Part shown: positions 1 through 64,000 of the stretch, in pieces
Numbering within the stretch: position 1 is the first letter of the stretch
Layout of the letters: the number at the start of each line of letters is the position of its first letter
NCBI RefSeq assembly: GCF_902167635.1
Contig: NZ_CABHMS010000001.1
Coordinates: 372,001-436,000 of the forward strand
From: Chitinophaga vietnamensis
GTDB taxonomy: Bacteria > Bacteroidota > Bacteroidia > Chitinophagales > Chitinophagaceae
Length of the DNA: 64,000 nt
Direction: 5' to 3'
Program-made: the position numbers and the translations under genes
The notes under the pieces: model-generated
Seen by the model: only the letters and a program-made list of their open reading frames with translations
Databases searched by the model: none
Told to the model about the DNA's origin: nothing

Positions 1-2883
1 CAGCTGACCTATGATGCCACACCACCTATGGTGAGCCTTGCTACGCCATCGCTGCGGGTGAATGCGCCTTTCGCTGTCACCTTTGCATGGAATGAGGCCG
101 TGAACGGATTTACAGCTGCGAGTCCCACAGTAAGCAACGGCGTGTTGTCTGGTTTATCTAACACCGGTAATAGCTATAGCGCCATTATTTCACCGGTAAC
201 AGATGGCCCTGTAACCATATCGGTGCCTGCGAATAAAGTAACAGACCTTGCGGGCAATGGCAATACTGCTTCGGCCGTATTAACAGTGGTTTATGATCAC
301 ACTCCTCCTGTGATTGTTGCGCCGGTAAGTTTCATCCTGTTAGAGAAAAGCCCGGCAAGCACGCCGGTAGGCACATTGACGGCCACCGATGCTTCTAATA
401 TCATTCAAAATTGGGTCATCAATACCAATACAGATCAGAATAATAACGGCATAGCGGATTTCGCCATCGACGCTAGCACAGGCACAATTACGATCAATGA
501 TCCTGCATTAGCGGCGGGCACTTTACAGATATACGTGACCGTTAGTGACGGCTTGAATACTTGTTTACCTCAGCAGGTAACGATCACACTGTTGCCGAGA
601 AATCATCCGCCAACGGATATTTCATTAGATAATGATACTATTCCGGAAGGCAAGCCTGCAGGTACTTTGGTGGGTAACTTGTCTGCCACTGATCCTGATG
701 CCGGCGATACCTTTACTTATACTTTTGCCGGCGGCGCAGATGATGCGCAATTCAAAATTGTTGGTAAACAGTTGCAGGCTGCCGCTGTTTTTGACTATAC
801 TGTTAAGAATCAGTATCAGATTCGTATACGCGTAACCGATAATGGTGGCTTGTGGTATGAGAAGCCCTTCATCATTAACGTGCTGCATGTCAATCATCCG
901 CCAACGGATATTTCATTAGATAATGATACTATCCCGGAAGGCAAGCCCGCAGGCACTTTGGTAGGTAATCTTTCTGCTGCTGATCCTGATGCAGGCGATA
1001 CCTTTACTTATACTTTCGCCGGCGGTGCAGATGATGCGCAATTCAAAATTGTTGGTAAACAGTTGCAGGCTGCCGCTGTTTTTGACTATACTGTTAAGAA
1101 TCAGTATCAGATTCGTATACGCGTGACCGATAACGGTGGCTTGTGGTATGAGAAGCCCTTCACCATTAACGTGTTGCATGTTAATCATCCGCCAACGAAT
1201 ATTTCATTAGATAATGATACTATCCCGGAAGGCAAGTCCGCAGGCACTTTGGTGGGTAACTTGTCTGCCACTGATCCTGATGCAGGCGATACCTTTACTT
1301 ATACTTTCGCCGGCGGTGCAGATGATGCGCAATTCAAAATTGTTGGTAAGCAGTTGCAGTCTGCTGCTGTTTTTGACTATACTGTTAAGAACCAGTACCA
1401 GGTTCGTATACGCGTGACCGATAATGGTGGCTTGTGGTATGAGAAGCCCTTCACCATTAACGTGCTGCATGTCAATCATCGGCCAACGGATATTTCATTA
1501 GATAATGATACTATCCCGGAAGGCAAGCCCGCAGGCACTTTGGTGGGTAACTTGTCTGCCACTGATCCTGATGCAGGCGATACCTTTACTTATACTTTCG
1601 CCGGCGGCGCAGATGATGCGCAATTCAAAATTGTTGGTAAACAGTTGCAGTCTGCCGCTGTTTTTGACTATACTGTTAAGAACCAGTACCAGATTCGTAT
1701 ACGCGTGACCGATAACGGTGGATTGTTCTACGAAAAGAATTTTGCAGTGAATATCAAATCCACCAACGTTGCACCTACAGCCATTTCACTGGATAATACT
1801 ACTATCCTGGAGAACAGGCCCGCAGGCGCCCTGGTAGGCCATCTCTCCGCTACTGATCCTGATGCCGGAGAAACATTCACTTACACCTTCGCAGGTGGCG
1901 CTGATGATGCGCAGTTCAAGATCGTAGGTAATCAGCTACAATCAGCCGCCGTATTTGATTACGAAACGAAGCCACAATATCGTATACGCGTTCGCGTTAC
2001 CGACCACGGTGGCCTGTGGTTTGAGCAGGATTTTACTATTAACGTGATTGATGTAAATGAACCGCCTACCATCAACCCCATCAAAGATCAGACGATCTGC
2101 GACGGGCCACAAACCTTTATCATCGTGGCAGACGGCCTCAGCGCCGGTCCCGAAAAAACGCAGCACTATGCTTTGTCGGTAAGCGCCAATCAGCCCTGGT
2201 TCGATGCGCTGGCGGTGAAAGATAACAAAGACGGCACCGCCGTGATCAGCTACAAGCTGAAACCCCATACCCGTGGCAGCGTACAGCTGACGCTCACGAT
2301 CCAGGATGACGGCGGCACGGCCAATGGCGGCATCGACAAAGCCGCATCCAGTTTCATACTTACCATCAACGAAACGCCTGTCGTGACGGTAAGCAGTGAT
2401 CTGGGATTGAACATCTCCCGTGGCGATATTGCACACCTCACCGCTACCGGCGGCTCCATCTACGAATGGACGAATACACCAGGTATCATTGGTAACCGCT
2501 TTAACAATGTGGTGGCGGTAAGACCCGCTGCCAACGCCACTTACCTGGTAACCGTTACCAACGATGTGGGTTGCAGTGTTACCACGGATATCTCGCTCGT
2601 GGTGACGGAAGATTTCAAGGTAGATGCCACCAATTTACTCACCCCTAATGGGGATGGTAAAAACGATCGCTGGGTGATCCGTAACATCGACAGCTATCCC
2701 GACAATGAAGTGAAGATCTTCGACCGCGCAGGCAGAATGGTATACACAAAACGCAACTATGCCAACGAGTTTGACGGCCGCATAAACGGCCACCTGCTGG
2801 CAGAAGGCACGTATTACTATCTGCTCGATATCGGCCAGGGCAAGAAATTGTACAAAGGGTTTATCACGATCATTCACGAATAA
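1..2883 (+). CDS. Cadherin-like repeat adhesin with type B T9SS sorting domain (5' end outside window)
   Basis: The reading frame is open at base 1, so the N-terminus lies outside the window. An N-terminal Ig-like segment is followed by an imperfect domain and then five about 97-residue cadherin/dystroglycan-type repeats. These carry Asp-rich turns (ATDPDAGD, RVTDNGG) typical of Ca-binding cadherin modules. A further Ig-like stretch follows. The last about 85 residues (LLTPNGDGKND..., KIFDRAGRMVY, GTYYYLLD) match the gliding-motility-associated CHU_C type, a type B type IX secretion signal. The protein is therefore probably exported to the cell surface or medium for adhesion; that role is inferred. 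A PorP/SprF-family gene follows after 11 bp, the usual partner of type B cargo. Confidence 0.9.
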   Translation, partial: QLTYDATPPMVSLATPSLRVNAPFAVTFAWNEAVNGFTAASPTVSNGVLSGLSNTGNSYSAIISPVTDGPVTISVPANKVTDLAGNGNTASAVLTVVYDHTPPVIVAPVSFILLEKSPASTPVGTLTATDASNIIQNWVINTNTDQNNNGIADFAIDASTGTITINDPALAAGTLQIYVTVSDGLNTCLPQQVTITLLPRNHPPTDISLDNDTIPEGKPAGTLVGNLSATDPDAGDTFTYTFAGGADDAQFKIVGKQLQAAAVFDYTVKNQYQIRIRVTDNGGLWYEKPFIINVLHVNHPPTDISLDNDTIPEGKPAGTLVGNLSAADPDAGDTFTYTFAGGADDAQFKIVGKQLQAAAVFDYTVKNQYQIRIRVTDNGGLWYEKPFTINVLHVNHPPTNISLDNDTIPEGKSAGTLVGNLSATDPDAGDTFTYTFAGGADDAQFKIVGKQLQSAAVFDYTVKNQYQVRIRVTDNGGLWYEKPFTINVLHVNHRPTDISLDNDTIPEGKPAGTLVGNLSATDPDAGDTFTYTFAGGADDAQFKIVGKQLQSAAVFDYTVKNQYQIRIRVTDNGGLFYEKNFAVNIKSTNVAPTAISLDNTTILENRPAGALVGHLSATDPDAGETFTYTFAGGADDAQFKIVGNQLQSAAVFDYETKPQYRIRVRVTDHGGLWFEQDFTINVIDVNEPPTINPIKDQTICDGPQTFIIVADGLSAGPEKTQHYALSVSANQPWFDALAVKDNKDGTAVISYKLKPHTRGSVQLTLTIQDDGGTANGGIDKAASSFILTINETPVVTVSSDLGLNISRGDIAHLTATGGSIYEWTNTPGIIGNRFNNVVAVRPAANATYLVTVTNDVGCSVTTDISLVVTEDFKVDATNLLTPNGDGKNDRWVIRNIDSYPDNEVKIFDRAGRMVYTKRNYANEFDGRINGHLLAEGTYYYLLDIGQGKKLYKGFITIIHE
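601..2055 (+). repeat. Five tandem 291-bp cadherin-repeat units
   Basis: Units begin at 601, 892, 1183, 1474 and 1765, and the period is exactly 291 bp (97 codons) throughout. Units 1-4 are nearly identical at the DNA level, including synonymous positions. Unit 5 is clearly diverged. This suggests recent duplication or ongoing homogenisation of the first four. Confidence 0.95.
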
Positions 2884-2894
2884 TACACCAACAG

Positions 2895-3815
2895 ATGTTT
2901 ACTATAACTCACATAAAAAGAGGGATCGCACTGTTGATGATCCTGTTTGCCACCGGGCCAGTGATGGCGCAGAATTGGTCGAAAAGTGCAGCGCCCTTGC
3001 AACCGCTTACCAGTCAGTATTTCCAGAATCAGTATATCAGCAACCCTGCAATGGCAGGCATAGATACGGGTTTGCATGTAAACGTGGCCTATCGCCGCGG
3101 CTGGACCGATATGCCCGGCGCTCCCATCACACAGTCCGCCACCGCGGATTATTATGTGGGCCAGCGCGTAGGGGCAGGCCTCAACGTTTTCAATGATAAG
3201 GCCGGCCTGATCAATCGCACCAAGGTAGCCGTTACCTATGCCTATCATCTGCCGCTCAATACCAGCGGCGATAGTCGCCTGCATTTCGGCTTATCTTTAG
3301 GTATCAACAGCGAGCGGCTGGATCGCACCGCCATCAACGGCGACGGCAGCGATCCTGCTATCGGCGCTTTCAACCGCCGCGACAACTATTTCGAAGGCGA
3401 CTACGGTATGGCCTATACGAATAAGCACCTGACCATACAGGGCGCCATTCCTAACGTCATGAACCTTTTTCGTCCCGATGGGGAAAAAACGATTGATGGC
3501 TCCACTTTTTATGCGGCGGCATCCTACCGTTTCTTCCTCAATGACGTGATCCACCACATCGAGCCTAAAGTATGCTTCAGGGGGGTTCGCGGTTATGATA
3601 ACCTGGTAGATATCGGGGCCAACATAGTATTATTACAGGAATACCTGAACGTATCAGCGATCTATCACAGCAGCCGGAACTTTACACTGGGCGTGGGTTT
3701 CAACTACCGCTCCGTGATCGGCCTGCATGCCTTGTATACCACGCAAACCGGCGGATTACAAAATTATTCCAATGGCAGTTTTGAGTTGGGATTATCATTG
3801 CATGTTTTCAAATAA
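2895..3815 (+). CDS. PorP/SprF family type IX secretion membrane protein
   Basis: The 306-residue product has a signal peptide ending near VMAQ. It then shows the family start, with QYFQNQYISNPAMAGIDTGLHVNVAYR, and a beta-barrel pattern of alternating strands (FGLSLGINSERLD, ISAIYHSSRNFTLGVGFNYR). PorP/SprF proteins are outer-membrane proteins that accompany, and probably anchor or help secrete, type B CTD adhesins. The gene lies 11 bp after such an adhesin, so the two are probably one transcript. The family call is secure; specificity for the upstream adhesin is inference. Confidence 0.9.
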   Translation: MFTITHIKRGIALLMILFATGPVMAQNWSKSAAPLQPLTSQYFQNQYISNPAMAGIDTGLHVNVAYRRGWTDMPGAPITQSATADYYVGQRVGAGLNVFNDKAGLINRTKVAVTYAYHLPLNTSGDSRLHFGLSLGINSERLDRTAINGDGSDPAIGAFNRRDNYFEGDYGMAYTNKHLTIQGAIPNVMNLFRPDGEKTIDGSTFYAAASYRFFLNDVIHHIEPKVCFRGVRGYDNLVDIGANIVLLQEYLNVSAIYHSSRNFTLGVGFNYRSVIGLHALYTTQTGGLQNYSNGSFELGLSLHVFK

Positions 3816-3821
3816 CACGTT

Positions 3822-4017
3822 GTTTGGCTCAGGATTATAAGGATTGAAAGGATTACCAGGATTTTTGAATTTATGGATTTACGGATTTACGGATTTAATT
3901 GAAGCGGAGATGACAACATTGTTCATCTCCGCTTCAATTAAATCCGTAAATCCGTAAATCCGTAAATCCATAAATTCAAAAATCCTGGTAATCCTTATAA
4001 TCCTGAGCCAGACAAAC
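3822..4017. repeat. Giant intergenic hairpin H1 (arms about 90 nt)
   Basis: The left arm (3822-3913) and right arm (3923-4017) are nearly exact inverted copies around a 9-nt loop. They differ mainly by one 8-nt unit (GGATTTAC family) and one 9-nt insert. The element separates two convergent genes and would end transcription from both sides. Its base (GGCTCAGGATT... ATTACCAGGATTTTT) recurs in the hairpin at 61798-62020. Its tip (TTGAAGCGGAGATGA) recurs in the one at 27949-28049. Confidence 0.85.
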
Positions 4018-4201
4018 TTCGCGCCCATTCGTGGATACACGAGAAGAGAAAATAAACGGAAGAAAGGATCATGAGCCCCAGGCCTGCGAAGCCCAGTTCG
4101 AAGAATGTTTTGATCCCGATGATGCCGGTTTCGCTGGCCGCAAAAGCGGCGAGGGCCACGAAAATGCCTGTGGCAGCGGCAATGAGGGCTAGTTTTTTCA
4201 T
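3995..4201 (-). CDS. Small two-helix membrane protein, unknown function
   Basis: A 68-residue product with two hydrophobic segments: about residues 3-22 (LALIAAATGIFVALAAFAA) and 34-55 (LGFAGLGLMILSSVYFLFSC). No family is recognised. It is convergent with the PorP-like gene. The last five or six codons and the stop lie inside the right arm of hairpin H1, so the hairpin encodes the C-terminus. Translation is plausible because the start is followed by a typical MKKLALI membrane start, but size and lack of homology keep confidence moderate. Confidence 0.55.
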   Translation of the reverse strand: MKKLALIAAATGIFVALAAFAASETGIIGIKTFFELGFAGLGLMILSSVYFLFSCIHEWARSLSGSGL

Positions 4202-4280
4202 AGTTAAATATGGTTAGGATAGTATCTAACCAAAGATAACATTTATGTGTTACAAATGCAATGGGGGGAGAAAAACAGCT

Positions 4281-5111
4281 CTATTCTTCCACTGCCTTGA
4301 TTCCTGTTTGTGTGAAAATGATCTTGCGTTGCTTGTACAGTGCGCCGGTGGTCATTTTGAAAGTCTTCTTGCTCATCCCGAAAAACTCCTGTATCTCTTC
4401 CGGGCTGGATTTGTCGTGATAGGGGAGATAGCCGTTGTGTTCCTGAAGGAGGCGGAGTATCTTGTCTGATTCGTCTTCCACGCGCTTGTAGCCGGATTGT
4501 CCGGGCGCTACGTCTATTTTGTCGCCTTTGATCTGTTTGATGAAGCCTTTGATCTTGTCGCCGATATCCACTGGCCGGAAGATATCGCTGTGGTGCAGGA
4601 TGCCGGTGTGCTGGTTGTTGATGATCACGACGTAACCGATATCCGTGCGGCGGTAGATGATCAGGTCTACGGCGTCTTTTTCCTGTACGGTGAGGTTTTC
4701 GTTGCTGAGGTATTGATCTATCTTTTCGGTGGCGGCGAGGCGGCCGGTCAGTTCATCGATATAGATCTTTACGAGGTATTCCTGTCCGGGCACCATGCGG
4801 CTCAGTTGCTGCGATTGTGGCACGAACAGGTCTTTCATGAGGCCCCAGTCGAGAAAGGCGCCCTGGTGCGTGCTGCTCACGGCTTTGAGGGTTACAATAT
4901 CCCCCGCAACGCCTTTGGGCTGCTGGGTGGTGGCGATCAGGCGGTTTTCGGAATCGTGGTACAGGAACACCTTCAGCTCGTCGCCTACTTTGGCGCCTTT
5001 GGGCACAAACCGCAATGGTAGCAGTATTTCCTGGTCTACCCCTTCGAGATATACCCCGAAATCCGCTTCTTTTTTAACCCTTAACAGGTTGTATTCACCT
5101 ACCTTGATCAT
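4281..5111 (-). CDS. CvfB-like S1-domain RNA-binding protein
   Basis: A 276-residue protein starting MIKVGEYNLLRVKKEADFGVYLEG, the characteristic opening of the CvfB family (YitL-like). Tandem S1-like OB folds occupy about residues 1-210. A C-terminal winged-helix segment (LPYHDKSSPEEIQEFFGMSKKTFK...) follows. CvfB of Staphylococcus aureus binds RNA and affects virulence gene expression; the role in Bacteroidota is not settled. The gene stands alone, divergent from the TauE/SafE gene at 5213. Confidence 0.85.
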   Translation of the reverse strand: MIKVGEYNLLRVKKEADFGVYLEGVDQEILLPLRFVPKGAKVGDELKVFLYHDSENRLIATTQQPKGVAGDIVTLKAVSSTHQGAFLDWGLMKDLFVPQSQQLSRMVPGQEYLVKIYIDELTGRLAATEKIDQYLSNENLTVQEKDAVDLIIYRRTDIGYVVIINNQHTGILHHSDIFRPVDIGDKIKGFIKQIKGDKIDVAPGQSGYKRVEDESDKILRLLQEHNGYLPYHDKSSPEEIQEFFGMSKKTFKMTTGALYKQRKIIFTQTGIKAVEE

Positions 5112-5212
5112 AAAAATCTATTCATTATCAAGCCGCAAGTTACTTACTTTTGATGTTGTTAACGGTGATCATTGTAAAACTGGCAACAAAATCTTAAACC
5201 ACACCATTTCTT

Positions 5213-6049
5213 ATGACGATTTTATTATTCACCCTGGTCCTGTTGTGCGGCGCCTTCCTGGCGGGTATGCTGGGATCGCTGACAGGCCTCGGGGGCGGTG
5301 TTGTGATCATTCCGCTATTAACCCTTGTATTCCATGTAGACATCCGTTATGCGATCGGAACGGCGCTGATAGCGTCTATCGCTACCTCTTCCGGCTCGGC
5401 CTCCGCCTATGTAAAGGAAGGTATTACCAATATCCGGCTGGGCATGTTCCTGGAAATAGCCACCACTATGGGCGCTGTCATTGGCGCGGTGATAGCGGTA
5501 TACATGCCTACCAATGTGGTCGCCATTATCTTCGGTTGCGTGCTGATCTTCTCTTCCCTGATGTCTTTCCGCAAAAAAAAGGAAAATGCCAGCGATGAAG
5601 ACGTGAGCCGCCTGGCGCGGCAGCTGCGGCTCAATGGCAGCTACCCCGACAGCGGGCAACAGGTATCCTACAAGGTGCGTCATGTGCCGGGCGGTTATTT
5701 CATGATGATGTTTGCCGGCGTAATGTCCGGCCTGCTGGGCATCGGCAGCGGCGCCTTGAAAGTAATGGCGATGGATAATATCATGCGTATCCCTTTCAAA
5801 GTATCGACTACCACCAGTAATTTCATGATCGGGGTAACGGCGGCGGCCAGTGCGGTGGTGTACCTGCAACGCGGGTATATCTCTCCCGGCCTCTGTTTGC
5901 CGGTAGTATTGGGCGTGCTGGCAGGCGCTTTCGGCGGCTCCAGGATACTGGTAAAAGCCAATGTGAAAGCACTGCGTGTAGTCTTTAGCGTAGTGATCTC
6001 GGTACTGGCATTGCAAATGATCTACCATGGTTACACCGGAAAACTCTAA
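5213..6049 (+). CDS. TauE/SafE family sulfite/anion exporter
   Basis: A 278-residue polytopic membrane protein with the internal duplication of the TauE/SafE family: GSLTGLGGGVVIIPLL near residue 25 and GVMSGLLGIGSGALKVMAMD near residue 170. A charged cytoplasmic loop (RKKKENASDEDVSRLARQLR) lies between the halves. Family members move sulfite, sulfoacetate or related organic anions across the inner membrane; the substrate here cannot be told. The stop codon directly abuts the ATG of the DUF1634 gene, so the two are translationally coupled, as commonly seen for this pair. Confidence 0.9.
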   Translation: MTILLFTLVLLCGAFLAGMLGSLTGLGGGVVIIPLLTLVFHVDIRYAIGTALIASIATSSGSASAYVKEGITNIRLGMFLEIATTMGAVIGAVIAVYMPTNVVAIIFGCVLIFSSLMSFRKKKENASDEDVSRLARQLRLNGSYPDSGQQVSYKVRHVPGGYFMMMFAGVMSGLLGIGSGALKVMAMDNIMRIPFKVSTTTSNFMIGVTAAASAVVYLQRGYISPGLCLPVVLGVLAGAFGGSRILVKANVKALRVVFSVVISVLALQMIYHGYTGKL

Positions 6050-6448
6050 ATGATGAAACTCTTCTCCAAACATTTCTGGGCAGATAAAGATATACAGCTC
6101 CTCATCGGCAAGCAGCTGCGTGCAGGCGTGATCATTTCCAGCACATTGGTATTCATCGGCGGCATTATCTACCTTTACCGTCATGGCAACGAATTGCCCT
6201 CCTATCACGAGTTTACCGGCGTCCGCGCCGGCCTCGATAATCTCTCCGGCATCCTCCATGGTATCCGCGGTATCCACGGGATGGAGATCATCCAGCTGGG
6301 GGTGGTGTGCCTGATCGCCACACCCATTCTTCGTGTAGCCCTCTCCGTTATTGCCTTCCTTTTAGAAAAAGACTACCTGTACGTAGTGATAACGCTGATT
6401 GTACTAGGCGTAATCACTTTCAGCATGCTGGGCGGCCTTGGCGGATGA
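6050..6448 (+). CDS. DUF1634 domain membrane protein
   Basis: A 132-residue protein with three predicted transmembrane helices: about residues 23-42 (VIISSTLVFIGGIIYLYR), 82-103 (IIQLGVVCLIATPILRVALSVIAFLL) and 108-128 (LYVVITLIVLGVITFSMLGG). The pattern and length match DUF1634, found beside TauE/SafE exporters and presumed to be an accessory subunit. Its ATG follows the upstream stop with no gap; a second ATG is three bases downstream. Confidence 0.85.
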   Translation: MMKLFSKHFWADKDIQLLIGKQLRAGVIISSTLVFIGGIIYLYRHGNELPSYHEFTGVRAGLDNLSGILHGIRGIHGMEIIQLGVVCLIATPILRVALSVIAFLLEKDYLYVVITLIVLGVITFSMLGGLGG

Positions 6449-6477
6449 TTTGATATAGAGACTCTTACGCAGAAAAA

Positions 6478-7851
6478 TTAAAGGGCGCCTGTTGTTTCCA
6501 CTTTGATCACGGTGGCGATGTTATCCGGCGCTTTCGCCGGAACGCTGATCACGAGGGCATCGCCGCTGGTGCTGGTCGTGAGTTTATTGCCGTTTGCCAG
6601 GAGAGAAACGGCGGTCACTTTATTTTTGATGCCGGGTACGGTGAGTTTGCCGTCGGCAGGCCAGTTGAATACATGGAGATAGAGAGTGGTATTGCTGCCA
6701 TTGCGTTTCTGTGTGCAACGGCCCCAATCCAGCGCGGGGAGCGGACTTCCCTGCGTAGCGTATATCGATTCTCCGTTTACCTTCATCCATTTACCGATGC
6801 CTTTAAGCCCGTCGATGCTGCCCTGCGGGAATTCGCCTTCTGCGGTAGGGCCTACATTTAGCAGGTAGTTGCCATTTTTAGAGGCGATGTCAATAAGATT
6901 ACGTATAAGCGTTTCCGTGCTTTTCCACTTGTTATCGTAGCTTTTGTAGCCCCAGGTGCCGTTCATGGTCATGCAGGTTTCCCAGTCGCGGCCATCCAGT
7001 TCTGATTGCCCCGGTATTTTTTGTTCCGGTGTTTTATAATCGCCGGGGAAATTGGGACGTTTGAGGCGATCGTTGGTAATGATATTGGGTTGCAGCGATA
7101 ATACATCCTGTAACTTTTTAGCGTATTCGTCGGTCATGTTGGTGGGCGTATCCCACCAGAGCACGGCTACATCGCCGTAGTTGGTGAGGAGTTCCTTCAC
7201 TTGTGGTACGGCTACTTTATCGATGTATTCACCCATGGTGGCGGTGGTTTGTGCAGGATCCCAGTGGCCGCTGTGCGCCATGGTATAGGCATCGATGGCG
7301 GTGGAGTCGGGGTTGGCCCATCCTTCGCTGGCCACTTTACGGGCGGCGGCGCCGCCGGGGTTGTTCCAGTCTTGCGCCTGTGAATAATAGAAGCCGAGAC
7401 GGATACCATATTTCTTGCAGGCTGCGGCCAGTGGCTGTAATACATCTTTGCCATACGGTGTGGCGTCTACGATGTTCCACTTGCTGGCGGCGGATTTGAA
7501 CATGGCGAAGCCATCGTGATGTTTGGCGGTGATCACGATGTATTTCATGCCGGCGTCTTTGGCGGTCTTCACCCATGCTTCGGCATCATATTTCACCGGG
7601 TTGAATTGTTTTGCATATTGCTGGTATTCTGCTACGGGTATCTTTGCGCGGTTCATGATCCATTCGCCGCCGCGGCCTACCTGGTGGCCTTTGTAGCTGC
7701 CGGCGAGTACGGCATAGTCGCCCCAGTGTATGAACATGCCGAAGCGCGCTTCACGCCACCATTTCATATGTTCATCATGAGCGGTTGTTTGTGCATAGGC
7801 GCTATACGCGAACAGGACGATTGCGGATAGCAGGCAGGTCAGTTTTTTCAT
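6478..7851 (-). CDS. Secreted alpha-L-fucosidase, GH29
   Basis: A 457-residue protein with a cleavable signal peptide (ending about AYAQ) and a GH29 TIM barrel. Family motifs are WWREARFGMFIHWGDYAV, KYIVITAKHHDGFAMF and LGFYYSQAQDW. VAVLWWDTP carries the probable nucleophile Asp. A C-terminal beta-sandwich begins near residue 375. It hydrolyses terminal alpha-linked L-fucose from glycans. The divergent neighbour is a sulfatase, which suggests a sulfated fucose-containing substrate (inference). A LacI-type operator sequence sits 25 bp upstream of the start codon. Confidence 0.92.
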   Translation of the reverse strand: MKKLTCLLSAIVLFAYSAYAQTTAHDEHMKWWREARFGMFIHWGDYAVLAGSYKGHQVGRGGEWIMNRAKIPVAEYQQYAKQFNPVKYDAEAWVKTAKDAGMKYIVITAKHHDGFAMFKSAASKWNIVDATPYGKDVLQPLAAACKKYGIRLGFYYSQAQDWNNPGGAAARKVASEGWANPDSTAIDAYTMAHSGHWDPAQTTATMGEYIDKVAVPQVKELLTNYGDVAVLWWDTPTNMTDEYAKKLQDVLSLQPNIITNDRLKRPNFPGDYKTPEQKIPGQSELDGRDWETCMTMNGTWGYKSYDNKWKSTETLIRNLIDIASKNGNYLLNVGPTAEGEFPQGSIDGLKGIGKWMKVNGESIYATQGSPLPALDWGRCTQKRNGSNTTLYLHVFNWPADGKLTVPGIKNKVTAVSLLANGNKLTTSTSGDALVISVPAKAPDNIATVIKVETTGAL

Positions 7852-7875
7852 AATGGAATTTATTTGCTATAATTT

Positions 7876-7891
7876 ATGCAATCGTTTGCAT
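7876..7891. promoter_or_regulatory. LacI/GalR-type operator
   Basis: The 16-bp sequence ATGCAATCGTTTGCAT is an inverted repeat with a central CG. It fits the LacI-family consensus TGCAANCGNTTGCA at all defined positions. It is placed 25 bp upstream of the fucosidase ATG. No LacI-family gene is in the window, so the regulator would act in trans. Confidence 0.55.
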
Positions 7892-8079
7892 ATTATTTTC
7901 AAAAAAGAAGCGCAGAGCGCTTTCATTGTTGCTGATAAGATATTGATAATTAGTTTTTTAGTAGAAATGCGTTTTACGCGAACGATTGCTCTACTAAGCT
8001 CATAAATTTATGGAAGATAAACTAATTCGATTTTGCTATTTCGTTGTGTTTTTTTCGCATAAAGAGAGATGGAGATATA

Positions 8080-8143
8080 GCGCCCGCCGGGGCGCATATG
8101 ACAACAATTATTCTACCAATATGTTGCCCCTACGGGGCAAAGA
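8080..8143. repeat. REP-like element with two facing GC hairpins
   Basis: GCGCCC/GGGCGC pairs at 8080-8095. TTGCCCC TAC GGGGCAA pairs at 8124-8140 and is preceded by TCTACCAATATG. The string CTACCAATATG followed by a GC-rich hairpin recurs at 20001-20027, showing a dispersed palindromic repeat of REP type. No transposase is nearby. Confidence 0.6.
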
Positions 8144-8231
8144 ATGTTTAGCGCATGATGTATATGGTACGGGCGGCACATTCGTAGATTTATTGATTAT
8201 CTTAGTCCCGCTATCTAACAATATCATTATT

Positions 8232-9755
8232 ATGGTGAACAAGAAAATATGCCTGGCATTGCTGGCGCTATGGGGCGTATCCGCAACAGGCACAGCGCAG
8301 CAGCGCCCTGCTGCCAGCAAGCCTAACATCGTTTTTATCTATGCGGATGACCTGGGGTATGGAGATATCAGCTGCAATGGCGCTACCAAAGTACATACAC
8401 CGAATATTGACCGTCTTGCCGCACAGGGAATGCGTTTCACCAATGGTCATGCTTCTTCTGCTACGTGTACCCCTTCCCGTTATTCTGTGCTCACCGGGCA
8501 ATATGCCTGGCGGAAAAAAGGCACTGGCATCGCACCGGGCAACGCTTCACTGATCATTGATACTGCTATCACTACCTTGCCGAAAATGTTGCAGCGCGTG
8601 GGCTATGTTACCGGCGCCGTGGGTAAATGGCACCTCGGTATCGGCGGCAATGGCGGCCCCGACTGGAATGCAGACCTGAAGCCCGGTCCCCTCGAAATAG
8701 GCTTCAACTATTGTTATATCATGCCGGCAACGGCCGACCGTGTCCCCTGCGTGTATGTGGAAAACCATCGCGTAGCCAACCTCGATCCTGCCGATCCGAT
8801 CAAAGTGAGCTATACCACGCCCATCGGCAATGAGCCTACCGGTAAACAACATCCCGAACTGCTGGTGATGAAATCATCGCATGGGCATGATCAAACCATT
8901 GTGAACGGCATCGGCCGCATTGGCTATATGCAGGGCGGCAAAGCCGCTTTATGGAAAGATGACCTGATTGCGGCCACACTAACGGAAAAGGCTACACGCT
9001 TTATCGCCGAAAATAAAAATCATCCTTTCTTCCTTTATTTCGCTACACATGATATACATGTGCCCCGTGTACCGGGCAAGGATTTCGCCGGAAAGAGCGG
9101 CCTTGGGCCCCGCGGCGACGCCATCCTGCAGCTCGACTGGACCGTGGGTGAAGTAATGCGCACGCTCGACAGCCTCCATCTCACTGATAATACCCTCATC
9201 GTTTTCAGCAGCGACAATGGCCCCGTAGTAGATGATGGCTACCAGGACCAGGCGGTGGAACTGCTCAATGGCCACACGCCTGCCGGCCCGCTACGCGGCG
9301 GCAAATACAGCAATTTTGATGCAGGCACCCGCATACCATTGATCGTGCGCTGGCCCGGTCATACGTGCAAAGGCGTATCCGGCGCCCTCGTCAGCCAGCT
9401 CGATCTTTTCGCTTCTTTCGCCGCCATCACCGGACAAAGGCTTGCGAAAAACGAAGGGCCCGACAGCTTCAATATGCTGCCGGCTTTCCTCGGGAAAGAC
9501 AACAAAGGCCGCGAAACGCTTGTGGAACATGCCTATGCACTCGGCATCATCAAAGGCAACTGGAAATATATTGAACCTAACAATGGTCCGCGTATAGACG
9601 GTAACGTGAATATTGAATTGGGAAATGATCCTGCCCCACAATTATATGACCTGAGCAAGGATATTGGAGAACATCATAACGTGGCCGCACAGCATCCCGA
9701 CATCGTGAAGGAACTGGCCGCAGCATTACAGGCCATCAAACATTTAGTTATTTGA
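8232..9755 (+). CDS. Secreted type I sulfatase (arylsulfatase / GalNAc-6-sulfatase-like)
   Basis: Starting at ATG 8232 gives 507 residues with a signal peptide (VSATGTAQ). The sulfatase signature ATCTPSRYSVLTG has Cys79, which would be matured to formylglycine. Metal-binding residues are seen in IYADDLGYGD (Asp39-Asp40) and FSSDNGP. It hydrolyses sulfate esters on glycans; the exact glycan is unknown. The divergent GH29 fucosidase suggests joint action on sulfated fucosylated material. The last five codons (KHLVI, stop) lie in the left arm of palindrome H4, which gives the convergent gene the same tail. Confidence 0.9.
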   Translation: MVNKKICLALLALWGVSATGTAQQRPAASKPNIVFIYADDLGYGDISCNGATKVHTPNIDRLAAQGMRFTNGHASSATCTPSRYSVLTGQYAWRKKGTGIAPGNASLIIDTAITTLPKMLQRVGYVTGAVGKWHLGIGGNGGPDWNADLKPGPLEIGFNYCYIMPATADRVPCVYVENHRVANLDPADPIKVSYTTPIGNEPTGKQHPELLVMKSSHGHDQTIVNGIGRIGYMQGGKAALWKDDLIAATLTEKATRFIAENKNHPFFLYFATHDIHVPRVPGKDFAGKSGLGPRGDAILQLDWTVGEVMRTLDSLHLTDNTLIVFSSDNGPVVDDGYQDQAVELLNGHTPAGPLRGGKYSNFDAGTRIPLIVRWPGHTCKGVSGALVSQLDLFASFAAITGQRLAKNEGPDSFNMLPAFLGKDNKGRETLVEHAYALGIIKGNWKYIEPNNGPRIDGNVNIELGNDPAPQLYDLSKDIGEHHNVAAQHPDIVKELAAALQAIKHLVI

Positions 9756-9842
9756 TTATTTGGATATTTTGATATGTAGTTTCCAGAAAGATGTTCCTGG
9801 AAACTACATATCAAAATATCCAAATAATCAAATAACTAAATG
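9741..9842. repeat. Perfect 46-bp-arm palindrome H4 spanning two gene ends
   Basis: The arms at 9741-9786 and 9797-9842 are perfect inverted copies around the 10-nt loop AAAGATGTTC. The outer part of each arm encodes the last four residues and stop of the adjoining convergent genes (cat tta gtt att tga in both directions). The structure would act as a bidirectional terminator but is far longer than needed. Confidence 0.95.
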
Positions 9843-11345
9843 TTTTTGTTGCAGTTCGAGCACTTCATTGGTCCATTGACGGAGCTCATCGCAGAGTGCG
9901 GGATTGTTGAGCAGCGACTGACCATAAGAAGGGATCATTTTCTTCAGCTTGATCTGCCATGCTTCTGTTTCGATCTCTTCTTTGAAGCAGCGTTTCAGGA
10001 GGTTAAGCATGATAGACACTGCGGTGGAAGCGCCAGGGGAAGCGCCGAGCAGTGCGGCGATAGAGCCATCGGCAGCGCTGACCACTTCGGTACCAAATTC
10101 AAGGATGCCGCCATGTTCAGGATCTTTTTTGATCACCTGTACGCGCTGACCGGCAATTTCAAGTTCCCAGTCTTCCATTTTAGCTTCAGGGAAATATTCA
10201 CGCAGCGCATCGAGCCTGTCTTCCGGCTTCTGGCGCACCTGTGCAATGAGGTATTTGGTGAGCGGAATATTATCAAGGCCGGCAGATACCATCGGGTGGA
10301 TGTTATTGGCTTTGATAGACAAGGGCAGATCGAAGATGGAGCCGTTCTTCAGGAATTTGGTGGAGAAGCCGGCGTAAGGCCCGAAGAGCAATGCTTTCTG
10401 ACCGTCGATCATGCGGGTATCGAGGTGAGGCACTGACATAGGAGGCGCGCCCACAGAGGCTTTGCCGTATACCTTCGCCTGGTGCCGTTCGATGATTTCG
10501 GGGTTGGTGCAACGCAGCCACTGGCCGCTCACCGGGAAACCGCCGAAACCTTTTCCTTCCGGAATATCTGATTTCTCGAGCAGGGGCAGGGAGCCGCCGC
10601 CAGCGCCGATGAATACAAATTGCGTTTTAACGGTATTTTTCTCGCGGGTATCGCGGTTCTTTACTTTGATGATCCAGCTGCCGTCGTCTGCTTTTTTGAG
10701 GTCGCGCACATCATGATTGAAGTACATGTTCACGCCTTCCAGGCTTTCCAGGTGGCGGAAGAGCGCGCGGCTCAGGGCGCCGAAGTTAACGTCTGTGCCC
10801 ATGTTCATGTAGGTAGCGGCCACTTTCTGTTCAGGGTCGCGGCCTTCCATCACTAATGGCATCCAGGCTTTCAGCTGCTGTTTATCTTCGGAATACGTCA
10901 TGGATTTGAAAAGATGGCACTGTTGCAGCGCTTTATATCTTTTCTTCAGGTAGTCCACATTCTCTTCTCCCCAAACAAAACTCATATGGGGAATGCTCTG
11001 TATAAATTCCTGTGGAGAGGAGATGATATTGTTTTCTACCAGGTAAGCCCAGAACTGGCGGGATACTTCAAACTGTTCAGCGATGTTCACTGCCTTCTTG
11101 ATATCCACAGAGCCATCGGGCTTTTGCGGTGTATAGTTCAATTCACAGAAAGCGGAGTGGCCTGTACCGGCATTGTTCCATGCATCGGAGCTTTCGGCTG
11201 CCGCAACATCCAGTCTTTCATATATTGAAATTGTTAACTCAGGTTGCAGCTCTTTCAGCAGCATTCCCAGCGTGGCGCTCATGATGCCGGCCCCGATTAA
11301 AACAACATCCGGCCCTGTTTCAGACGTACTCTTGCTTCTAAACAT
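9828..11345 (-). CDS. mqo: Malate:quinone oxidoreductase
   Basis: A 505-residue FAD enzyme with an N-terminal dinucleotide-binding fold (VVLIGAGIMSATLG, residues about 15-28). Mqo-family signatures include SSDAWNNAGTGHSAFCELNYTP and the KGFGGFPVSGQWLRC region. It oxidises malate to oxaloacetate at the inner face of the cytoplasmic membrane and passes electrons to quinone, bypassing NAD-dependent malate dehydrogenase. It is monocistronic. The C-terminal KHLVI comes from palindrome H4. Confidence 0.95.
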   Translation of the reverse strand: MFRSKSTSETGPDVVLIGAGIMSATLGMLLKELQPELTISIYERLDVAAAESSDAWNNAGTGHSAFCELNYTPQKPDGSVDIKKAVNIAEQFEVSRQFWAYLVENNIISSPQEFIQSIPHMSFVWGEENVDYLKKRYKALQQCHLFKSMTYSEDKQQLKAWMPLVMEGRDPEQKVAATYMNMGTDVNFGALSRALFRHLESLEGVNMYFNHDVRDLKKADDGSWIIKVKNRDTREKNTVKTQFVFIGAGGGSLPLLEKSDIPEGKGFGGFPVSGQWLRCTNPEIIERHQAKVYGKASVGAPPMSVPHLDTRMIDGQKALLFGPYAGFSTKFLKNGSIFDLPLSIKANNIHPMVSAGLDNIPLTKYLIAQVRQKPEDRLDALREYFPEAKMEDWELEIAGQRVQVIKKDPEHGGILEFGTEVVSAADGSIAALLGASPGASTAVSIMLNLLKRCFKEEIETEAWQIKLKKMIPSYGQSLLNNPALCDELRQWTNEVLELQQKHLVI

Positions 11346-11478
11346 AACCCCTATTTTATTCGAGGTGCAAAGTTACAATCAAAACAAATAAGCATGGGGA
11401 GAAAAATCAGACTTTTGCATCAAAATAACAATCTGATTACAATTCTTTCTGAATAAATTGAAAGTTGTGTAAGATGTA

Positions 11479-12252
11479 TTAGAAAAAAAGAAGATACCTG
11501 TCGCCTTCCTGGTATATCACGGGCTCCAGTTGATAGGCGCTACGTATGTTCGCTGCCGTTAGTACCGTCTCCCGCGGGCCGCTGCTGATCAGCTTTCCAT
11601 GATGCAGCAGCAGAAGGTTGTCGGCAAAGCGCGCTGCGATGTTCAGATCATGTACTACCCCTACGATCACGAGGTCTTTCTGTTGCAGGAGTTGTTTCAG
11701 CTGTTGCATGAACTGGAACTGGTAATGCACATCGAGATAGGTGAGGGGCTCGTCCAGCAACAAGTAACGGCAGCCGCCCGCCACCGGCTCCCATATCTGC
11801 GCCATGATGCGCGCAAAATGTACCCTTTGTTTTTCTCCGCCTGAAAGGCTCATGTAGTCGCGGTTTTCCAGCGCCTGCAAGTCGAACAGCTCCATGGCCT
11901 CCTCGCAGCAGGCCAGGTCTTTCGGCCTCGCCGTACCCGCCATATGTGGGTATCTTCCCATCATCACCACTTCTCTAACGGTTAAAGGGAAAGACAATTC
12001 CATGTGCTGTGAAAGAGCGCCGCGTATCTGCGCCAATGATTGATAAGAAAACGTTTGCAGGTCTTTGTCTGCATAATATACTTCCCCGCTATGAGGCTTT
12101 AATTGTCCGGCCGCAATTTTCAGCAGGGTCGACTTCCCCGCGCCATTAGGCCCGATCACCAGGTGCAGCTGCCCCGGCGCAAAAGTGGTATTGACATCCT
12201 GCAACAGGGTATGGTGGCCCGCCCGATAGGTGATATTGGAAAGACGTAACAT
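11479..12252 (-). CDS. hmuV: Haemin ABC transporter ATPase HmuV
   Basis: A 257-residue ABC ATPase. Walker A is GPNGAGKSTLL (about residues 34-44), the signature is LSGGEKQRVHFAR, and Walker B is YLLLDEPLTYLD. The insertion of a non-conserved stretch before Walker B and the overall length are typical of HmuV. It powers haemin import through HmuU. Its start overlaps the last base of hmuU, and it is the final gene of a receptor-hmuT-hmuU-hmuV operon. Confidence 0.9.
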   Translation of the reverse strand: MLRLSNITYRAGHHTLLQDVNTTFAPGQLHLVIGPNGAGKSTLLKIAAGQLKPHSGEVYYADKDLQTFSYQSLAQIRGALSQHMELSFPLTVREVVMMGRYPHMAGTARPKDLACCEEAMELFDLQALENRDYMSLSGGEKQRVHFARIMAQIWEPVAGGCRYLLLDEPLTYLDVHYQFQFMQQLKQLLQQKDLVIVGVVHDLNIAARFADNLLLLHHGKLISSGPRETVLTAANIRSAYQLEPVIYQEGDRYLLFF

Positions 12253-13280
12253 CAGAAATAATAGTTTTTCTTTCTGAGCAGTAAGATAAATACCGGTACG
12301 CCGGCGATGCTGGTAACGATACCGATGGGCAGCTCTGCGGGCCGCAGCAGCAGGCGGGCGGCGATATCGGCCAAACTGAGCAGGATGGCGCCCGCCAGCG
12401 CGCCGGCGATGAGGAGGTAGCGGTTATCGGCACCTTTCCAGATGCGCAGGAAATGCGGTACCACCAGTCCTACAAAGCTGATCACGCCGGTGAAGGCCGT
12501 GACGACCGCGATCATGATCACATTGATCACCAATATCTCCCTTTTGAGCCGCTGCACGGAAACGCCCGCCAGCAGCGCTTCTTCTTCTCCCAGTATCAAG
12601 AGGTTGAGGGGCCGTGCCTGTGCGAGCGCCCGCCAGAAGCACAGCGCCAGCACAATGCTGGTGATGATCACTGCATGCCAGTTAGCGCCCGACAAAGTAC
12701 CGAGGTTCCAGAAGGTGATGGAGCGCGCCTGCGGATCACGGGCGATGTAAGATAAAAAGCCGGTGCCACTAAGAAACAGCGCATTGATGGCGATGCCCAT
12801 CAGCAGCAGGGTAACGATGGCCGTTTTGCCGGCCTGCTTTTTCTCCGCCAATCCCAGTACGAGGAAAGTGGCCAGCAGCGCGCCGCTGCAGGCCGCGAGC
12901 GGCAAGGTCCACTCGCCGGCATGATAGTGGAAAGTGGCGCCTAATACAAAATAGAGGGCGGCGCCGAAGGCCGCGCCGCTGGAAGTGCCTATCAGTCCGG
13001 GTTCTACGATAGGGTTGCGGAAGAGGGCCTGCATCAGTACGCCGCCTACGGCCAGCGCTGCGCCGGCGAGCAGGCAGAAGAGCGTGCGCGGCAAGCGTAT
13101 CTGCAGGAAGATGCGCTCCTGTAAAGAAAGATCGCCGTTGCCCGTGAGCGCCTTGCGGCCGGCGCTGAAGATATCGCCGGCGCTGATGTCCACTGCACCA
13201 AAACTGGCAGACAACAACACCGTGATACACAGCATTACTAACAGTAACGGATATACGCCATTATATTGTTTATTTACCAT
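12252..13280 (-). CDS. hmuU: Haemin ABC transporter permease HmuU (FecCD family)
   Basis: A 342-residue integral membrane protein of the FecCD/BtuC type. It has about ten helices and carries RLPRTLFCLLAGAALAVGGVLMQALFRNPIVEPGLIGTSSGAA, the family's conserved second and third helix region, plus FVGLVVPHFLR. It overlaps hmuT by 11 bp at its start and hmuV by one base at its end, indicating translational coupling. Confidence 0.92.
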   Translation of the reverse strand: MVNKQYNGVYPLLLVMLCITVLLSASFGAVDISAGDIFSAGRKALTGNGDLSLQERIFLQIRLPRTLFCLLAGAALAVGGVLMQALFRNPIVEPGLIGTSSGAAFGAALYFVLGATFHYHAGEWTLPLAACSGALLATFLVLGLAEKKQAGKTAIVTLLLMGIAINALFLSGTGFLSYIARDPQARSITFWNLGTLSGANWHAVIITSIVLALCFWRALAQARPLNLLILGEEEALLAGVSVQRLKREILVINVIMIAVVTAFTGVISFVGLVVPHFLRIWKGADNRYLLIAGALAGAILLSLADIAARLLLRPAELPIGIVTSIAGVPVFILLLRKKNYYF

Positions 13281-14136
13281 GAATCAGTTTTTGCAATGCC
13301 AGCACGTTGGCGCCGGTACGCGGTCCCAGGTACACCATGTCATGTTCTTCTACGCGATAGATACGTTGGTTGCGCGCCGCCTTGGTGCCTGCCACGCCGG
13401 GCAGTTCACTGATGGCCTGTATAGAGCCGAGACGGTCGTAGCCGAAGTCGGTGAGCAATATCACATCAGGATCGGCCTTGGCGATCATTTCGGCAGAGAG
13501 CTGTTGCATGCCCCTGTCGCCACCGACAGGAATCACACCGCCGGCCCATTGCACCAACCTGGATGCAATGCTTTTTTGTGTGATGGCCAGGTAGATGTTC
13601 ATGGCGCGGCCGAAGTGAATGATCACTACCTTGGGCGTATCCGTATAGGCTTTGGCGTTAGTGAGCGCCGTGCTCATTTCTTTGTCCAGGATGTTACAGA
13701 GGCTATCGGCCTGTGAGGACCGCTTGAAATAAGCGCCCAGCTGGCGTATCATGGCTTTATCCTGCTCGATGGTGTATACGCTGTCGGCAAAGGTTTGCAT
13801 GGGGATCTTCAGCGCTTCCAGCTGCCGCATCACCTGTTCGGGTCCGATATTGTTATCGTGTATCACCAGCGTAGGCCGCTGCGCGATGATACCTTCGGCA
13901 CTGAGCGCGCGATGGTAGCCCACAGTAGGCAGCTGCCTGATCGCCGGCGGATAGGTGCTGGAAAGGTCTACGGCTACAAGGTTCTTTTCGGCGCCGAGCG
14001 CAAAGATCACTTCATTGTATTGTTTGGACAGGCATACAATGCGGGTACTGTCTGCATGATCGCTGTGGTTGCCAAAGCGGCCGCATGCAGTGAGCATTGC
14101 GGCCGTGGCTAACAGTATAGTATATACGTTTTTCAT
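13270..14136 (-). CDS. hmuT: Haemin-binding periplasmic protein HmuT
   Basis: A 288-residue protein with a lipobox-like MLTACGRF, implying a lipoprotein. It has the two-lobed periplasmic-binding fold of the BtuF/HmuT group: RIVCLSKQYNEVIFALGAE and a C-terminal RIYRVEEHDMVYLGPRTG. It would receive haemin from the outer-membrane receptor and deliver it to HmuUV. Its start lies 9 bp after the receptor's stop. Confidence 0.87.
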   Translation of the reverse strand: MKNVYTILLATAAMLTACGRFGNHSDHADSTRIVCLSKQYNEVIFALGAEKNLVAVDLSSTYPPAIRQLPTVGYHRALSAEGIIAQRPTLVIHDNNIGPEQVMRQLEALKIPMQTFADSVYTIEQDKAMIRQLGAYFKRSSQADSLCNILDKEMSTALTNAKAYTDTPKVVIIHFGRAMNIYLAITQKSIASRLVQWAGGVIPVGGDRGMQQLSAEMIAKADPDVILLTDFGYDRLGSIQAISELPGVAGTKAARNQRIYRVEEHDMVYLGPRTGANVLALQKLIHGK

Positions 14137-14145
14137 GGATGGGTT

Positions 14146-16473
14146 TTAAAATTGATAGCCGAGGTTCAAACCACCGTAGTAGTTCGCGTTGTAAGGGCCT
14201 GGCAGGTAAATATTAGGCGGTGCTGCTGCAAAGTTGGCGTTGAGGAACACCATCGTATAATACCGGCTGCCGGTGAGGTTGTTGCCGCCTGCAAAGACGT
14301 CCAGCGTAAAGTGCTGGCCGAGTGTGTGGCGGTAACCCAGCTTCGCGTTCAACAGCGTATAGGCGTCGGCGTAGTGGTTGTTATCGTAGGTGATGGGCAT
14401 TTTATCCACATACTGTAAAGTGGTGTTGAGATAAACGCCCCATTTGGTGTGGAAGTCGATACCGCCATTGAAAAGATGCGGCGATACCCCGGAAACCTTG
14501 TTGCCACTATAATCGATCGTTTTAGCGTTATTGTTGTTGTCGCTCTTGAAATTGTCGTATGTGAAATTGGAATAGGTGTAGCTCACGAAGGGGCGGATGA
14601 GCGTGAACACATGGCCATTGTCTTGCTGGATGGCGTAGGCGATATCCGCCTCTGCGCCACGGTTCTGCTGTGCGCCGGCATTGGTGGTGATGCTGTACAA
14701 CACGGCGCCGCTGGCATCCGTCACTGCCTGCGAGGTGAGCTTGTCTTTTATCTGCATGCTGAATACGGCCACCTGGAACGACAAACGTTTGTCCAGCAAG
14801 CTGCCTTTGGCGCCAACTTCAATCTGGGTGGCCTTTTCAGGGCGCAGTGAGGTATTCACCTGGCTGATCTGCGGGATCACGGTTTGCCCGGAAGTGGGTG
14901 GCGTATAGCCTTTACTGATACCTGCATATACGTTTACATCAGCGGTGATATTTTTAGCGATGGAAGCCTGTGGCGTCAATACCGGCGTAAATGATTTGTA
15001 ACCCGACTGGTCTTTATGTGCAGGATTGCCGGAATTGGTTAACCGGTCGGTGATGCTGTAGTCAATATAGTTGTTGCTCACGCCGGCCGTTACGAGGAAA
15101 CCCTGCGGCAGCCGCACTTCCCATTGGGTGAACAAACTGTATTGTGAAGTGGCTAGTTCCAGATCTCCTGTGAGCGGGCCTTGTACATTGTTGGCGAGAC
15201 TATAGCTTTTCTTGAAAGAGACGGTTTTCTGGTATTCACCACCTATGATGCCGCTCACGGCTACATTCCCGCCGCCGAAGTTAAATCCGAAGGCGGTGCG
15301 GCCGCCGAAGTTCTGCGCCATATTGCTGGACAAACCTACTGCAAATGCCTGTCCCTGGCGGTATCCGCTGAAGTAAGCGCTGGTGAGGTTATTGACATGC
15401 CGGGAGAAAACATAATTGTGCGATAGCCCCGCGCGATAGGTTTCAAAAGCAACGTAGCCTTTATTTTTCAGGTAGGGCACTTCGCCGGTATCTTTTTTCT
15501 GTGCAAACTGGATGCTGTCTAACTGGCCGGCCAGCTGGTCGTTGGAGTTGCTGTAGCCTGCATACACTGAAAACGTTTGCTTTTCGTTGCTATGAAAATC
15601 GCCGGAGAAAGAAACATAATCTTTTTTGGAGCCGCTCTGGATGCGGTATCCGTCGAGGTTTTGGTGGCCGTAGTTGATCATCACAGCAGATTTTTCGTTG
15701 GCATATTCCACACGGGTATTAGTGCGGAAGAGGCCATAGCTGCCGCCGGTCACTTCCTGTGTGATGCGGGCGCCGAAGCTTTGCGGCTTTAATACGGACA
15801 ATTTCAATACGCCGCCGATGCCCGTGCCATAAAGGCTGGAAGCGGGGCCTTTGACCACTTCCACGCGGCCGAGGATGGAGAAGTCGATATCATCGAGAAT
15901 GGTAACGCCTTCTGCATCGGTAACAGGAATACCGTTGAGATAGGCTTTATAGCCGCTGCCATTGAAATTGCTGTTGTTGCCATAACCGCGGATCACGATG
16001 CGTTGTCCGCCGGAGGCGGTGCGTTTTTCAAGGCGTACGCCTGGAATAAGGTTGAGGGTGAACTCCGGGGAGATGCCATCATTGCGTTGCAGCTCCCGCC
16101 GGCCCAGCACTGTAGCGGATTGTACTGGTTGTATCTGTGCCGCATTTTTGGCGGCATTCACCTGTACTTCGTTAAGCTGGTAGTAGATGGCGGTAAGGCC
16201 TATCATCAATTGTTTGCTGCAATCGTTACCACTAATGGGTTGCGTTTCATAACCGCTGGCGATTACCAGCAGGCGGTATTGTCCGTTGCAGCTCAATTCG
16301 AAATTGCCTTGGGCGTCAGTGGTGGCAAGGATCTGTTCCGGGCCTGTGCGCAGGGTGGCGCCGGCTATGGGCGCCTGCGTATACAGATCATAGATGCGGC
16401 CGCGCAGCTTTTCCTGCGCAAAGGTTTGCAGGGCGATAGTAGTAACAAATAGCCAGATTAGCAGTGTTTTCAC
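14146..16473 (-). CDS. TonB-dependent outer-membrane receptor, probably haemin/haem
   Basis: A 775-residue protein with a signal peptide (LQTFAQ), then a carboxypeptidase-regulatory-like domain (residues about 22-100). A plug follows with IVIRGYGNNSNFNGSGYKAYLNGIPVTDAEG and RVEVVKGPASSLYGTGIGGVLKLSV. The rest is a 22-strand-type barrel ending in an aromatic-rich strand and terminal Phe. It heads the hmuTUV operon, so haemin is the likely ligand. Ligand assignment rests on context, because no haem-specific FRAP/NPNL motif is evident. Confidence 0.88.
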   Translation of the reverse strand: MKTLLIWLFVTTIALQTFAQEKLRGRIYDLYTQAPIAGATLRTGPEQILATTDAQGNFELSCNGQYRLLVIASGYETQPISGNDCSKQLMIGLTAIYYQLNEVQVNAAKNAAQIQPVQSATVLGRRELQRNDGISPEFTLNLIPGVRLEKRTASGGQRIVIRGYGNNSNFNGSGYKAYLNGIPVTDAEGVTILDDIDFSILGRVEVVKGPASSLYGTGIGGVLKLSVLKPQSFGARITQEVTGGSYGLFRTNTRVEYANEKSAVMINYGHQNLDGYRIQSGSKKDYVSFSGDFHSNEKQTFSVYAGYSNSNDQLAGQLDSIQFAQKKDTGEVPYLKNKGYVAFETYRAGLSHNYVFSRHVNNLTSAYFSGYRQGQAFAVGLSSNMAQNFGGRTAFGFNFGGGNVAVSGIIGGEYQKTVSFKKSYSLANNVQGPLTGDLELATSQYSLFTQWEVRLPQGFLVTAGVSNNYIDYSITDRLTNSGNPAHKDQSGYKSFTPVLTPQASIAKNITADVNVYAGISKGYTPPTSGQTVIPQISQVNTSLRPEKATQIEVGAKGSLLDKRLSFQVAVFSMQIKDKLTSQAVTDASGAVLYSITTNAGAQQNRGAEADIAYAIQQDNGHVFTLIRPFVSYTYSNFTYDNFKSDNNNNAKTIDYSGNKVSGVSPHLFNGGIDFHTKWGVYLNTTLQYVDKMPITYDNNHYADAYTLLNAKLGYRHTLGQHFTLDVFAGGNNLTGSRYYTMVFLNANFAAAPPNIYLPGPYNANYYGGLNLGYQF

Positions 16474-16676
16474 GTAATACGTATTAAGTATGGGTAATGG
16501 ATTTTCTCATTGCTCTCGTTGGCGCGTTCATTGTTCACATCTGATCGGGTTCTCGCGCGGATTTTGGTGACAATGAAAATAATAAAATATTATCTTTTTT
16601 TTATTATTTTATTTTTACGTTAAACTACCGCTCCTGCATTTTCATCGATCTTAAAAAATCTACTTTTAATATTATG

Positions 16677-17507
16677 ATGAACAGAAGAAATTTTTTAAGA
16701 AATGTATCTGCCGCTATAGTGCTCGTTGCTGGCGGCAGTGTTGTGAAAGCAGCCACCCGCGCGCACCTGGAACGGAAAACGGTTTTTCGTTTTGCGATCG
16801 GTTCCGACTGGCACTATGGCCAGCCGGGAACGGAATCGGAGCAATTCTTCCGGGACCTGCAAGCTGCCTTCAATAGTTATCAACAGGAAAACCCTTGCGA
16901 ATTTTTTGTGTTGAACGGCGATGTGATTCACAACGATCCGCAATTACTGCTGCCCGCCTCCAAACTGCTGAAAACCCTGCACCCGCGCATCTTCACCACG
17001 CGTGGCAATCACGACCAGGTGAGTGCCGACGCCTGGCAACAGGCCTGGGGCTTCCCGCTCAACCATGATGTGGTGATCAAAAATCAGGTGATCCTGCTCG
17101 GCGATACCGCCGATGAGAAAGGCAAGTACCTCTGCCCTGATATGCCCTGGTTTACCAAAAAGCTCGAACAATACAAGGATGCAGAGAATATCTTCATCTT
17201 CCTGCATATCACACCCGTAAAATGGACTGATAATGCTGTGGACTGCCCGGAGTTTCAGGCATTGGTGAAGAAATACCAGAATGTAAGGGCAGTGTTCAAT
17301 GGGCACGATCATGACCAGGACAGTGTGAAGATGCTCGACAGCCAGGTGCCTTTCCTCTTCGATGGCCACCTGGGCGGCAACTGGGGCACGAATTATCATG
17401 GGTTCCGCATCGTGGAGTTGAAAGATGACAATAGTATCGTTACATTTGTCATGAACCCACACAGCAAACAGGACGAACGTACCTTTGCTGCTATTGCAAA
17501 ACCCTGA
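16677..17507 (+). CDS. Exported calcineurin-type metallophosphoesterase
   Basis: A product of about 276 residues. It begins with NRRNFLRNVSAAIVLVAGG, a twin-arginine-like or general export signal. Metallophosphoesterase motifs appear in order: GSDWHYG (DxH), NGDVIHND, RGNHD, HITP and NGHDHD. It hydrolyses phosphomono- or diesters in the periplasm; the substrate is unknown. The start of the polysaccharide-lyase gene follows 10 bp after its stop, suggesting an operon. An ATG one codon upstream (16674) is equally possible. Confidence 0.85.
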   Translation: MNRRNFLRNVSAAIVLVAGGSVVKAATRAHLERKTVFRFAIGSDWHYGQPGTESEQFFRDLQAAFNSYQQENPCEFFVLNGDVIHNDPQLLLPASKLLKTLHPRIFTTRGNHDQVSADAWQQAWGFPLNHDVVIKNQVILLGDTADEKGKYLCPDMPWFTKKLEQYKDAENIFIFLHITPVKWTDNAVDCPEFQALVKKYQNVRAVFNGHDHDQDSVKMLDSQVPFLFDGHLGGNWGTNYHGFRIVELKDDNSIVTFVMNPHSKQDERTFAAIAKP

Positions 17508-17517
17508 TCTCAACAAA

Positions 17518-18276
17518 ATGATTAAACAAACCATGATCTATTGCTTAGGCCTCGCCTTCATGCTTTCCTTGTGTCAATGCAAGAAGGATGATGTGAACGC
17601 TTCACAGGCCGGTAAGGCCAGGCCGGAATCCACTGCGTCTGTGCTTTTTAATGGCGATGCTGCTCTCGGCGCCAGTAATGTCTGGAAAGATATTAACATC
17701 GAAGGCAGCGGCGCAGTTACTACTATCACTGACGAAACCGGCACGCTATGCTGGAAGTTTCAGAAACCGGCAGGTAGCCATCGTACAGAAGGGCATGGCG
17801 CCAAGAATTACCAGGCAGCAGATGGAGATGAGATCTACATTGGCTGGACCTGCAAGCTGTACATACCCACCACAGTGAAAACAGAGGCCGTGTTTCAATG
17901 GAAGTCGTACCCTACGGGCACTACAGCGAACCATCCTATTATGCTGCACACACAGAACGGCAAACTGGACCTGCAATATTTTGATATTAACCACGTGGCT
18001 TATGTGCCTTGGTCGATACCTTTATCCAGCGGTACCTGGCAGCAGTTTGTGTTGCGCATGAAATTGTCGTACGATGCTACCGTGGGCTATATTGAGCTGT
18101 GGTACAACGGCGTTAAACAAACATTATCAAATGGTAGTCAGCGGTACTATTGCCGCACGATGGACGCCGATTTCTGTGATCCGAAATGGGGCGTGTATGG
18201 CGGAGATACGGCGAGTATTACGAATATTGTGAAAGGGATACGCATCGGCGCCACTTATGCAGATGTGGCGCAATAA
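17518..18276 (+). CDS. Polysaccharide lyase-like lipoprotein
   Basis: Starting at ATG 17518 gives 252 residues with a lipoprotein signal (MLSLCQCKK). The body is a concanavalin-like beta-jelly roll. Family-like segments are YIGWTCKLYIPTT, FQWKSYPTG, GTWQQFVLRMKLSYD and GYIELWYNG, resembling the heparin-lyase I/glucuronan-lyase superfamily. It probably cleaves a uronic-acid polysaccharide by beta-elimination, but substrate and exact family are uncertain. It is followed by a terminator-like hairpin. Confidence 0.72.
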   Translation: MIKQTMIYCLGLAFMLSLCQCKKDDVNASQAGKARPESTASVLFNGDAALGASNVWKDINIEGSGAVTTITDETGTLCWKFQKPAGSHRTEGHGAKNYQAADGDEIYIGWTCKLYIPTTVKTEAVFQWKSYPTGTTANHPIMLHTQNGKLDLQYFDINHVAYVPWSIPLSSGTWQQFVLRMKLSYDATVGYIELWYNGVKQTLSNGSQRYYCRTMDADFCDPKWGVYGGDTASITNIVKGIRIGATYADVAQ

Positions 18277-18285
18277 AAAAATAAA

Positions 18286-18317
18286 AGCCCTTCCAGCGCT
18301 CAAGCGTTTGAAGGGCT
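18286..18317. terminator. Bidirectional terminator hairpin
   Basis: AGCCCTTC (18286-18293) pairs with GAAGGGCT (18310-18317). There are A/T tracts on both sides, between two convergent genes. It resembles the AGCCCTTGAAGCGC hairpins at 60381 and 61893. Confidence 0.75.
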
Positions 18318-18325
18318 GATTATTT

Positions 18326-18709
18326 TTACGCAGCATAGAAATCTATCAAAGCCCCGAAATACTGTTCATTCCAGCCTTCTACAATATCTTCATAAGCTTC
18401 ATCCGGGATATTAGTATGTTTTAATTCAGCGTCAGTCCCTTTTCTGCCGGGGTGCAGGATGATGGTGACGATGGAGGGCGCTGCTTCATCTTCCCCGAAA
18501 TACCACTGCTGCACGATCTTGCGGCCTTCTTCAAATTCCAGGTTCATTCCTACGATGCTGTCTTCCCACAGCGAAAATTCGGTGCCCGCTTCGGTGGACA
18601 TTTCCGCTTTTTCGCCCGTCCATAACTGTATGGTGGCGGGATTGGTGAGGGCGGCGTATACTTCCTCCGGTGGTGCGGCTATCTGGAAATGTTTTTTGTA
18701 ATCTTTCAT
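18326..18709 (-). CDS. SRPBCC / AHSA1-like protein
   Basis: A 127-residue single-domain START-like protein beginning MKDYKKHFQIAAPPEEVYAALTNPATIQLWTG. It has the AHSA1/SRPBCC pattern (a helix with EVYAAL, then NPATIQLWTG, and a C-terminal helix GWNEQYFGALIDFY). This fold binds hydrophobic ligands or Hsp90-type chaperones; no specific role is apparent. An in-frame start nine codons upstream is less likely, because homologous sequence begins at MKDYKK. Confidence 0.82.
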   Translation of the reverse strand: MKDYKKHFQIAAPPEEVYAALTNPATIQLWTGEKAEMSTEAGTEFSLWEDSIVGMNLEFEEGRKIVQQWYFGEDEAAPSIVTIILHPGRKGTDAELKHTNIPDEAYEDIVEGWNEQYFGALIDFYAA

Positions 18710-18810
18710 GCAAACAAAGCTAGGTATTTGCAGCAAAAAAATAAATTTAGGCCATTTGTCCTAATTTAGGTAAAATGCCTTTACCTTTGTGTTATCATAA
18801 ACGAGAAGCT

Positions 18811-19956
18811 ATGAAAGCGATCATTATCGGGGCCGGCATCGGGGGATTGACCACGGCCATTGCCCTGCAACAGCGCGGGATCGATTACGAAATATTTGAT
18901 GCAGCGCCCGAATGCAAACCGGTAGGGGCGGGCATCCTGCTGGGCAGCAACGCGATGCAGGTATACAACAAATTAGGCCTGGCCCAGACGCTGGGCGAGC
19001 GTGCCGTATTCCCGCAATACATTTATATAAAGACCTATACCGGCCAGGTATTACAGGAGCTGAGTAATGAATATATCCGTGCCCGTTTCGGAGTGGGCTC
19101 TCTGGCGCTGCACCGCGCCACCCTGCAAGGCTTCCTGGCAGATAGCCTGAAGCATCCGGTGCAATGGGGCAAACGTTTTACAGCACTGGAGGAAACGGCA
19201 TCGGGGGTGAGCGCTTATTTTGAAGATGGCAGCAGCGCCACCGGCGACCTGCTCATCGGAGCGGATGGCATACGTTCGCAGGTGAGAGAGAAATATATAG
19301 AGAAGGCACACTACCGCTATTCCGGCCAAAGCTGCTGGCGGGCCATCATTCCGCATAACCTGCCGCCTGCCGAACTGGCTTCCATGTCGGAAGTATGGGG
19401 CAATGGCAATGGTTTACGCTCATCGTTTGCACAGGTGGGACCTGAGCAGGTGTACTTCTGGTTTACCCACAAGATGCCCGCCGATACACCGTTTACACCG
19501 GAAGAAGCGCTTGCTTTCATTCGCAGGAAACTAGCGCCCTTCAGCGGATATATGAAAACGATTGCGCAGCTGCTCACGCCTGAAATGCTGTTCCGCGCTG
19601 ATTTGTACGACATCGCGCCCTTGAGCACCTGGCGCCGCAATCAGGTGGTGTTATTAGGTGATGCCGCACACGCCACCACGCCTAACCTCGGACAAGGGGC
19701 CAGTCAGGCAATAGAAGACGCTTACATGCTCGCTAACGTGCTCGCACATACGAAAAACATCAACGACGCATTGCAGCAATACCAAAGCGGCCGCATGCCC
19801 CGTGTAAAAATGATCGTGAAAAATTCTTTGCGGATGGCCAGGCTAACCAACATGAGCGGCCGCCTGCTCACCTGGCTGCGTAACACCGCCGTACGTAGCG
19901 TGCCAGCATCTATTACAAAACGGCAGCTGATGGATTTGTATGATGCGAGGGTTTAG
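18811..19956 (+). CDS. FAD-dependent monooxygenase (UbiH/salicylate hydroxylase type)
   Basis: A 381-residue flavoprotein. The GxGxxG motif is KAIIIGAGIGGLTTAIAL, the DG motif is LLIGADGIRSQVRE, and the GD motif is VVLLGDAAHATTPNLGQGASQAIEDAY. All three are diagnostic of class A flavin monooxygenases. It would hydroxylate an aromatic or polycyclic substrate using NAD(P)H; the substrate is unknown. It is divergent from the SRPBCC gene. The start at 18811 removes 12 unlikely residues encoded upstream. Confidence 0.88.
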   Translation: MKAIIIGAGIGGLTTAIALQQRGIDYEIFDAAPECKPVGAGILLGSNAMQVYNKLGLAQTLGERAVFPQYIYIKTYTGQVLQELSNEYIRARFGVGSLALHRATLQGFLADSLKHPVQWGKRFTALEETASGVSAYFEDGSSATGDLLIGADGIRSQVREKYIEKAHYRYSGQSCWRAIIPHNLPPAELASMSEVWGNGNGLRSSFAQVGPEQVYFWFTHKMPADTPFTPEEALAFIRRKLAPFSGYMKTIAQLLTPEMLFRADLYDIAPLSTWRRNQVVLLGDAAHATTPNLGQGASQAIEDAYMLANVLAHTKNINDALQQYQSGRMPRVKMIVKNSLRMARLTNMSGRLLTWLRNTAVRSVPASITKRQLMDLYDARV

Positions 19957-19964
19957 GTTATTGG

Positions 19965-20099
19965 ATGACAGCGCTGATCGTAGCGTAATGCATATTTTAT
20001 CTACCAATATGACGCCCCGCAGGGGCGAATAAAATATATGCTACGCTACGATCAGCTCCGTAGGAGCGATAGCCCGGTAGCCCGGCAACGCTGTTCATC
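19965..20099. repeat. REP-type nested palindrome
   Basis: Arms 19974-20000 and 20029-20055 pair with only a few mismatches. They enclose CTACCAATATG and a GACGCCCC/GGGGCG hairpin like that at 8112-8143. An outer pair (TGACAGCG near 19967, CGCTGTTCA near 20088) and a GCTCC/GGAGC hairpin at 20055-20069 complete the element. It fills the 200-bp gap before the GH9 gene. Confidence 0.7.
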
Positions 20100-20157
20100 A
20101 CAAAATCGGGCAGATTAAAAAAATCTTGTTATAGCTTTATCTGCTCAATCCACGCTT

Positions 20158-22620
20158 ATGTTTAAACGATACCTGCTTTACTGTCTGCTTCTGGTCACCG
20201 CACGTTTGTCTGCACAGGATGCCTGGATCAGGATCAACCAGCTGGGTTATCTGCCGGATGGGGTAAAAGTAGCAGTGCTGGGCGCCAAGGGAAATACGAT
20301 GGCGCAACAGTTTCAACTGATAGATTCCGCTAGCGGCAAGGTTGTGTTCTCCGCCGCTGCCAGCAAGGATTTTGGCCAGTATGGCCCTTTCGCGCATACC
20401 TGCCGCCTGAATTTTTCTGCCTGTAAAAAAGAAGGTACCTACTATCTCAAAGCAGGTGGTACCGTATCGTCTGTTTTTCGTATAGCCGCTAACGTTTATG
20501 ACGGCGCAGCAGATTTTGCCCTGCGTTATCTGCGCCAGCAGCGTAGCGGCTTTAATCCGGTGCTCAAAGATTCCTGTCATACCCACGACGGCTATACGAT
20601 GTATGGCCCTATGCCCGACAGCACGCATATCGATGTAGTGGGTGGCTGGCATGATGCCAGCGATTATCTTCAATATGTGACCACTTCGGCCAATGCGGCC
20701 TATCATCTGTTGGCCGCCTGGCGCGACTTTCCCGCTGTTTTCAGTGATGCTTACGCGGCCAACGGCCTGCCCGGCAGCAACGGTGTAAAAGATGTGCTCG
20801 ATGAAGCCCGCTGGGGGCTGGATTGGCTCCTGAAGATGCATCCGCAGGAAAACTGGATGTTCAACCAGCTCGCCGACGACCGCGACCACCACGGGATGCG
20901 GCTGCCCAAAGAAGATAATTTCTATGGCAAAGGCTTTGAACGCCCCGTCTATTTCTGTACCGGCCAGCCACAGGGCCTGGGCAAGTATAAAAATAAATCC
21001 ACCGGCGTAGCCTCCACGGCCGGGAAATTTGCCAGCGCCTTTGCACTGGGCTATGATCTGTTGAAACAGCAAGATCCGGTATATGCCGAAAAGCTGCGCC
21101 AGCGCGCCTTTTCAGCGTACAAGATGGGCTTGCGGCAGCCTGGTGTTTGTCAGACAGCTTCCACTTTGTCGCCCTATATTTATGCGGAAGACAACTGGAC
21201 CGATGATATGGAACTCGCTGCAGCAGCGCTGTATCACATTTCCGGCGAAGCCAGGTATCAGCAAGAGGGCTACCGTTATGCACAGCAAGAGAAAGTAACG
21301 CCCTGGCTGGGCGCCGACACCGCAAACCATTATCAATGGTATCCTTTCATCAACATCGGACATTACGAACTGGCGAAAACCGCTACAGGTAAAGAAAAGC
21401 AGGAGCTGATACAATATTATAGAACCGGTGTGGAGAGCGTATGGAAGAAGGCGCAGCACAATGCTTTCTACCGTGGGGTGCCCTTCATCTGGTGCAGTAA
21501 TAATCTCACCGTAGCCTTTGCCATCCAATGTTACTGGTATCATCGCCTCAGCGGCGACCACACTTTTGATGAACTGGAGCAGGCCAATACCGATTGGATC
21601 TTTGGTTGCAATCCCTGGGGAACCAGCATGGTAGGCGGTTTGCCAGCCAATGGCGATACGCCCGCAGACCCGCATGCCGCCTTTTCGCACATCGGTCATT
21701 TCCCGGTAGATGGCGGACTGGTAGATGGCCCGGTGTATACGAATATCTACAAGAACCTCATCGGGATACAATTGTCGAAACCCGACGCCTACGCCGATTT
21801 TCAAAGCGACCTGGCCGTATATCATGATGATTTCGGAGACTACAGCACCAATGAACCTACGATGGATGGTACTGCTTCTTTAGTATACCTGCTGGCGGCC
21901 AAAGCTGATGCCGGCAGAAAAACGCAAACCATATCACATGGCGCCATCATCCGCGGCGACAGCGCCAAACGCCAGCTGACGCTGGTTTTCACCGGTGATG
22001 AATTTGCTGATGGCGCTGCGACCATCCGCCAGGCGCTGCAGCGGCAGCATGTTCTGGCAGCCTTTTTCTTTACCGGCCGCTTCTATGCAAAGCACGCCAG
22101 CCTGGCGAAGCAACTGCGGGCCGACGGGCATTACCTTGGCCCGCACTCTGATCAGCACCTGCTGTATTGCGACTGGCAGCGTCGCGACAGCTTGCTGGTA
22201 AGCAAAGCAGCGTTCATGCAGGATATCGCACGCAATTACCAGCGCATGGCCGCTATAGGCATCACGCGCGAGGCCGCGCCTTATTTCCTGCCACCCTATG
22301 AATGGTACAATGACACTATTGCCGCCTGGACCCGCGAAGCAGGCCTGCAACTGCTTTGCTTTACACCCGGCACCCGCTCCAATGCAGATTATACCTATCC
22401 GGAAATGGGGAAGTCTTACCATTCATCTACAGAAATATATCAATCGGTGATGGACTATGAAAATAGCCATGATGGCGGATTGAATGGGTTTTTATTGTTG
22501 ATGCACATCGGTACGGACCCGCGCCGCACGGATAAGTTTTATGCCCGGTTGCCTGCGCTGATCACCGCTTTAAAAAAGAAGGGATACCGCTTCGTGCAGT
22601 TAAAGGAATTGTTGAAATAA
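20158..22620 (+). CDS. GH9 glycoside hydrolase fused to a polysaccharide-deacetylase-like domain
   Basis: An 820-residue secreted protein. The signal peptide ends about LSAQ. A CelD_N-type Ig domain spans residues 22-115 (AWIRINQLGYLPDG). A GH9 (alpha/alpha)6 barrel spans about 125-590 with Asp166/Asp169 in GWHDASDY and the acid Glu566 in STNEPT. A NodB-like domain spans about 605-820, where LVFTGDEFADG replaces the usual TFDDG and H663xxxH667 forms the metal motif. GH9 enzymes cleave beta-1,4 glucans or glucosamine-containing chains. The fusion suggests an N-acetylated substrate such as chitosan or chitin oligomers (inference). It lies beside a DeoR gene and SusCD. Confidence 0.85.
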   Translation: MFKRYLLYCLLLVTARLSAQDAWIRINQLGYLPDGVKVAVLGAKGNTMAQQFQLIDSASGKVVFSAAASKDFGQYGPFAHTCRLNFSACKKEGTYYLKAGGTVSSVFRIAANVYDGAADFALRYLRQQRSGFNPVLKDSCHTHDGYTMYGPMPDSTHIDVVGGWHDASDYLQYVTTSANAAYHLLAAWRDFPAVFSDAYAANGLPGSNGVKDVLDEARWGLDWLLKMHPQENWMFNQLADDRDHHGMRLPKEDNFYGKGFERPVYFCTGQPQGLGKYKNKSTGVASTAGKFASAFALGYDLLKQQDPVYAEKLRQRAFSAYKMGLRQPGVCQTASTLSPYIYAEDNWTDDMELAAAALYHISGEARYQQEGYRYAQQEKVTPWLGADTANHYQWYPFINIGHYELAKTATGKEKQELIQYYRTGVESVWKKAQHNAFYRGVPFIWCSNNLTVAFAIQCYWYHRLSGDHTFDELEQANTDWIFGCNPWGTSMVGGLPANGDTPADPHAAFSHIGHFPVDGGLVDGPVYTNIYKNLIGIQLSKPDAYADFQSDLAVYHDDFGDYSTNEPTMDGTASLVYLLAAKADAGRKTQTISHGAIIRGDSAKRQLTLVFTGDEFADGAATIRQALQRQHVLAAFFFTGRFYAKHASLAKQLRADGHYLGPHSDQHLLYCDWQRRDSLLVSKAAFMQDIARNYQRMAAIGITREAAPYFLPPYEWYNDTIAAWTREAGLQLLCFTPGTRSNADYTYPEMGKSYHSSTEIYQSVMDYENSHDGGLNGFLLLMHIGTDPRRTDKFYARLPALITALKKKGYRFVQLKELLK

Positions 22621-22712
22621 TTTCCTTTCTTGCACGAACATGCAAATTTTTGCGTTTTTATATTTGGATGACTGCGTTTTTTTGCCGAATTTAAGACGTT
22701 GAAATTTATTCC

Positions 22713-23459
22713 ATGTTAAAAGAAGAACGCCAGGCATATATCCTGCATCAGGTAAACCTGCATAATAAAGTGTTGTCGTCGCACCTGAGTGAGCAGATGC
22801 AGGTATCTGAAGATACCATCCGCAGGGATCTGGCGGAACTGGCAAAAGAGGGAAAGATACTGAAAGTACATGGCGGCGCTTTGTCCAACTCATTCCACCA
22901 GGGTATAGCATCGCAGGATGTATATGCCGTAGAACAAAAGCGCACCGTTGCGCTGAAAGCCGTGCAGCTGATCAAAGACGGGATGTTCGTGCTCACCACC
23001 GGCGGCACCACCATTACCGAGCTGGCGCGCATTTTACCGGAAGACCTGCGGGCCACTTTCATTACCGTGAGTTTGCCAGCCGCTTTTGAATATGCCAACC
23101 ATCCGAATATAGAGGTGATTGTAATAGGTGATAAATTGTCCAAGGATTCAAAAATTACTGTAGGAGGAGAAGCGATCTCCAAGATCATGAATATCCGTGC
23201 AGATCTCTGTTTCCTGGGCGTAAACGCGATTGACGTAAAAGAAGGCCTGACGGATAACGACTGGGACGTAGTGCAAGTGAAAAAGGCCATGGTAGCCACT
23301 TCCAAGAAAATAGTGGCGCTCTGTATCTCGGAAAAAATTGATACAGCCGAACATCTCAGGATCTGTGATATAAAGGATATCGACATCCTCATCACAGAGT
23401 TGCCACCCAAGGCAAAGAAACTTCATCCATACAACAAGAAAGGAATAAGAATCATGTAA
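22713..23459 (+). CDS. DeoR-family transcriptional regulator
   Basis: A 248-residue repressor-type protein. The N-terminal HTH (MLKEERQAYILHQVNLHNKVLSSHLSEQMQVSEDTIRRDLAEL) is the DeoR signature with the TIRRDL recognition helix. A C-terminal sensor domain has the TTGGTTITELAR and GGEAISK motifs that bind sugar phosphates. It lies between the GH9-deacetylase gene and susC and probably controls this locus. DeoR proteins of the AgaR/GlpR group sense phosphorylated sugars. A TATATTTG box at 22659-22666 could be its -7 element. Confidence 0.92.
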   Translation: MLKEERQAYILHQVNLHNKVLSSHLSEQMQVSEDTIRRDLAELAKEGKILKVHGGALSNSFHQGIASQDVYAVEQKRTVALKAVQLIKDGMFVLTTGGTTITELARILPEDLRATFITVSLPAAFEYANHPNIEVIVIGDKLSKDSKITVGGEAISKIMNIRADLCFLGVNAIDVKEGLTDNDWDVVQVKKAMVATSKKIVALCISEKIDTAEHLRICDIKDIDILITELPPKAKKLHPYNKKGIRIM

Positions 23460-23509
23460 CCTGTGAAGCCGTCTGGCTTTCCATTTGTCAACAAGTCTAA
23501 AATTTTGTT

Positions 23510-26500
23510 ATGAAAATGCGTCAATTTACGCGAGCAAGGGGGCGTACCCTGTTGCTCTTCCTCTTTTTTCAATGCCTCGCCGCTGCGGCCATAGCGCAGG
23601 TAAGCATCTCCGGCAAGGTAACTGATGCAAGCGGTACAGCATTGCCAGGTATTACGGTAGCCGTTAAGAACACGAAGTCTGGCGCCCTTACCAATGCGGA
23701 TGGACATTATTCCCTCAACCTGAACCTGCCGGCAGGCAACTATACACTGGTATTCACCGGTATCGGCTATACGGCCAAAGAAGTTACGCTGACGGTGGCT
23801 AACAGTGGCGCCTATACGCAGAACGTACAACTGGCCGAATCCGTTAGCAAACTCGATGAAGTAGTGGTAACCGGTACTTCGCAAGGTACCACGCGCAAAC
23901 AGTTGGGTAACTACATCAGCACGGTAAAAGCCGACGAGCTCACCAAAGGCTCCACCGGCAACGTGCTGGCCGCCCTGCAAGGAAAAACAGCCGGCGCGCA
24001 GATCACGCAGAACTCCGGCGATCCCTCCGGCGCCATCTCTGTAAAACTGCGCGGCATCAGCACCATCTCCGGTTCTACTGAACCGCTCTACATCATCGAT
24101 GGCGTGATCATCGACAATAGCACCACCCGCGTTACCAACGCCGATCCGAACTATGCCGGCGGCACCTTCGTAGGTAACGTAGGCCAGAACCGCCTTGCAG
24201 ATATCAACCCGGCGGATATCGAACGCGTGGAAGTGCTCAATGGCGCCGCCGCCGCAGCTATCTACGGTTCCAGGGCCAATGCCGGTGTTGTACAAATATT
24301 CACCAAGAGAGGAAGTACCGGCAAGCCCGTGGTAAGCTTCTCCACCAGCTTGTCTGTCAACCAGCTCCGCAAAAAACTGGACGTGAATGAGGCGCCAACG
24401 AAATTCGGCGGCTCCCCGGATGTATCTACACAAACCATCCTCACGCCATCCATCACCAATACCACGCCTGTAAAGCGTTACGACTACCAGGATTATATCT
24501 TCCGCACCGGCGTGGGTACGGATAATAACGTATCCGTTTCCGGTGGTAAAGACAAAACAAAATATTTTGCCTCTGCCAGCTATTTCTATAATCAGGGCAT
24601 CATCAGGAACACTGATTTCAGCAGGTACAGCTTCCGTCTGAACCTCGACCAGGAGATCAACAGCTGGATCAGCATGAATGCGACCATGAACTATGTGTAC
24701 AGCAAATCCAATGAAAAGCCCGATGGCAATACCTTCTATTCTCCCATGAACTCTGTGACCATCATCGGTAACTACTATGATATCTGGCAAAGAGATCCAT
24801 TTGGTAAACTGATGAAAGTAGGCGAGCGCGGACGTGTGAACCCGGTATCCGTAATCGAAGATTTCAAACAACGGGAAACCGTAGGCAGGATCATCGCCGG
24901 CGCTGGCATCAAACTCAATCCCATCAGGGATCTTACCATCGACTACCATTTAGGTATTGATAATTACAGCCAGGACGGTACTACCTTCATGCCGCCATTC
25001 GACTACTTTGTAAGTCCGGGTTTCTATGGTGGCGGCGCTTCGCTGGACCCTACGCAAAATGGCTATGCCAGCGCTGGTTCCAACAATTCATTCATGATCA
25101 ACCACGACCTGAACGGTACTTATAACTGGAAGATCAACGACAAGCTCACTTCCGTAACGCAGGTAGGCTACTCGGTACAGTACCAGCGCATGCACTATGC
25201 ATTGCAGCAGGGGCGCGGTATTCCGCCGTTTGTGCAGATCGCGAGCAAAGCCACTACCATTATCCCTGGTGAAGATCAGCGTACTGAATTGTCTGTTTCC
25301 GGGGAATACATCCAGCAGAATTTCAAATACCGCGATCAGCTTTTCCTTACCGGCGCATTGCGCATGGATGGCTCTTCTGTATTCGGTAAGAGCGAACGTA
25401 ACCAGCTCTACTCCAAACTGAGCGGCAGCTATGTATTATCGGGCACTGATTTCTGGAAAAATGCTTCCATTGCTAAATGGTGGTCGCTCATGAAACTGCG
25501 CGCTGCCTATGGCGAATCCGGCAACCTTACCGGCATCCCGGCATATGGCCGCTTCAATACTTACAATGCAACGGCTTTCATCGGCGCTTCTGCGTTCCAG
25601 TCGTCCACTACCTACACCGATCCTAACGTAAAGCCTGAAAGGCAACAAGAGCTGGAAGTGGGTACAGATATGGGTTTCCTGGGAGATCGTATAGGCCTCT
25701 CCGTTAACTACTATCATAAGAAGGTGAAAGACCTGTTGATCAGCAGAGCTGTTGCGCCCACGAATGGCTATTCCTTTGTGCTGGCTAATATTGGCACTTT
25801 GCAGAACAATGGTTTTGAAGTAGTGCTCAATGCCACGCCGGTACGTACCACCGATTTCAGCTGGGACCTCACCGCTATCTATAACCAGAACCGCAACAAG
25901 GCCGTGGACATTGGGCAGTCGCTCGTACTCTACAACACGGTAGGCGGCGCGCCCGTGGGTATTTCCAACGGTGAGCCCATCGGTTTCTTCTATGGCACCT
26001 TCTACGCACGTGATGCTAATGGCAATATCCTGAAAAATGCGGCTGGCATTCCGCTCACAGAAAGAGGCATACAAACAGGGCCACTAACGTATACGCCTCA
26101 ACGCGATCCGGCTACAGGCCTGCCACTGGCCACTGCGCCGGCGCTCAACAAAAAGATCGGCGATCCCAATCCGAAATATACCGCTACCCTTACCAATGAT
26201 TTCCGCTATAAAAAGCTGGGACTGCACATCCAGCTGGATGCGGTGCAGGGCGTAGATGTTTTCAATGCCGACTACAGAACCCGCCAGGGTGTGGATAATG
26301 GGAAGATTGCAGAACAGGAAGATTTGGGCAAGCTGCCACGCGGATACATCGCCGGTATTTACAATATCCAGGAGTTCAGGATCGATAACGGCTCTTTCGT
26401 GAAACTGCGCGAGCTCTCGCTCAGTTACAGCTTTGGCAAACTTAAAGGTCTTAGCGACCTGACCGTAACGCTCGGCGGCCGTAACCTTATCTCATGGGAC

Positions 26501-26623
26501 AACTACAAAGGTTATGATCCGGAAGTGAATGCAGCAGGACAAAGCACCGTATTGCGCGGTATCGACTTCGGCGCGGTGCCGGTGCCAAGAACTTACAACC
26601 TGGGCATCCGTGCTAAATTCTAA
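23510..26623 (+). CDS. SusC/RagA-family TonB-linked outer-membrane transporter
   Basis: A 1037-residue protein with a signal peptide (AAAAIAQ) and a carboxypeptidase-regulatory-like domain (VSISGKVTDASGTALPGITVAVKN). The TonB box/SusC signature KLDEVVVTGTSQG comes next. A plug with SVKLRGISTISGSTEPLYIIDGV and RVEVLNGAAAAAIYGSRANAGVV leads into a large barrel ending in RAKF. It imports oligosaccharides captured by the SusD partner encoded 20 bp downstream. The substrate is probably the product of the nearby GH9-deacetylase enzyme (inference). Confidence 0.95.
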   Translation: MKMRQFTRARGRTLLLFLFFQCLAAAAIAQVSISGKVTDASGTALPGITVAVKNTKSGALTNADGHYSLNLNLPAGNYTLVFTGIGYTAKEVTLTVANSGAYTQNVQLAESVSKLDEVVVTGTSQGTTRKQLGNYISTVKADELTKGSTGNVLAALQGKTAGAQITQNSGDPSGAISVKLRGISTISGSTEPLYIIDGVIIDNSTTRVTNADPNYAGGTFVGNVGQNRLADINPADIERVEVLNGAAAAAIYGSRANAGVVQIFTKRGSTGKPVVSFSTSLSVNQLRKKLDVNEAPTKFGGSPDVSTQTILTPSITNTTPVKRYDYQDYIFRTGVGTDNNVSVSGGKDKTKYFASASYFYNQGIIRNTDFSRYSFRLNLDQEINSWISMNATMNYVYSKSNEKPDGNTFYSPMNSVTIIGNYYDIWQRDPFGKLMKVGERGRVNPVSVIEDFKQRETVGRIIAGAGIKLNPIRDLTIDYHLGIDNYSQDGTTFMPPFDYFVSPGFYGGGASLDPTQNGYASAGSNNSFMINHDLNGTYNWKINDKLTSVTQVGYSVQYQRMHYALQQGRGIPPFVQIASKATTIIPGEDQRTELSVSGEYIQQNFKYRDQLFLTGALRMDGSSVFGKSERNQLYSKLSGSYVLSGTDFWKNASIAKWWSLMKLRAAYGESGNLTGIPAYGRFNTYNATAFIGASAFQSSTTYTDPNVKPERQQELEVGTDMGFLGDRIGLSVNYYHKKVKDLLISRAVAPTNGYSFVLANIGTLQNNGFEVVLNATPVRTTDFSWDLTAIYNQNRNKAVDIGQSLVLYNTVGGAPVGISNGEPIGFFYGTFYARDANGNILKNAAGIPLTERGIQTGPLTYTPQRDPATGLPLATAPALNKKIGDPNPKYTATLTNDFRYKKLGLHIQLDAVQGVDVFNADYRTRQGVDNGKIAEQEDLGKLPRGYIAGIYNIQEFRIDNGSFVKLRELSLSYSFGKLKGLSDLTVTLGGRNLISWDNYKGYDPEVNAAGQSTVLRGIDFGAVPVPRTYNLGIRAKF

Positions 26624-26643
26624 ACCATTTTAAAAAGAAGATC

Positions 26644-27939
26644 ATGAAACGATATATCCGACAATATTGCATCATCGCGGCGCTGGCGGTAACGGCCTGT
26701 AAAAAGGACTATCAGGATCCTTCCGGGCCCTCTACAGACCAAGCTTACAGCACGCCTGCCGCTATCACCAATGTGGCTGTAGGTTTGCAAGCCTGGTACA
26801 CCCGCGACAGAGTTGGCGTAGTGTACAACACCATTACGGCGGGCAGTCTTCTCAGCGGAGAAACCTATGTTACCAACCCTGGAAACACTGATGAGGCGCA
26901 GCTGGGCGCCGGCGGCAATGCCATTCTCAATAATAATGCGATCGTTACGCAGCTCTGGGCTGTTACCAACAAGATCGTATATGAATCGGAGCGTGTGTTA
27001 CGTGCCACGCCTAAAGTGATCACCGATAAAGCATATGCCAATGGCATCATTGGCTACACCTCTGTTTTCAAGGCGCTGGCACTCGGTACCCAGGCCGCTT
27101 TCTGGCAACAGGTGCCGGATACCATCGGCAAACCGGATACTACCGCCACAGTTGTGAAATTCATTCCTGCGCAGATGGGTTACAAACGTGCCGTGAATAC
27201 CGTTGATAATGCTTTGCAGCTTATTGGCAATAGCACAATCTCCACTGGCACCGGCCTGCCCAAAGGCGTGGATATCATGAATACGCTATATGCTCTGAAG
27301 GCCCGCTACGCCTTGTATGCAGGCGATTATGCCACTGCGCTGGCAGCCGCCAACCAGGTAGATCTCAAGGCAAGATCGGCATTCGTGTACAATGCGCTGA
27401 TCACCAATCCGATCTTTGCGCTCGTTACTGCTACTAATAATATTTACCAGGTAGTAGATTCATCCATGGGGCTTCCGCCGGCAATACAGCCCAACCTGGC
27501 CGACAAGCGCGTACCGTTTTATATCAGCCGTCCCGCTTCCGGTCCGCGTTTCAGCATTCGTGGATTTTTCTCTTCCAATCTCGATACCATCCCCGTATAT
27601 CTTCCCGGCGAGATCATGTTGATAAAAGCCGAATGCTATGCCCGTCAGGGTAATATTGCACAGGGCCTGGCCGAGCTGAATAACGTAGTTACCAAGACCG
27701 CCGGCAGCGATGCTTTTGGCGTAGGCGCCGGCCTCCCGCCGGAAGTGGCCACCACACAGGATCAGCTGCTGACGCTCATCTACAAGCATCGCCGCATTGA
27801 GCTGTTCATGGGCGGACAGGAGATCGAAGATCAACGCCGCTTTAACCGCCCCGTGAGTGAACGCAAACGGAATTATTTCCCATACCCATTCGTGGAAAGA
27901 AACGACAACCCCAATACACCTCAGGACCCTAGCTTTTAA
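26644..27939 (+). CDS. SusD/RagB-family surface glycan-binding lipoprotein
   Basis: A 431-residue lipoprotein (lipobox AVTACKK). It has the SusD TPR-like core and the family's C-terminal block GEIMLIKAECYARQGNIAQGLAELNNV... LIYKHRRIELFMGGQEIEDQRRFNRP. It is shorter than most SusD proteins (about 500-600 residues) and so has a compact glycan-binding insert. It forms the lid of the SusC transporter and is co-transcribed with it. Hairpin H2 lies directly downstream. Confidence 0.92.
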   Translation: MKRYIRQYCIIAALAVTACKKDYQDPSGPSTDQAYSTPAAITNVAVGLQAWYTRDRVGVVYNTITAGSLLSGETYVTNPGNTDEAQLGAGGNAILNNNAIVTQLWAVTNKIVYESERVLRATPKVITDKAYANGIIGYTSVFKALALGTQAAFWQQVPDTIGKPDTTATVVKFIPAQMGYKRAVNTVDNALQLIGNSTISTGTGLPKGVDIMNTLYALKARYALYAGDYATALAAANQVDLKARSAFVYNALITNPIFALVTATNNIYQVVDSSMGLPPAIQPNLADKRVPFYISRPASGPRFSIRGFFSSNLDTIPVYLPGEIMLIKAECYARQGNIAQGLAELNNVVTKTAGSDAFGVGAGLPPEVATTQDQLLTLIYKHRRIELFMGGQEIEDQRRFNRPVSERKRNYFPYPFVERNDNPNTPQDPSF

Positions 27940-27948
27940 GGGATTTGC

Positions 27949-28049
27949 GGATTTATTGATTTACGGATTTATTGATTTGATTGAAGCGAGAGATAATATT
28001 GCTCATCTCCGCTTCAATCAAATCAATAAATCCGTAAATCAATAAATCC
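27949..28049. repeat. Intergenic hairpin H2 (perfect 40-bp arms)
   Basis: The arms 27949-27988 and 28010-28049 are perfect inverted copies built of GGATTTATTGATTTAC-type units with GATTGAAGCG at the tip. The tip sequence matches that of hairpin H1 at 3822-4017. It is located after susD and probably acts as its terminator. Confidence 0.9.
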
Positions 28050-28082
28050 GAAAATGAAGCGGGCACCGTTTTTGTGGCCAGC

Positions 28083-29174
28083 ATGGCCATGTGGACTCAA
28101 TTACTCGAAAGAACAGACCATCTGCCCGATATCGTATGGAACCTCATGCTGGTGGGCGCTTCATTCATCACAGGATGGGTGATAAAATTATTGCTATCTT
28201 TTTTCCTTCGTTTGTCGGTGCGCTCGAAAGCCGAGTTTTCCTTGATGCGCAGTATCCTGCACCATGTGGGAAAGGCTTTCAACTACCTGCTGCCATTACT
28301 CGTACTGGATATGGCGCTTCCCTTGCTGCGCGTAAATCCCCGCTTTATGCCCACGCTGGAAAAAGGGACGGAAATAGCGCTGATATTGGCTTTCGCGGCA
28401 TTATTGGTGGGCGCTATGAAGGTGCTCGAAGATTATGTCTATCACACCTATGATCTCAAGAAATCCAATAATCTCAGGGAGAGAAAAATCCGCACTCAGT
28501 TACAGTTTGTACGCAAACTGGTGATAGGCCTGATCCTGATCATTACGGCCTGTATCATCCTGCTTAGTTTCGACAGTATGCGCAAGCTCGGAGCAGGCCT
28601 GCTCACCGGTGTAGGGGTGGGCGGTATTATCATCGGTTTTGCTGCACAGAAATCATTGGGAAACCTGCTGGCCGGCTTCCAGATTGCCTTTACACAGCCT
28701 ATCCGTATCGACGACGTGCTGGTGGTAGAAGGCGAATGGGGCCGTGTAGAAGAGATCACGCTCACTTATGTGGTGCTCAATATCTGGGATCAGCGCAAAC
28801 TCATCTTACCGATCAACTATTTCATTGAAAAGCCTTTCCAGAACTGGACGCGCACCGGATCGGAAATATTAGGCACCGCCTTTTTCTATCTCGACTATAC
28901 CATCCCTGTGGATAAATTGAGAGTGGAATATACGCGCCTGCTGGAAGCCTCGCCGCTGTGGGACCGCCGCGTAAATGTCCTGCAGGTTACCAACATCACC
29001 GAACGCACCGTGGAAGTGCGTACACTGATGAGCGCCGTAAACTCAGGACAGGCCTTCGATCTGCGCTGTTATATCCGCGAACAGATGCTGCTTTTTATCC
29101 GCGAAAATTATCCGCAATGCTTCCCCAGAACAAGAGCGATGTTGGAAGAGAAAGGAGAGGGAACAACTGATTAA
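28083..29174 (+). CDS. MscS-family mechanosensitive channel
   Basis: About 363 residues. N-terminal helices are followed by the pore helix and beta domain typical of MscS: LTGVGVGGIIIGFAAQKSLGNLLAGFQIAFTQPIRIDDVLVVEGEWGRVEEI, then ILPINYFIEKPFQNWTR. It opens under membrane tension to release osmolytes. ATG 28083 is chosen; GTG 28074 and ATG 28089 are alternatives in the same frame. It has no operon partner. Confidence 0.9.
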   Translation: MAMWTQLLERTDHLPDIVWNLMLVGASFITGWVIKLLLSFFLRLSVRSKAEFSLMRSILHHVGKAFNYLLPLLVLDMALPLLRVNPRFMPTLEKGTEIALILAFAALLVGAMKVLEDYVYHTYDLKKSNNLRERKIRTQLQFVRKLVIGLILIITACIILLSFDSMRKLGAGLLTGVGVGGIIIGFAAQKSLGNLLAGFQIAFTQPIRIDDVLVVEGEWGRVEEITLTYVVLNIWDQRKLILPINYFIEKPFQNWTRTGSEILGTAFFYLDYTIPVDKLRVEYTRLLEASPLWDRRVNVLQVTNITERTVEVRTLMSAVNSGQAFDLRCYIREQMLLFIRENYPQCFPRTRAMLEEKGEGTTD

Positions 29175-29218
29175 ATTAGGCTGGTTGCAAAGTATCTTTT
29201 GAAGAGACATCAGTTGCG

Positions 29219-29647
29219 TTAATCTTCCCTCATTTGGCAGATGAACATCGGAAGCTGGAAACGTACCGCTACTTTTTTACCGTTTTGCCTGCCTGGCTTC
29301 CAGCGGGGCATCTCATCCAGTATACGCAATACTACCTTGTCAAGTGATGTGTATGCTGCTTCTTTTTTACCGTGGATACCCTTTCCGATTACCATACCAT
29401 TTGTGTCAATCACAAATGTGACCATTACTTTGCTCTACATTGTTTCTTGCTCTTTAGGGTAGTACACACGTTTCGAGATGAACCGGGTTAATGCTTCATC
29501 TCCGCCGGGAAACTGTGGCGGCGTTTCTACAAATGTATACACGTACATTTTTAATGCAGGGTCGTAATCATCCTGATGTGCTTTCTGGGCAAGCGTTTTA
29601 AAGGAGAAGGCCAGGAAGAGGATAAATAGTGTGATGATCTTCTGCAT
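29219..29647 (-). pseudogene. TonB C-terminal-domain protein interrupted by an in-frame amber codon
   Basis: Reading from ATG 29647 gives a signal peptide (MQKIITLFILFLAFSFKTLAQ), then FVETPPQFPGGDEALTRFISKRVYYPKEQETM. The TAG at 29435-29437 interrupts it. The same frame then continues SKVMVTFVIDTNGMVIGKGIHG... MPRWKPGRQNGKKVAVRFQLP, the second half of a TonB C-terminal domain. Family members normally have about I-Q-G-K-V at this point, so one base change (CAG to TAG) explains the break. A truncated product or a sequencing error is possible. About 142 codons in all. Confidence 0.85.
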
Positions 29648-29782
29648 ACCGCTACAATGTGTATCATAAATATACATCTTTAATATACGTCTTTCCCAAA
29701 ATCTACCTTCGCAGAAGGGGCATTCATCCTGGCTTTTCAGCGATGAATGAATGCCCCGATTGTTTTCATTCATGTAAAAGTA

Positions 29783-30592
29783 TTAAGCAGTGATCAGCAG
29801 CTGGCCATTGGCAAGTATCTGCGCCCGTTGTGCGGCCATCGAAGGACGGAGGCCCCAGGATAGTATGGTGATCAGTGAGAAGAATAGCGGCCAGAGAAGA
29901 TGCGCGAGGTTATCACCCATAAACGCATGGGAAGCGACCGCACCGGTGAAATCCAGGAAGATGCCGATGTAAGCCCATTCTTGCAGTCTTGGGAACCTCG
30001 GCAGCAGCAGCGCGATGGCGCCTGATATTTTCCAGCATCCCAATAAAGTAGTGAAGTAGAGCGGATAGCCAAGATGTGCCATGCCATCTACGGCGCCGGC
30101 TGCATGGAAGATGTCGGCCAGACCGCCACTCAGTAACACAAATTCAATGATCAGGGTAGCTGTCCAATAGCTGGCATTGCGGCCCTTGCTGGTGGCTACT
30201 TTCAGCGAAACGCCCGCTGGCAGGAAACGGCGGCTCTCCGGACGGGTGGCCCACGAAATAACAGTGAGCGCGGCAAATACCAACGGTCCTATCGCGGGTT
30301 GTGTATCGCCCATAGAGAGGTGAGAGATAGCTGCGCCGGTGTATAGAAAAATTGCGCCGGCATAAGCCCACTCTTTCACGCGGCCGAATTTCGGTATCAA
30401 CAGGGCAATCGCTGCCGGTATCTTCCAGATACCCATAATAACGGCAAAGTAGCGGGGATAATGCAGGTGTGCCATCACATCTCTCACAAAAGGAATATAT
30501 ACGAGGTCCCATTCCGCGCCCAGCGCCATTTCCCAGGCTACCAGTGCAGTAGCGATCCAATAAACGACGCGTTTGATGATAGTTGCTTTCAT
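29783..30592 (-). CDS. Tandem DoxX-like membrane protein
   Basis: About 269 residues forming two copies of a four-helix DoxX-like unit. Copy 1 has YFAVIMGIWKIPAAIALLIPKFGRVKEWAYAGAIFLYTGAAISHLSMGD. Copy 2 has YFTTLLGCWKISGAIALLLPRFPRLQEWAYIGIFLDFTGAVASHAFMGD. DoxX-like proteins are small membrane proteins linked with oxidative stress or redox function; the function here is unknown. The start at ATG 30592 drops nine leader residues. Its promoter carries the same 30-bp motif as the YciI-sigma operon next door, so it is probably an ECF42 target. Confidence 0.85.
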   Translation of the reverse strand: MKATIIKRVVYWIATALVAWEMALGAEWDLVYIPFVRDVMAHLHYPRYFAVIMGIWKIPAAIALLIPKFGRVKEWAYAGAIFLYTGAAISHLSMGDTQPAIGPLVFAALTVISWATRPESRRFLPAGVSLKVATSKGRNASYWTATLIIEFVLLSGGLADIFHAAGAVDGMAHLGYPLYFTTLLGCWKISGAIALLLPRFPRLQEWAYIGIFLDFTGAVASHAFMGDNLAHLLWPLFFSLITILSWGLRPSMAAQRAQILANGQLLITA

Positions 30593-30631
30593 ATAACAGT
30601 TTTTATTGTAGATGATCATTGTTTACATCAC

Positions 30632-30661
30632 AATAAGAACCAGGAAAGACAAAATTGGACA
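30632..30661 (-). promoter_or_regulatory. Predicted ECF42-dependent promoter of the DoxX gene
   Basis: On the minus strand TGTCCA is followed after 13 nt by TGGTTC and TTATT. The same layout, TGTCCA-N13-CGGTAC-TTATT, lies upstream of the YciI gene at 32355-32384. Surrounding AAATTTT and GCAnC bases match too. ECF42 promoters in actinobacteria have a TGTCGA -35 element, so the motif is credible. Confidence 0.6.
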
Positions 30662-30679
30662 GTTGCCGGAAAATTTTTT

Positions 30680-31909
30680 TTAAGAGAACTGATCCAGCTT
30701 TTCGCGGATGCTCTGTTTCTCCGCCTGTGTTTTGGCGAGCGCATAGGCCTGCTCGAAATGTGCCCTGGCTTTTTGCGGATCTGTATGCTGATAGAGTGTT
30801 CCCAATAACAGGAAATAGAAATGATTATTATGTAGTTGTAGCTCCTCGGCTGCTGCCAGTGCGGCTTCCGGACCAACTGCCTTGTACAGTGCAAAGGCCC
30901 TGTTGAGCGCCACGCTTGGTGAATAATTGATGAGCATCAGCTGATCATACAAGGAGAGGATGCTTTTCCACTTCTCTGCCGTATCTTCTTTGATGCAATG
31001 CCAGAAGGCGATCTTGGCTTCGAGATGATAGGAGCTGAGCTCTTCACCCTGGGCAGACAGCGCCAGGAAATGATTGCCTTGCTGTATCAGTGCGGTATCC
31101 CAGAGATGTTCATCCTGCTGGTCGTAGAGCACCATTGCGCTTTCACCGGAGGCGCGGGCATTGAACCGTGATGCATGGAAACACATGAGCGCGATGAGCG
31201 CATTGGTTTTAGGAAGATTGGTTTTGTCGTATTGCGTGAGCATCAGGCCGAGGCGGAGCGCCTCCAGGCAAAGGTCCTGGCGCAGTATCTCGTTTTGCGT
31301 TTTGGAATAATACCCTTCGCTGAAAAGCAGGTAGATGATGAGCAGCACGTTGTCGAGCCGTTTGCTGATCTCGTTCTCCGGCGGCAATTCCATCTTCACA
31401 TTTTCCGCACGCAGTTTTTCTTTCGCGCGGAAAAGTCTTTTGTTGATCGTCTCTTTGTTGGAGAGAAAGGCCTCTGCAATTTCGTCGATGCCAAAGCCGC
31501 AAAGGATGCGCAAGGCCAGGCCTATCTGCGCCTCGCTGGCGATAGATGGCGTGCAGATGGCGAAAAGCATTTGCAGCTGGCTGTCTTTGATATGCTGTGG
31601 CGTGAAATCGAAATCGGCCGCCGCTTCAGTTTTCTCCTGGCCGGTTGCCAATGCGGGCGTTACTTTCTGCTCGAATATTTTATTTCTTTTGAAATGGTAC
31701 AAGGTTTTTTGTTTGGCTACGGTGTACAGCCAGGCAGCGGGATTGGCCGGAACGCCTTTGATACCCCATGTTTCCGCCGCCAGCAGAAATGTTTCGCTGA
31801 CAATATCCTCTGCGATCTCGATATGTTGCAGCCCGAACAGCTTACTGATCACGGCCACCATTTTGGAAAACTCCTGTTGGAAGAGTTGTTTCAATGATAC
31901 TTGTTCCAT
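30680..31909 (-). CDS. ECF42-type RNA polymerase sigma factor with C-terminal TPR extension
   Basis: 409 residues from ATG 31909. A sigma region 2 (FGLQHIEIAEDIVSETFLLAAETWGIKGVPANPAAWLYTVAKQKTLYHFKR) and region 4 (GFGIDEIAEAFLSNKETINKRLFRAKEKL) are followed by an about 220-residue helical domain (NVLLIIYLLFSEGYYSK... SPSVALNRAFALYKAVGPEAALAAAEEL). That extension defines the ECF42 group, in which it replaces an anti-sigma factor and is needed for activity. The gene lies 65 bp after a DGPF/YciI gene, the group's standard neighbour. A TTG at 31918 is an unlikely alternative start. Confidence 0.92.
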   Translation of the reverse strand: MEQVSLKQLFQQEFSKMVAVISKLFGLQHIEIAEDIVSETFLLAAETWGIKGVPANPAAWLYTVAKQKTLYHFKRNKIFEQKVTPALATGQEKTEAAADFDFTPQHIKDSQLQMLFAICTPSIASEAQIGLALRILCGFGIDEIAEAFLSNKETINKRLFRAKEKLRAENVKMELPPENEISKRLDNVLLIIYLLFSEGYYSKTQNEILRQDLCLEALRLGLMLTQYDKTNLPKTNALIALMCFHASRFNARASGESAMVLYDQQDEHLWDTALIQQGNHFLALSAQGEELSSYHLEAKIAFWHCIKEDTAEKWKSILSLYDQLMLINYSPSVALNRAFALYKAVGPEAALAAAEELQLHNNHFYFLLLGTLYQHTDPQKARAHFEQAYALAKTQAEKQSIREKLDQFS

Positions 31910-31974
31910 ATAGCGCAAACAGGTCCTGCCTTTGCGGATGCAGCAGCAGGACCAGCATTTTTTGTTGATTGATA

Positions 31975-32319
31975 TTATCCGATGATGGGACGGATCTCTA
32001 CGCTGCCATTGGCATCCAGCGCAGGGCAGCCATGGGCCAGCGTGGTGGCCTCGTCAATGTTTTCGGCCCTCACCACGAGGAAGCTGCCCAGCTGCTCGCG
32101 TATCTCTACGAAAGGACCGTCGGTGATCACGCCGCCTGCACGCAATACCTTGCCTTCAAATGCCAGTCGGCTGCCGGTTTTCACGAGCTTGTCCTGTGCC
32201 GCGATACTGCCTACCCAATCCTGCCACTTCTGCTTCAGCGCCTGCATTTCATTGGGAGATGCCTTGCTGTAATCGTAATCCGGTTGTCTGAATAATAACA
32301 TAAATTCTTTCATGGTCAT
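31975..32319 (-). CDS. DGPF/YciI-family protein linked to ECF42
   Basis: A 114-residue single-domain protein with the family motif GGVITDGPFVEIREQLGSFLVV (DGPF) and the C-terminal block NIDEATTLAHGCPAL. YciI-like proteins have a ferredoxin-like fold. DGPF proteins accompany ECF42 sigma factors and are often their targets. The gene is first in an operon with the sigma factor. An alternative start is ATG 32313, two codons later. Confidence 0.92.
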   Translation of the reverse strand: MTMKEFMLLFRQPDYDYSKASPNEMQALKQKWQDWVGSIAAQDKLVKTGSRLAFEGKVLRAGGVITDGPFVEIREQLGSFLVVRAENIDEATTLAHGCPALDANGSVEIRPIIG

Positions 32320-32354
32320 TCATTTTTGTTGTTGTCAATGAGATGTTTCACTGT

Positions 32355-32384
32355 AATAAGTACCGGACTTTATCAAATTGGACA
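32355..32384 (-). promoter_or_regulatory. Predicted ECF42-dependent promoter of the YciI-sigma operon
   Basis: On the minus strand TGTCCA-N13-CGGTAC-TTATT, 35 bp upstream of the YciI start. It shares spacing and most bases with the site at 30632-30661. This implies autoregulation of the sigma operon and control of the DoxX gene. Confidence 0.62.
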
Positions 32385-32455
32385 GCTGCTTCAAAATTTT
32401 TTTTCTCTTTTCCTGACCGCAATATCGGATTATTCGGGATATCCTGTAAAACCGC

Positions 32456-33148
32456 TTACAGAAAAGCGGCTAACGCAACGTTAAACTCCTCCGGCCGTTC
32501 CATCATCGGCGCATGGCCGCATTGCGGCAACATTACCAGGCTCGCATCCGGAAGCAGCTCCGCAAATTCGTGCGCTACTTCCGGCGGCGAGATCTTGTCA
32601 TCTTCTCCCCATATCAACAATGTTTTTACCGGTATCTCCGGCAGCAGTTTTCCTACATGATTACGTTGCGCCGATTTCGCCATACGCACTACGCTGTAAC
32701 ATTTGCGTGCGTCGGTGGTGATGCTGAAAACCTCTGCCACCAAGGATGCTGTGGCCACGGCGGGATCATAGAAGGTATAGGCGACCCTTTCTTTGATATA
32801 GGCATAGTTGCCACGTTTGGGATAACTGCCCATACTGGTGTTTTCGTAGAGACCGGAACTGCCGCTCAGCACCAGGCGCCTCACCTGCGCCGGATGCCGG
32901 TGCGCATACAATATGGCCACGTGGCCGCCGAGTGAATTGCCCACCAGCACTATATCCCGCAGCTGATGTTGCTGTATATAATTTTCAAGGAAACGTACCA
33001 GGTAATCAAGATTGTCTTCTTTGTGCTGATCGAATAAGGGCAATGGCGGAATATGGATCTCATAGTCTGACTGAAAATGCGATGTTACTCCTTTCCAGTT
33101 ACTGAGGCCTCCGAAAAGGCCGTGGAGCAAGATCATGTTTGGCTTCAT
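32456..33148 (-). CDS. Alpha/beta hydrolase (MhpC-like)
   Basis: A 230-residue alpha/beta hydrolase starting MKPNMILLHGLFGGLSNW. The nucleophile elbow is LVGNSLGGHVA (Ser), the acid is probably the Asp in LLIWGEDDKISPP, and the His is in PQCGHAPMMERPEEFN. Substrate is unknown; esters or C-C bonds are typical for the group. It is transcribed away from the sigma operon and next to a Crp/Fnr regulator on the same strand. Confidence 0.85.
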   Translation of the reverse strand: MKPNMILLHGLFGGLSNWKGVTSHFQSDYEIHIPPLPLFDQHKEDNLDYLVRFLENYIQQHQLRDIVLVGNSLGGHVAILYAHRHPAQVRRLVLSGSSGLYENTSMGSYPKRGNYAYIKERVAYTFYDPAVATASLVAEVFSITTDARKCYSVVRMAKSAQRNHVGKLLPEIPVKTLLIWGEDDKISPPEVAHEFAELLPDASLVMLPQCGHAPMMERPEEFNVALAAFL

Positions 33149-33197
33149 ATCGTTTTTGACGCAAAGCTATTGGCTCCGTCTTGCACGGGCCGTGATC

Positions 33198-33806
33198 TCA
33201 GTCACAATAATTACGGTTGCGGTCCAGCAGGTATAAACGCGCTCTGCTCAAGGCTTCGCGGCTGGTATACAGATATCGCGCGATGTTGGTGAGTGATATT
33301 TTTTGAATGATGGCCGGGCGCTGCTCCAGCAAAAACTTATAGCGTTGTAAAGGACTTTTCAGAGAGAGGATATACTGATGTTCCGCCATTTGTTCCAGCA
33401 GCTCCTGGTAAAGTTGCAGGTTCATGTGGAAGAGATTGGTGTGCAGCGAGTATAAAGGTTGCAGTTTTTTGATGTTGATACGCAGTACGGCGGCGTCTTC
33501 CATCGCGATGATGCTCACGGCGCTCGGCGCTTTTTTATGATAGCTTTCGCAGTTGGCAAGGAAATCGTCCGGGAAGCCGAACTTCACGATCTTTTCATTG
33601 CCTTCTTCATCCAGTATCGCGAATTTGAACAGGCCAGACAACACAAAGGCGCTGTAGCGGGCCACTTTGCCGTAGCGCAGAAAGGCGTCGCCTTTCCTGA
33701 TATGTTTCACAGTGGCGAAAGTGTCGAGTAATTGCCATTCTTCCGGTGTTATCACCGGATATTTTTTCATGAGGCGGTGGTACCAGTCCGGCAATGCAGG
33801 TGTCAT
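33198..33806 (-). CDS. Crp/Fnr-family transcriptional regulator
   Basis: 202 residues: an N-terminal cyclic-nucleotide-binding-like beta-roll (residues about 20-115, KHIRKGDAFLRYGKVARYSAFVLSGLFKFAILDEEGNEKIVKFGFPDDFLA) and a C-terminal HTH (KISLTNIARYLYTSREALSRARLYLLDR). No Fnr-type cysteine cluster is present, so it is not an oxygen sensor of that sort. It is divergent from the TetR gene at 33891 and may share its 84-bp promoter region. Confidence 0.88.
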   Translation of the reverse strand: MTPALPDWYHRLMKKYPVITPEEWQLLDTFATVKHIRKGDAFLRYGKVARYSAFVLSGLFKFAILDEEGNEKIVKFGFPDDFLANCESYHKKAPSAVSIIAMEDAAVLRINIKKLQPLYSLHTNLFHMNLQLYQELLEQMAEHQYILSLKSPLQRYKFLLEQRPAIIQKISLTNIARYLYTSREALSRARLYLLDRNRNYCD

Positions 33807-33855
33807 GAAGAAATTTTTTTCGAAGATAGGATAATTTATATTTTTTTGAAATTAG

Positions 33856-33869
33856 ATAGAGTTCTCTAT
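33856..33869. promoter_or_regulatory. TetR operator site 1 (autoregulatory)
   Basis: ATAGAG TT CTCTAT, perfect 6-bp arms, 21 bp before the TetR start. The same palindrome stands before the hydrolase (34475) and the MFS gene (35488). Confidence 0.72.
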
Positions 33870-33890
33870 TTTTGTAAAAAATAATCACGT

Positions 33891-34454
33891 ATGCCAGGAA
33901 AAATGAAAGTGCGGGACAGGATCATGCATGTGGCGGCTGACCTGTTCTACCGGCAGGGATATCATCAAACCGGTATTAACCAGATCATCGCGGAAGCAGA
34001 CATCGCGATCGGGTCTTTGTACAATCACTTTCCTTCCAAAAATGATCTGCTGATGGCTTATCTCGAACGGAAGGAAGCCGAGTTCTTCGAGGAGCTGGCG
34101 GCATTCAGCGCCAGCGCCGACTCTCCGCGGGAGCGTATTTTGCGCTATGTGGATTTCCGTATCGACCAGCAAAAGAAATTCAACTTTAATGGTTGCCCCT
34201 TTACGAATATTATTTCGGAAGTAGGTACGCATGATCCGGAGCTGAGGAAGGTGGTGGAAGAAAACAAGAAACGACACTATAGCTGGCTGCTGCCGCTCTT
34301 CAAGCAGGCGAAATGCGAAGACTTATGGGACAAGAAACTGCTGGCCGAGAGTTTTTTCCTGATGACAGAAGGCGCCAATGTTAATTCCACCGTTACCCGC
34401 AGTGTGCAGCCTTTGGAGCAGATCAAAAAATTCATCAAGAAAGTGGTCAGCTAA
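33891..34454 (+). CDS. TetR/AcrR-family repressor
   Basis: 187 residues. The N-terminal HTH is MKVRDRIMHVAADLFYRQGYHQTGINQIIAEADIAIGSLYNHFPSKNDLLMAYLE, the classic TetR signature. The C-terminal ligand domain carries NGCPFTNIISEVGTHDPELRK, found in the YxaF/LmrA-like subgroup. It heads a locus with a hydrolase and an MFS exporter, each with a matching operator. It therefore probably represses all three and responds to a compound handled by them. Confidence 0.92.
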   Translation: MPGKMKVRDRIMHVAADLFYRQGYHQTGINQIIAEADIAIGSLYNHFPSKNDLLMAYLERKEAEFFEELAAFSASADSPRERILRYVDFRIDQQKKFNFNGCPFTNIISEVGTHDPELRKVVEENKKRHYSWLLPLFKQAKCEDLWDKKLLAESFFLMTEGANVNSTVTRSVQPLEQIKKFIKKVVS

Positions 34455-34474
34455 ATTTTTTTAAATTAAAAGAA

Positions 34475-34488
34475 ATAGAGTTATCTAT
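34475..34488. promoter_or_regulatory. TetR operator site 2
   Basis: ATAGAG TT ATCTAT: one mismatch from the perfect palindrome. It lies between tetR and the hydrolase, 62 bp before the hydrolase ATG. Confidence 0.65.
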
Positions 34489-34549
34489 CTATTTCCTGCG
34501 AAGCTGCTATACTAGCGGCATGGGAAGCCATTGCATTAAATTTTCAGCT

Positions 34550-35467
34550 ATGATATCATTCAATGAAACCTTTGAAGGAACTTTTCCTTTCGCGCCGCAC
34601 ATGACGGATGCAGCGGGATTTAACATGCATTACATCGATGAAGGCGAGGGCCCGCTATTGCTTTGCTTGCATGGAGAACCCACCTGGGGCTATCTTTTCA
34701 GGCATCTTGTTACGCGCCTTTCCAATAGCTACCGCTTCATCGTACCGGACCATATGGGCTTTGGCAAAAGCGAAACGCCTGCCAACCGCAGCTATTGGTT
34801 GCAGGATCATATCCACAACATTGAGCAGCTGGTACTAGCGCTGGACCTGCGCAATATCACGCTGGTGATGCATGATTTCGGCGGGCCGGTGGGCATGGGC
34901 CTGGCGGCGCGGCATCCGGAACGCATCTCCCGGCTGGTCTTTATCAATGCGCCGGCTCCCCTCGGCCAGGAGGCTTTGGCGGCCGCTATCCAGGCGAATG
35001 TAGCCGCCTCGCCCTGGTTCCAATGGGTGATGCAGGCGGAAAAGGAAGGGCGACTGGAAACAGTGCTGAATGAAAGCCACTACAGCATTTTAAGCACGCT
35101 TGTACTCAACGGTTTTGAACGCCGTGAGCTGATCACGCCACTATGGCTGGAAGCCTGGCGGCGGCCATTTGCCACACCGGAAGATTGCCGCGGCGTAACC
35201 GGCTGGGCCAAAGGCTTCGCCACAGGAAAGCATATTTTTGAAACTCCATCTGAAGCCGCCAGGATACAACTTTCCCGGCTGCCGGCGCTCGCGCTCTGGG
35301 GCGCGGCAGATAAAACCTTACATGCAAAGCATTTCCTGCCGCTGTTCCATGCCGCTTTTCCCGCTGGCAAAGCTTATGAGTTGCCGGGAGTGGGCCACTA
35401 CAGCCTCGAAGATGCGCCGGATACCGTTGCGCTGTTGGTACGCCAGTTCCTCGATCTCACGCGCTAA
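34550..35467 (+). CDS. Alpha/beta hydrolase of the haloalkane dehalogenase/epoxide hydrolase group
   Basis: 305 residues from ATG 34550. HGEPTWGYLFRHL forms the oxyanion motif. VMHDFGGPVGMG places an Asp nucleophile in the elbow, as in haloalkane dehalogenases and epoxide hydrolases. VGHYSLEDAPD supplies the His. The Trp that normally follows the nucleophile in dehalogenases (halide stabilising) is Phe here, so dehalogenase activity is uncertain. It probably detoxifies the ligand sensed by the adjacent TetR. Confidence 0.82.
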   Translation: MISFNETFEGTFPFAPHMTDAAGFNMHYIDEGEGPLLLCLHGEPTWGYLFRHLVTRLSNSYRFIVPDHMGFGKSETPANRSYWLQDHIHNIEQLVLALDLRNITLVMHDFGGPVGMGLAARHPERISRLVFINAPAPLGQEALAAAIQANVAASPWFQWVMQAEKEGRLETVLNESHYSILSTLVLNGFERRELITPLWLEAWRRPFATPEDCRGVTGWAKGFATGKHIFETPSEAARIQLSRLPALALWGAADKTLHAKHFLPLFHAAFPAGKAYELPGVGHYSLEDAPDTVALLVRQFLDLTR

Positions 35468-35487
35468 ATTTTTTTGTTTAAAAATAG

Positions 35488-35501
35488 ATAGAGTACTCTA
35501 T
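35488..35501. promoter_or_regulatory. TetR operator site 3
   Basis: ATAGAGTACTCTAT, a perfect 14-bp palindrome immediately before the ATG of the MFS gene. Bound repressor would block both transcription and the start region. Confidence 0.75.
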
Positions 35502-36896
35502 ATGAGATATAATACTTCAAGATGGCTGTCCATGCTGATCGTGTCATCGGCTATTTTCCTTGCAGTGATTGACATCTTTATCGTGAATGTGGCATTGCCG
35601 GCCATCAAGCGGGGGCTGAATGGCGCCAACAGCCAGTTGCAGTTGGTAGTGGCTATTTACTTGTTGGGATATGCCTGTTTGCTCATCACGGGTGGCCGGC
35701 TGGGTGATTATTACGGCAGAAAGAAAATATTCATGGTCGGCATGCTGCTGTTTACCCTCAGCTCTGCATTTTGCGGATTGGCGCAATCGGGCCTGCAACT
35801 GAATGTAGCGCGGTTCTTCCAGGGTACCAGCGCCGCGTTGATGACGCCGCAAGGGGTATCGTACATACAGGTGTTGTTTCCGGATGCGAAGGAGCGCATG
35901 AAAGCGATTGGCATATACGGTATCATTGCGGGATCGGCTTCTGTTATCGGCCAGTTCCTCGGCGGCCTCCTGCCGGATACGCATTTCGCCATAGCAGGAT
36001 GGCGGCTGATATTTTTTATCAACCTGCCCCTGGGGATCATCGCACTGGCGGCGGCTGCGTTGTTTTTGAAGGAAACACCGCGTAACACTTTACAAGGGTT
36101 CGATTACGGCGGCGTGGCTATTCTTGCACCGGCCTTGTTCTGTCTCATCTTCCCGGTGATACAGGGCCGCGAACTGGGATGGCCTGCGTGGAGTATCGCG
36201 CTATTACTGGTATCGTTTGCACTGTTCTTTATCTTCGCCCGTGATCAGCGCCGGAAGCGCGCCCGCAACATGGAACCGTTGATAGATGCAGGACTGTTTT
36301 GCTTCCGCGACTTCAAGATCGGATTGTACGCTACTATTTTTTACTTCCTGGTACAGGAATCTTATTTCCTCGTCAGCGGCGTATTTTTTCAGGATGCATT
36401 GGAAGTACATTCGGCTACAACCGGCGTCTACTTTGTATCGCAGGGCATCGGCTATGTGATCGCTTCGGTCATCTCCGTAAAATTAATCCCTGTATTCGGG
36501 AAGAAGGTATTACAGGCGGGCATCTTCATCATGATGATCTCCTTACTCCTGCATATTCTTTTTCTCACTACGCCGTTGGCGAGTCCGCTTTCATTTTACA
36601 GCATACTTTTCTGTTACGGCCTGGGATGTGGATCTGTGCTGCCTTCGCTGCTGGCGTGGTCTTTGAAAGGCATCCCGCATCAATATGCAGGGGCGGCTTC
36701 CGGAACATATTACACGGCGCAGCAATCGGCCATTGCATTGGGCGCCGGGATAGTGGGCGGCGTGTTTTTTTATTTTACGGGCCATGCGCCGGTATTACAG
36801 GATTATGTGCTGGCTTATAAGGCTACCATGCTTTTCAGTATATTATTGTTGGGAGTGGTGAGTGTTTGTTTGATGATCATGCCGGATCAGCAATAA
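35502..36896 (+). CDS. MFS drug exporter, DHA2 (EmrB/QacA) type
   Basis: 464 residues with about 14 membrane helices. DHA2 signatures are AVIDIFIVNVALPAIKRGL (motif D1), GGRLGDYYGRKKIF (motif A) and RFFQGTSAALMTPQGVSYIQ (motif B region). It is a proton-driven exporter of lipophilic compounds. The start at 35502 follows directly on TetR operator site 3. The frame is open upstream but overlaps the hydrolase gene and is not used. A strong terminator follows. Confidence 0.92.
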   Translation: MRYNTSRWLSMLIVSSAIFLAVIDIFIVNVALPAIKRGLNGANSQLQLVVAIYLLGYACLLITGGRLGDYYGRKKIFMVGMLLFTLSSAFCGLAQSGLQLNVARFFQGTSAALMTPQGVSYIQVLFPDAKERMKAIGIYGIIAGSASVIGQFLGGLLPDTHFAIAGWRLIFFINLPLGIIALAAAALFLKETPRNTLQGFDYGGVAILAPALFCLIFPVIQGRELGWPAWSIALLLVSFALFFIFARDQRRKRARNMEPLIDAGLFCFRDFKIGLYATIFYFLVQESYFLVSGVFFQDALEVHSATTGVYFVSQGIGYVIASVISVKLIPVFGKKVLQAGIFIMMISLLLHILFLTTPLASPLSFYSILFCYGLGCGSVLPSLLAWSLKGIPHQYAGAASGTYYTAQQSAIALGAGIVGGVFFYFTGHAPVLQDYVLAYKATMLFSILLLGVVSVCLMIMPDQQ

Positions 36897-36929
36897 AAAG
36901 GATGACAGTCCGGGGGGCTGTCATCCTTT
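36897..36929. terminator. Bidirectional terminator
   Basis: AAAGGATGACAG (36897-36908) pairs with CTGTCATCCTTT (36918-36929), between convergent genes. Confidence 0.85.
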
Positions 36930-36943
36930 CCAGTGGCCATTTT

Positions 36944-37354
36944 TCAGGCAGTAGGTACTACCAGGCAACGTACATCTGTGGGGTTAGAATAGATTTCAAG
37001 ACAATAACCGCCGGGGCCAGTTTCAGATTGTCTTAGTAGTTCCTGGAATGTTCTGCCAACGCTGCTTTCATCTTTTTTCCAGTCGGTGAGTACTTCGCTG
37101 AGGTATTCGCCTTTTTTAACGAGGAATGTTTCGCAGCCTTTTTCTGCGCCTTCTCCCGGGAAAGCCTCTTCCACCGCGGCTTTGTAGACGATGCCCTGGG
37201 GACCGTCAGGGTGGGAGATGCCGTAGGCAGTTCGCTTGCCTGCATCTGGAATTAATGCGTGCAGTTGCTGGAAAGCGGCGCCCACGCCCATCGGGAAGGA
37301 GGAGGCCTTTACATAAAAGAGGTGCAGGTCCCGCTCAATTTTGTACTTCTCCAT
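36944..37354 (-). CDS. GyrI-like small-molecule-binding domain protein
   Basis: 136 residues from MEKYKIERDLHLFYVKASSFPMGVGAAFQQLHALIP. The alternating strand/helix pattern and the segment RTAYGISHPDGPQGIVYKAAVEE suggest the SOUL/GyrI-like fold. This fold is used by stand-alone effector-binding proteins related to AraC/BmrR sensor domains. Residues such as EAFPGEGAEKGCETFLVKKGEYLSEVLTDW fit. Function is not known. The frame is open a further 33 codons upstream with a hydrophobic stretch, but that portion overlaps the next gene and is discounted. Confidence 0.65.
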   Translation of the reverse strand: MEKYKIERDLHLFYVKASSFPMGVGAAFQQLHALIPDAGKRTAYGISHPDGPQGIVYKAAVEEAFPGEGAEKGCETFLVKKGEYLSEVLTDWKKDESSVGRTFQELLRQSETGPGGYCLEIYSNPTDVRCLVVPTA

Positions 37355-37443
37355 GTTACAAGTTTTTCTATATAAACTTACCCCGAAAAGATACAACAGG
37401 AGCGGGGAGATAAAGACAAATACAAGGGGAAGACGGGACAATC

Positions 37444-38286
37444 TCATCTCCATGCGAACCTATCATTTTCCTTGACAACATGCCCAAAGCCCGGCCATGG
37501 CAGATGATAGCCAAATACCAGTTGCTGCGATTGAGCAAGATCATCCAATACCTTGCGCCGCGTTTGCGCGGCGAACGTAAAATCGATATCGAAAACAGTG
37601 CCCCATTCCGGTTGTGCAAACAGCACCAGCGCTTCATGACAAATATCTCCCATGTGAATAAAACTTTCGCTGGCAGTAGTGATCTCAAACAGGTAATGGC
37701 CCGGCGTATGACCGGGAGCGGCTATGGGTAGCAGGAAATCGAAAAGCGGCGTTTGACCATCAAACAATTGCAGGCGGTGCTGCACCAGGGCGAGTGTGCC
37801 GCAGATGTGCTGCTGTAGCGATTTCAGCGCCGGCAGCGTATTTTTGCTTTTGGAGAAATCCGGATTTTCAGCGTGCCAGAATGCATATTCTTCTTTAGCC
37901 AGGTGGATAGCAGCCTTGGGAAAAACCAGTTGTTGCCTGGCATCGATGAGGCCATCGATATGATCCGGGTGTGCATGCGTAAGCACGATGTCGGTTACAT
38001 CATCCGGCTGGAAACCCGCCGCCATCAGGTTGTTGGAAAGCTGGCCGGCGCCGGGTAAAGCGGTGTGGCCATTGCCTGCATCGATCAATACTACGCGATC
38101 CTGCAATGCCAGCAACAGGATATTGTGTGTAAGTGTAAAGTGTTCCTCATTTGCATGGTGGCCGCAACGTAGATCTGTGAGGGCAGCACGGGAAATACCC
38201 GGCGCAAAGCAATCGTTGTTATACAATACGGTACCGTCGTTAATCACAAATACATTGGCGTGATCGGCATGAAAGACCTTTGTCAT
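37444..38286 (-). CDS. MBL-fold metallo-hydrolase
   Basis: 280 residues from MTKVFHADHANVFVIND. Metal motif HAHPDH (HxHxDH) is followed by downstream ligands in APGHTPGHYLFEI and HMGDICHEALV. VVLIDAGNGHTAL is the first Asp loop. The metallo-beta-lactamase superfamily includes lactonases, thioesterases and sulfatases; the substrate here is unknown. It is divergent from an HxlR regulator 89 bp away, a common arrangement for regulator and target. Confidence 0.88.
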   Translation of the reverse strand: MTKVFHADHANVFVINDGTVLYNNDCFAPGISRAALTDLRCGHHANEEHFTLTHNILLLALQDRVVLIDAGNGHTALPGAGQLSNNLMAAGFQPDDVTDIVLTHAHPDHIDGLIDARQQLVFPKAAIHLAKEEYAFWHAENPDFSKSKNTLPALKSLQQHICGTLALVQHRLQLFDGQTPLFDFLLPIAAPGHTPGHYLFEITTASESFIHMGDICHEALVLFAQPEWGTVFDIDFTFAAQTRRKVLDDLAQSQQLVFGYHLPWPGFGHVVKENDRFAWR

Positions 38287-38375
38287 ATAGAAAAAATTTG
38301 TTGGCAAATTTCTCTTTTAGACCTAGCATTGCATGAAAGACCAGATTTATTGGGATAGTCAAAAATTGTAGACTA

Positions 38376-38711
38376 ATGGGAAATACAGGCGTGAGAAAGA
38401 CGAAGAACTTCAACCCTACCAATTGTGCGGTAACCTTTTGTATGAATATCATTGGTGGCAAATGGAAACCGGTGATCATACATCTGATCTGCAATCATAT
38501 CAACCGCTATAGCCTGATGCAGAAAGCGATTCCGGAGGCCAGCAAGCAAACCATCAGCAATCAGCTGCGTGAGCTGGAAGCAGACGGCGTTATTGAAAGG
38601 ATCGTGTATGCAGAGGTGCCGCCGAGAGTGGAATACAAGATGACAGCATACGGCAACAGCCTGTTACCGATCATCGACGCGATGAGGTTGTGGGGAAAAG
38701 AGCATATGTAA
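38376..38711 (+). CDS. HxlR-family transcriptional regulator
   Basis: 111 residues with the HxlR winged helix: NCAVTFCMNIIGGKWKPVIIHLI carries the conserved N-terminal Cys and GGKWK. ASKQTISNQLRELEADGVIERIVYAEVPPRVEYKMTAYG spans the recognition helix and wing. Family members often sense thiol-reactive compounds through that Cys. It probably controls the divergent MBL hydrolase. Confidence 0.9.
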   Translation: MGNTGVRKTKNFNPTNCAVTFCMNIIGGKWKPVIIHLICNHINRYSLMQKAIPEASKQTISNQLRELEADGVIERIVYAEVPPRVEYKMTAYGNSLLPIIDAMRLWGKEHM

Positions 38712-38740
38712 CCTTAATGATAGGATTCCTTACATTATTA

Positions 38741-38777
38741 TAAACAATGTCAAAGGCCTGGCCTTTGACATTGTTTA
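38741..38777. terminator. Bidirectional terminator, 18-bp perfect arms
   Basis: The arms 38741-38758 and 38760-38777 are exact inverted copies with a single central T. It lies between hxlR and the convergent lanthipeptide-like gene, serving both. Confidence 0.85.
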
Positions 38778-38788
38778 TTACATTGCTA

Positions 38789-38938
38789 TCAGAAGCAAAG
38801 CAGTGTAATCCGGCAACCAGGGCAGGTGGTCTGCGCGAGGGATGTCAGGCAAACCGCTCCTTTCTGTTGGGGTTTACTAAGGTTGGCAATTTTGATCTTT
38901 GCCAGATGCAGTTTTTTGGGTGTGATGTCTTTTTTCAT
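38789..38938 (-). CDS. Class I lanthipeptide-like precursor peptide (orphan)
   Basis: A 49-codon gene read from ATG 38938 to TGA 38789. The N-terminal half, with KKLHLAKIKIANLSK (residues 8-22), matches the Lys/Leu-rich leader of Bacteroidota class I lanthipeptide precursors. The last about 22 residues hold four Cys (30, 39, 42, 48) and five Thr/Ser (32, 33, 37, 38, 45), as expected of a lanthionine core. No GG site is present; a cut near Q24-Q25-K26-G27 is possible. No LanB, LanC, protease or exporter gene is in the window. A perfect terminator follows the stop, and the ATG overlaps the end of a short upstream frame (39066-38935, ATGA overlap). The family call is by pattern, without a search. 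Confidence 0.68.
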   Translation of the reverse strand: MKKDITPKKLHLAKIKIANLSKPQQKGAVCLTSLAQTTCPGCRITLLCF

Positions 38939-39185
38939 AACGGATAATATTTAATAGATGGTCCTCTCCTGTCTTTAGCGTGGAGTGCAATGCCATGGAG
39001 TGGTTGTTCAGCAATATTTTGGCTTGTTATTGCAGGGAGAAGCAGCAAGCGGGTTTTAGCTTTCATGGGTTAAGCATTTGAGGGATCATGAATTGCTACT
39101 GTTTACTAATCTAGGAATTTTTTTTGATGTTAGGATGTTTCACTGCGATAATGGGAAATATTTATGGCGCTTGTGGAGAATAGCG

Positions 39186-40088
39186 CTACATCATGTTCGG
39201 CAGTTCTTTCAGCGCAAATGCTATAAAGTCTTTTTGAAGCCTGTTTTGATGAGGAAGCGTAACCAGGCACCAGCACCTTTTCGAGAAATCATCTTTAAAA
39301 GGAATCATTTTTAAATCATTGTTCAATAGAGGCGCAATGAGCCATTTTGCCATCACTGCAATTCCGAGATTTAATTTAACCATTTCCAGTATGACCTCTG
39401 TCAAAGGCATTTTTATTACCCTGGCAGGCGCGGCCCTGTTGGGTTTCAGGACATTTTCGATCAGGTCATTATCTTCTACATCATAAGTAATCAATGTTTG
39501 TTCCCTGAAATCCACTGGGTATATCTGCTTTTGCTTTGAGAGTGGATTTTCTTTACTGACAATAACTACCAGTTCATCCTGAAAAACCGGCGTATATTTG
39601 AACGAAGGGTTATCGTGCAAGGGCTGCTTTGCAAGTCTGCTCACCAAGGCCAGGTCCAGGCTTCCATTTTGCAAATGAGACAAAGGGCTCCGGGTAGCGC
39701 CGTCCATGATCTGTACTGTTACGGCAGGACTGATCTGGTTGTATTTCTTGACCAGCCTGGGCAGCCAATTGTAAGTAGTATAGCATTCCGTGCTGATGTG
39801 GATCGTTCCACTCTCGCCAGTCTTTAAAGACTGGATTTCCTGCTCGAGTTTTTGAAGTTCCGCCAGCACAACGGTAGCGCTATTGATCATTTTTCTGCCA
39901 ATGGGTGTGAGGTATAGTTTCTTGCTCTTTCTTTCAAAAACTTTAGCGCCTATTTTCTTTTCTAATTCCTGAACGTGGTGGCTCAGGGCAGATTGAGAGA
40001 TGTAAAGCTTTTCAGCTGCGCGGGTCATAGAGCCTTCCTTTTCAATAGCGCTGATCACTGTCAGGTGATGCAAATTGATATTTAACAT
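39186..40088 (-). CDS. LysR-family transcriptional regulator
   Basis: 300 residues from MLNINLHHLTVISAIEKEGSMTRAAEKLYISQSALSHHVQELEKKIGAKVFERKSKKLYLTPIG, a complete LysR HTH. The periplasmic-binding-like effector domain spans about residues 90-295. It is divergent from the creatininase gene (102 bp gap) and probably regulates it. The 247 bp between its end and the lanthipeptide-like gene show no convincing coding sequence or TAnnTTTG box. Confidence 0.92.
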   Translation of the reverse strand: MLNINLHHLTVISAIEKEGSMTRAAEKLYISQSALSHHVQELEKKIGAKVFERKSKKLYLTPIGRKMINSATVVLAELQKLEQEIQSLKTGESGTIHISTECYTTYNWLPRLVKKYNQISPAVTVQIMDGATRSPLSHLQNGSLDLALVSRLAKQPLHDNPSFKYTPVFQDELVVIVSKENPLSKQKQIYPVDFREQTLITYDVEDNDLIENVLKPNRAAPARVIKMPLTEVILEMVKLNLGIAVMAKWLIAPLLNNDLKMIPFKDDFSKRCWCLVTLPHQNRLQKDFIAFALKELPNMM

Positions 40089-40190
40089 GAGCGAATTAGA
40101 TTGATAATTCAAAATTAATTCATTGTTTTCATAGATATCTGTGTAATAGTTTTACGGTAGGAAATGAAAAAAATTATTTAACCAAAGCAT

Positions 40191-41057
40191 ATGAAAAGAT
40201 ATTTATTGGCACTTGCTGCGTTATTTTATTCCAACTACCTGCCTGCCCAGGAAATACCCGCCCGCTGGGACGAATTAGTGGCCAGCGATTTTCCGGCAGC
40301 ATTACAAAAGTCTTCAAGAACCTGTATTTTGCCGATAGGCATCCTTGAAAAGCATGGCCTGCATTCACCTATTGGCACGGATCTGATCCATGTGCGTGAA
40401 TGGGCTGCCCGCGCTGTAAAACAGGAATATGCCGTGGTTTTTCCGGATTATTTTTATGGCCAGATCAATGAAGCCCGGCACCAACCTGGCACTTTCTCTC
40501 TTCCCAATAAACTGATACTCGAACTATTGGAAGCTACCTGCGATGAGATAGCACGCAACGGTTTCAACAAGATCATCATCCTCAACGGACATGGCGGTAA
40601 TCCCGAGTTCTTGGAATTCTTTATGCAAGGCTTACTCAATAAGCGCCATGACTATGCAGTTTATTTATACCGGCCGGAAAACGACCCCGACTACAACCAG
40701 GAATACCAGAAAAAACATGTAAGCAGCATGCCCGGCGATCTGCATGGAGGAGAGAGCGAAGCATCCATCTTGCTTCATTACCGCCCGGATCTGATGCGGC
40801 TGCAGCGAGCCTCCGGCGAGAATGGCGAAAACCAGCAACGATCTCATTTATCAGGACTGTACACCCCAATATGGTGGTATTCATCTTATCCTAACCATTA
40901 CGCAGGCGACGCCTCAAAATCAAATGATGAATTAGGAAAGTTTATCACAGACCATGAAATAGCACAGTTCATTAAAGCGCTCAAAGAAGTGAAGGCAGAT
41001 ACCAAAACCCTCGAATTGCAAAATGAATTTTTTGACAGGGTGGAGAAGGGGAAATGA
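40191..41057 (+). CDS. Exported creatininase-family amidohydrolase
   Basis: 288 residues with a signal peptide (NYLPAQ), then the creatininase fold. Metal-site motifs are LPIGILEKHGLHSPIGTDLI (Glu, His, Asp), IILNGHGGNPEFL and GDLHGGESEASILLHYRP. Family members hydrolyse creatinine or cyclic amide/formamide substrates; the true substrate is unclear. The signal peptide makes this a periplasmic version, less usual for the family. Probably LysR-controlled. Confidence 0.88.
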   Translation: MKRYLLALAALFYSNYLPAQEIPARWDELVASDFPAALQKSSRTCILPIGILEKHGLHSPIGTDLIHVREWAARAVKQEYAVVFPDYFYGQINEARHQPGTFSLPNKLILELLEATCDEIARNGFNKIIILNGHGGNPEFLEFFMQGLLNKRHDYAVYLYRPENDPDYNQEYQKKHVSSMPGDLHGGESEASILLHYRPDLMRLQRASGENGENQQRSHLSGLYTPIWWYSSYPNHYAGDASKSNDELGKFITDHEIAQFIKALKEVKADTKTLELQNEFFDRVEKGK

Positions 41058-41098
41058 TTTTGATGATAATGGTTAAAACTGTCAAAGCTATTAAGAAC

Positions 41099-41124
41099 AA
41101 AACCCAACATTGTGTTGGGTTTTG
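41099..41124 (+). terminator. Terminator after creatininase gene
   Basis: AAAACCCAACA pairs with TGTTGGGTTTT across ATTG-type loop bases, then a T-rich tail (GTTTTTTG). Confidence 0.85.
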
Positions 41125-41205
41125 TTTTTTGAAAGCGATAGGATAGTGAAAATGAATAGAAACTTATTCTTGACGGATTAAAAGTTGTTACCTTGCAGCT
41201 ACTTT

Positions 41206-41646
41206 ATGCAGATTTACATTTCTTTAGATACTTCGATTGAAGTTGACAAAAAATTTGAGATCCTTGATGAACTTCGTATGCTGCTGGCTGATACTTTCGA
41301 GCGCCAGTCATATGGAGACGATTTATATTTCCTATATATCAGTATTGTTTGTCTGCACCCAAAGTATGAGCAATTCTTCAAATCAAGACGCCCCAATTAT
41401 AAAGAGGAAACTATTACTTACGTACACAGAAGTGTAGAGGTGACAAGAGAGGGTAAAAGCCTTACTTATGATTTAAAACTGAATTATGAGCGGTATTCCA
41501 ATGCCGACGACGTTAAATCAATATTGGCTGAAGATATCCTCAATTCATTGGAGATTATCAGAAAAGTTAAGAAAATTAAGGATTTTGATTTGCTCAAATT
41601 CAAAGATGACTTTGAGGTTCTTTTCCAAAGTAATAGGTGGGTATAA
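41206..41646 (+). CDS. Imm44-like immunity-type protein (orphan)
   Basis: 146 residues from ATG 41206. It starts MQIYISLDTSIEVDKKFEILDELRMLLADTFE and ends NADDVKSILAEDILNSLEIIRKVKKIKDFDLLKFKDDFEVLF. This resembles immunity protein family 44, which protects against polymorphic contact-dependent toxins. No toxin gene is near, so it may be an orphan immunity gene. The sequence is much more AT-rich than the surrounding genes, a sign of transfer. The family call is tentative; the coding call is firmer. Confidence 0.6.
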   Translation: MQIYISLDTSIEVDKKFEILDELRMLLADTFERQSYGDDLYFLYISIVCLHPKYEQFFKSRRPNYKEETITYVHRSVEVTREGKSLTYDLKLNYERYSNADDVKSILAEDILNSLEIIRKVKKIKDFDLLKFKDDFEVLFQSNRWV

Positions 41647-41724
41647 CGGTTACATCAACTGTTTTTATGTTGAAAAAATGTATTAATCTCGTCATAAAGG
41701 ATAATCTCATTCTAACAAAATAAA

Positions 41725-41759
41725 AATGGGACAGGTCTTTCCATTGACTTTATCCCATT
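41725..41759 (-). terminator. Terminator of the serine hydrolase gene
   Basis: AATGGGA (41725-41731) pairs with TCCCATT (41753-41759). The minus strand continues into a T-rich run (TTTTTATTTTG). Confidence 0.65.
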
Positions 41760-41789
41760 GTGTGACGGCAAATCTGGAAAATATATTGA

Positions 41790-42902
41790 CTAATTATTGG
41801 CAGTATCAGATGATTTCATGATATCCGGGATAAAAAATCCGGCTAGTTCATCAATGAAACTATCTGGAAAAGCGCCTGAGAGATTGGTAAGTATGACGAT
41901 AGTAAGATCGTCATTCGGATATACAAATATCGCTGAACGATTGCCTCCTACAGGTGCAAGTGCCGGGTGACTTGTTCTCTTAATAACTGGCCAACCGGCA
42001 GCATATCCATTTATTAAACGACTGAAACCTCCTGTCGTTCCATTATTTAAAATTGCAGGTGCCCAAAGCTCCTTAAGACTTGATGATTGTTTTAATAATT
42101 TCATGCTTTGCAAGGCAATCACCCAATTGGCAAGTTCTGTAGCTGTTGAACTCATACCGGCAGCCGTTTGCAGAAAAGGAGGAAACGAAAAAAACATATT
42201 GCTAAGCACCCCTTTGCGATATTGATAACTACAGGCAGAATGTACTATGACAGCTTTTGTAGCACCAAAACCGGATGCCATCGTTTTCGGCATGCCAACT
42301 TTTTTTAATTGTTCCCTGGTAATAAACTCCTGGAATGGTATACCACTTAAACTATTGATAATATGACCAAGCAATAAATAATTGGTTTGATTGTAACTGA
42401 ATTTTTCACCGGAGTTAAATTCGTTCGGCATCTGAGTGACCATTTTCCATGCTTCCTCCGGATCATCATTTATTAGAACTGATTCCTCCTCATTTACAAT
42501 ATCAGGAATACCAGATGTATGGGACAGAAGTTGCCTAACTGTTACAGGTTTCCATGCATCAGGAATATTTGTCAGGTATTGAGAGATAGGTGCATCCAAC
42601 CTTAATTTTCCGGCTTCCATTAATTGCACAATTGCAACACCAACAAATGCTTTAGTAATGGAATTAATTGTAAAAACAGTTTTATCACTTACAGGAATTG
42701 AATCCTGTAGGTTGGCCAACCCATAATTGCCTGTCTTTATAATTTTCCCATGTCTTACAATTGCCAGTTGCAACCCCGGGATTCTACGTTGCCGCATTTG
42801 GTTTTGTATAAAAACATCAATATTATCGGTTTGTCCAAAAATGCTGTCGTTAAAAGAGAAAAGCAGTAATGTGATAAGCACTGTTTTCAAATAGGCTTTC
42901 AT
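41790..42902 (-). CDS. Serine hydrolase, class C beta-lactamase/esterase type
   Basis: 370 residues from ATG 42902 with a signal peptide (FNDSIFGQ). Motif 1 is NSITK (SxxK), motif 2 is FSYNQTNY (YxN). Near the C-terminus a HPALAPVGGN segment takes the place of the KTG box. LLSHTSGIPD is the usual family landmark. Such proteins include D,D-peptidases, esterases and beta-lactamases; the substrate is not predictable. Codon use is AT-rich like the adjacent immunity-type gene and unlike the rest of the window. Confidence 0.85.
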   Translation of the reverse strand: MKAYLKTVLITLLLFSFNDSIFGQTDNIDVFIQNQMRQRRIPGLQLAIVRHGKIIKTGNYGLANLQDSIPVSDKTVFTINSITKAFVGVAIVQLMEAGKLRLDAPISQYLTNIPDAWKPVTVRQLLSHTSGIPDIVNEEESVLINDDPEEAWKMVTQMPNEFNSGEKFSYNQTNYLLLGHIINSLSGIPFQEFITREQLKKVGMPKTMASGFGATKAVIVHSACSYQYRKGVLSNMFFSFPPFLQTAAGMSSTATELANWVIALQSMKLLKQSSSLKELWAPAILNNGTTGGFSRLINGYAAGWPVIKRTSHPALAPVGGNRSAIFVYPNDDLTIVILTNLSGAFPDSFIDELAGFFIPDIMKSSDTANN

Positions 42903-43017
42903 TGGAATAATTTTGTGCAAGGTAGCAACTTCTCCTCCAATTCTTTGCATGACGATACAAGAGTTTGTAGCAACAAAAAGGACGTTCCAATAAAAAAATT
43001 GAAACGCCCCAAGAAGG

Positions 43018-43090
<73 letters not shown>

Positions 43091-43221
43091 TTCACTTTGT
43101 TAAAAACGTGACGGCAAATTTAATGCTTATCCTGAATATTCGTGTGCTTAATTTTTTTAAATTTGATAGAAGGGTGGATTTGTGCAAAAAATCTGCTCCG
43201 TCACCATAAAATTTTAGTCCG

Positions 43222-44400
43222 ATGCAAGACGCGTATATAGTAGCCGGTTACCGCACTGCGGTAGGTAAGTCAAAAAGGGGAGGATTTCGTTTTTACAGGC
43301 CCGATGATCTCGCCGTGGATGTGATCACCGGATTGCTCAAATCCGTACCACAGCTGGATCCCAAACAGGTCGATGACCTCATCGTGGGGAATGCTGTGCC
43401 GGAAGCCGAACAGGGACTGCAAATAGGTCGCATGATATCTGTAAGAGCGCTGGGCATCGATGTGCCAGGTATGACCGTCAACCGCTATTGCGCCTCCGGC
43501 CTGGAAACCATCGCGATCGCTACCGCCAAGATACAGACCGGCATGGCCGATTGTATCATCGCCGGCGGCACCGAAAGTATGAGCATGGTACCCGTTGCCG
43601 GCTGGAAAACAGTACCCAACTATACTGTTGCCAGCACCAATCCCGACTATTACATCGGTATGGGACTCACCGCTGAAGCAGTGGCCAACGAATTCAAAGT
43701 AAGCCGCCAGGACCAGGATGAGTTCTCTTATAAATCCCATCAGAAAGCACTGAACGCGATCCAGAACGGCTATTTTAAATCCGGTATACTGCCTATCAAT
43801 ATTGAAGAAGTATATGTAGATGACAAAGGCAAAAAGCAAAAACGTAATTACATTGTTGATACCGACGAAGGACCACGTGCAGACACCTCGCTCGAAGCGC
43901 TCAGTAAACTGAAGCCCGTGTTCGCTGCCAATGGTACTGTAACAGCGGGCAACTCTTCTCAAACCTCCGATGGCGCTGCTTTTGTGATCGTGATGAGTGA
44001 AAGGATGATCAAAGACCTCGGCCTTAAACCAATCGGCCGATTGGTATCCTGCGTATCCGCCGGCGTACATCCGCGTATTATGGGTATCGGCCCGGTAGCT
44101 GCTGTGCCCAAGGCTTTGAAGAGAGCCGGTAAAACCTTACAGGACATCGATCTCGTAGAACTTAACGAGGCTTTCGCTTCACAGTCTATTGCTGTGATCC
44201 GCGAGTTAGGCATCAATCCCGATATCGTGAATATCAATGGTGGTGCGATCGCATTGGGGCATCCGCTGGGATGCACTGGCGCTAAACTCACCGTACAATT
44301 GTTGGGTGATATGAAACGCCTTCATAAAAAATACGGCATCGTTACGGCCTGCGTAGGCGGCGGGCAGGGCATTGCCGGCGTTATAGAGAATATTGATTAG
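43222..44400 (+). CDS. Acetyl-CoA C-acyltransferase (thiolase)
   Basis: 392 residues of the thiolase family. The acyl-accepting Cys90 is in VNRYCASGLE. His347 is in GGAIALGHPLGCTGA and Cys377 in ACVGGGQG. It condenses or cleaves acyl-CoA and acetyl-CoA (fatty-acid beta-oxidation or acetoacetyl-CoA formation). It stands alone here, without the usual 3-hydroxyacyl-CoA dehydrogenase partner next to it, so the pathway direction is not fixed. A strong terminator follows. Confidence 0.95.
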   Translation: MQDAYIVAGYRTAVGKSKRGGFRFYRPDDLAVDVITGLLKSVPQLDPKQVDDLIVGNAVPEAEQGLQIGRMISVRALGIDVPGMTVNRYCASGLETIAIATAKIQTGMADCIIAGGTESMSMVPVAGWKTVPNYTVASTNPDYYIGMGLTAEAVANEFKVSRQDQDEFSYKSHQKALNAIQNGYFKSGILPINIEEVYVDDKGKKQKRNYIVDTDEGPRADTSLEALSKLKPVFAANGTVTAGNSSQTSDGAAFVIVMSERMIKDLGLKPIGRLVSCVSAGVHPRIMGIGPVAAVPKALKRAGKTLQDIDLVELNEAFASQSIAVIRELGINPDIVNINGGAIALGHPLGCTGAKLTVQLLGDMKRLHKKYGIVTACVGGGQGIAGVIENID

Positions 44401-44425
44401 TATTTTGTTTGCGATAAATAAAAAG

Positions 44426-44450
44426 ACCGGGATGGATTCCCGGTTTTTTT
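44426..44450. terminator. Bidirectional terminator
   Basis: ACCGGGA (44426-44432) pairs with TCCCGGT (44438-44444), followed by T7, between the convergent thiolase and S24 regulator genes. Confidence 0.9.
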
Positions 44451-45189
44451 ATGCAGTAAAGTCAAAATTTTTTTCCTCTCTTAAAAAACCCATCACCTTG
44501 TGGAGCCGGACGATTTGCGCTGCTTCCAGTCGTACTTCCGCGAAGCCGGGGTTAATCGAGCGCAATAAAACATGTTCTTTGGAACGTTTGTCGATAAATA
44601 CCTTTTTTACTGCAGCCATTTCTGAAGTAATTACCAGATAAAAACCTTGTGTCTTAATATCTTTAGGTGATAGCTGCTTGCTAAAGAATACGAAATCCCC
44701 AGATTTGATTTCCGGATACATACTGTCGCCATCAACTTTCAACCCAAATGCACTGCCTTCAAACTTCGATACCTGAATGATCTGCGAGGGCATATCGTGC
44801 GCCTCATCATGAATCAGAGAAGTAGTGCCGGCCGTTACTTTCATGTCATATATCGGGATTCCATTATAGACTGCATTCAGCTTTTTGAAAAGTATATCTC
44901 GTTCCTCAGGCGTAAACTTCGTGGGGTCTGTAACAATAAGCCGCCCCTTCTCTTTACTCAATAGCAAGTCAATGCCAATTGATGTTTTGTACTTTTCAAA
45001 AAAAGTAACAGGAGCATTCACAGCACCTTCATAAGAATAGTATTTACTGCGCTCTTCCGCACTAAACCCCAGTTTTGCCACAATGTCTTTCTGCTGCCAC
45101 TTTAATCCATCCTTTATTTTAACTAATATGACTCCTATTTCCGTCCTTATTTTGTTTTCGGACTTAGTCTTTTTTGGGTTTTTGGGCAT
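44449..45189 (-). CDS. HTH and S24/LexA-like peptidase regulator
   Basis: 246 residues from ATG 45189. The N-terminal region about 10-60 looks like an atypical helix-turn-helix (GLKWQQKDIVAKLGFSAEERSKYYSYEGA). The C-terminal half has the LexA/CI S24 fold with GDSMYPEIKSGDFVFF (nucleophile Ser) and VITSEMAAVKKVFID (catalytic Lys). Such proteins self-cleave or act as phage-type repressors. It is divergent from the ncRNA promoter at 45217 and may act on the TATCA/TGATA palindromes at 45639-45726. Confidence 0.83.
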   Translation of the reverse strand: MPKNPKKTKSENKIRTEIGVILVKIKDGLKWQQKDIVAKLGFSAEERSKYYSYEGAVNAPVTFFEKYKTSIGIDLLLSKEKGRLIVTDPTKFTPEERDILFKKLNAVYNGIPIYDMKVTAGTTSLIHDEAHDMPSQIIQVSKFEGSAFGLKVDGDSMYPEIKSGDFVFFSKQLSPKDIKTQGFYLVITSEMAAVKKVFIDKRSKEHVLLRSINPGFAEVRLEAAQIVRLHKVMGFLREEKNFDFTA

Positions 45190-45216
45190 GATAGAATAAA
45201 ATAAAATGTCATAATC

Positions 45217-45247
45217 TTGACTTTTCACAAATACTTTTCTATATTTG
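45217..45247 (+). promoter_or_regulatory. Bacteroidota housekeeping promoter for the ncRNA
   Basis: TTG at 45217-45219 and TATATTTG at 45240-45247 (TAnnTTTG) with a 20-nt spacer, the classic sigma-ABfr layout. It faces right and predicts a start near 45254. No coding sequence follows before two terminators. Confidence 0.75.
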
Positions 45248-45253
45248 TAAAAG

Positions 45254-45480
45254 AGTACGGGTCAATGAAAACAAATTTATCGATTTGATCTGTAAATTCT
45301 CGCACCGCTGAGAAGATATTTTACCGTGCGATGGCATGTGGGGATGATCCCCGGGTGAAGGCCCAGGGATCAACATCATAAGCGTAATGCTACTCCATCG
45401 ATTTGCGATAATAGAGATGGATGGAGATAAACTTGCCAATTTTTGCGGTCGCCCTGAAAAGGTGCCGCCAACTTTTTTTA
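45254..45480 (+). ncRNA. Candidate rod-shaped ncRNA, 6S-like
   Basis: About 225 nt between a consensus promoter and a hairpin-T7 terminator (GCGG...CCGC, 45445-45480). The middle folds into one long interrupted stem: TTTATC (45276) with GATAAA (45426), TCTCGCA (45298) with TGCGA..GAGA (45405-45417), GATGGCAT (45330) with ATGC..CCATC (45387-45399), GATCCC (45346) with GGGATC (45366), GGG with CCC. A single rod with internal bulges is the hallmark of 6S RNA, which binds RNA polymerase holoenzyme. Identity as 6S is inference; the promoter-structure-terminator layout is seen directly. Confidence 0.55.
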
Positions 45481-45532
45481 CGACATTTCATTTTAAAAAT
45501 TTTTGGGGGGTATAGCTTCCCGAAACCAAAAG

Positions 45533-45577
45533 GGCTGCTGGGAGGCGCAAAATTCCATGGCAGCCTTTTTATTTTTG
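45533..45577 (+). terminator. Second intrinsic terminator
   Basis: GGCTGCTGG (45533-45541) pairs with CCATGGCAGCC (45555-45565) with a two-base bulge, followed by TTTTTATTTTTG. It backs up the ncRNA terminator or ends another short transcript. Confidence 0.75.
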
Positions 45578-45638
45578 TAAAACTTACCCCAGTTAAATAA
45601 TAATCCCAAATATAGTTGATATCTCGTAAAATAAAAAG

Positions 45639-45726
45639 ATCAATTTGATATAAACCACTGATATTTACATTCTTACCTATTTGATATTTCCTCTATCAAA
45701 TAGATAATGATCGTATCATTTTGATA
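45639..45726. promoter_or_regulatory. Cluster of TATCA/TGATA palindromes
   Basis: Three inverted repeats: ATCAATTTGAT at 45639-45649, CTATTTGATA/TATCAAATAG (10-bp arms) at 45677-45703, and TATCATTTTGATA at 45714-45726. They share a TATCA core and stand upstream of the DUF1800 gene, with centres about 30-46 bp apart. They look like operators for one dimeric regulator; the S24 protein is a candidate. The rest of the interval 45578-45822 is AT-rich and non-coding. Confidence 0.5.
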
Positions 45727-45822
45727 ATTTATTTCCTATAATTTAATCTTATTAAATTAAACTTTTTACTAATTTGCTGTCTAATAAACCGGCAAGCTCG
45801 CCGATCAACCATATCGTTGTTT

Positions 45823-47454
45823 ATGGATCGCAGACAATTCCTGACCTTATCGCCAGCCCGCCCACAGCGGAACAGCACCACCGTCGCCCGTACCTCCACA
45901 GGACTCAACCCCTTCACCGGAACATGGGGCGCCACACAGCTCATACACCTGCTTAAACGAACCATGTTCGGCGCCGCACCGAAAGATATCAACGCCCTCA
46001 AAGGCATGGGCATGCAACAGGTAGTGGATACCCTCCTCACCCCGCAAGCAGATCCCGCGCCCCCCGTCAACAACTATGGCATCGACGATACCGGCGTCGC
46101 CACCGGCGCCACCTGGGTCAGAGCGCCTCAAGGCAACGATATGCTCGAAGCAAAAAGGATCAACTCCTACAAAGCCTGGTGGACCGGACAGATGATCAAC
46201 CAACGGACAAGCATACACGAAAAAATGGTGCTCTTCTGGCATAATCACTTTGTAACGGAAACAAGCATGGTGAGAGATAGCCGGTTCATCTATCAATATA
46301 ACCTTACCCTGCGTCAGAACGCATTGGGCAACTTCAAGGCACTCACCAAAGCAGTGACCCTGGACCCCGCCATGCTGGTGTATCTCAACGGGTATCTCAA
46401 CTCAAAACAAGCCGCCGACGAAAACTATGCTCGTGAACTGCACGAACTGTTCACCGTAGGCAAAGGCCCCGACTCACACTACACTGAAGATGATGTAAAA
46501 GCCACCGCACGCGTGCTCACCGGCTACCGGGTAGACAAAAACAACATCGTCAGCTTCTTCAATACCACCCAGCACGACATCACCAATAAACAGTTCTCCG
46601 CCTTTTATTCGAATAAAGTGATCACCGGCAAAACCGGCCCCGATGGCGCTACCGAACTGGATGACCTGCTGAATATCATCTTCGCACAACCGGAAGTGGC
46701 CAAGTTCATCTGCCGCAAACTATACCGCTTCTTCGTATACTATGATATCGACGCCGCTACGGAACAAAACGTGATCTCCCCGCTGGCAGATATTTTCCGC
46801 AGCAGCGGATACGATATCAAAACCACGCTGAACGCACTTTTCACCAGCGAACATTTCTTTGACCCGCTCAATATGGCCTGCCTGATAAAAAGTCCGGCCG
46901 ACTTCTGCGTAGGCATCTGCCGCGAATACGATGTGCAATTCGCAACGGACTATACCACGCAATACAGTCAGTGGGGCAACCTGCATAACCGCGCCAGCTC
47001 TATGTTACAGGATCTGGGCGATCCGCCGCTGGTAGCCGGCTGGGCCGCCTACTACCAGGAACCATCGTACCATGAGCTGTGGATCAATACAGACACTTTA
47101 CCCAAACGCAACCGCCTCAGCGATGCCCTCATCAGCGATGCCGGCTACAGCGGCGTGCACATCGATCCGCTCGCATTTGCAGACAAACTCTCCGATCCCG
47201 CTAATCCCGTTACGCTCGTAAAAGATTCGCTGGATATACTTTATCGTGTAGGCGTGTCCGATAACGTAAGGGATTTTCTTAAAAACACCATCCTGCTAAC
47301 CGGGCAAAGCCCCAATAGCGATTACTATTGGTCCAACGCCTGGAACGCGTGGAAAGCATCACCTAACGACGCCCAGCTGAAAAACAACGTACACCTGCGT
47401 TTGCAGGCATTGTACAAATACATCATGGACCTGTCGGAATACCAATTATCCTGA
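45823..47454 (+). CDS. DUF1800 family protein
   Basis: 543 residues from ATG 45823 (MDRRQFLTLSPAR). DUF1800 features include the N-terminal HLLKRTMFGAAPKDINALKGMGMQQVVDTLL, then MVLFWHNHFVTE and ENYARELHELFTVG, and RVLTGYRV. DUF1800 proteins are large, presumably secreted proteins of unknown activity nearly always paired with a DUF1501 protein, as here 17 bp downstream. The short RRQF start is reminiscent of a Tat motif but lacks a clear hydrophobic segment. Confidence 0.88.
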   Translation: MDRRQFLTLSPARPQRNSTTVARTSTGLNPFTGTWGATQLIHLLKRTMFGAAPKDINALKGMGMQQVVDTLLTPQADPAPPVNNYGIDDTGVATGATWVRAPQGNDMLEAKRINSYKAWWTGQMINQRTSIHEKMVLFWHNHFVTETSMVRDSRFIYQYNLTLRQNALGNFKALTKAVTLDPAMLVYLNGYLNSKQAADENYARELHELFTVGKGPDSHYTEDDVKATARVLTGYRVDKNNIVSFFNTTQHDITNKQFSAFYSNKVITGKTGPDGATELDDLLNIIFAQPEVAKFICRKLYRFFVYYDIDAATEQNVISPLADIFRSSGYDIKTTLNALFTSEHFFDPLNMACLIKSPADFCVGICREYDVQFATDYTTQYSQWGNLHNRASSMLQDLGDPPLVAGWAAYYQEPSYHELWINTDTLPKRNRLSDALISDAGYSGVHIDPLAFADKLSDPANPVTLVKDSLDILYRVGVSDNVRDFLKNTILLTGQSPNSDYYWSNAWNAWKASPNDAQLKNNVHLRLQALYKYIMDLSEYQLS

Positions 47455-47471
47455 CCGTTGAAATACCTTAT

Positions 47472-49058
47472 ATGAAAAGAAGAGACTTCCTGAAATATAC
47501 CGCGCCTGCAGCCATATTGCCAACCTTGATCAACGGTTTTTCTATCAAGGCATTTGGTACCTCGCCGCTGCTCGCCGCCCTTAGCGGCGCCGCGGCCGAC
47601 AACGATCATGTGCTGGTAATGATACAACTCACCGGTGGTAACGATGGCCTCAACATGGTGATACCGCTGGATGTGTACGATAAATACCAGGCCGCACGCA
47701 CGAACATTGCCATACCGCAAGGAAAAGTGCTGCGCCTCGACCACTATACCAAATCAGGGCTGCATCCGGCCATGACCGGCCTGCAACAGCTGTATAACGA
47801 CGGCAAAGTCAGCATCATACAAAGTGTGGGATATCCTTCGCCCAACTTCTCCCACTTCCGTGCAACAGATATCTGGGTAACCGGCTCCGACTCCGACCAG
47901 GTGCTGACCACCGGCTGGGGCGGCCGTTATCTGGATACGCAATATCCCGGATTCCCGGATGGTTATCCCAACGCAGATAACCCCGATCCGCTGGCGATAC
48001 AGATCGGTTCCATCGTATCGCCCGCATTCCAGGGACAGAATGCCAGCATGGGCATCGCCATCACCAGCGCTACCGACTTCTACAACCTGATCGACGGTGT
48101 AATGGACCCCGTGCCGAATACCAAAGCAGGCAAGGAATTGCAATATATCCGCCTCATTGCAAAGCAAACTAACAGTTACGAACAAACGATAAAACAGGCG
48201 GCCATGAAGGTTACTTCGCAAGGCGCCTATCCTGCAAATAACTATCTCGCAGAACAACTCAAGATCGTGGCGCGACTGGTAGCAGGAGGACTCAAAACAC
48301 GCCTCTATATGGTGAGCACCGGCGGCTTCGATACGCATGCCAGTCAAACCGATTCCGGCGATACCACCAAAGGCAACCACGCACAGCTGCTCGGCGGCGT
48401 ATCCGATGCCATCAAAGCCTTTATGGACGATCTCCGCGGCCTCAAGGCTTCCAGGAGAGTTGTAGGTATGACCTTCTCCGAATTTGGCCGCCGTATCAAA
48501 TCTAATTTCAGCATGGGCACCGACCACGGCGCCGCCGCACCTATGATCGTCTTCGGCGATTATGTGATGCAGGGCGTACTAGGTAACTCACCCAGTTTGC
48601 CGGATGCCGTTTCTGTAAACGATAACATCCCCATGCAATATGATTTCCGTTCGGTATATGCTTCCATCCTGGAACAATGGTTCTGTGTGCAGCCTGCCGA
48701 TCTTCAGAAGATATTGCAGAAAGACTATCAGCGCCTGCCGCTCATCAGTGGCGTGGCTTGCGGCGTAATCACCGGTATTCCCGATGTAAATCCCGATGAA
48801 AGCAAACACCTGATCGTTAACAGTCCAAACCCTTTTACGACTACCACTACCATCACTTACATCACAGGCAGCGGCAATACAATGATACAGATATTCGATA
48901 CCATGGGCCGCCTCGTAAGTGTACCGGTCAATAAAGTGCATGCCCCCGGTACCTATACCATCGCCTTCGATGCAACCTATTTGCCCAGCGGTATTTATTA
49001 TGCCCGCTTCCAGAATGGGCCCGTACAACAGGTGCGCCCAATGTTGAAGGTGAGATAG
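47472..49058 (+). CDS. DUF1501 family protein with T9SS type A sorting domain
   Basis: 528 residues. The start KRRDFLKYTAPAAILPTLI is a Tat-like signal. A DUF1501 (alkaline-phosphatase superfamily-like) body follows: VMIQLTGGNDGLNMVIP, YPSPNFSHFRATDIW, VSTGGFDTH, FSEFGRR and TDHGAAAPMIVFG. The last about 75 residues (NSPNPFTTTTTITY, MIQIFDTMGRLV, LPSGIYYARF) are a type A type IX secretion signal. It is exported with or after the DUF1800 partner. Role unknown. Confidence 0.88.
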   Translation: MKRRDFLKYTAPAAILPTLINGFSIKAFGTSPLLAALSGAAADNDHVLVMIQLTGGNDGLNMVIPLDVYDKYQAARTNIAIPQGKVLRLDHYTKSGLHPAMTGLQQLYNDGKVSIIQSVGYPSPNFSHFRATDIWVTGSDSDQVLTTGWGGRYLDTQYPGFPDGYPNADNPDPLAIQIGSIVSPAFQGQNASMGIAITSATDFYNLIDGVMDPVPNTKAGKELQYIRLIAKQTNSYEQTIKQAAMKVTSQGAYPANNYLAEQLKIVARLVAGGLKTRLYMVSTGGFDTHASQTDSGDTTKGNHAQLLGGVSDAIKAFMDDLRGLKASRRVVGMTFSEFGRRIKSNFSMGTDHGAAAPMIVFGDYVMQGVLGNSPSLPDAVSVNDNIPMQYDFRSVYASILEQWFCVQPADLQKILQKDYQRLPLISGVACGVITGIPDVNPDESKHLIVNSPNPFTTTTTITYITGSGNTMIQIFDTMGRLVSVPVNKVHAPGTYTIAFDATYLPSGIYYARFQNGPVQQVRPMLKVR

Positions 49059-49114
49059 GAGCGCACGGCATCTATCCACACAACACCATCTATATAAAAT
49101 ATTGTGCAACAATG

Positions 49115-49143
49115 TTGCAAACAGCTATTTTTCGCTACCTTTG
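49115..49143 (+). promoter_or_regulatory. Promoter of the small His-rich protein/receptor operon
   Basis: TTG at 49115-49117 and TACCTTTG at 49136-49143 with an 18-nt spacer. The predicted transcript start falls at about 49149-49152, almost on the likely GTG start, so the mRNA may be leaderless. Confidence 0.65.
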
Positions 49144-49148
49144 GTTCG

Positions 49149-49481
49149 GTGTATAAAAAATGGTTACATAAGATCTTCGCAGTGATCCTGCTGGGCGTAT
49201 TTTCTTTTAATACGGTCCCACGGGAATTTATACACAGCTTCGCCGGGCATCATGATACAGAAGACGATTGGCAACAAGTAGACGGGACGGCCATTTCCGG
49301 GCATCACCGCCATTGTGATTTTCTTCAGATAGGCGTGGAGCCTTATGAGCCGATTGCAACAGAATATATTGTACCGGTACAAAAAGTAGTGTGGGTATTT
49401 ATGACGCCGCCTATCCAGGCAACTGCGCATGTACTGCACCGCGATCTCTCTCCCCGTGCGCCTCCCGCCCTGTTCGTATAA
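49149..49481 (+). CDS. Small exported protein with His/Cys cluster, unknown function
   Basis: About 110 residues from GTG 49149: MYKKWLHKIFAVILLGVFSFNTVPREFIHSFAGHHDTEDD. A hydrophobic signal or anchor segment is followed by an HH site and a GHHRHCDFLQ cluster, then a Pro-rich C-terminus. An earlier GTG (49104) is possible but lies upstream of the -7 box. The gene precedes a TonB-dependent receptor by 71 bp. The His/Cys content suggests metal binding (inference). No named family is recognised. Confidence 0.65.
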   Translation: MYKKWLHKIFAVILLGVFSFNTVPREFIHSFAGHHDTEDDWQQVDGTAISGHHRHCDFLQIGVEPYEPIATEYIVPVQKVVWVFMTPPIQATAHVLHRDLSPRAPPALFV

Positions 49482-49552
49482 CCTTGTTCCTTCTTAAATG
49501 AACGCGTCTTGCGTTCGGTATTATCTATTTTTTTTTGCTATTAAACTGTTAT

Positions 49553-52009
49553 ATGCAATATCTGCGTGTATTTATATTTGCTGTATGCAGCATGCTGCTG
49601 CTTATCCAGCCTGCGGCCTATGCTGGCGTGTTACCGGAAGACGGTGCTTATGATAATTCCCTCAGTGGTAAAGTGATCGATAAATCATCTCATGCGCCTT
49701 TGCCTGGCGCTACGGTATATCTGCCGGATCTACGCGTAGGCGCTGCCGCCGATGCCCAGGGTAATTACGTGATCAAAAACCTGCCAAAAGGAAAATTTGT
49801 GGTGGAAGTGCATTTCGTAGGCTATGCAGCCTATACGGCCACCGTTACCATCAACGGCGCTGCCACACAGGATTTTAACCTGTCGGAAACATTGATCGAA
49901 AAAAATGAAGTAGTGATCACCGGCGTTAACATGGCTACCTCCGCTAAAACCAACCCAACGCCCATCAGCGTCATCCGTCGTGATTATCTCGATGATCATA
50001 TCTCTACCAATATTATCGATGCCATCTCTAAAGTACCTGGCGTAAGCCAGCTCTCTACGGGTCCGGCTATCTCCAAACCTTTTATCCGTGGTCTTGGTTA
50101 CAACCGCGTAGTGGTAGTAGGAGATGAGGTAAGACAGGAAGGCCAGCAGTGGGGAGATGAACACGGGATTGAAATAGATGATTATAATGTAGGAAGAATT
50201 GAAGTGCTGAAGGGGCCTGCATCCCTTATCTATGGCTCGGATGCGCTGGCAGGCGTGGTGAACATCGTACCGCCGCCGCCATTACCGCTCGGCAAGATCA
50301 AAGGTAACGTGATCGCCAACTACATGACCAACAACGGTACTATGGCCTATCATGCCGATATCGCCGGCAACCAGAATGGTTTCAGCTGGAGCGCGTACAT
50401 CACACAGAAACAGGCGCATGATTATAAAAACAAGTATGACGATTACGTGTTCAACTCACGTTACAACAATACTAACTTCGGCGCTACGATCGGCATCAAC
50501 AAACAATGGGGGTATTCCCATTTGTCGTTCACTTCTTTCAACCAGCACCTGGGCCTCGTGGAAGGAGAAAGAGATAGCCTCGGCCACTTTATCAAACATT
50601 TCAATAACAACGGTACTGTGGATGATGCTCCTACCACCAGCAGCGACAACAAATCGTATAGCATGATGGTGCCCAAACAGCAGATCAACCACCAGAAAGT
50701 GGTATGGGACAATAACCTGTACCTGAACAATGGCGGCCGCATCGGGCTTACCCTGGGATATCAGCTCAACCAGCGCCGTGAATATGGCGATGTACTGAAT
50801 CCTGATAAACCCGGTCTGTATCTGCATCTGCAAACATTCAACTATGCACTGAAATATTTCCTGCCGGAAATGAATGGCTGGCAAACTACCGTAGGCGTGA
50901 ACGGTATGCAGCAAACTAATACCAACAAGGGCGATGAATTCCTTATCCCCGCTTATGACCTGTTTGATATCGGCGCATTTGCGGTAACACGTAAAACGTT
51001 CAACAAGCTCACACTGAGCGGTGGCGCACGTTTCGATAATCGTTCTATAAATGGCAAAAGCCTCTTCCTGGATGCCAATGGCAAGCCGGCTACTACCGGC
51101 GAAGCCAAGTTCGGTGCATTTAACCGCAACTTCAATAACGTATCCGCCAGCGTGGGCCTCGCTTATGAAGCCAGCGATCACGTTACGCTGAAACTCAATG
51201 CTGCACGCGGTTTCCGGGCGCCTAACATTGCGGAGCTGTCGGCCAATGGCGTACATGAAGGCACTATCAAATACGAGTACGGCAACATCGATCTGAAGCC
51301 GGAAGTAAGCACGCAGGTAGATGCCGGCGTGGACTTCAACACACAACACGTGTCACTCTCCGCGAGCCTGTTTTACAATCATATCAACAACTTTATCTTC
51401 TCCCGCAAACTGTTCAATGCGGCCGGTACTGACTCCATTCCTTCAGGAGACAACCCGGATGGCTTTGCTGCATTCAAATACCAGCAAACCAATGCGAACC
51501 TGTATGGTGGCGAGTTGTCGCTGGATATACACCCGCATCCGATCGACTGGCTCCACTTCGAGAATACCCTTTCTTATGTGAAAGCCACTGCTACTAACGC
51601 TACCGACTCTACGAAATATCTGCCCAATATCCCGGCAGGCAGGTGGTTGTCGGAGCTGCGGGGCAAGTTCAAGAAAGTGGGCCATAGCTGCTTGCAAAAC
51701 ATGTACGTTGGTGTGCAGATGGATATGAACTTCGCACAGAAAGACGTGTTCACCGCCTATCAGACGGAAACGCCTACCGATGGCTATACGCTGTTCAACG
51801 CCGGTCTGGGCTCCGATTTCGTGAACAAAAAGAACCGGACTTTATTCTCCCTTCACTTTGCGGTGAATAACTTCACTGATGTTGCCTACCAGAATAACCT
51901 GAGCAGGCTGAAATACGCACCGGTGAACCCGATTACCGGCAGAACAGGGGTGTTTAATATGGGAAGGAATTTCAGTGTGAAACTGGTAATACCGATCGAC
52001 TTCAATTAA
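49553..52009 (+). CDS. TonB-dependent receptor, ZnuD-like (putative metal uptake)
   Basis: 818 residues from ATG 49553. Signal peptide (QPAAYAG), carboxypeptidase-regulatory-like domain (LSGKVIDKSSHAPLPGATVYLPDLRVGAAADAQGNY). The plug carries SKPFIRGLGYNRVVVVGDEVRQEGQQWGDEHGIEI and RIEVLKGPASLIYGSDALAGVVNIV, a pattern shared with ZnuD-type receptors. A barrel follows with FRAPNIAELSANGVHEGTIKYEYGN. The preceding His/Cys-rich protein supports a metal ligand such as zinc. Ligand identity is inference. Confidence 0.88.
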   Translation: MQYLRVFIFAVCSMLLLIQPAAYAGVLPEDGAYDNSLSGKVIDKSSHAPLPGATVYLPDLRVGAAADAQGNYVIKNLPKGKFVVEVHFVGYAAYTATVTINGAATQDFNLSETLIEKNEVVITGVNMATSAKTNPTPISVIRRDYLDDHISTNIIDAISKVPGVSQLSTGPAISKPFIRGLGYNRVVVVGDEVRQEGQQWGDEHGIEIDDYNVGRIEVLKGPASLIYGSDALAGVVNIVPPPPLPLGKIKGNVIANYMTNNGTMAYHADIAGNQNGFSWSAYITQKQAHDYKNKYDDYVFNSRYNNTNFGATIGINKQWGYSHLSFTSFNQHLGLVEGERDSLGHFIKHFNNNGTVDDAPTTSSDNKSYSMMVPKQQINHQKVVWDNNLYLNNGGRIGLTLGYQLNQRREYGDVLNPDKPGLYLHLQTFNYALKYFLPEMNGWQTTVGVNGMQQTNTNKGDEFLIPAYDLFDIGAFAVTRKTFNKLTLSGGARFDNRSINGKSLFLDANGKPATTGEAKFGAFNRNFNNVSASVGLAYEASDHVTLKLNAARGFRAPNIAELSANGVHEGTIKYEYGNIDLKPEVSTQVDAGVDFNTQHVSLSASLFYNHINNFIFSRKLFNAAGTDSIPSGDNPDGFAAFKYQQTNANLYGGELSLDIHPHPIDWLHFENTLSYVKATATNATDSTKYLPNIPAGRWLSELRGKFKKVGHSCLQNMYVGVQMDMNFAQKDVFTAYQTETPTDGYTLFNAGLGSDFVNKKNRTLFSLHFAVNNFTDVAYQNNLSRLKYAPVNPITGRTGVFNMGRNFSVKLVIPIDFN

Positions 52010-52029
52010 ATAATCTGATAAAAAAAAGA

Positions 52030-52063
52030 AAATCCCGCCGCGTAAGTGGCGGGATTTTTTTTA
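52030..52063. terminator. Bidirectional terminator
   Basis: AAATCCCGCC (52030-52039) pairs with GGCGGGATTT (52048-52057), with A and T runs on both sides, between convergent genes. Confidence 0.92.
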
Positions 52064-52579
52064 TCTCACAAAAACAAGGATGCTGTCTTGTTGCCGCATA
52101 TCCGGAGCGGCGGCTGCGTTAAAACCAGGAAGGGCGCTTACCTTGCCACGCCGGATATTGTAAGCGAAGAATTTATGGGAAAGGCTGTCGTGGAACCCGA
52201 TCACGGTATCCTGGCGACCCGTATAGATATAGGGTTTCGGCAGCAGCAGGTCATCAGATTTTCTGATGTGATTGATCAGGCGACGGCCATTTTGAATGAT
52301 GGTGATGATCTGGAAAGAATCAGGCTGATTATGCACCATCACCTGGATACCCGCCTGCCCGAAGGTGGCGCTGTCTGTATTACCGCTCATCAAGGGCAGT
52401 ATGGCAGCGCGTAAGGTCTCATTCTGCTTGATTGGCGCCTGCCCGGAAGATGCGGCAGCACCGGGCTTCCCCGGCTGATTACAAGCGAGGAGAGCCGCCA
52501 TAGAAAAGGATAACAGGATAGCGTAAGATCGCACGATAATAATTATTTTATTGATAAAGGTATGGAAAGATGATAGCAT
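52061..52579 (-). CDS. Predicted lipoprotein, unknown function
   Basis: 172 residues. The N-terminal signal with lipobox SMAALLACNQ marks an outer-membrane or periplasmic lipoprotein. The mature part (GIQVMVHNQPDSFQIITIIQNGRRLINHIRKSDDLLLPKPYIYTGRQDTVIGFHDSLSHKFFAYNI) is mostly beta and has no recognised family. It is convergent with the TonB receptor. The long N-region before the hydrophobic core leaves the exact start open. Confidence 0.7.
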   Translation of the reverse strand: MLSSFHTFINKIIIIVRSYAILLSFSMAALLACNQPGKPGAAASSGQAPIKQNETLRAAILPLMSGNTDSATFGQAGIQVMVHNQPDSFQIITIIQNGRRLINHIRKSDDLLLPKPYIYTGRQDTVIGFHDSLSHKFFAYNIRRGKVSALPGFNAAAAPDMRQQDSILVFVR

Positions 52580-52886
52580 AACTAGATAATTTCACCCTCG
52601 TTGAAAATGGCCGTGCAATGGTTTGCATTGCTTTTTTCTTACCACTGATATAAATAAACGAATTTAATATATCAGTATTTAGTAGTTTAGCGGCACTTTA
52701 ATTAGCATCTCTGTTGAGTGGAGGGAACCATGCCCCGTAATACGTTATGAATGCATTTCCCGTTTAGCACGCACTTATTGGTTTTTGCCTCTAAAGATTT
52801 TCTGACCACCATTGGTTCAGATTTTGGTTGAAAAAGATAGGGGCTGTTTTTACAGCCCCAAATACTATTTACAACCAGAAAAGATA
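52580..52886. other. Intergenic region without a gene
   Basis: 307 bp, AT-rich, no plausible coding sequence. It holds a plus-strand hairpin GCAATG/CATTGC with a T6 tail (52615-52637) of unclear purpose, and the terminator of the DUF983 gene at 52840-52859. Confidence 0.6.
52840..52859 (-). terminator. Terminator of the DUF983 gene
   Basis: GGGGCTGT pairs with ACAGCCCC around four T; the minus strand continues TATCTTTTTC. Confidence 0.8.
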
Positions 52887-53324
52887 TTAATGTTGGTGAG
52901 AATGTTTCTCCAACTGTGCGGTATCTTCATCATAATACACAAAGAAATACAGGTAGATAGTACGCGACAGCCGCATCAGCCAGGGTTGTATCAGTACCAG
53001 CAGCACGCCGTTCACGCCCAACCAGATAAAGATACTGTTATCTTTCCACGACAATCCGAAAAAGAACCAGAACCAGATCAGGTTAAATACGCTGAAAGCT
53101 ACTGACAGCGCGTAACTTACATACCCGGTACCAAACCAGAAACCGGTTTCAAGTTCATACTTCTGACCGCATACGGGGCAGTTTTCGTACATGTTGAAAA
53201 TCTTCGAGAACTTCACATGGAAAGGGTTCTGGTCTTTGAACATATCTCCTTTGCGGCAACGCGGGCACTTCATGGTCAGAAGGCTCAGGAAATAATTCGG
53301 ACGCTTGTGCTGATGTGTACTCAT
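52887..53324 (-). CDS. DUF983 membrane protein with zinc-ribbon cysteines
   Basis: 145 residues: CPRC (19 residues in) and CPVCG form a putative zinc ribbon. Two transmembrane helices follow (YALSVAFSVFNLIWFWFFFGL, IWLGVNGVLLVLIQPWLM). The layout matches DUF983. A C-terminal HSHQH tail is present. Function unknown. It starts 9 bp from the ABC exporter gene's stop on the same strand and is probably co-transcribed with it. Confidence 0.88.
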   Translation of the reverse strand: MSTHQHKRPNYFLSLLTMKCPRCRKGDMFKDQNPFHVKFSKIFNMYENCPVCGQKYELETGFWFGTGYVSYALSVAFSVFNLIWFWFFFGLSWKDNSIFIWLGVNGVLLVLIQPWLMRLSRTIYLYFFVYYDEDTAQLEKHSHQH

Positions 53325-53333
53325 CCGGCAAAT

Positions 53334-55112
53334 TTACGCATTTTCAAATTTACGTTCCCCGATCTGTTGGCGCCACATCGCGTAGTAAAGCCCTTTTTCT
53401 TCCAGCAGGTCAGCATGGCCGCCGGTTTCCACGATACGTCCTTTTTCAAGCACGTAGATGCGGTCGGCATGCATGATGGTGGACAAGCGATGTGCGATCA
53501 TCACGGTGATATGCTGGCGGGTAGCGGTGATCTCGCGCACCGTGCGGCTGATCTCTTCTTCTGTGATGGAGTCGAGCGCGGAAGTGGCCTCGTCAAATAC
53601 CATCAGTCGCGGCTTGCGCAGCAAGGCGCGTGCAATAGACAGGCGTTGTTTCTCTCCACCGGATATTTTAATACCGCCTTCGCCGATCACTGTTTCAATG
53701 CCGTTGTCGGCGCGGGCCAGCAGCGAGTAACAGGAGGCTTTATCCAATGCATCCATTACCTCTTCATCGCTGGCGCCAGGGTTCACGAACAGCAGGTTTT
53801 CTTTGATGCTGCCCGCAAACAGTTGCGTGTCCTGCGTTACAAAGCCTACCTGGTGGCGCAGGGATTCCATATCCACTTCATTGGCATCCACGCCATTGTA
53901 GAGGATATGGCCTTCAGCTGGTTTGTAAAGGCCCACCAACAGCTTTACCAGCGTGGTTTTGCCGGAACCGGAAGGCCCCACAAAGGCAATGGTTTCGCCC
54001 AGCTTCACGGAAAAATTCACATTATCCAGTGCTTTGGTGCCGGCGGTGAGGTGCTTGAAGCCTACATGTTTGAATTGCAGTTCATCGATATGATTCACAT
54101 TCACCGGATGTGCCGGCAGCTCTTCTACCGGCGTATTCAGGATGCCCTGGAAATTGAGCAGCGACACCTGCGCTTCGCGGTAATTGAGGATGATATTGCC
54201 CAACTCCTGTAAAGGCCCGAAGATGAAGAAGGAATAGAGCTGTAAGGTCATCAGCTGCCCCAGCGTCGTATAGCCGCGGTAGATATAGAACAGCAGCAGG
54301 AAGAGGATCGACTGGCGCATCAGGTTCACAAAGGTGCCCTGCACAAAACTGATACTGCGGATGCTGCGTACTTTCTTCAGTTCCAGCACCAGTATTTTCA
54401 AAGTGGTGCTGTTGAGGCGGCGGATCTCCTGGTTGGTGAGGCCAAGGCTTTTCACCAGCTCAATGTTACGCAGCGATTCCGTGGTAGAACCCGCGAGGGC
54501 CGTGGTTTCCTTCACAATGGTCTTTTGTATCACCTTGATCTTTTTGCTCAGCACATTCATGAGAAGGCCCAGCAGCACACAGCCGATGATGTACACGAAA
54601 GGCAAGGTCCAGTGCACAGTGGAGGAGTAGACGATCACAAAGATCACACCGATGAGCGATACGAATAATACGTTCACAAAGGAGGTGATGAACTTTTCAC
54701 AGTCGGTGCGCACCTTTTGCAGGATGGCCAAAGTTTCGCCGCTGCGTTGATCTTCAAACTGCTGGTAAGGCAGGCGCAGCGAGTGTTTGAGGCCGTCGGT
54801 ATACACCTGTGCGCCGAATTTCTGCACGATCACATTTACAAAATAATCCTGAAATGCCTTCGCAATGCGCGATACCATCGCCACGCCGATAGCGGCGCCC
54901 AGTAACAATAATACGCCGTTCAGGTAAACGCCTTCCGGGCGGAATACGCCGCCAGTCTTGGCTGTGCTGGCCGGGTGCGATCCGAATTGATCAATGATAC
55001 GGCCAAAGATCCATGGGTCCAGTAATGAAAAGAGCTGGTTCACCGTTGCCAGCAGCATCGCCCATACACACAACCATTTGTATTTCTTGAGATAATGTAA
55101 GAGTAGTTTCAT
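53334..55112 (-). CDS. ABC exporter, fused permease/ATPase (MsbA/BmrA type)
   Basis: 592 residues. An N-terminal six-helix exporter domain covers residues about 1-320. The C-terminal ATPase has Walker A GPSGSGKTTLV, signature SGGEKQRLSIARAL, Walker B LMVFDEATSALD and switch MIAHRLST. It is a half-transporter that dimerises to export lipids, drugs or peptides. The substrate is unknown. It heads a two-gene operon with DUF983 and is divergent from the EF-G paralogue. Confidence 0.92.
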   Translation of the reverse strand: MKLLLHYLKKYKWLCVWAMLLATVNQLFSLLDPWIFGRIIDQFGSHPASTAKTGGVFRPEGVYLNGVLLLLGAAIGVAMVSRIAKAFQDYFVNVIVQKFGAQVYTDGLKHSLRLPYQQFEDQRSGETLAILQKVRTDCEKFITSFVNVLFVSLIGVIFVIVYSSTVHWTLPFVYIIGCVLLGLLMNVLSKKIKVIQKTIVKETTALAGSTTESLRNIELVKSLGLTNQEIRRLNSTTLKILVLELKKVRSIRSISFVQGTFVNLMRQSILFLLLFYIYRGYTTLGQLMTLQLYSFFIFGPLQELGNIILNYREAQVSLLNFQGILNTPVEELPAHPVNVNHIDELQFKHVGFKHLTAGTKALDNVNFSVKLGETIAFVGPSGSGKTTLVKLLVGLYKPAEGHILYNGVDANEVDMESLRHQVGFVTQDTQLFAGSIKENLLFVNPGASDEEVMDALDKASCYSLLARADNGIETVIGEGGIKISGGEKQRLSIARALLRKPRLMVFDEATSALDSITEEEISRTVREITATRQHITVMIAHRLSTIMHADRIYVLEKGRIVETGGHADLLEEKGLYYAMWRQQIGERKFENA

Positions 55113-55251
55113 TTCGTTTTCCTAATTGCCAACAAAGGTAGTATATGTTATAACATACTAGTTCGGCTATTGGCCAAAAACGCGTAACTTAATAGTAAGT
55201 TCTTTGTAGACAAAATGGTGACATAGGTTCAACCTAATAAATTCTCCACAT

Positions 55252-57381
55252 ATGAAAACGTATGATGAAAAACACATTAAAAACATCGTACTGTTAGGCG
55301 CAGCCAAGAGCGGAAAAACAACCCTGTCTGAAACCATGTTATTTGAAGCCGGTATTATCAGCAAGCGCGGAACAGTAGAGGAAAAGAATACCATCTCCGA
55401 TTACCACGAAATCGAGTATGAGCGCGGTAATTCTGTGTATGCCACTTCTATGCATACCGAATGGAGAGATTACAAGATCAACATCATCGATACTCCGGGT
55501 CTGGAAGACTTTATCGGTGAAGTAATCTCCTCGATACGCGTATGCGACACTGCAATATTACTGCTCAATGCACAATATGGGGTAGAGGTAGGCACGGAGC
55601 TCGTCTGGGATTATGTGGATAAATACCGCAAACCCACTATCCTCGCGGTAAACCAGCTGGACGGAGAGCAGGCGAACTTCACGAAAACGGTAGACGAGGC
55701 TAGAAGGGTATTGGGCAATGCTGTCACCGTGATGCAGTATCCCGTTAACCAAGGCCCCGGCTTCAACGCCATCATCGATCTCCTCAAAATGACCCTCTAC
55801 CGCTTTCCTGAAAATGGAGGAAAACCCGAAAAACTCCCCATCCCCGACAACGAAAAAGAACGAGCCGAACAACTCCACAATGAGCTCGTCGAAAAAGCCG
55901 CCGAAAATGATGATACCCTGATGGAACAATACTTTGAGAAAGGTAATCTCGATGAAGATGAACTGCGCCAGGGCCTCAAGATAGGCATGCTCAAACACGA
56001 TGTATTTCCTGTATTCTGTCTCTCCGCAAAAAATAATATGGGCAGCGGCCGCCTCATGGGCTTTATCGACAACGTTGCGCCATCAGCCATCGAAATGCCG
56101 CCCGACATTACCGAAGAAGGCAAGGAAGTGCCCTGCGATCCTGCCGGCCCCACCTGCCTCTTTGTGTTCAAAACCTTGCAGGAACCACATATCGGCCGGC
56201 TAACCTTTTTCAAAGTAATGTCCGGAGAAGTTAAACCCGGCATGGAACTTATCAACGAAAAAGGGAATACTACCGAACGCATTTCACAACTGTTCATCGC
56301 TGACGGCAAAAACCGCAATAACATAGACCGCCTCCGGGCAGGCGATATCGGCTGTACCCTCAAACTGAAAAATACGCTGACCAACCATACCCTCTGCGAC
56401 AAAAGCTTCCGCGGACAGATAGACCCCATCCACTTCCCCGCGCCCAAAGTACGCGTGGCCATCGAAGCCAGGAACAAGGCCGATGATGAAAAGATGAGCG
56501 AAGTGCTGGCCGAAATACACATGGAAGACCCTACCCTCGAAGTAGAGTTTAACCGCGAACTGAAACAGGTGATCCTCCACGGCCAGGGCGATCTGCACCT
56601 CCTCGTCACGAAATGGCGGCTGGAAAATATTTACAAGATGCAGGTAGAATATTCAGCCGCTAAAATACCTTACCGCGAAACCATCCAGAAGCCGGCCATG
56701 GCTTCTTACCGCCATAAGAAACAATCCGGCGGCGCCGGCCAGTTCGGGGAAGTGTTCATGAAAATAGAACCCTGGTACGAAGGCATGCCCCCGCTAAAAG
56801 ATTTCCCTGTACGGGAAACAGAAGAGATCGCGCTCAGCTGGGGCGGCAAGCTGGTATTCAACAATTGTATCGTAGGCGGCGCTATAGATGCACGTTTCCT
56901 GCCATCCATCCTCAAAGGCGTAATGGAAAAAATGCAGGAAGGCCCACTAACGGGATCGTATGTACGCGATATCCGCGTGAGCGTGTATGATGGCAAAATG
57001 CACCCGGTAGACAGCAACGATATCTCCTTCAAGATCGCCGGTATGATGGCCTTCCGCGACGCTTTCCACCAGGCGGCGCCACAGCTGCTGGAACCTGTGT
57101 TCGACCTCGAAGCTACCGCCCCCGATGTAATGATGGGCGATATCATGAGCGAGCTACAGAGCCGCCGCAGCATTATAACGGGCATGGATACACTAAATGG
57201 ATACCAGGTGATCAAAGCCCGCACGCCGCAAGCGGAGCTGGACAAGCTCTTTGCCGCGCTGCGCAACGTCACGCAAGGCAAGGCCAAGGTCAGGTCTGCC
57301 TTTGCAGAATATGCACCTGTGCCAGCCGATGTGCAAAAGAAGCTCAGCGAAGACTACAAGAAAACTGAAGCAGAAAATTAG
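55252..57381 (+). CDS. EF-G paralogue with degenerate GTPase (EF-G2 type)
   Basis: 709 residues with all five EF-G domains: G domain about 1-270, domain II from about 300, domain III (APKVRVAIEA), domain IV (IPYRETIQKPAMASYRHKKQSGGAGQFGEV) and domain V (PDVMMGDIMSELQSRRSIITGMD). The P-loop GAAKSGKTT (16-24) is intact. Switch I reads ERGNSV instead of ERGITI, the G3 motif reads DTPGLEDF with Leu84 in place of the catalytic His, and G4 is NQLD (134-137) instead of NKxD. It may therefore support translocation with little GTP hydrolysis, as reported for Bacteroides EF-G2. It is not the housekeeping fusA: no ribosomal genes adjoin. Confidence 0.9.
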   Translation: MKTYDEKHIKNIVLLGAAKSGKTTLSETMLFEAGIISKRGTVEEKNTISDYHEIEYERGNSVYATSMHTEWRDYKINIIDTPGLEDFIGEVISSIRVCDTAILLLNAQYGVEVGTELVWDYVDKYRKPTILAVNQLDGEQANFTKTVDEARRVLGNAVTVMQYPVNQGPGFNAIIDLLKMTLYRFPENGGKPEKLPIPDNEKERAEQLHNELVEKAAENDDTLMEQYFEKGNLDEDELRQGLKIGMLKHDVFPVFCLSAKNNMGSGRLMGFIDNVAPSAIEMPPDITEEGKEVPCDPAGPTCLFVFKTLQEPHIGRLTFFKVMSGEVKPGMELINEKGNTTERISQLFIADGKNRNNIDRLRAGDIGCTLKLKNTLTNHTLCDKSFRGQIDPIHFPAPKVRVAIEARNKADDEKMSEVLAEIHMEDPTLEVEFNRELKQVILHGQGDLHLLVTKWRLENIYKMQVEYSAAKIPYRETIQKPAMASYRHKKQSGGAGQFGEVFMKIEPWYEGMPPLKDFPVRETEEIALSWGGKLVFNNCIVGGAIDARFLPSILKGVMEKMQEGPLTGSYVRDIRVSVYDGKMHPVDSNDISFKIAGMMAFRDAFHQAAPQLLEPVFDLEATAPDVMMGDIMSELQSRRSIITGMDTLNGYQVIKARTPQAELDKLFAALRNVTQGKAKVRSAFAEYAPVPADVQKKLSEDYKKTEAEN

Positions 57382-58919
57382 TTGCCCCAATTTTCCCGGT
57401 CCAGGCTTCTGTACTGTATCGCTTCCGCCATGTGCGCGGCAGTGATCCGCTCACTGTGCGCCAGGTCGGCGATGGTTCTGCTCACCTTCAGGATGCGATC
57501 GTGCGCGCGGGCAGACAATTGCAGTTTCTTCATTGCATTTTTCAGCAGGGCAAGGCTCTCGGGATCCACGGCGCAAAAGGTTTTGAGCTGCCCGGCCGAC
57601 AGCTGCGCATTGCAATAAATACCGGGATAATGTTCAAACCTGGCCGCCTGTATGCTGCGTGCCGCTATCACACGGTCACGGATACACGCACTGCTCTCTT
57701 CTTCCTGTTGTGATGATAATGCGGAAAACCGCACCGGCGTTACTTCTACATGCAGATCTATCCGGTCCAGCAAAGGCCCTGATACCTTGTTGAGATACTT
57801 TTGCACCATGCCGGGCGCACAGGTGCAGTGCTTCTCCGGGTGATTAAAATACCCGCAGGGACAAGGATTCATCGATGCCAGCAACAGGAAGCTCGCCGGA
57901 AAGTCGGTTGCATGGCGGGCCCGCGAGATGGTGACCTTGCGTTCTTCCATCGGCTGGCGCATCACTTCCAGTACGGTACGCCGGAATTCAGGCAGCTCAT
58001 CCAGGAATAGTACGCCATTATGCGCAAGTGATATCTCTCCCGGCTGCGGTACGCTGCCGCCGCCTACCAGTGCGGAATCGCTGGCAGTGTGGTGCGGCGA
58101 CCGGAAAGGCCTTTGTGCAATGAGCGAAGTATGTTGCGGCAGCTTGCCCGCCACAGAATGTATTTTGGTAGTTTCCAGCGCTTCTTCCTGCGTAAGCGGC
58201 GGTAGTATGGTCGGGAAACGCCGTGCCAGCATGGTTTTGCCGGCGCCGGGCGGTCCGATGAGGATCACGTTGTGCCCGCCGGCAGCGGCAATTTCCAGCG
58301 CCCTTTTAATATGCTGCTGCCCTTTAACGTCGCTGAAGTCCACCTCGTTATTATTTTTGATAGCGAGGGAATGCTGGCTGGTAGGCGCTTTCAGTGGAGA
58401 GAGGCTGCCCGGTTCCTGCAGGAAGCGGATCATTTCCGAGATGTGCGAGATGCCGTACACGGCCAAACCATTTACCATAGCGGCTTCGGGAGCATTCTGC
58501 ATGGGCAGTACAAAACCGCTGAGCCCTTCCTGACGCGCCTGCATGGCCATAGGCAAGGCGCCGCGGATAGAATGCAAGGCGCCATCGAGAGATAGCTCGC
58601 CCATCAACAACAGGCTTTCCAGCGGTCCGGCTGGTACTACGCCTGTGGCGGCAAGCACGCCGATAGCAATGGCCAGGTCATAGGCGGCGCCTGCCTTCCG
58701 GATATCTGCCGGGGCCATGTTCACCACTGTACGGGTGCGCGGCATCCGCAAACCCAGATGCTGAAAAGTAGACTCGATGCGTTGCTGGCTCTCTTTTACC
58801 GCGCTATCCGGTAGTCCTACGATAAAGAAATTATTTCCCTGTGAAGATACGTTCACTTCAATGTTGATGGTAATGGCATTCACGCCGAGAATGGCGCTGC
58901 CAAAGGTTTTAACGATCAT
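57378..58919 (-). CDS. YifB/ComM-family Mg-chelatase-like AAA ATPase
   Basis: 513 residues from ATG 58919 (MIVKTFGSAILGVNAITINIEVNVSSQGNNFFIVGLPDSAVKESQQRI). The order is a Lon-like N-terminal domain and an AAA core with GPPGAGKTMLARRFPTILPPLT and NGVLFLDELPEF. A C-terminal Mg_chelatase_C domain has SASMNPCPCGYFNHP upstream and SARAHDRILKVSRTIADL. ComM is a hexameric helicase that promotes branch migration during natural transformation. Its end overlaps the convergent EF-G paralogue by 4 bp. Confidence 0.93.
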   Translation of the reverse strand: MIVKTFGSAILGVNAITINIEVNVSSQGNNFFIVGLPDSAVKESQQRIESTFQHLGLRMPRTRTVVNMAPADIRKAGAAYDLAIAIGVLAATGVVPAGPLESLLLMGELSLDGALHSIRGALPMAMQARQEGLSGFVLPMQNAPEAAMVNGLAVYGISHISEMIRFLQEPGSLSPLKAPTSQHSLAIKNNNEVDFSDVKGQQHIKRALEIAAAGGHNVILIGPPGAGKTMLARRFPTILPPLTQEEALETTKIHSVAGKLPQHTSLIAQRPFRSPHHTASDSALVGGGSVPQPGEISLAHNGVLFLDELPEFRRTVLEVMRQPMEERKVTISRARHATDFPASFLLLASMNPCPCGYFNHPEKHCTCAPGMVQKYLNKVSGPLLDRIDLHVEVTPVRFSALSSQQEEESSACIRDRVIAARSIQAARFEHYPGIYCNAQLSAGQLKTFCAVDPESLALLKNAMKKLQLSARAHDRILKVSRTIADLAHSERITAAHMAEAIQYRSLDRENWGN

Positions 58920-58947
58920 GGATATGGTACTTGGGTTAACAAAAAAA

Positions 58948-58973
58948 ACATTCCTGCACGAGGGCAGGAATGT
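58948..58973 (-). terminator. Terminator of the MutS-like gene
   Basis: ACATTCCTGC (58948-58957) pairs with GCAGGAATGT (58964-58973). The minus strand continues into T8. Confidence 0.88.
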
Positions 58974-58982
58974 CAAATGTAA

Positions 58983-60311
58983 TTAATTTATCTGTTGCAA
59001 AAGTTCCAGCACCTTCTCTCTTCGCAGGATCAGGTAACCGATCTTCTCTTTTGCGATACCATCTTTCAACTGATAAGTAAAATGCAGGTTATCATCTATC
59101 ACCTCTGATTCAAAATATTTGAACTGTATCTTCTGTTCTGATTGCAAATCATCTGCGATCTCATAAAGATGAGTGGAGAGGATAAACAGGCAGTTGGTGC
59201 TGCGCAGCAATCCGCGGATCACCGCCAGGGAACAGTTTTTGGCGTCTTCCACGTTGGTGCCCTTGAACATTTCATCGATCAGCACCAGCCAGTTTTTGCC
59301 ATTGCTGATCTGTACGATCGTGTTCTTGATGCGCTGTACTTCGCTGTAGAAATAACTCTCTCCTTTGAAGATATTATCCTGCACCTGGATATTACTGAAG
59401 ATGCCATGGAAGAAGCTCAGTTCCATGTTTTGCGCAGGTACGCCCATACCGATGTGGGCCAGGTAGGTAGCTACGCCCACTGCTTTGATGAACGTGGTTT
59501 TGCCCGCCATATTGGCGCCGGTGAGGAACATGAAATGTTGTGTCTCGTCCAGCCGTACATCGTAGGCCACGGGCTTGGGCAATATCATATGATACAGCTG
59601 TGTAGCCTTGATCACTGGCCGGCTGCTGTTGTTGAATACCGGGAAATGCAGGTTGAAATGCTTGATAGCCTTGGCCATGGCATAGTAGGCATCGAGCTGC
59701 TGGTAAAGGGTTACCAGTTCCTGTATCACTTTGCGGTGCCGTTTGCGGATGTAATGATCATACCGTTGTATTTGTATGAAATTCATCTTGCCTTCATCAT
59801 CGGTCGCTAATATTGCATTGAAGTCGCGTTGGTTGAGCAGGTGCTGTGCCCGGTCCAGCAAGAGTTTCAGCACTTTGGGTGTTTGATCGGAATGGAAGGC
59901 TTGTATAAAAGTACGGAACCCGCGAAGGAGGTTCAGGAGTTGCGTGAAAGAGAATTTGATAAAGCCGTAGTCAGGTGCATACAATGTTTTGTGAACGCAT
60001 GCCTGTATGAGCAGGCCTAAACCTTCCGTGTTGGAGATGGGCTCGATCTGGGCTTCCATGTAGTTTTCCACTACTACTACGGTTCCGTTGGAGATCACGG
60101 TGGGCCAGTTCTGCTCCTGGTCAAGGATGTATTGTAATGCTTTTTGTCGGCTTTCTATTGCGGTGATATCCTGCAGGGGATTGCTGAACAGCTGGCGGAG
60201 GTATTCGCGTCCGCCCGCTGTGATGGTGAAGTCCAGGCGGTGAAACAGTGAATATTCTTCGTCCCGGTTGAAGATCGATAGGTCGTAATAGGATGTTTTG
60301 TCCAGTTGCAT
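58983..60311 (-). CDS. MutS-like ATPase without mismatch-recognition domain
   Basis: 442 residues from ATG 60311. A helical core/lever region (residues about 10-245, FSNPLQDITAIESRQKAL) precedes a MutS domain V ATPase: GANMAGKTTFIKAVG (Walker A), FYSEVQRIKNTI, WLVLIDEMFKGTN (Walker B) and LFILSTHLYEIADDL. The N-terminal mismatch-binding domain of MutS1 and the Smr nuclease of MutS2 are both missing. The role is unknown and may be in DNA or ribosome metabolism. It lies 107 bp downstream of dihydroorotase. Confidence 0.88.
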   Translation of the reverse strand: MQLDKTSYYDLSIFNRDEEYSLFHRLDFTITAGGREYLRQLFSNPLQDITAIESRQKALQYILDQEQNWPTVISNGTVVVVENYMEAQIEPISNTEGLGLLIQACVHKTLYAPDYGFIKFSFTQLLNLLRGFRTFIQAFHSDQTPKVLKLLLDRAQHLLNQRDFNAILATDDEGKMNFIQIQRYDHYIRKRHRKVIQELVTLYQQLDAYYAMAKAIKHFNLHFPVFNNSSRPVIKATQLYHMILPKPVAYDVRLDETQHFMFLTGANMAGKTTFIKAVGVATYLAHIGMGVPAQNMELSFFHGIFSNIQVQDNIFKGESYFYSEVQRIKNTIVQISNGKNWLVLIDEMFKGTNVEDAKNCSLAVIRGLLRSTNCLFILSTHLYEIADDLQSEQKIQFKYFESEVIDDNLHFTYQLKDGIAKEKIGYLILRREKVLELLQQIN

Positions 60312-60380
60312 GCAGGCCTGTTTTTGGTGAATATACGGTGGAAAGATGCAAAGAAAGAAAAAATCCATAACGAAGGTAGC

Positions 60381-60411
60381 GCCCTTGAAGCGCGCCAGGC
60401 GCTTCAAGGGC
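60381..60411. repeat. GCCCTTGAAGCGC hairpin, copy 1
   Basis: The 13-bp arms 60381-60393 and 60399-60411 are perfect inverted copies. Between pyrC and the MutS-like gene. The same stem recurs at 61893-61925 and, in weaker form, at 18286-18317. Confidence 0.7.
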
Positions 60412-60418
60412 TGATAAC

Positions 60419-61765
60419 TCAACCTCTCGCGAAGCTAAGCCGCTGGCCTTTGGCGCTTTCATTGAAGCGGCCGTTTTCGTAGGCCAGGTGGCCGCTGACG
60501 AAAGTATGTGTGATGGCAGCAGGGAAGGTATGGCCTTCAAATGGGCTCCAGCCGCACTTATACCAGATATTTTCTTTGTTGACGTTCGTTGTTTGTTGCA
60601 GGTCCACGATCACGCAATCGGCGAAGTAGCCTTCGCGGAGGAAGCCTCTGTCTTTGATCTGGAAGCAGATCGCTGGCGCATGGCTCATCTTCTCCACTAC
60701 TTTTTCAAGGGAGAGGTTTCCTTGTTTCGCATGTTCGAGCATCAGCAGCAGACTGTGTTGTACGAGCGGCACGCCGGAAGGCGCTTGCAGGTAGGGCTGT
60801 TGCTTTTCCGCCCAGGTATGCGGTGCGTGGTCGGTAGCGATGATGTCCAAACGATCATCCAGCAGGCCTTCCCACAGCGCGGTTTTGTTATCGGCTGATT
60901 TGATGGCCGGGTTACATTTGATCAGGTTGCCGTATTGTGCATAATCGTCTGCTGTAAAGTGCAGGTGGTGCACGCATACTTCTGCCGTGATGCGCTTTTC
61001 GGCCAGCGGCATCATATTGGTGAAGAGCTGTAATTCCCTGGCAGTGGAAATATGCAGGATATGCAGGCGCGCATCGTGTTTCTTGGCAAACTGTATCGCG
61101 GTCCATGACGACTCGAAACAGGCTTCCACATTGCGTATCAGCGGATGATCGGCGGCAGTGAGCTGCTCGCCTTTCTCACGCTGGAATATTTCCATATTGC
61201 TGCGGATGATCTTTTCATCTTCGCAATGCGTAGCAATGAGCAATTCGCTGCCGGAGAATATTTTTTCGAGGGTGAGAAAATTATCTACGAGCATATTACC
61301 GGTAGAAGATCCCATGAAGATCTTCACGCCACAAACGCTATTTTTTCTTTCATTTGTTTTGAGCACTTCTTCCACATTATCGTTGGAAACGCCCATGAAG
61401 AAAGAGTAGTTAGCGAGTGAATGCTGTTGTGCGATCCGGTATTTATCTTCCAGCAGCTCTTGTGTGAGAGCGGCAGGCTTGGTATTGGGCATCTCCATGA
61501 AGCTGGTGGTACCGCCGGCCACGGCTGCACGGGCCTCGGTGTAGATAGTAGCTTTTTCTGTGAGGCCTGGTTCCCGGAAATGCACCTGGTCGTCAATAAC
61601 GCCGGGTAGCAAATGCTTGCCTTCTCCATTGATCTCAATATACTGGCCCGTAGCGGTAATCTGAGGAGCTATCTTTTCAATGCGGTCATTTCTGATCCAT
61701 ACATCCTGCACCGTGATATTCCCTTCATTTACCACGGCAATATTTCTGATGAGATAATTTTGCAT
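60419..61765 (-). CDS. pyrC: Dihydroorotase
   Basis: 448 residues of the amidohydrolase superfamily. The dihydroorotase signature is VIDDQVHFREPG (two metal His). GVKIFMGSSTGN contains the bridging Lys, then ATHCED and LHILHIST supply metal His. The site ends in IIATDHAPHTWAEKQQPYLQAPSGVP. It catalyses cyclisation of carbamoyl aspartate to dihydroorotate in pyrimidine synthesis. Not next to other pyr genes. A dihydropyrimidinase-type substrate is possible but the VHFREPG motif favours dihydroorotase. Confidence 0.9.
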   Translation of the reverse strand: MQNYLIRNIAVVNEGNITVQDVWIRNDRIEKIAPQITATGQYIEINGEGKHLLPGVIDDQVHFREPGLTEKATIYTEARAAVAGGTTSFMEMPNTKPAALTQELLEDKYRIAQQHSLANYSFFMGVSNDNVEEVLKTNERKNSVCGVKIFMGSSTGNMLVDNFLTLEKIFSGSELLIATHCEDEKIIRSNMEIFQREKGEQLTAADHPLIRNVEACFESSWTAIQFAKKHDARLHILHISTARELQLFTNMMPLAEKRITAEVCVHHLHFTADDYAQYGNLIKCNPAIKSADNKTALWEGLLDDRLDIIATDHAPHTWAEKQQPYLQAPSGVPLVQHSLLLMLEHAKQGNLSLEKVVEKMSHAPAICFQIKDRGFLREGYFADCVIVDLQQTTNVNKENIWYKCGWSPFEGHTFPAAITHTFVSGHLAYENGRFNESAKGQRLSFARG

Positions 61766-61797
61766 GTTGCGAAGTTATATGATTTACGCGAAGGTTC

Positions 61798-62020
61798 TCT
61801 GGCTCAGGATTTAATGATTGAAAGGATTACCAGGATTTTTTTACAGGATTAAAAAGATTGAAGGAGATTGATGGGGAGATTAACGAGGTTTCAGCCCTTG
61901 AAGCGCTTTGAGCGCTTCAAGGGCTATCGTCGCGAAGATCTTTGCATCAATCTCCTTTAATCTTTTTAATCCTGTAAAAAAATCCTGGTAATCCTTTCAA
62001 TCATTAAATCCTGAGCCAGA
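61798..62020. repeat. Giant intergenic hairpin H3 (76-nt arms, one mismatch)
   Basis: The arms 61798-61873 and 61945-62020 match at 75 of 76 positions. The 71-nt centre holds a second perfect hairpin, AGCCCTTGAAGCGCT / AGCGCTTCAAGGGCT (61893-61907, 61911-61925). The base of the arms is the same sequence as the base of H1 at 3822-4017. It lies downstream of porT and upstream of pyrC. Confidence 0.95.
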
Positions 62021-62043
62021 TTAATGCGAGCGAAGCGAGCCCT

Positions 62044-62745
62044 CTAACCCTCCAAATGGATAGAGAACACGAACATGCGGGATTGCAGCTTATCGATCAC
62101 GTTGGAGTAGCGGAGGTTGGGATCTTTCACATGCATGTTGCCAAAACCGTTGCTGATCTTGAATTCCGGCGAGAAGATGAAGCTTTCGAAATAAAATTCG
62201 AAGCCGGCGCCCAGCTCATAGCCATAGTCGCTCTTTTGTATCTTCACGAGGTTTTCAGCCTTGCGTGCGCGGGCATTGGAAGCCAGGTCATAATCATATT
62301 TAAGGCCGGCGATCGTATATACGCGCATGTTACCGATACGGTCGGATTTGAATTTGACCTGAATGGGAAAGCTCAGCAGGATGGATTCGATCTTTTTGTT
62401 AGTATCCTGTGGCTTGGGATAAGTTTCGCGGTAGTACAGATTTTTGGAGGCGAAGATGAGCTGCGGGTTGAAGCGCAGGTCAAAGTGTTCGCTCAGCCTG
62501 GCATTGGCCAGCAGACCGAGGTTGAAGCCCATTGTTTTCAGCGGCTCGGCCACCATAATGGAGTCGTCGGCCAGGAAGGCATGGGAGTGTGCCAGCTTGA
62601 AGTACGACTGGTTAGCTGCCAGCGTAATACCGAAATAATAGGGTTTTGCATCATGTTCCTCCATGTTCAGGGTAGTTTGTGCGCCAGCGGGCAGCACTGC
62701 TACCAGGAACAGCAAGATCAGCGCGTAGCGCAGTAGATGGAACAT
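62044..62745 (-). CDS. porT: PorT-family type IX secretion outer-membrane protein
   Basis: 233 residues from ATG 62745 with signal peptide (AVLPAGAQ). The beta-barrel segments YYFGITLAANQSYFKL, LRFNPQLIFASKNLYY, ILLSFPIQVKFKSDRIGNMRVYTIAGLKYDYDLASNA and FIFSPEFKISNGFGN are the PorT pattern. PorT is needed for type IX secretion. The overlap with ubiE at the start (28 bp) is the conserved ubiE-porT arrangement of Bacteroidota and supports the call. An alternative start is 62769. Confidence 0.9.
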   Translation of the reverse strand: MFHLLRYALILLFLVAVLPAGAQTTLNMEEHDAKPYYFGITLAANQSYFKLAHSHAFLADDSIMVAEPLKTMGFNLGLLANARLSEHFDLRFNPQLIFASKNLYYRETYPKPQDTNKKIESILLSFPIQVKFKSDRIGNMRVYTIAGLKYDYDLASNARARKAENLVKIQKSDYGYELGAGFEFYFESFIFSPEFKISNGFGNMHVKDPNLRYSNVIDKLQSRMFVFSIHLEG

Positions 62746-63464
62746 ATGCCGAAAGTGAGCGTTTTGCATGTAACGGCCTGGAAACCTGTGTTAATTAAAA
62801 TTTTTCGCATCTCTTCGCCTTGTGGGAACGCTTTCACAGATTCAGGCAGATAACTATAGGCAGCTTCGCTCTTGGCTATCCATTTCCCGAGAAGAGGAGT
62901 TATATAACGAAAATACAAATTATAAAATTGCTTAATGGGGAAAACTGTAGGGTTGGAAAATTCCAGGATCACCAGTTTACCTCCCGGCTTCAATACCCGT
63001 AGCATTTCAGACAGTCCCTTCTCCAGATGCTCGAAATTACGCACGCCAAAAGCCACCGTTATGGCATCAAACGTCTTATCAGGAAAGCTTATTGTTTCAC
63101 TATCACCGGATTGCAGGGTGATCTTGTCAGAGAGGCCCAGTTTGTTGATCTTCTCCCGACCATGGGCCAGCATGCCCTCAGAAATATCAATACCGGTAAT
63201 ATGTTCAGGCCGGAGGCGCTTCTCCGCCATAATGGCGAAATCACCGGTGCCGGTAGCCACATCCAGCATCTGCTTCGGCTGCAAAGAAGCCAGCTGACGC
63301 AAGGCTTTCTTACGCCAGATCACATCGATCCCCATCGACATAAAATGGTTGAGGAAGTCGTAGCGGAACGCGATATCATCAAACATCGTGGCTATCTGCT
63401 CCTTCTTACTTAATTTTGACTCCGCAAAGGGAACGATCTTCTGAACATTTGCATTTTCTGACAT
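62718..63464 (-). CDS. ubiE: Demethylmenaquinone methyltransferase
   Basis: 248 residues from ATG 63464. Class I SAM-methyltransferase with the UbiE/MenG signatures YDFLNHFMSMGIDVIWRKKAL, MLDVATGTGDFAI (SAM site), GIDISEGML, and AFGVRNFEHLEKGLSEMLRVLKPGGKLVILEFS. It methylates demethylmenaquinone in the last step of menaquinone synthesis. It is divergent from engB and overlaps porT. Confidence 0.95.
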   Translation of the reverse strand: MSENANVQKIVPFAESKLSKKEQIATMFDDIAFRYDFLNHFMSMGIDVIWRKKALRQLASLQPKQMLDVATGTGDFAIMAEKRLRPEHITGIDISEGMLAHGREKINKLGLSDKITLQSGDSETISFPDKTFDAITVAFGVRNFEHLEKGLSEMLRVLKPGGKLVILEFSNPTVFPIKQFYNLYFRYITPLLGKWIAKSEAAYSYLPESVKAFPQGEEMRKILINTGFQAVTCKTLTFGICSIYCATR

Positions 63465-63539
63465 AGTCCGCAAAGTTAAAGAAAATGCAAATCAGCAAAT
63501 CAAGAGATGCGCGATTTTTAATGGAACAAAGCAATTATC

Positions 63540-64000
63540 ATGGTGATCAAATCAGCAGAATATCTTATCAGCAGCCCCAGTTGGGATAAATGTCCGAAAC
63601 CGGCCTGGCCTGAATATGCCTTCATCGGGCGCTCCAATGTGGGAAAGTCTTCCCTGATCAACATCCTGGCCAACAATGAAAAACTGGCCAAAACCTCCGG
63701 TACACCAGGGAAAACACAAATGATCAATCATTTTGTGATCAACGAAAGCTGGTACCTCGTGGATCTGCCAGGTTATGGCTTTGCCAAGAGAAGTATGTCG
63801 CAGCGCCGCCAATGGGAACAAATGATTGAGCAATACCTGCGCAACAGGCCTAACCTCGTAACGATATTCGTGCTGATCGACAGCCGCCACGAACCACAGA
63901 AAATAGATATCGATTTCATCAACCAGCTGGGTGAATGGAATGTGCCTTTCAGCCTGGTGTTCACCAAAGCAGATAAAAGCACCCAGGCCGAAGTGAGCCG
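63540..64000 (+). CDS. engB: Ribosome-biogenesis GTPase EngB/YihA (3' end outside window)
   Basis: From ATG 63540 the frame stays open to the window end: MVIKSAEYLISSPSWDKCPKP, then GRSNVGKSSLIN (G1), SGTPGKTQ (G2), DLPGYGFAKRS (G3), LIDSRHEPQKID and VFTKADK (G4). This order and spacing identify EngB (YsxC/YihA), a GTPase for large-subunit ribosome assembly. About 153 of roughly 200 residues are present; the missing end is simply beyond the window. Confidence 0.95.
   Translation, partial: MVIKSAEYLISSPSWDKCPKPAWPEYAFIGRSNVGKSSLINILANNEKLAKTSGTPGKTQMINHFVINESWYLVDLPGYGFAKRSMSQRRQWEQMIEQYLRNRPNLVTIFVLIDSRHEPQKIDIDFINQLGEWNVPFSLVFTKADKSTQAEVS

Follow-up and report, generated by a model that had tools for sequence, protein, structure and literature searches.

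The minus-strand gene at 38789–38938 raises the question of whether so short a reading frame encodes a genuine lanthipeptide precursor (LanA) and, if it does, which enzymes would act on its product. Class I chemistry consists of dehydration by LanB with glutamyl-tRNA and thioether formation by LanC. The window considered here is the whole 64,000-nucleotide stretch that was analysed, which corresponds to C1:372001-436000 of a 6.3 Mb genome in 15 contigs (G000). The gene and its parts are placed as follows.

38789–38938, minus strand: class I lanthipeptide-type precursor gene, 49 codons plus stop (ORF translation, relatives, pN/pS)
38876–38938, minus strand: putative leader, residues 1–21, MKKDITPKKLHLAKIKIANLS (NF038153 match over residues 1–27; 25.2 bits on the local-leader profile described below)
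38879–38911, minus strand: LxLxKx5L leader motif, residues 10–20, exact fit (read from the translation)
38792–38851, minus strand: Cys/Thr/Ser-rich core, C30 to F49 (C30, T32, S33, T37 and C39 invariant, C42 and C48 in at least 90% of 31 sequences)

As far as sequence can tell, this is a real, conserved precursor gene of the class I lanthipeptide type. Its translation, MKKDITPKKLHLAKIKIANLSKPQQKGAVCLTSLAQTTCPGCRITLLCF, carries the motif LxLxKx5L, which PMC7268733 gives as the leader motif of Bacteroidetes class I LanAs. The peptide matches the class I lanthipeptide leader model NF038153 with an E-value of 4.9e-4 and a score of 20.2 bits (19.7 bits in a six-frame search), below the curated cut-off of 22 bits, which is a threshold for database naming and not a defining trait of a LanA. 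The same model is matched at E ≤ 0.1 by 26 of 31 aligned family members, and the class I lanthipeptide-like leader proposed in the earlier note is upheld on these grounds. The count of four Cys and five Thr/Ser (T32, S33, T37, T38 and T45) in the core from C30 to F49 was likewise as claimed. No Pfam family was matched by the window peptide, and a GG site is absent from it.

A single-sequence search at E ≤ 0.01 found matches in 31 of 148 relatives' genomes, the window's own included, all of them in one genus; the best relative in another genome aligned over residues 1–48 with an E-value of 3.1e-17. The 49-codon minus-strand gene described from the letters is thus real, with relatives in 30 other genomes. 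A chance reading frame, which the shortness of the gene and its position in a gap between longer genes might suggest, is extremely improbable and was rejected on account of those relatives and of a pN/pS of about 0.4. At E ≤ 1e-5, a family profile detected members in 31 of the 79 genomes of the genus, and 28 of these scored above 45 bits, in 52 places. Internal stops were absent from 50 of these 52 strong places, and the other two (G065 and G047) have one near the end of the match, so that the gene is not, as a rule, frameshifted in close relatives. In an order-wide draw of 396 genomes, in many of which only 17 candidates were scored, the profile found six matches, five in this genus and one weak (28.7 bits, with a stop). 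The named matches listed, at least 11, all belong to Chitinophaga and include C. eiseniae, C. fulva, C. filiformis, C. rupis and C. ginsengisoli.

Among the 31 aligned family members, M1, K8, L10, L12, K14, L20, C30, T32, S33, T37 and C39 are invariant, and K2, K9, K16, A18, C42 and C48 are conserved in at least 90%; because these members were chosen from fetched loci by pattern and similarity, this is conservation within the family as drawn. The family core begins with C.TS...T[TS]C, usually followed by C and T..C, and its invariant positions are all Cys, Thr or Ser. Pairs at least 70% identical among the 49-codon coding sequences (10 of 50) give a leader pN/pS of 0.39 and a core pN/pS of 0.43, i.e., amino-acid changes are held back about equally in both parts. 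Six members (L037, L038, L040, L041, L042 and L044) stop shortly after CPxC and do not have the last T..C part of the core.

Those genes of the window around the precursor gene that are mentioned in the text are listed here.

11479–13280: ABC_tran/FecCD pair, not adjacent to the peptide gene
38376–38711, plus strand: HxlR-type regulator, convergent neighbour, outside the system (PF01638, E 4.8e-27)
39186–40112, minus strand: LysR-type regulator, upstream neighbour, outside the system (PF00126 and PF03466)
43222–44400, plus strand: thiolase, positional anchor (homologs in four other loci)
53334–55112: generic ABC exporter (ABC_membrane and ABC_tran), lying 14 kb away from the peptide gene and giving no match to a C39 peptidase

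The window had been said to contain no LanB, LanC or transporter. The first two are indeed missing, as tblastn with 139 LanBs and one LanC returned no match in the 64 kb at E ≤ 1e-5; the third part of the claim does not strictly hold, given the genes at 53334–55112 and 11479–13280, neither of which adjoins the peptide gene. In 34 family loci (mostly 18.5 kb, with about 9 kb on either side of the gene), tblastn likewise gave no LanB or LanC match at E ≤ 1e-5, and no neighbouring gene recurs in more than five other loci of these 34; hence no local enzyme was found. The usual cluster with LanB and LanC was therefore not encountered around the 38789–38938 gene, either in the window or in the 34 loci. 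Among the matches listed, the LanB nearest to the window gene on its contig lies 378 kb away. Of the 52 strong family places, 15 are tandem copies near one of the remaining 37, and these 37 were compared with the 150 LanB rows listed. The nearest listed LanB on a shared contig was at 67 kb, so that none fell inside 60 kb; for seven of the 37, the contig itself ends within that distance. Family members are unlinked to LanB and LanC wherever tested. In the window genome and in L219, L220, L230 and L243, the peptide genes have the same thiolase gene as a neighbour at no more than 9 kb, which suggests that this group has been inherited in place; the other family loci have different common neighbours or none. 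That the relatives also lie away from the enzyme genes suggests one central enzyme set for dispersed precursors. Tandem arrays of three to six peptide-gene copies with variable cores and no LanB nearby were observed in L219 (G022), L043 (G016), L039 (G011), L228, L230 and L231.

Enzymes of the expected kind are encoded elsewhere in the genome. A genome-wide search, as proposed in the earlier note, located four LanBs (PF04738 and PF14028) and, for LANC_like, four matches; all of them lie outside the window, and three of the LANC_like matches adjoin a LanB. The LanB family was divided with a FastTree phylogeny of 139 of the 150 listed loci, 11 having been dropped for frames under 330 aa; all 139 ORFs are at least 850 aa long. 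One monophyletic group, clade A (support 100), comprises 48 LanBs, one in each of 48 of the 79 genomes, and is represented in the window's genome by the L077 module at about C4:249-255 kb, in which both the LanB and the LANC_like domains are full length. By our pattern, one to six local precursors accompany the LanB in all 48 clade A loci, with leaders that resemble KKLSLGKIKVASLS and are of the type KKLxLxKIK[IV]A.L[SN], like the window leader. When ORFs of 90 aa or longer were compared over stretches of up to 12.5 kb, the LanC cluster of L077 and a LuxR-type response regulator cluster (e.g., L077:9427-10056) were present in 48 of 48 loci, and the next commonest cluster occurred in 23; no near-universal transporter or protease was found beside the LanB in these 48 stretches. 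LanBs outside clade A are mostly accompanied by GG leaders wherever the pattern finds a precursor. A LANC_like match in an 890-aa frame with no listed LanB near it (L026, G000:C4:154738-155745) may belong to another lanthipeptide enzyme class.

The resemblance between the window leader and the clade A leaders was measured with a local-leader profile constructed from 45 of the 73 distinct clade A local leaders, the family itself being excluded. All 31 family members scored between 16.7 and 41.1 bits (median 23.5), with the window peptide at 25.2 bits, compared with a median of 2.4 and a maximum of 19.9 for 131 GG leaders, 23 of which reached at least 12 bits. An earlier comparison of two HMMs had placed 27 of the 31 members with clade A over GG, often narrowly. 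The residue after LxL is often A, T or V in the family and in the majority G among local leaders. Across genomes, the profile matched in all 48 with clade A and in three of 31 others (G054, G059 and G067), i.e., in three of the eight that have a LanB outside clade A and in none of the 23 without any LanB; the local matches in the 48 genomes are circular, as the profile was built from such leaders. The clade A genomes hold 256 profile matches as against 124 local precursors, and a surplus is present in 42 of the 48, which is an upper estimate because the pattern misses some local precursors (in G001 all three listed matches lie at the module). The other leaders of the window type that were sought have thus been found, both beside clade A LanBs and dispersed.

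In two of the exceptional genomes, L247 (G054) and L248 (G059) retain two local precursors and the LanC, with no clade A LanB in the 18-kb stretch, so that precursors can outlive their enzyme. By the same token the window gene might be a relic, the descendant of a lanthipeptide precursor that is no longer processed and is kept by chance or for some other reason, and the six listed family members that end just past CPxC could be read in this way. A relic is nevertheless quite unlikely: changes in the core are held back about as much as those in the leader, the invariant core positions are those of Cys, Thr and Ser, neither G054 nor G059 has a member of the dispersed family at E ≤ 1e-5, and in several genomes the gene has multiplied into tandem copies. 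The third exceptional genome, G067, harbours a divergent family member together with 13 such leaders; it yielded no clade A LanB, and its LanB L201 joins the sister group of clade A with a support of 93, as judged by distances and counts.

The distribution of the family over the 79 genus genomes was compared with that of LanB. A LanB is present in all 28 family genomes as against 56 of 79 overall (hypergeometric 4.0e-6). The clade A LanB occurs in 27 of the 28 and in 21 of the 51 genomes without the family (counts 27, 21, 1, 30; Fisher 3.7e-7), and inclusion of two sister LanBs gives 28, 22, 0, 29 (p 4.7e-8); these statistics ignore kinship, apart from a subset defined by marker identity. The marker was an EF-G-like gene at 55252–57381 of the window, named from its sequence, with matches in 75 of the 79 genomes. 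Among the 32 genomes at least 86% identical in it, the link between family and clade A is weak (17, 9, 1, 5; p 0.043), and the counts for any such leader are 26, 0, 3, 3 (p 0.004).

Some other LanB of the window's genome might modify a true class I precursor in trans, either the stand-alone enzyme at C1:787 kb or one of the GG type. The stand-alone LanB (L075, G000:C1:787-790 kb) is full length, with no local precursor by the pattern and no LANC_like match nearby. Its clade (15 LanBs, support 98) occurs in only two of the 28 family genomes, and wider clades in eight and nine of 28; as the main enzyme it was rejected for this reason. The GG-type group is present in 16 of 28 family genomes and in four of the 51 others (p 3.0e-6), and a 19-member part of it in 16 and three (p 7.5e-7). 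This correlation nearly equals that of clade A, which indicates that shared descent contributes to the co-occurrence. GG-type LanBs, however, adjoin GG leaders; most of these obtain low scores with the local-leader profile, and a GG is missing from the window peptide. Modification by either of these enzymes is accordingly regarded as unlikely.

It is also conceivable that the peptide belongs to another modified class (e.g., one of radical-SAM type) or is a small unmodified Cys-rich peptide with a lanthipeptide-like leader. One of the 31 members matches TIGR04149, a family of rSAM-modified RiPPs, at an E-value of 7.9e-4, and two give weak matches to a CxxC thiol-disulfide oxidoreductase model (best E 0.017); metal binding or disulfide formation by the CPxC part would be possible. 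Given that 26 of the 31 match the class I leader model, that the leaders match those found beside a LanB/LanC pair, and that a LanB is encoded in every family genome, such an assignment is very unlikely.

The reading that we favour, and consider probable on sequence evidence, is that the gene encodes a class I LanA on which the clade A LanB and LanC act in trans, one enzyme set serving local and dispersed precursors alike. The LxLxKx5L leader would be bound by the clade A LanB at about C4:249-255 kb, which is encoded with the LanC and the LuxR-type response regulator; the LanB would then dehydrate Thr and Ser of the C.TS...TTCPGC..T..C core using glutamyl-tRNA, and LanC would add Cys thiols to form thioether rings, of which T45–C48 would be the plainest TxxC ring. 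Maturation would be completed by a protease and an exporter encoded elsewhere. The precursor gene would be stably dispersed, and the set in the window's genome would serve one local and at least five dispersed precursors, that of the window included. The gene, its conservation, its unlinked position, the existence of the LanB/LanC set and the matching leaders were observed; for the window peptide we infer the acting LanB, the chemistry (by analogy with class I enzymes in general), the rings, export and cleavage. Processing by a distant enzyme set, the central suggestion of the earlier note, is now better supported than before by way of inference, because unlinked placement recurs throughout the genus and one LanB clade has matching leaders beside it.

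The window's genome contains eight profile matches. Of the 11 precursors scored in it, six have more than 16 bits, and these are spread over C1 (that of the window), C2 (three), C3 (one) and C4 (the local one). The other dispersed precursors have cores unlike that of the window peptide. Precursors with the same leader and cores of the SNSSC..VCPT and APTTTV types, with no clade A LanB or LanC in the stretch, were seen in L255 (G000:C2:931 kb), L257, L259, L263 and L264. A broader reading, to which we give about an even chance, is that the LanB-LanC-LuxR module, with no conserved transporter or protease beside it, may be a chromosome-wide platform for a dispersed and multiplying precursor library, including at least two other unlinked core types. 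Such a module would be to class I what the prochlorosin system is to class II, and mining of gene clusters would reveal no more than the one to six precursors encoded locally.

Several known systems resemble this one in part. The window gene shares with the Bacteroidetes class I LanAs (PMC7268733; NF038153) the exact leader motif, a Cys/Thr/Ser core and the presence of LanB and LanC in the genome, but it differs in having no adjoining LanB or LanC and no GG site, and in scoring 20.2 bits against the cut-off of 22. The prochlorosins and synechococsins, the substrates of ProcM and SyncM, are described as encoded by scattered single precursor genes among unrelated neighbours and served by one enzyme (PMC10783134). 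The scattered layout is alike, and the window's precursor system may be likened to the prochlorosins in this respect; for Chitinophaga, service by one enzyme is a proposal. The prochlorosins are products of a class II LanM with Nif11-family GG leaders in cyanobacteria (PMC10783134), in contrast to the class I LanB and LanC and the LxLxKx5L leader without GG in Bacteroidota. Lanthipeptides with unclustered proteases are also products of split pathways, in which the distant part is the protease (PMC8960859) and not, as here, the precursor. The class I lanthipeptides of Pedobacter lusitanus and the pinensins come from the same phylum and depend on class I enzymes (PMC7268733, PMC12328550).

Chitinophaga is a genus known for antifungal lanthipeptides, and the pinensins come from it. 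The P. lusitanus lanthipeptide and pinensin clusters keep precursor and enzymes together, unlike the window precursor, which lies apart from LanB and LanC. No paper on unlinked class I precursors in Chitinophaga was found among the titles and abstract starts listed from open PMC, a scope that makes for weak evidence of novelty. Mining that begins with LanB and LanC and then inspects their neighbourhood would be expected to miss unlinked precursors, and the local-leader profile is a simple means of finding them. If one class I set does serve a dispersed library, the products of Chitinophaga would outnumber those expected from its clusters, ProcM could be equalled in permissiveness by class I enzymes, and the handling of diverse cores by one LanB would be directly testable with a natural set of substrates.

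Possible transcription signals were also considered. TAnnTTTG is a Bacteroidota promoter consensus; it was found upstream of none of 50 family members, compared with a shuffle mean of 2.1. Downstream hairpins with a fold z-score below −3 follow 27 of 50 family genes and 35 of 150 control ORFs (letter shuffles in both), which indicates that hairpins are enriched downstream of family genes yet not specific to them. The one behind the window gene is as follows.

38740–38778, no strand: perfect 19-bp palindrome with a 1-nt spacer, possible shared bidirectional terminator (sequence read; fold)

It was not among the calls of a terminator scan, in our reading because it has no T run. The fold of 38735–38800 has an energy of −29.6 kcal/mol and a z-score of −7.2. 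The gene had been credited with its own perfect terminator: the palindrome is indeed perfect, but as it lies between the convergent 3' ends of the precursor and HxlR genes it may, if it is a terminator, serve both.
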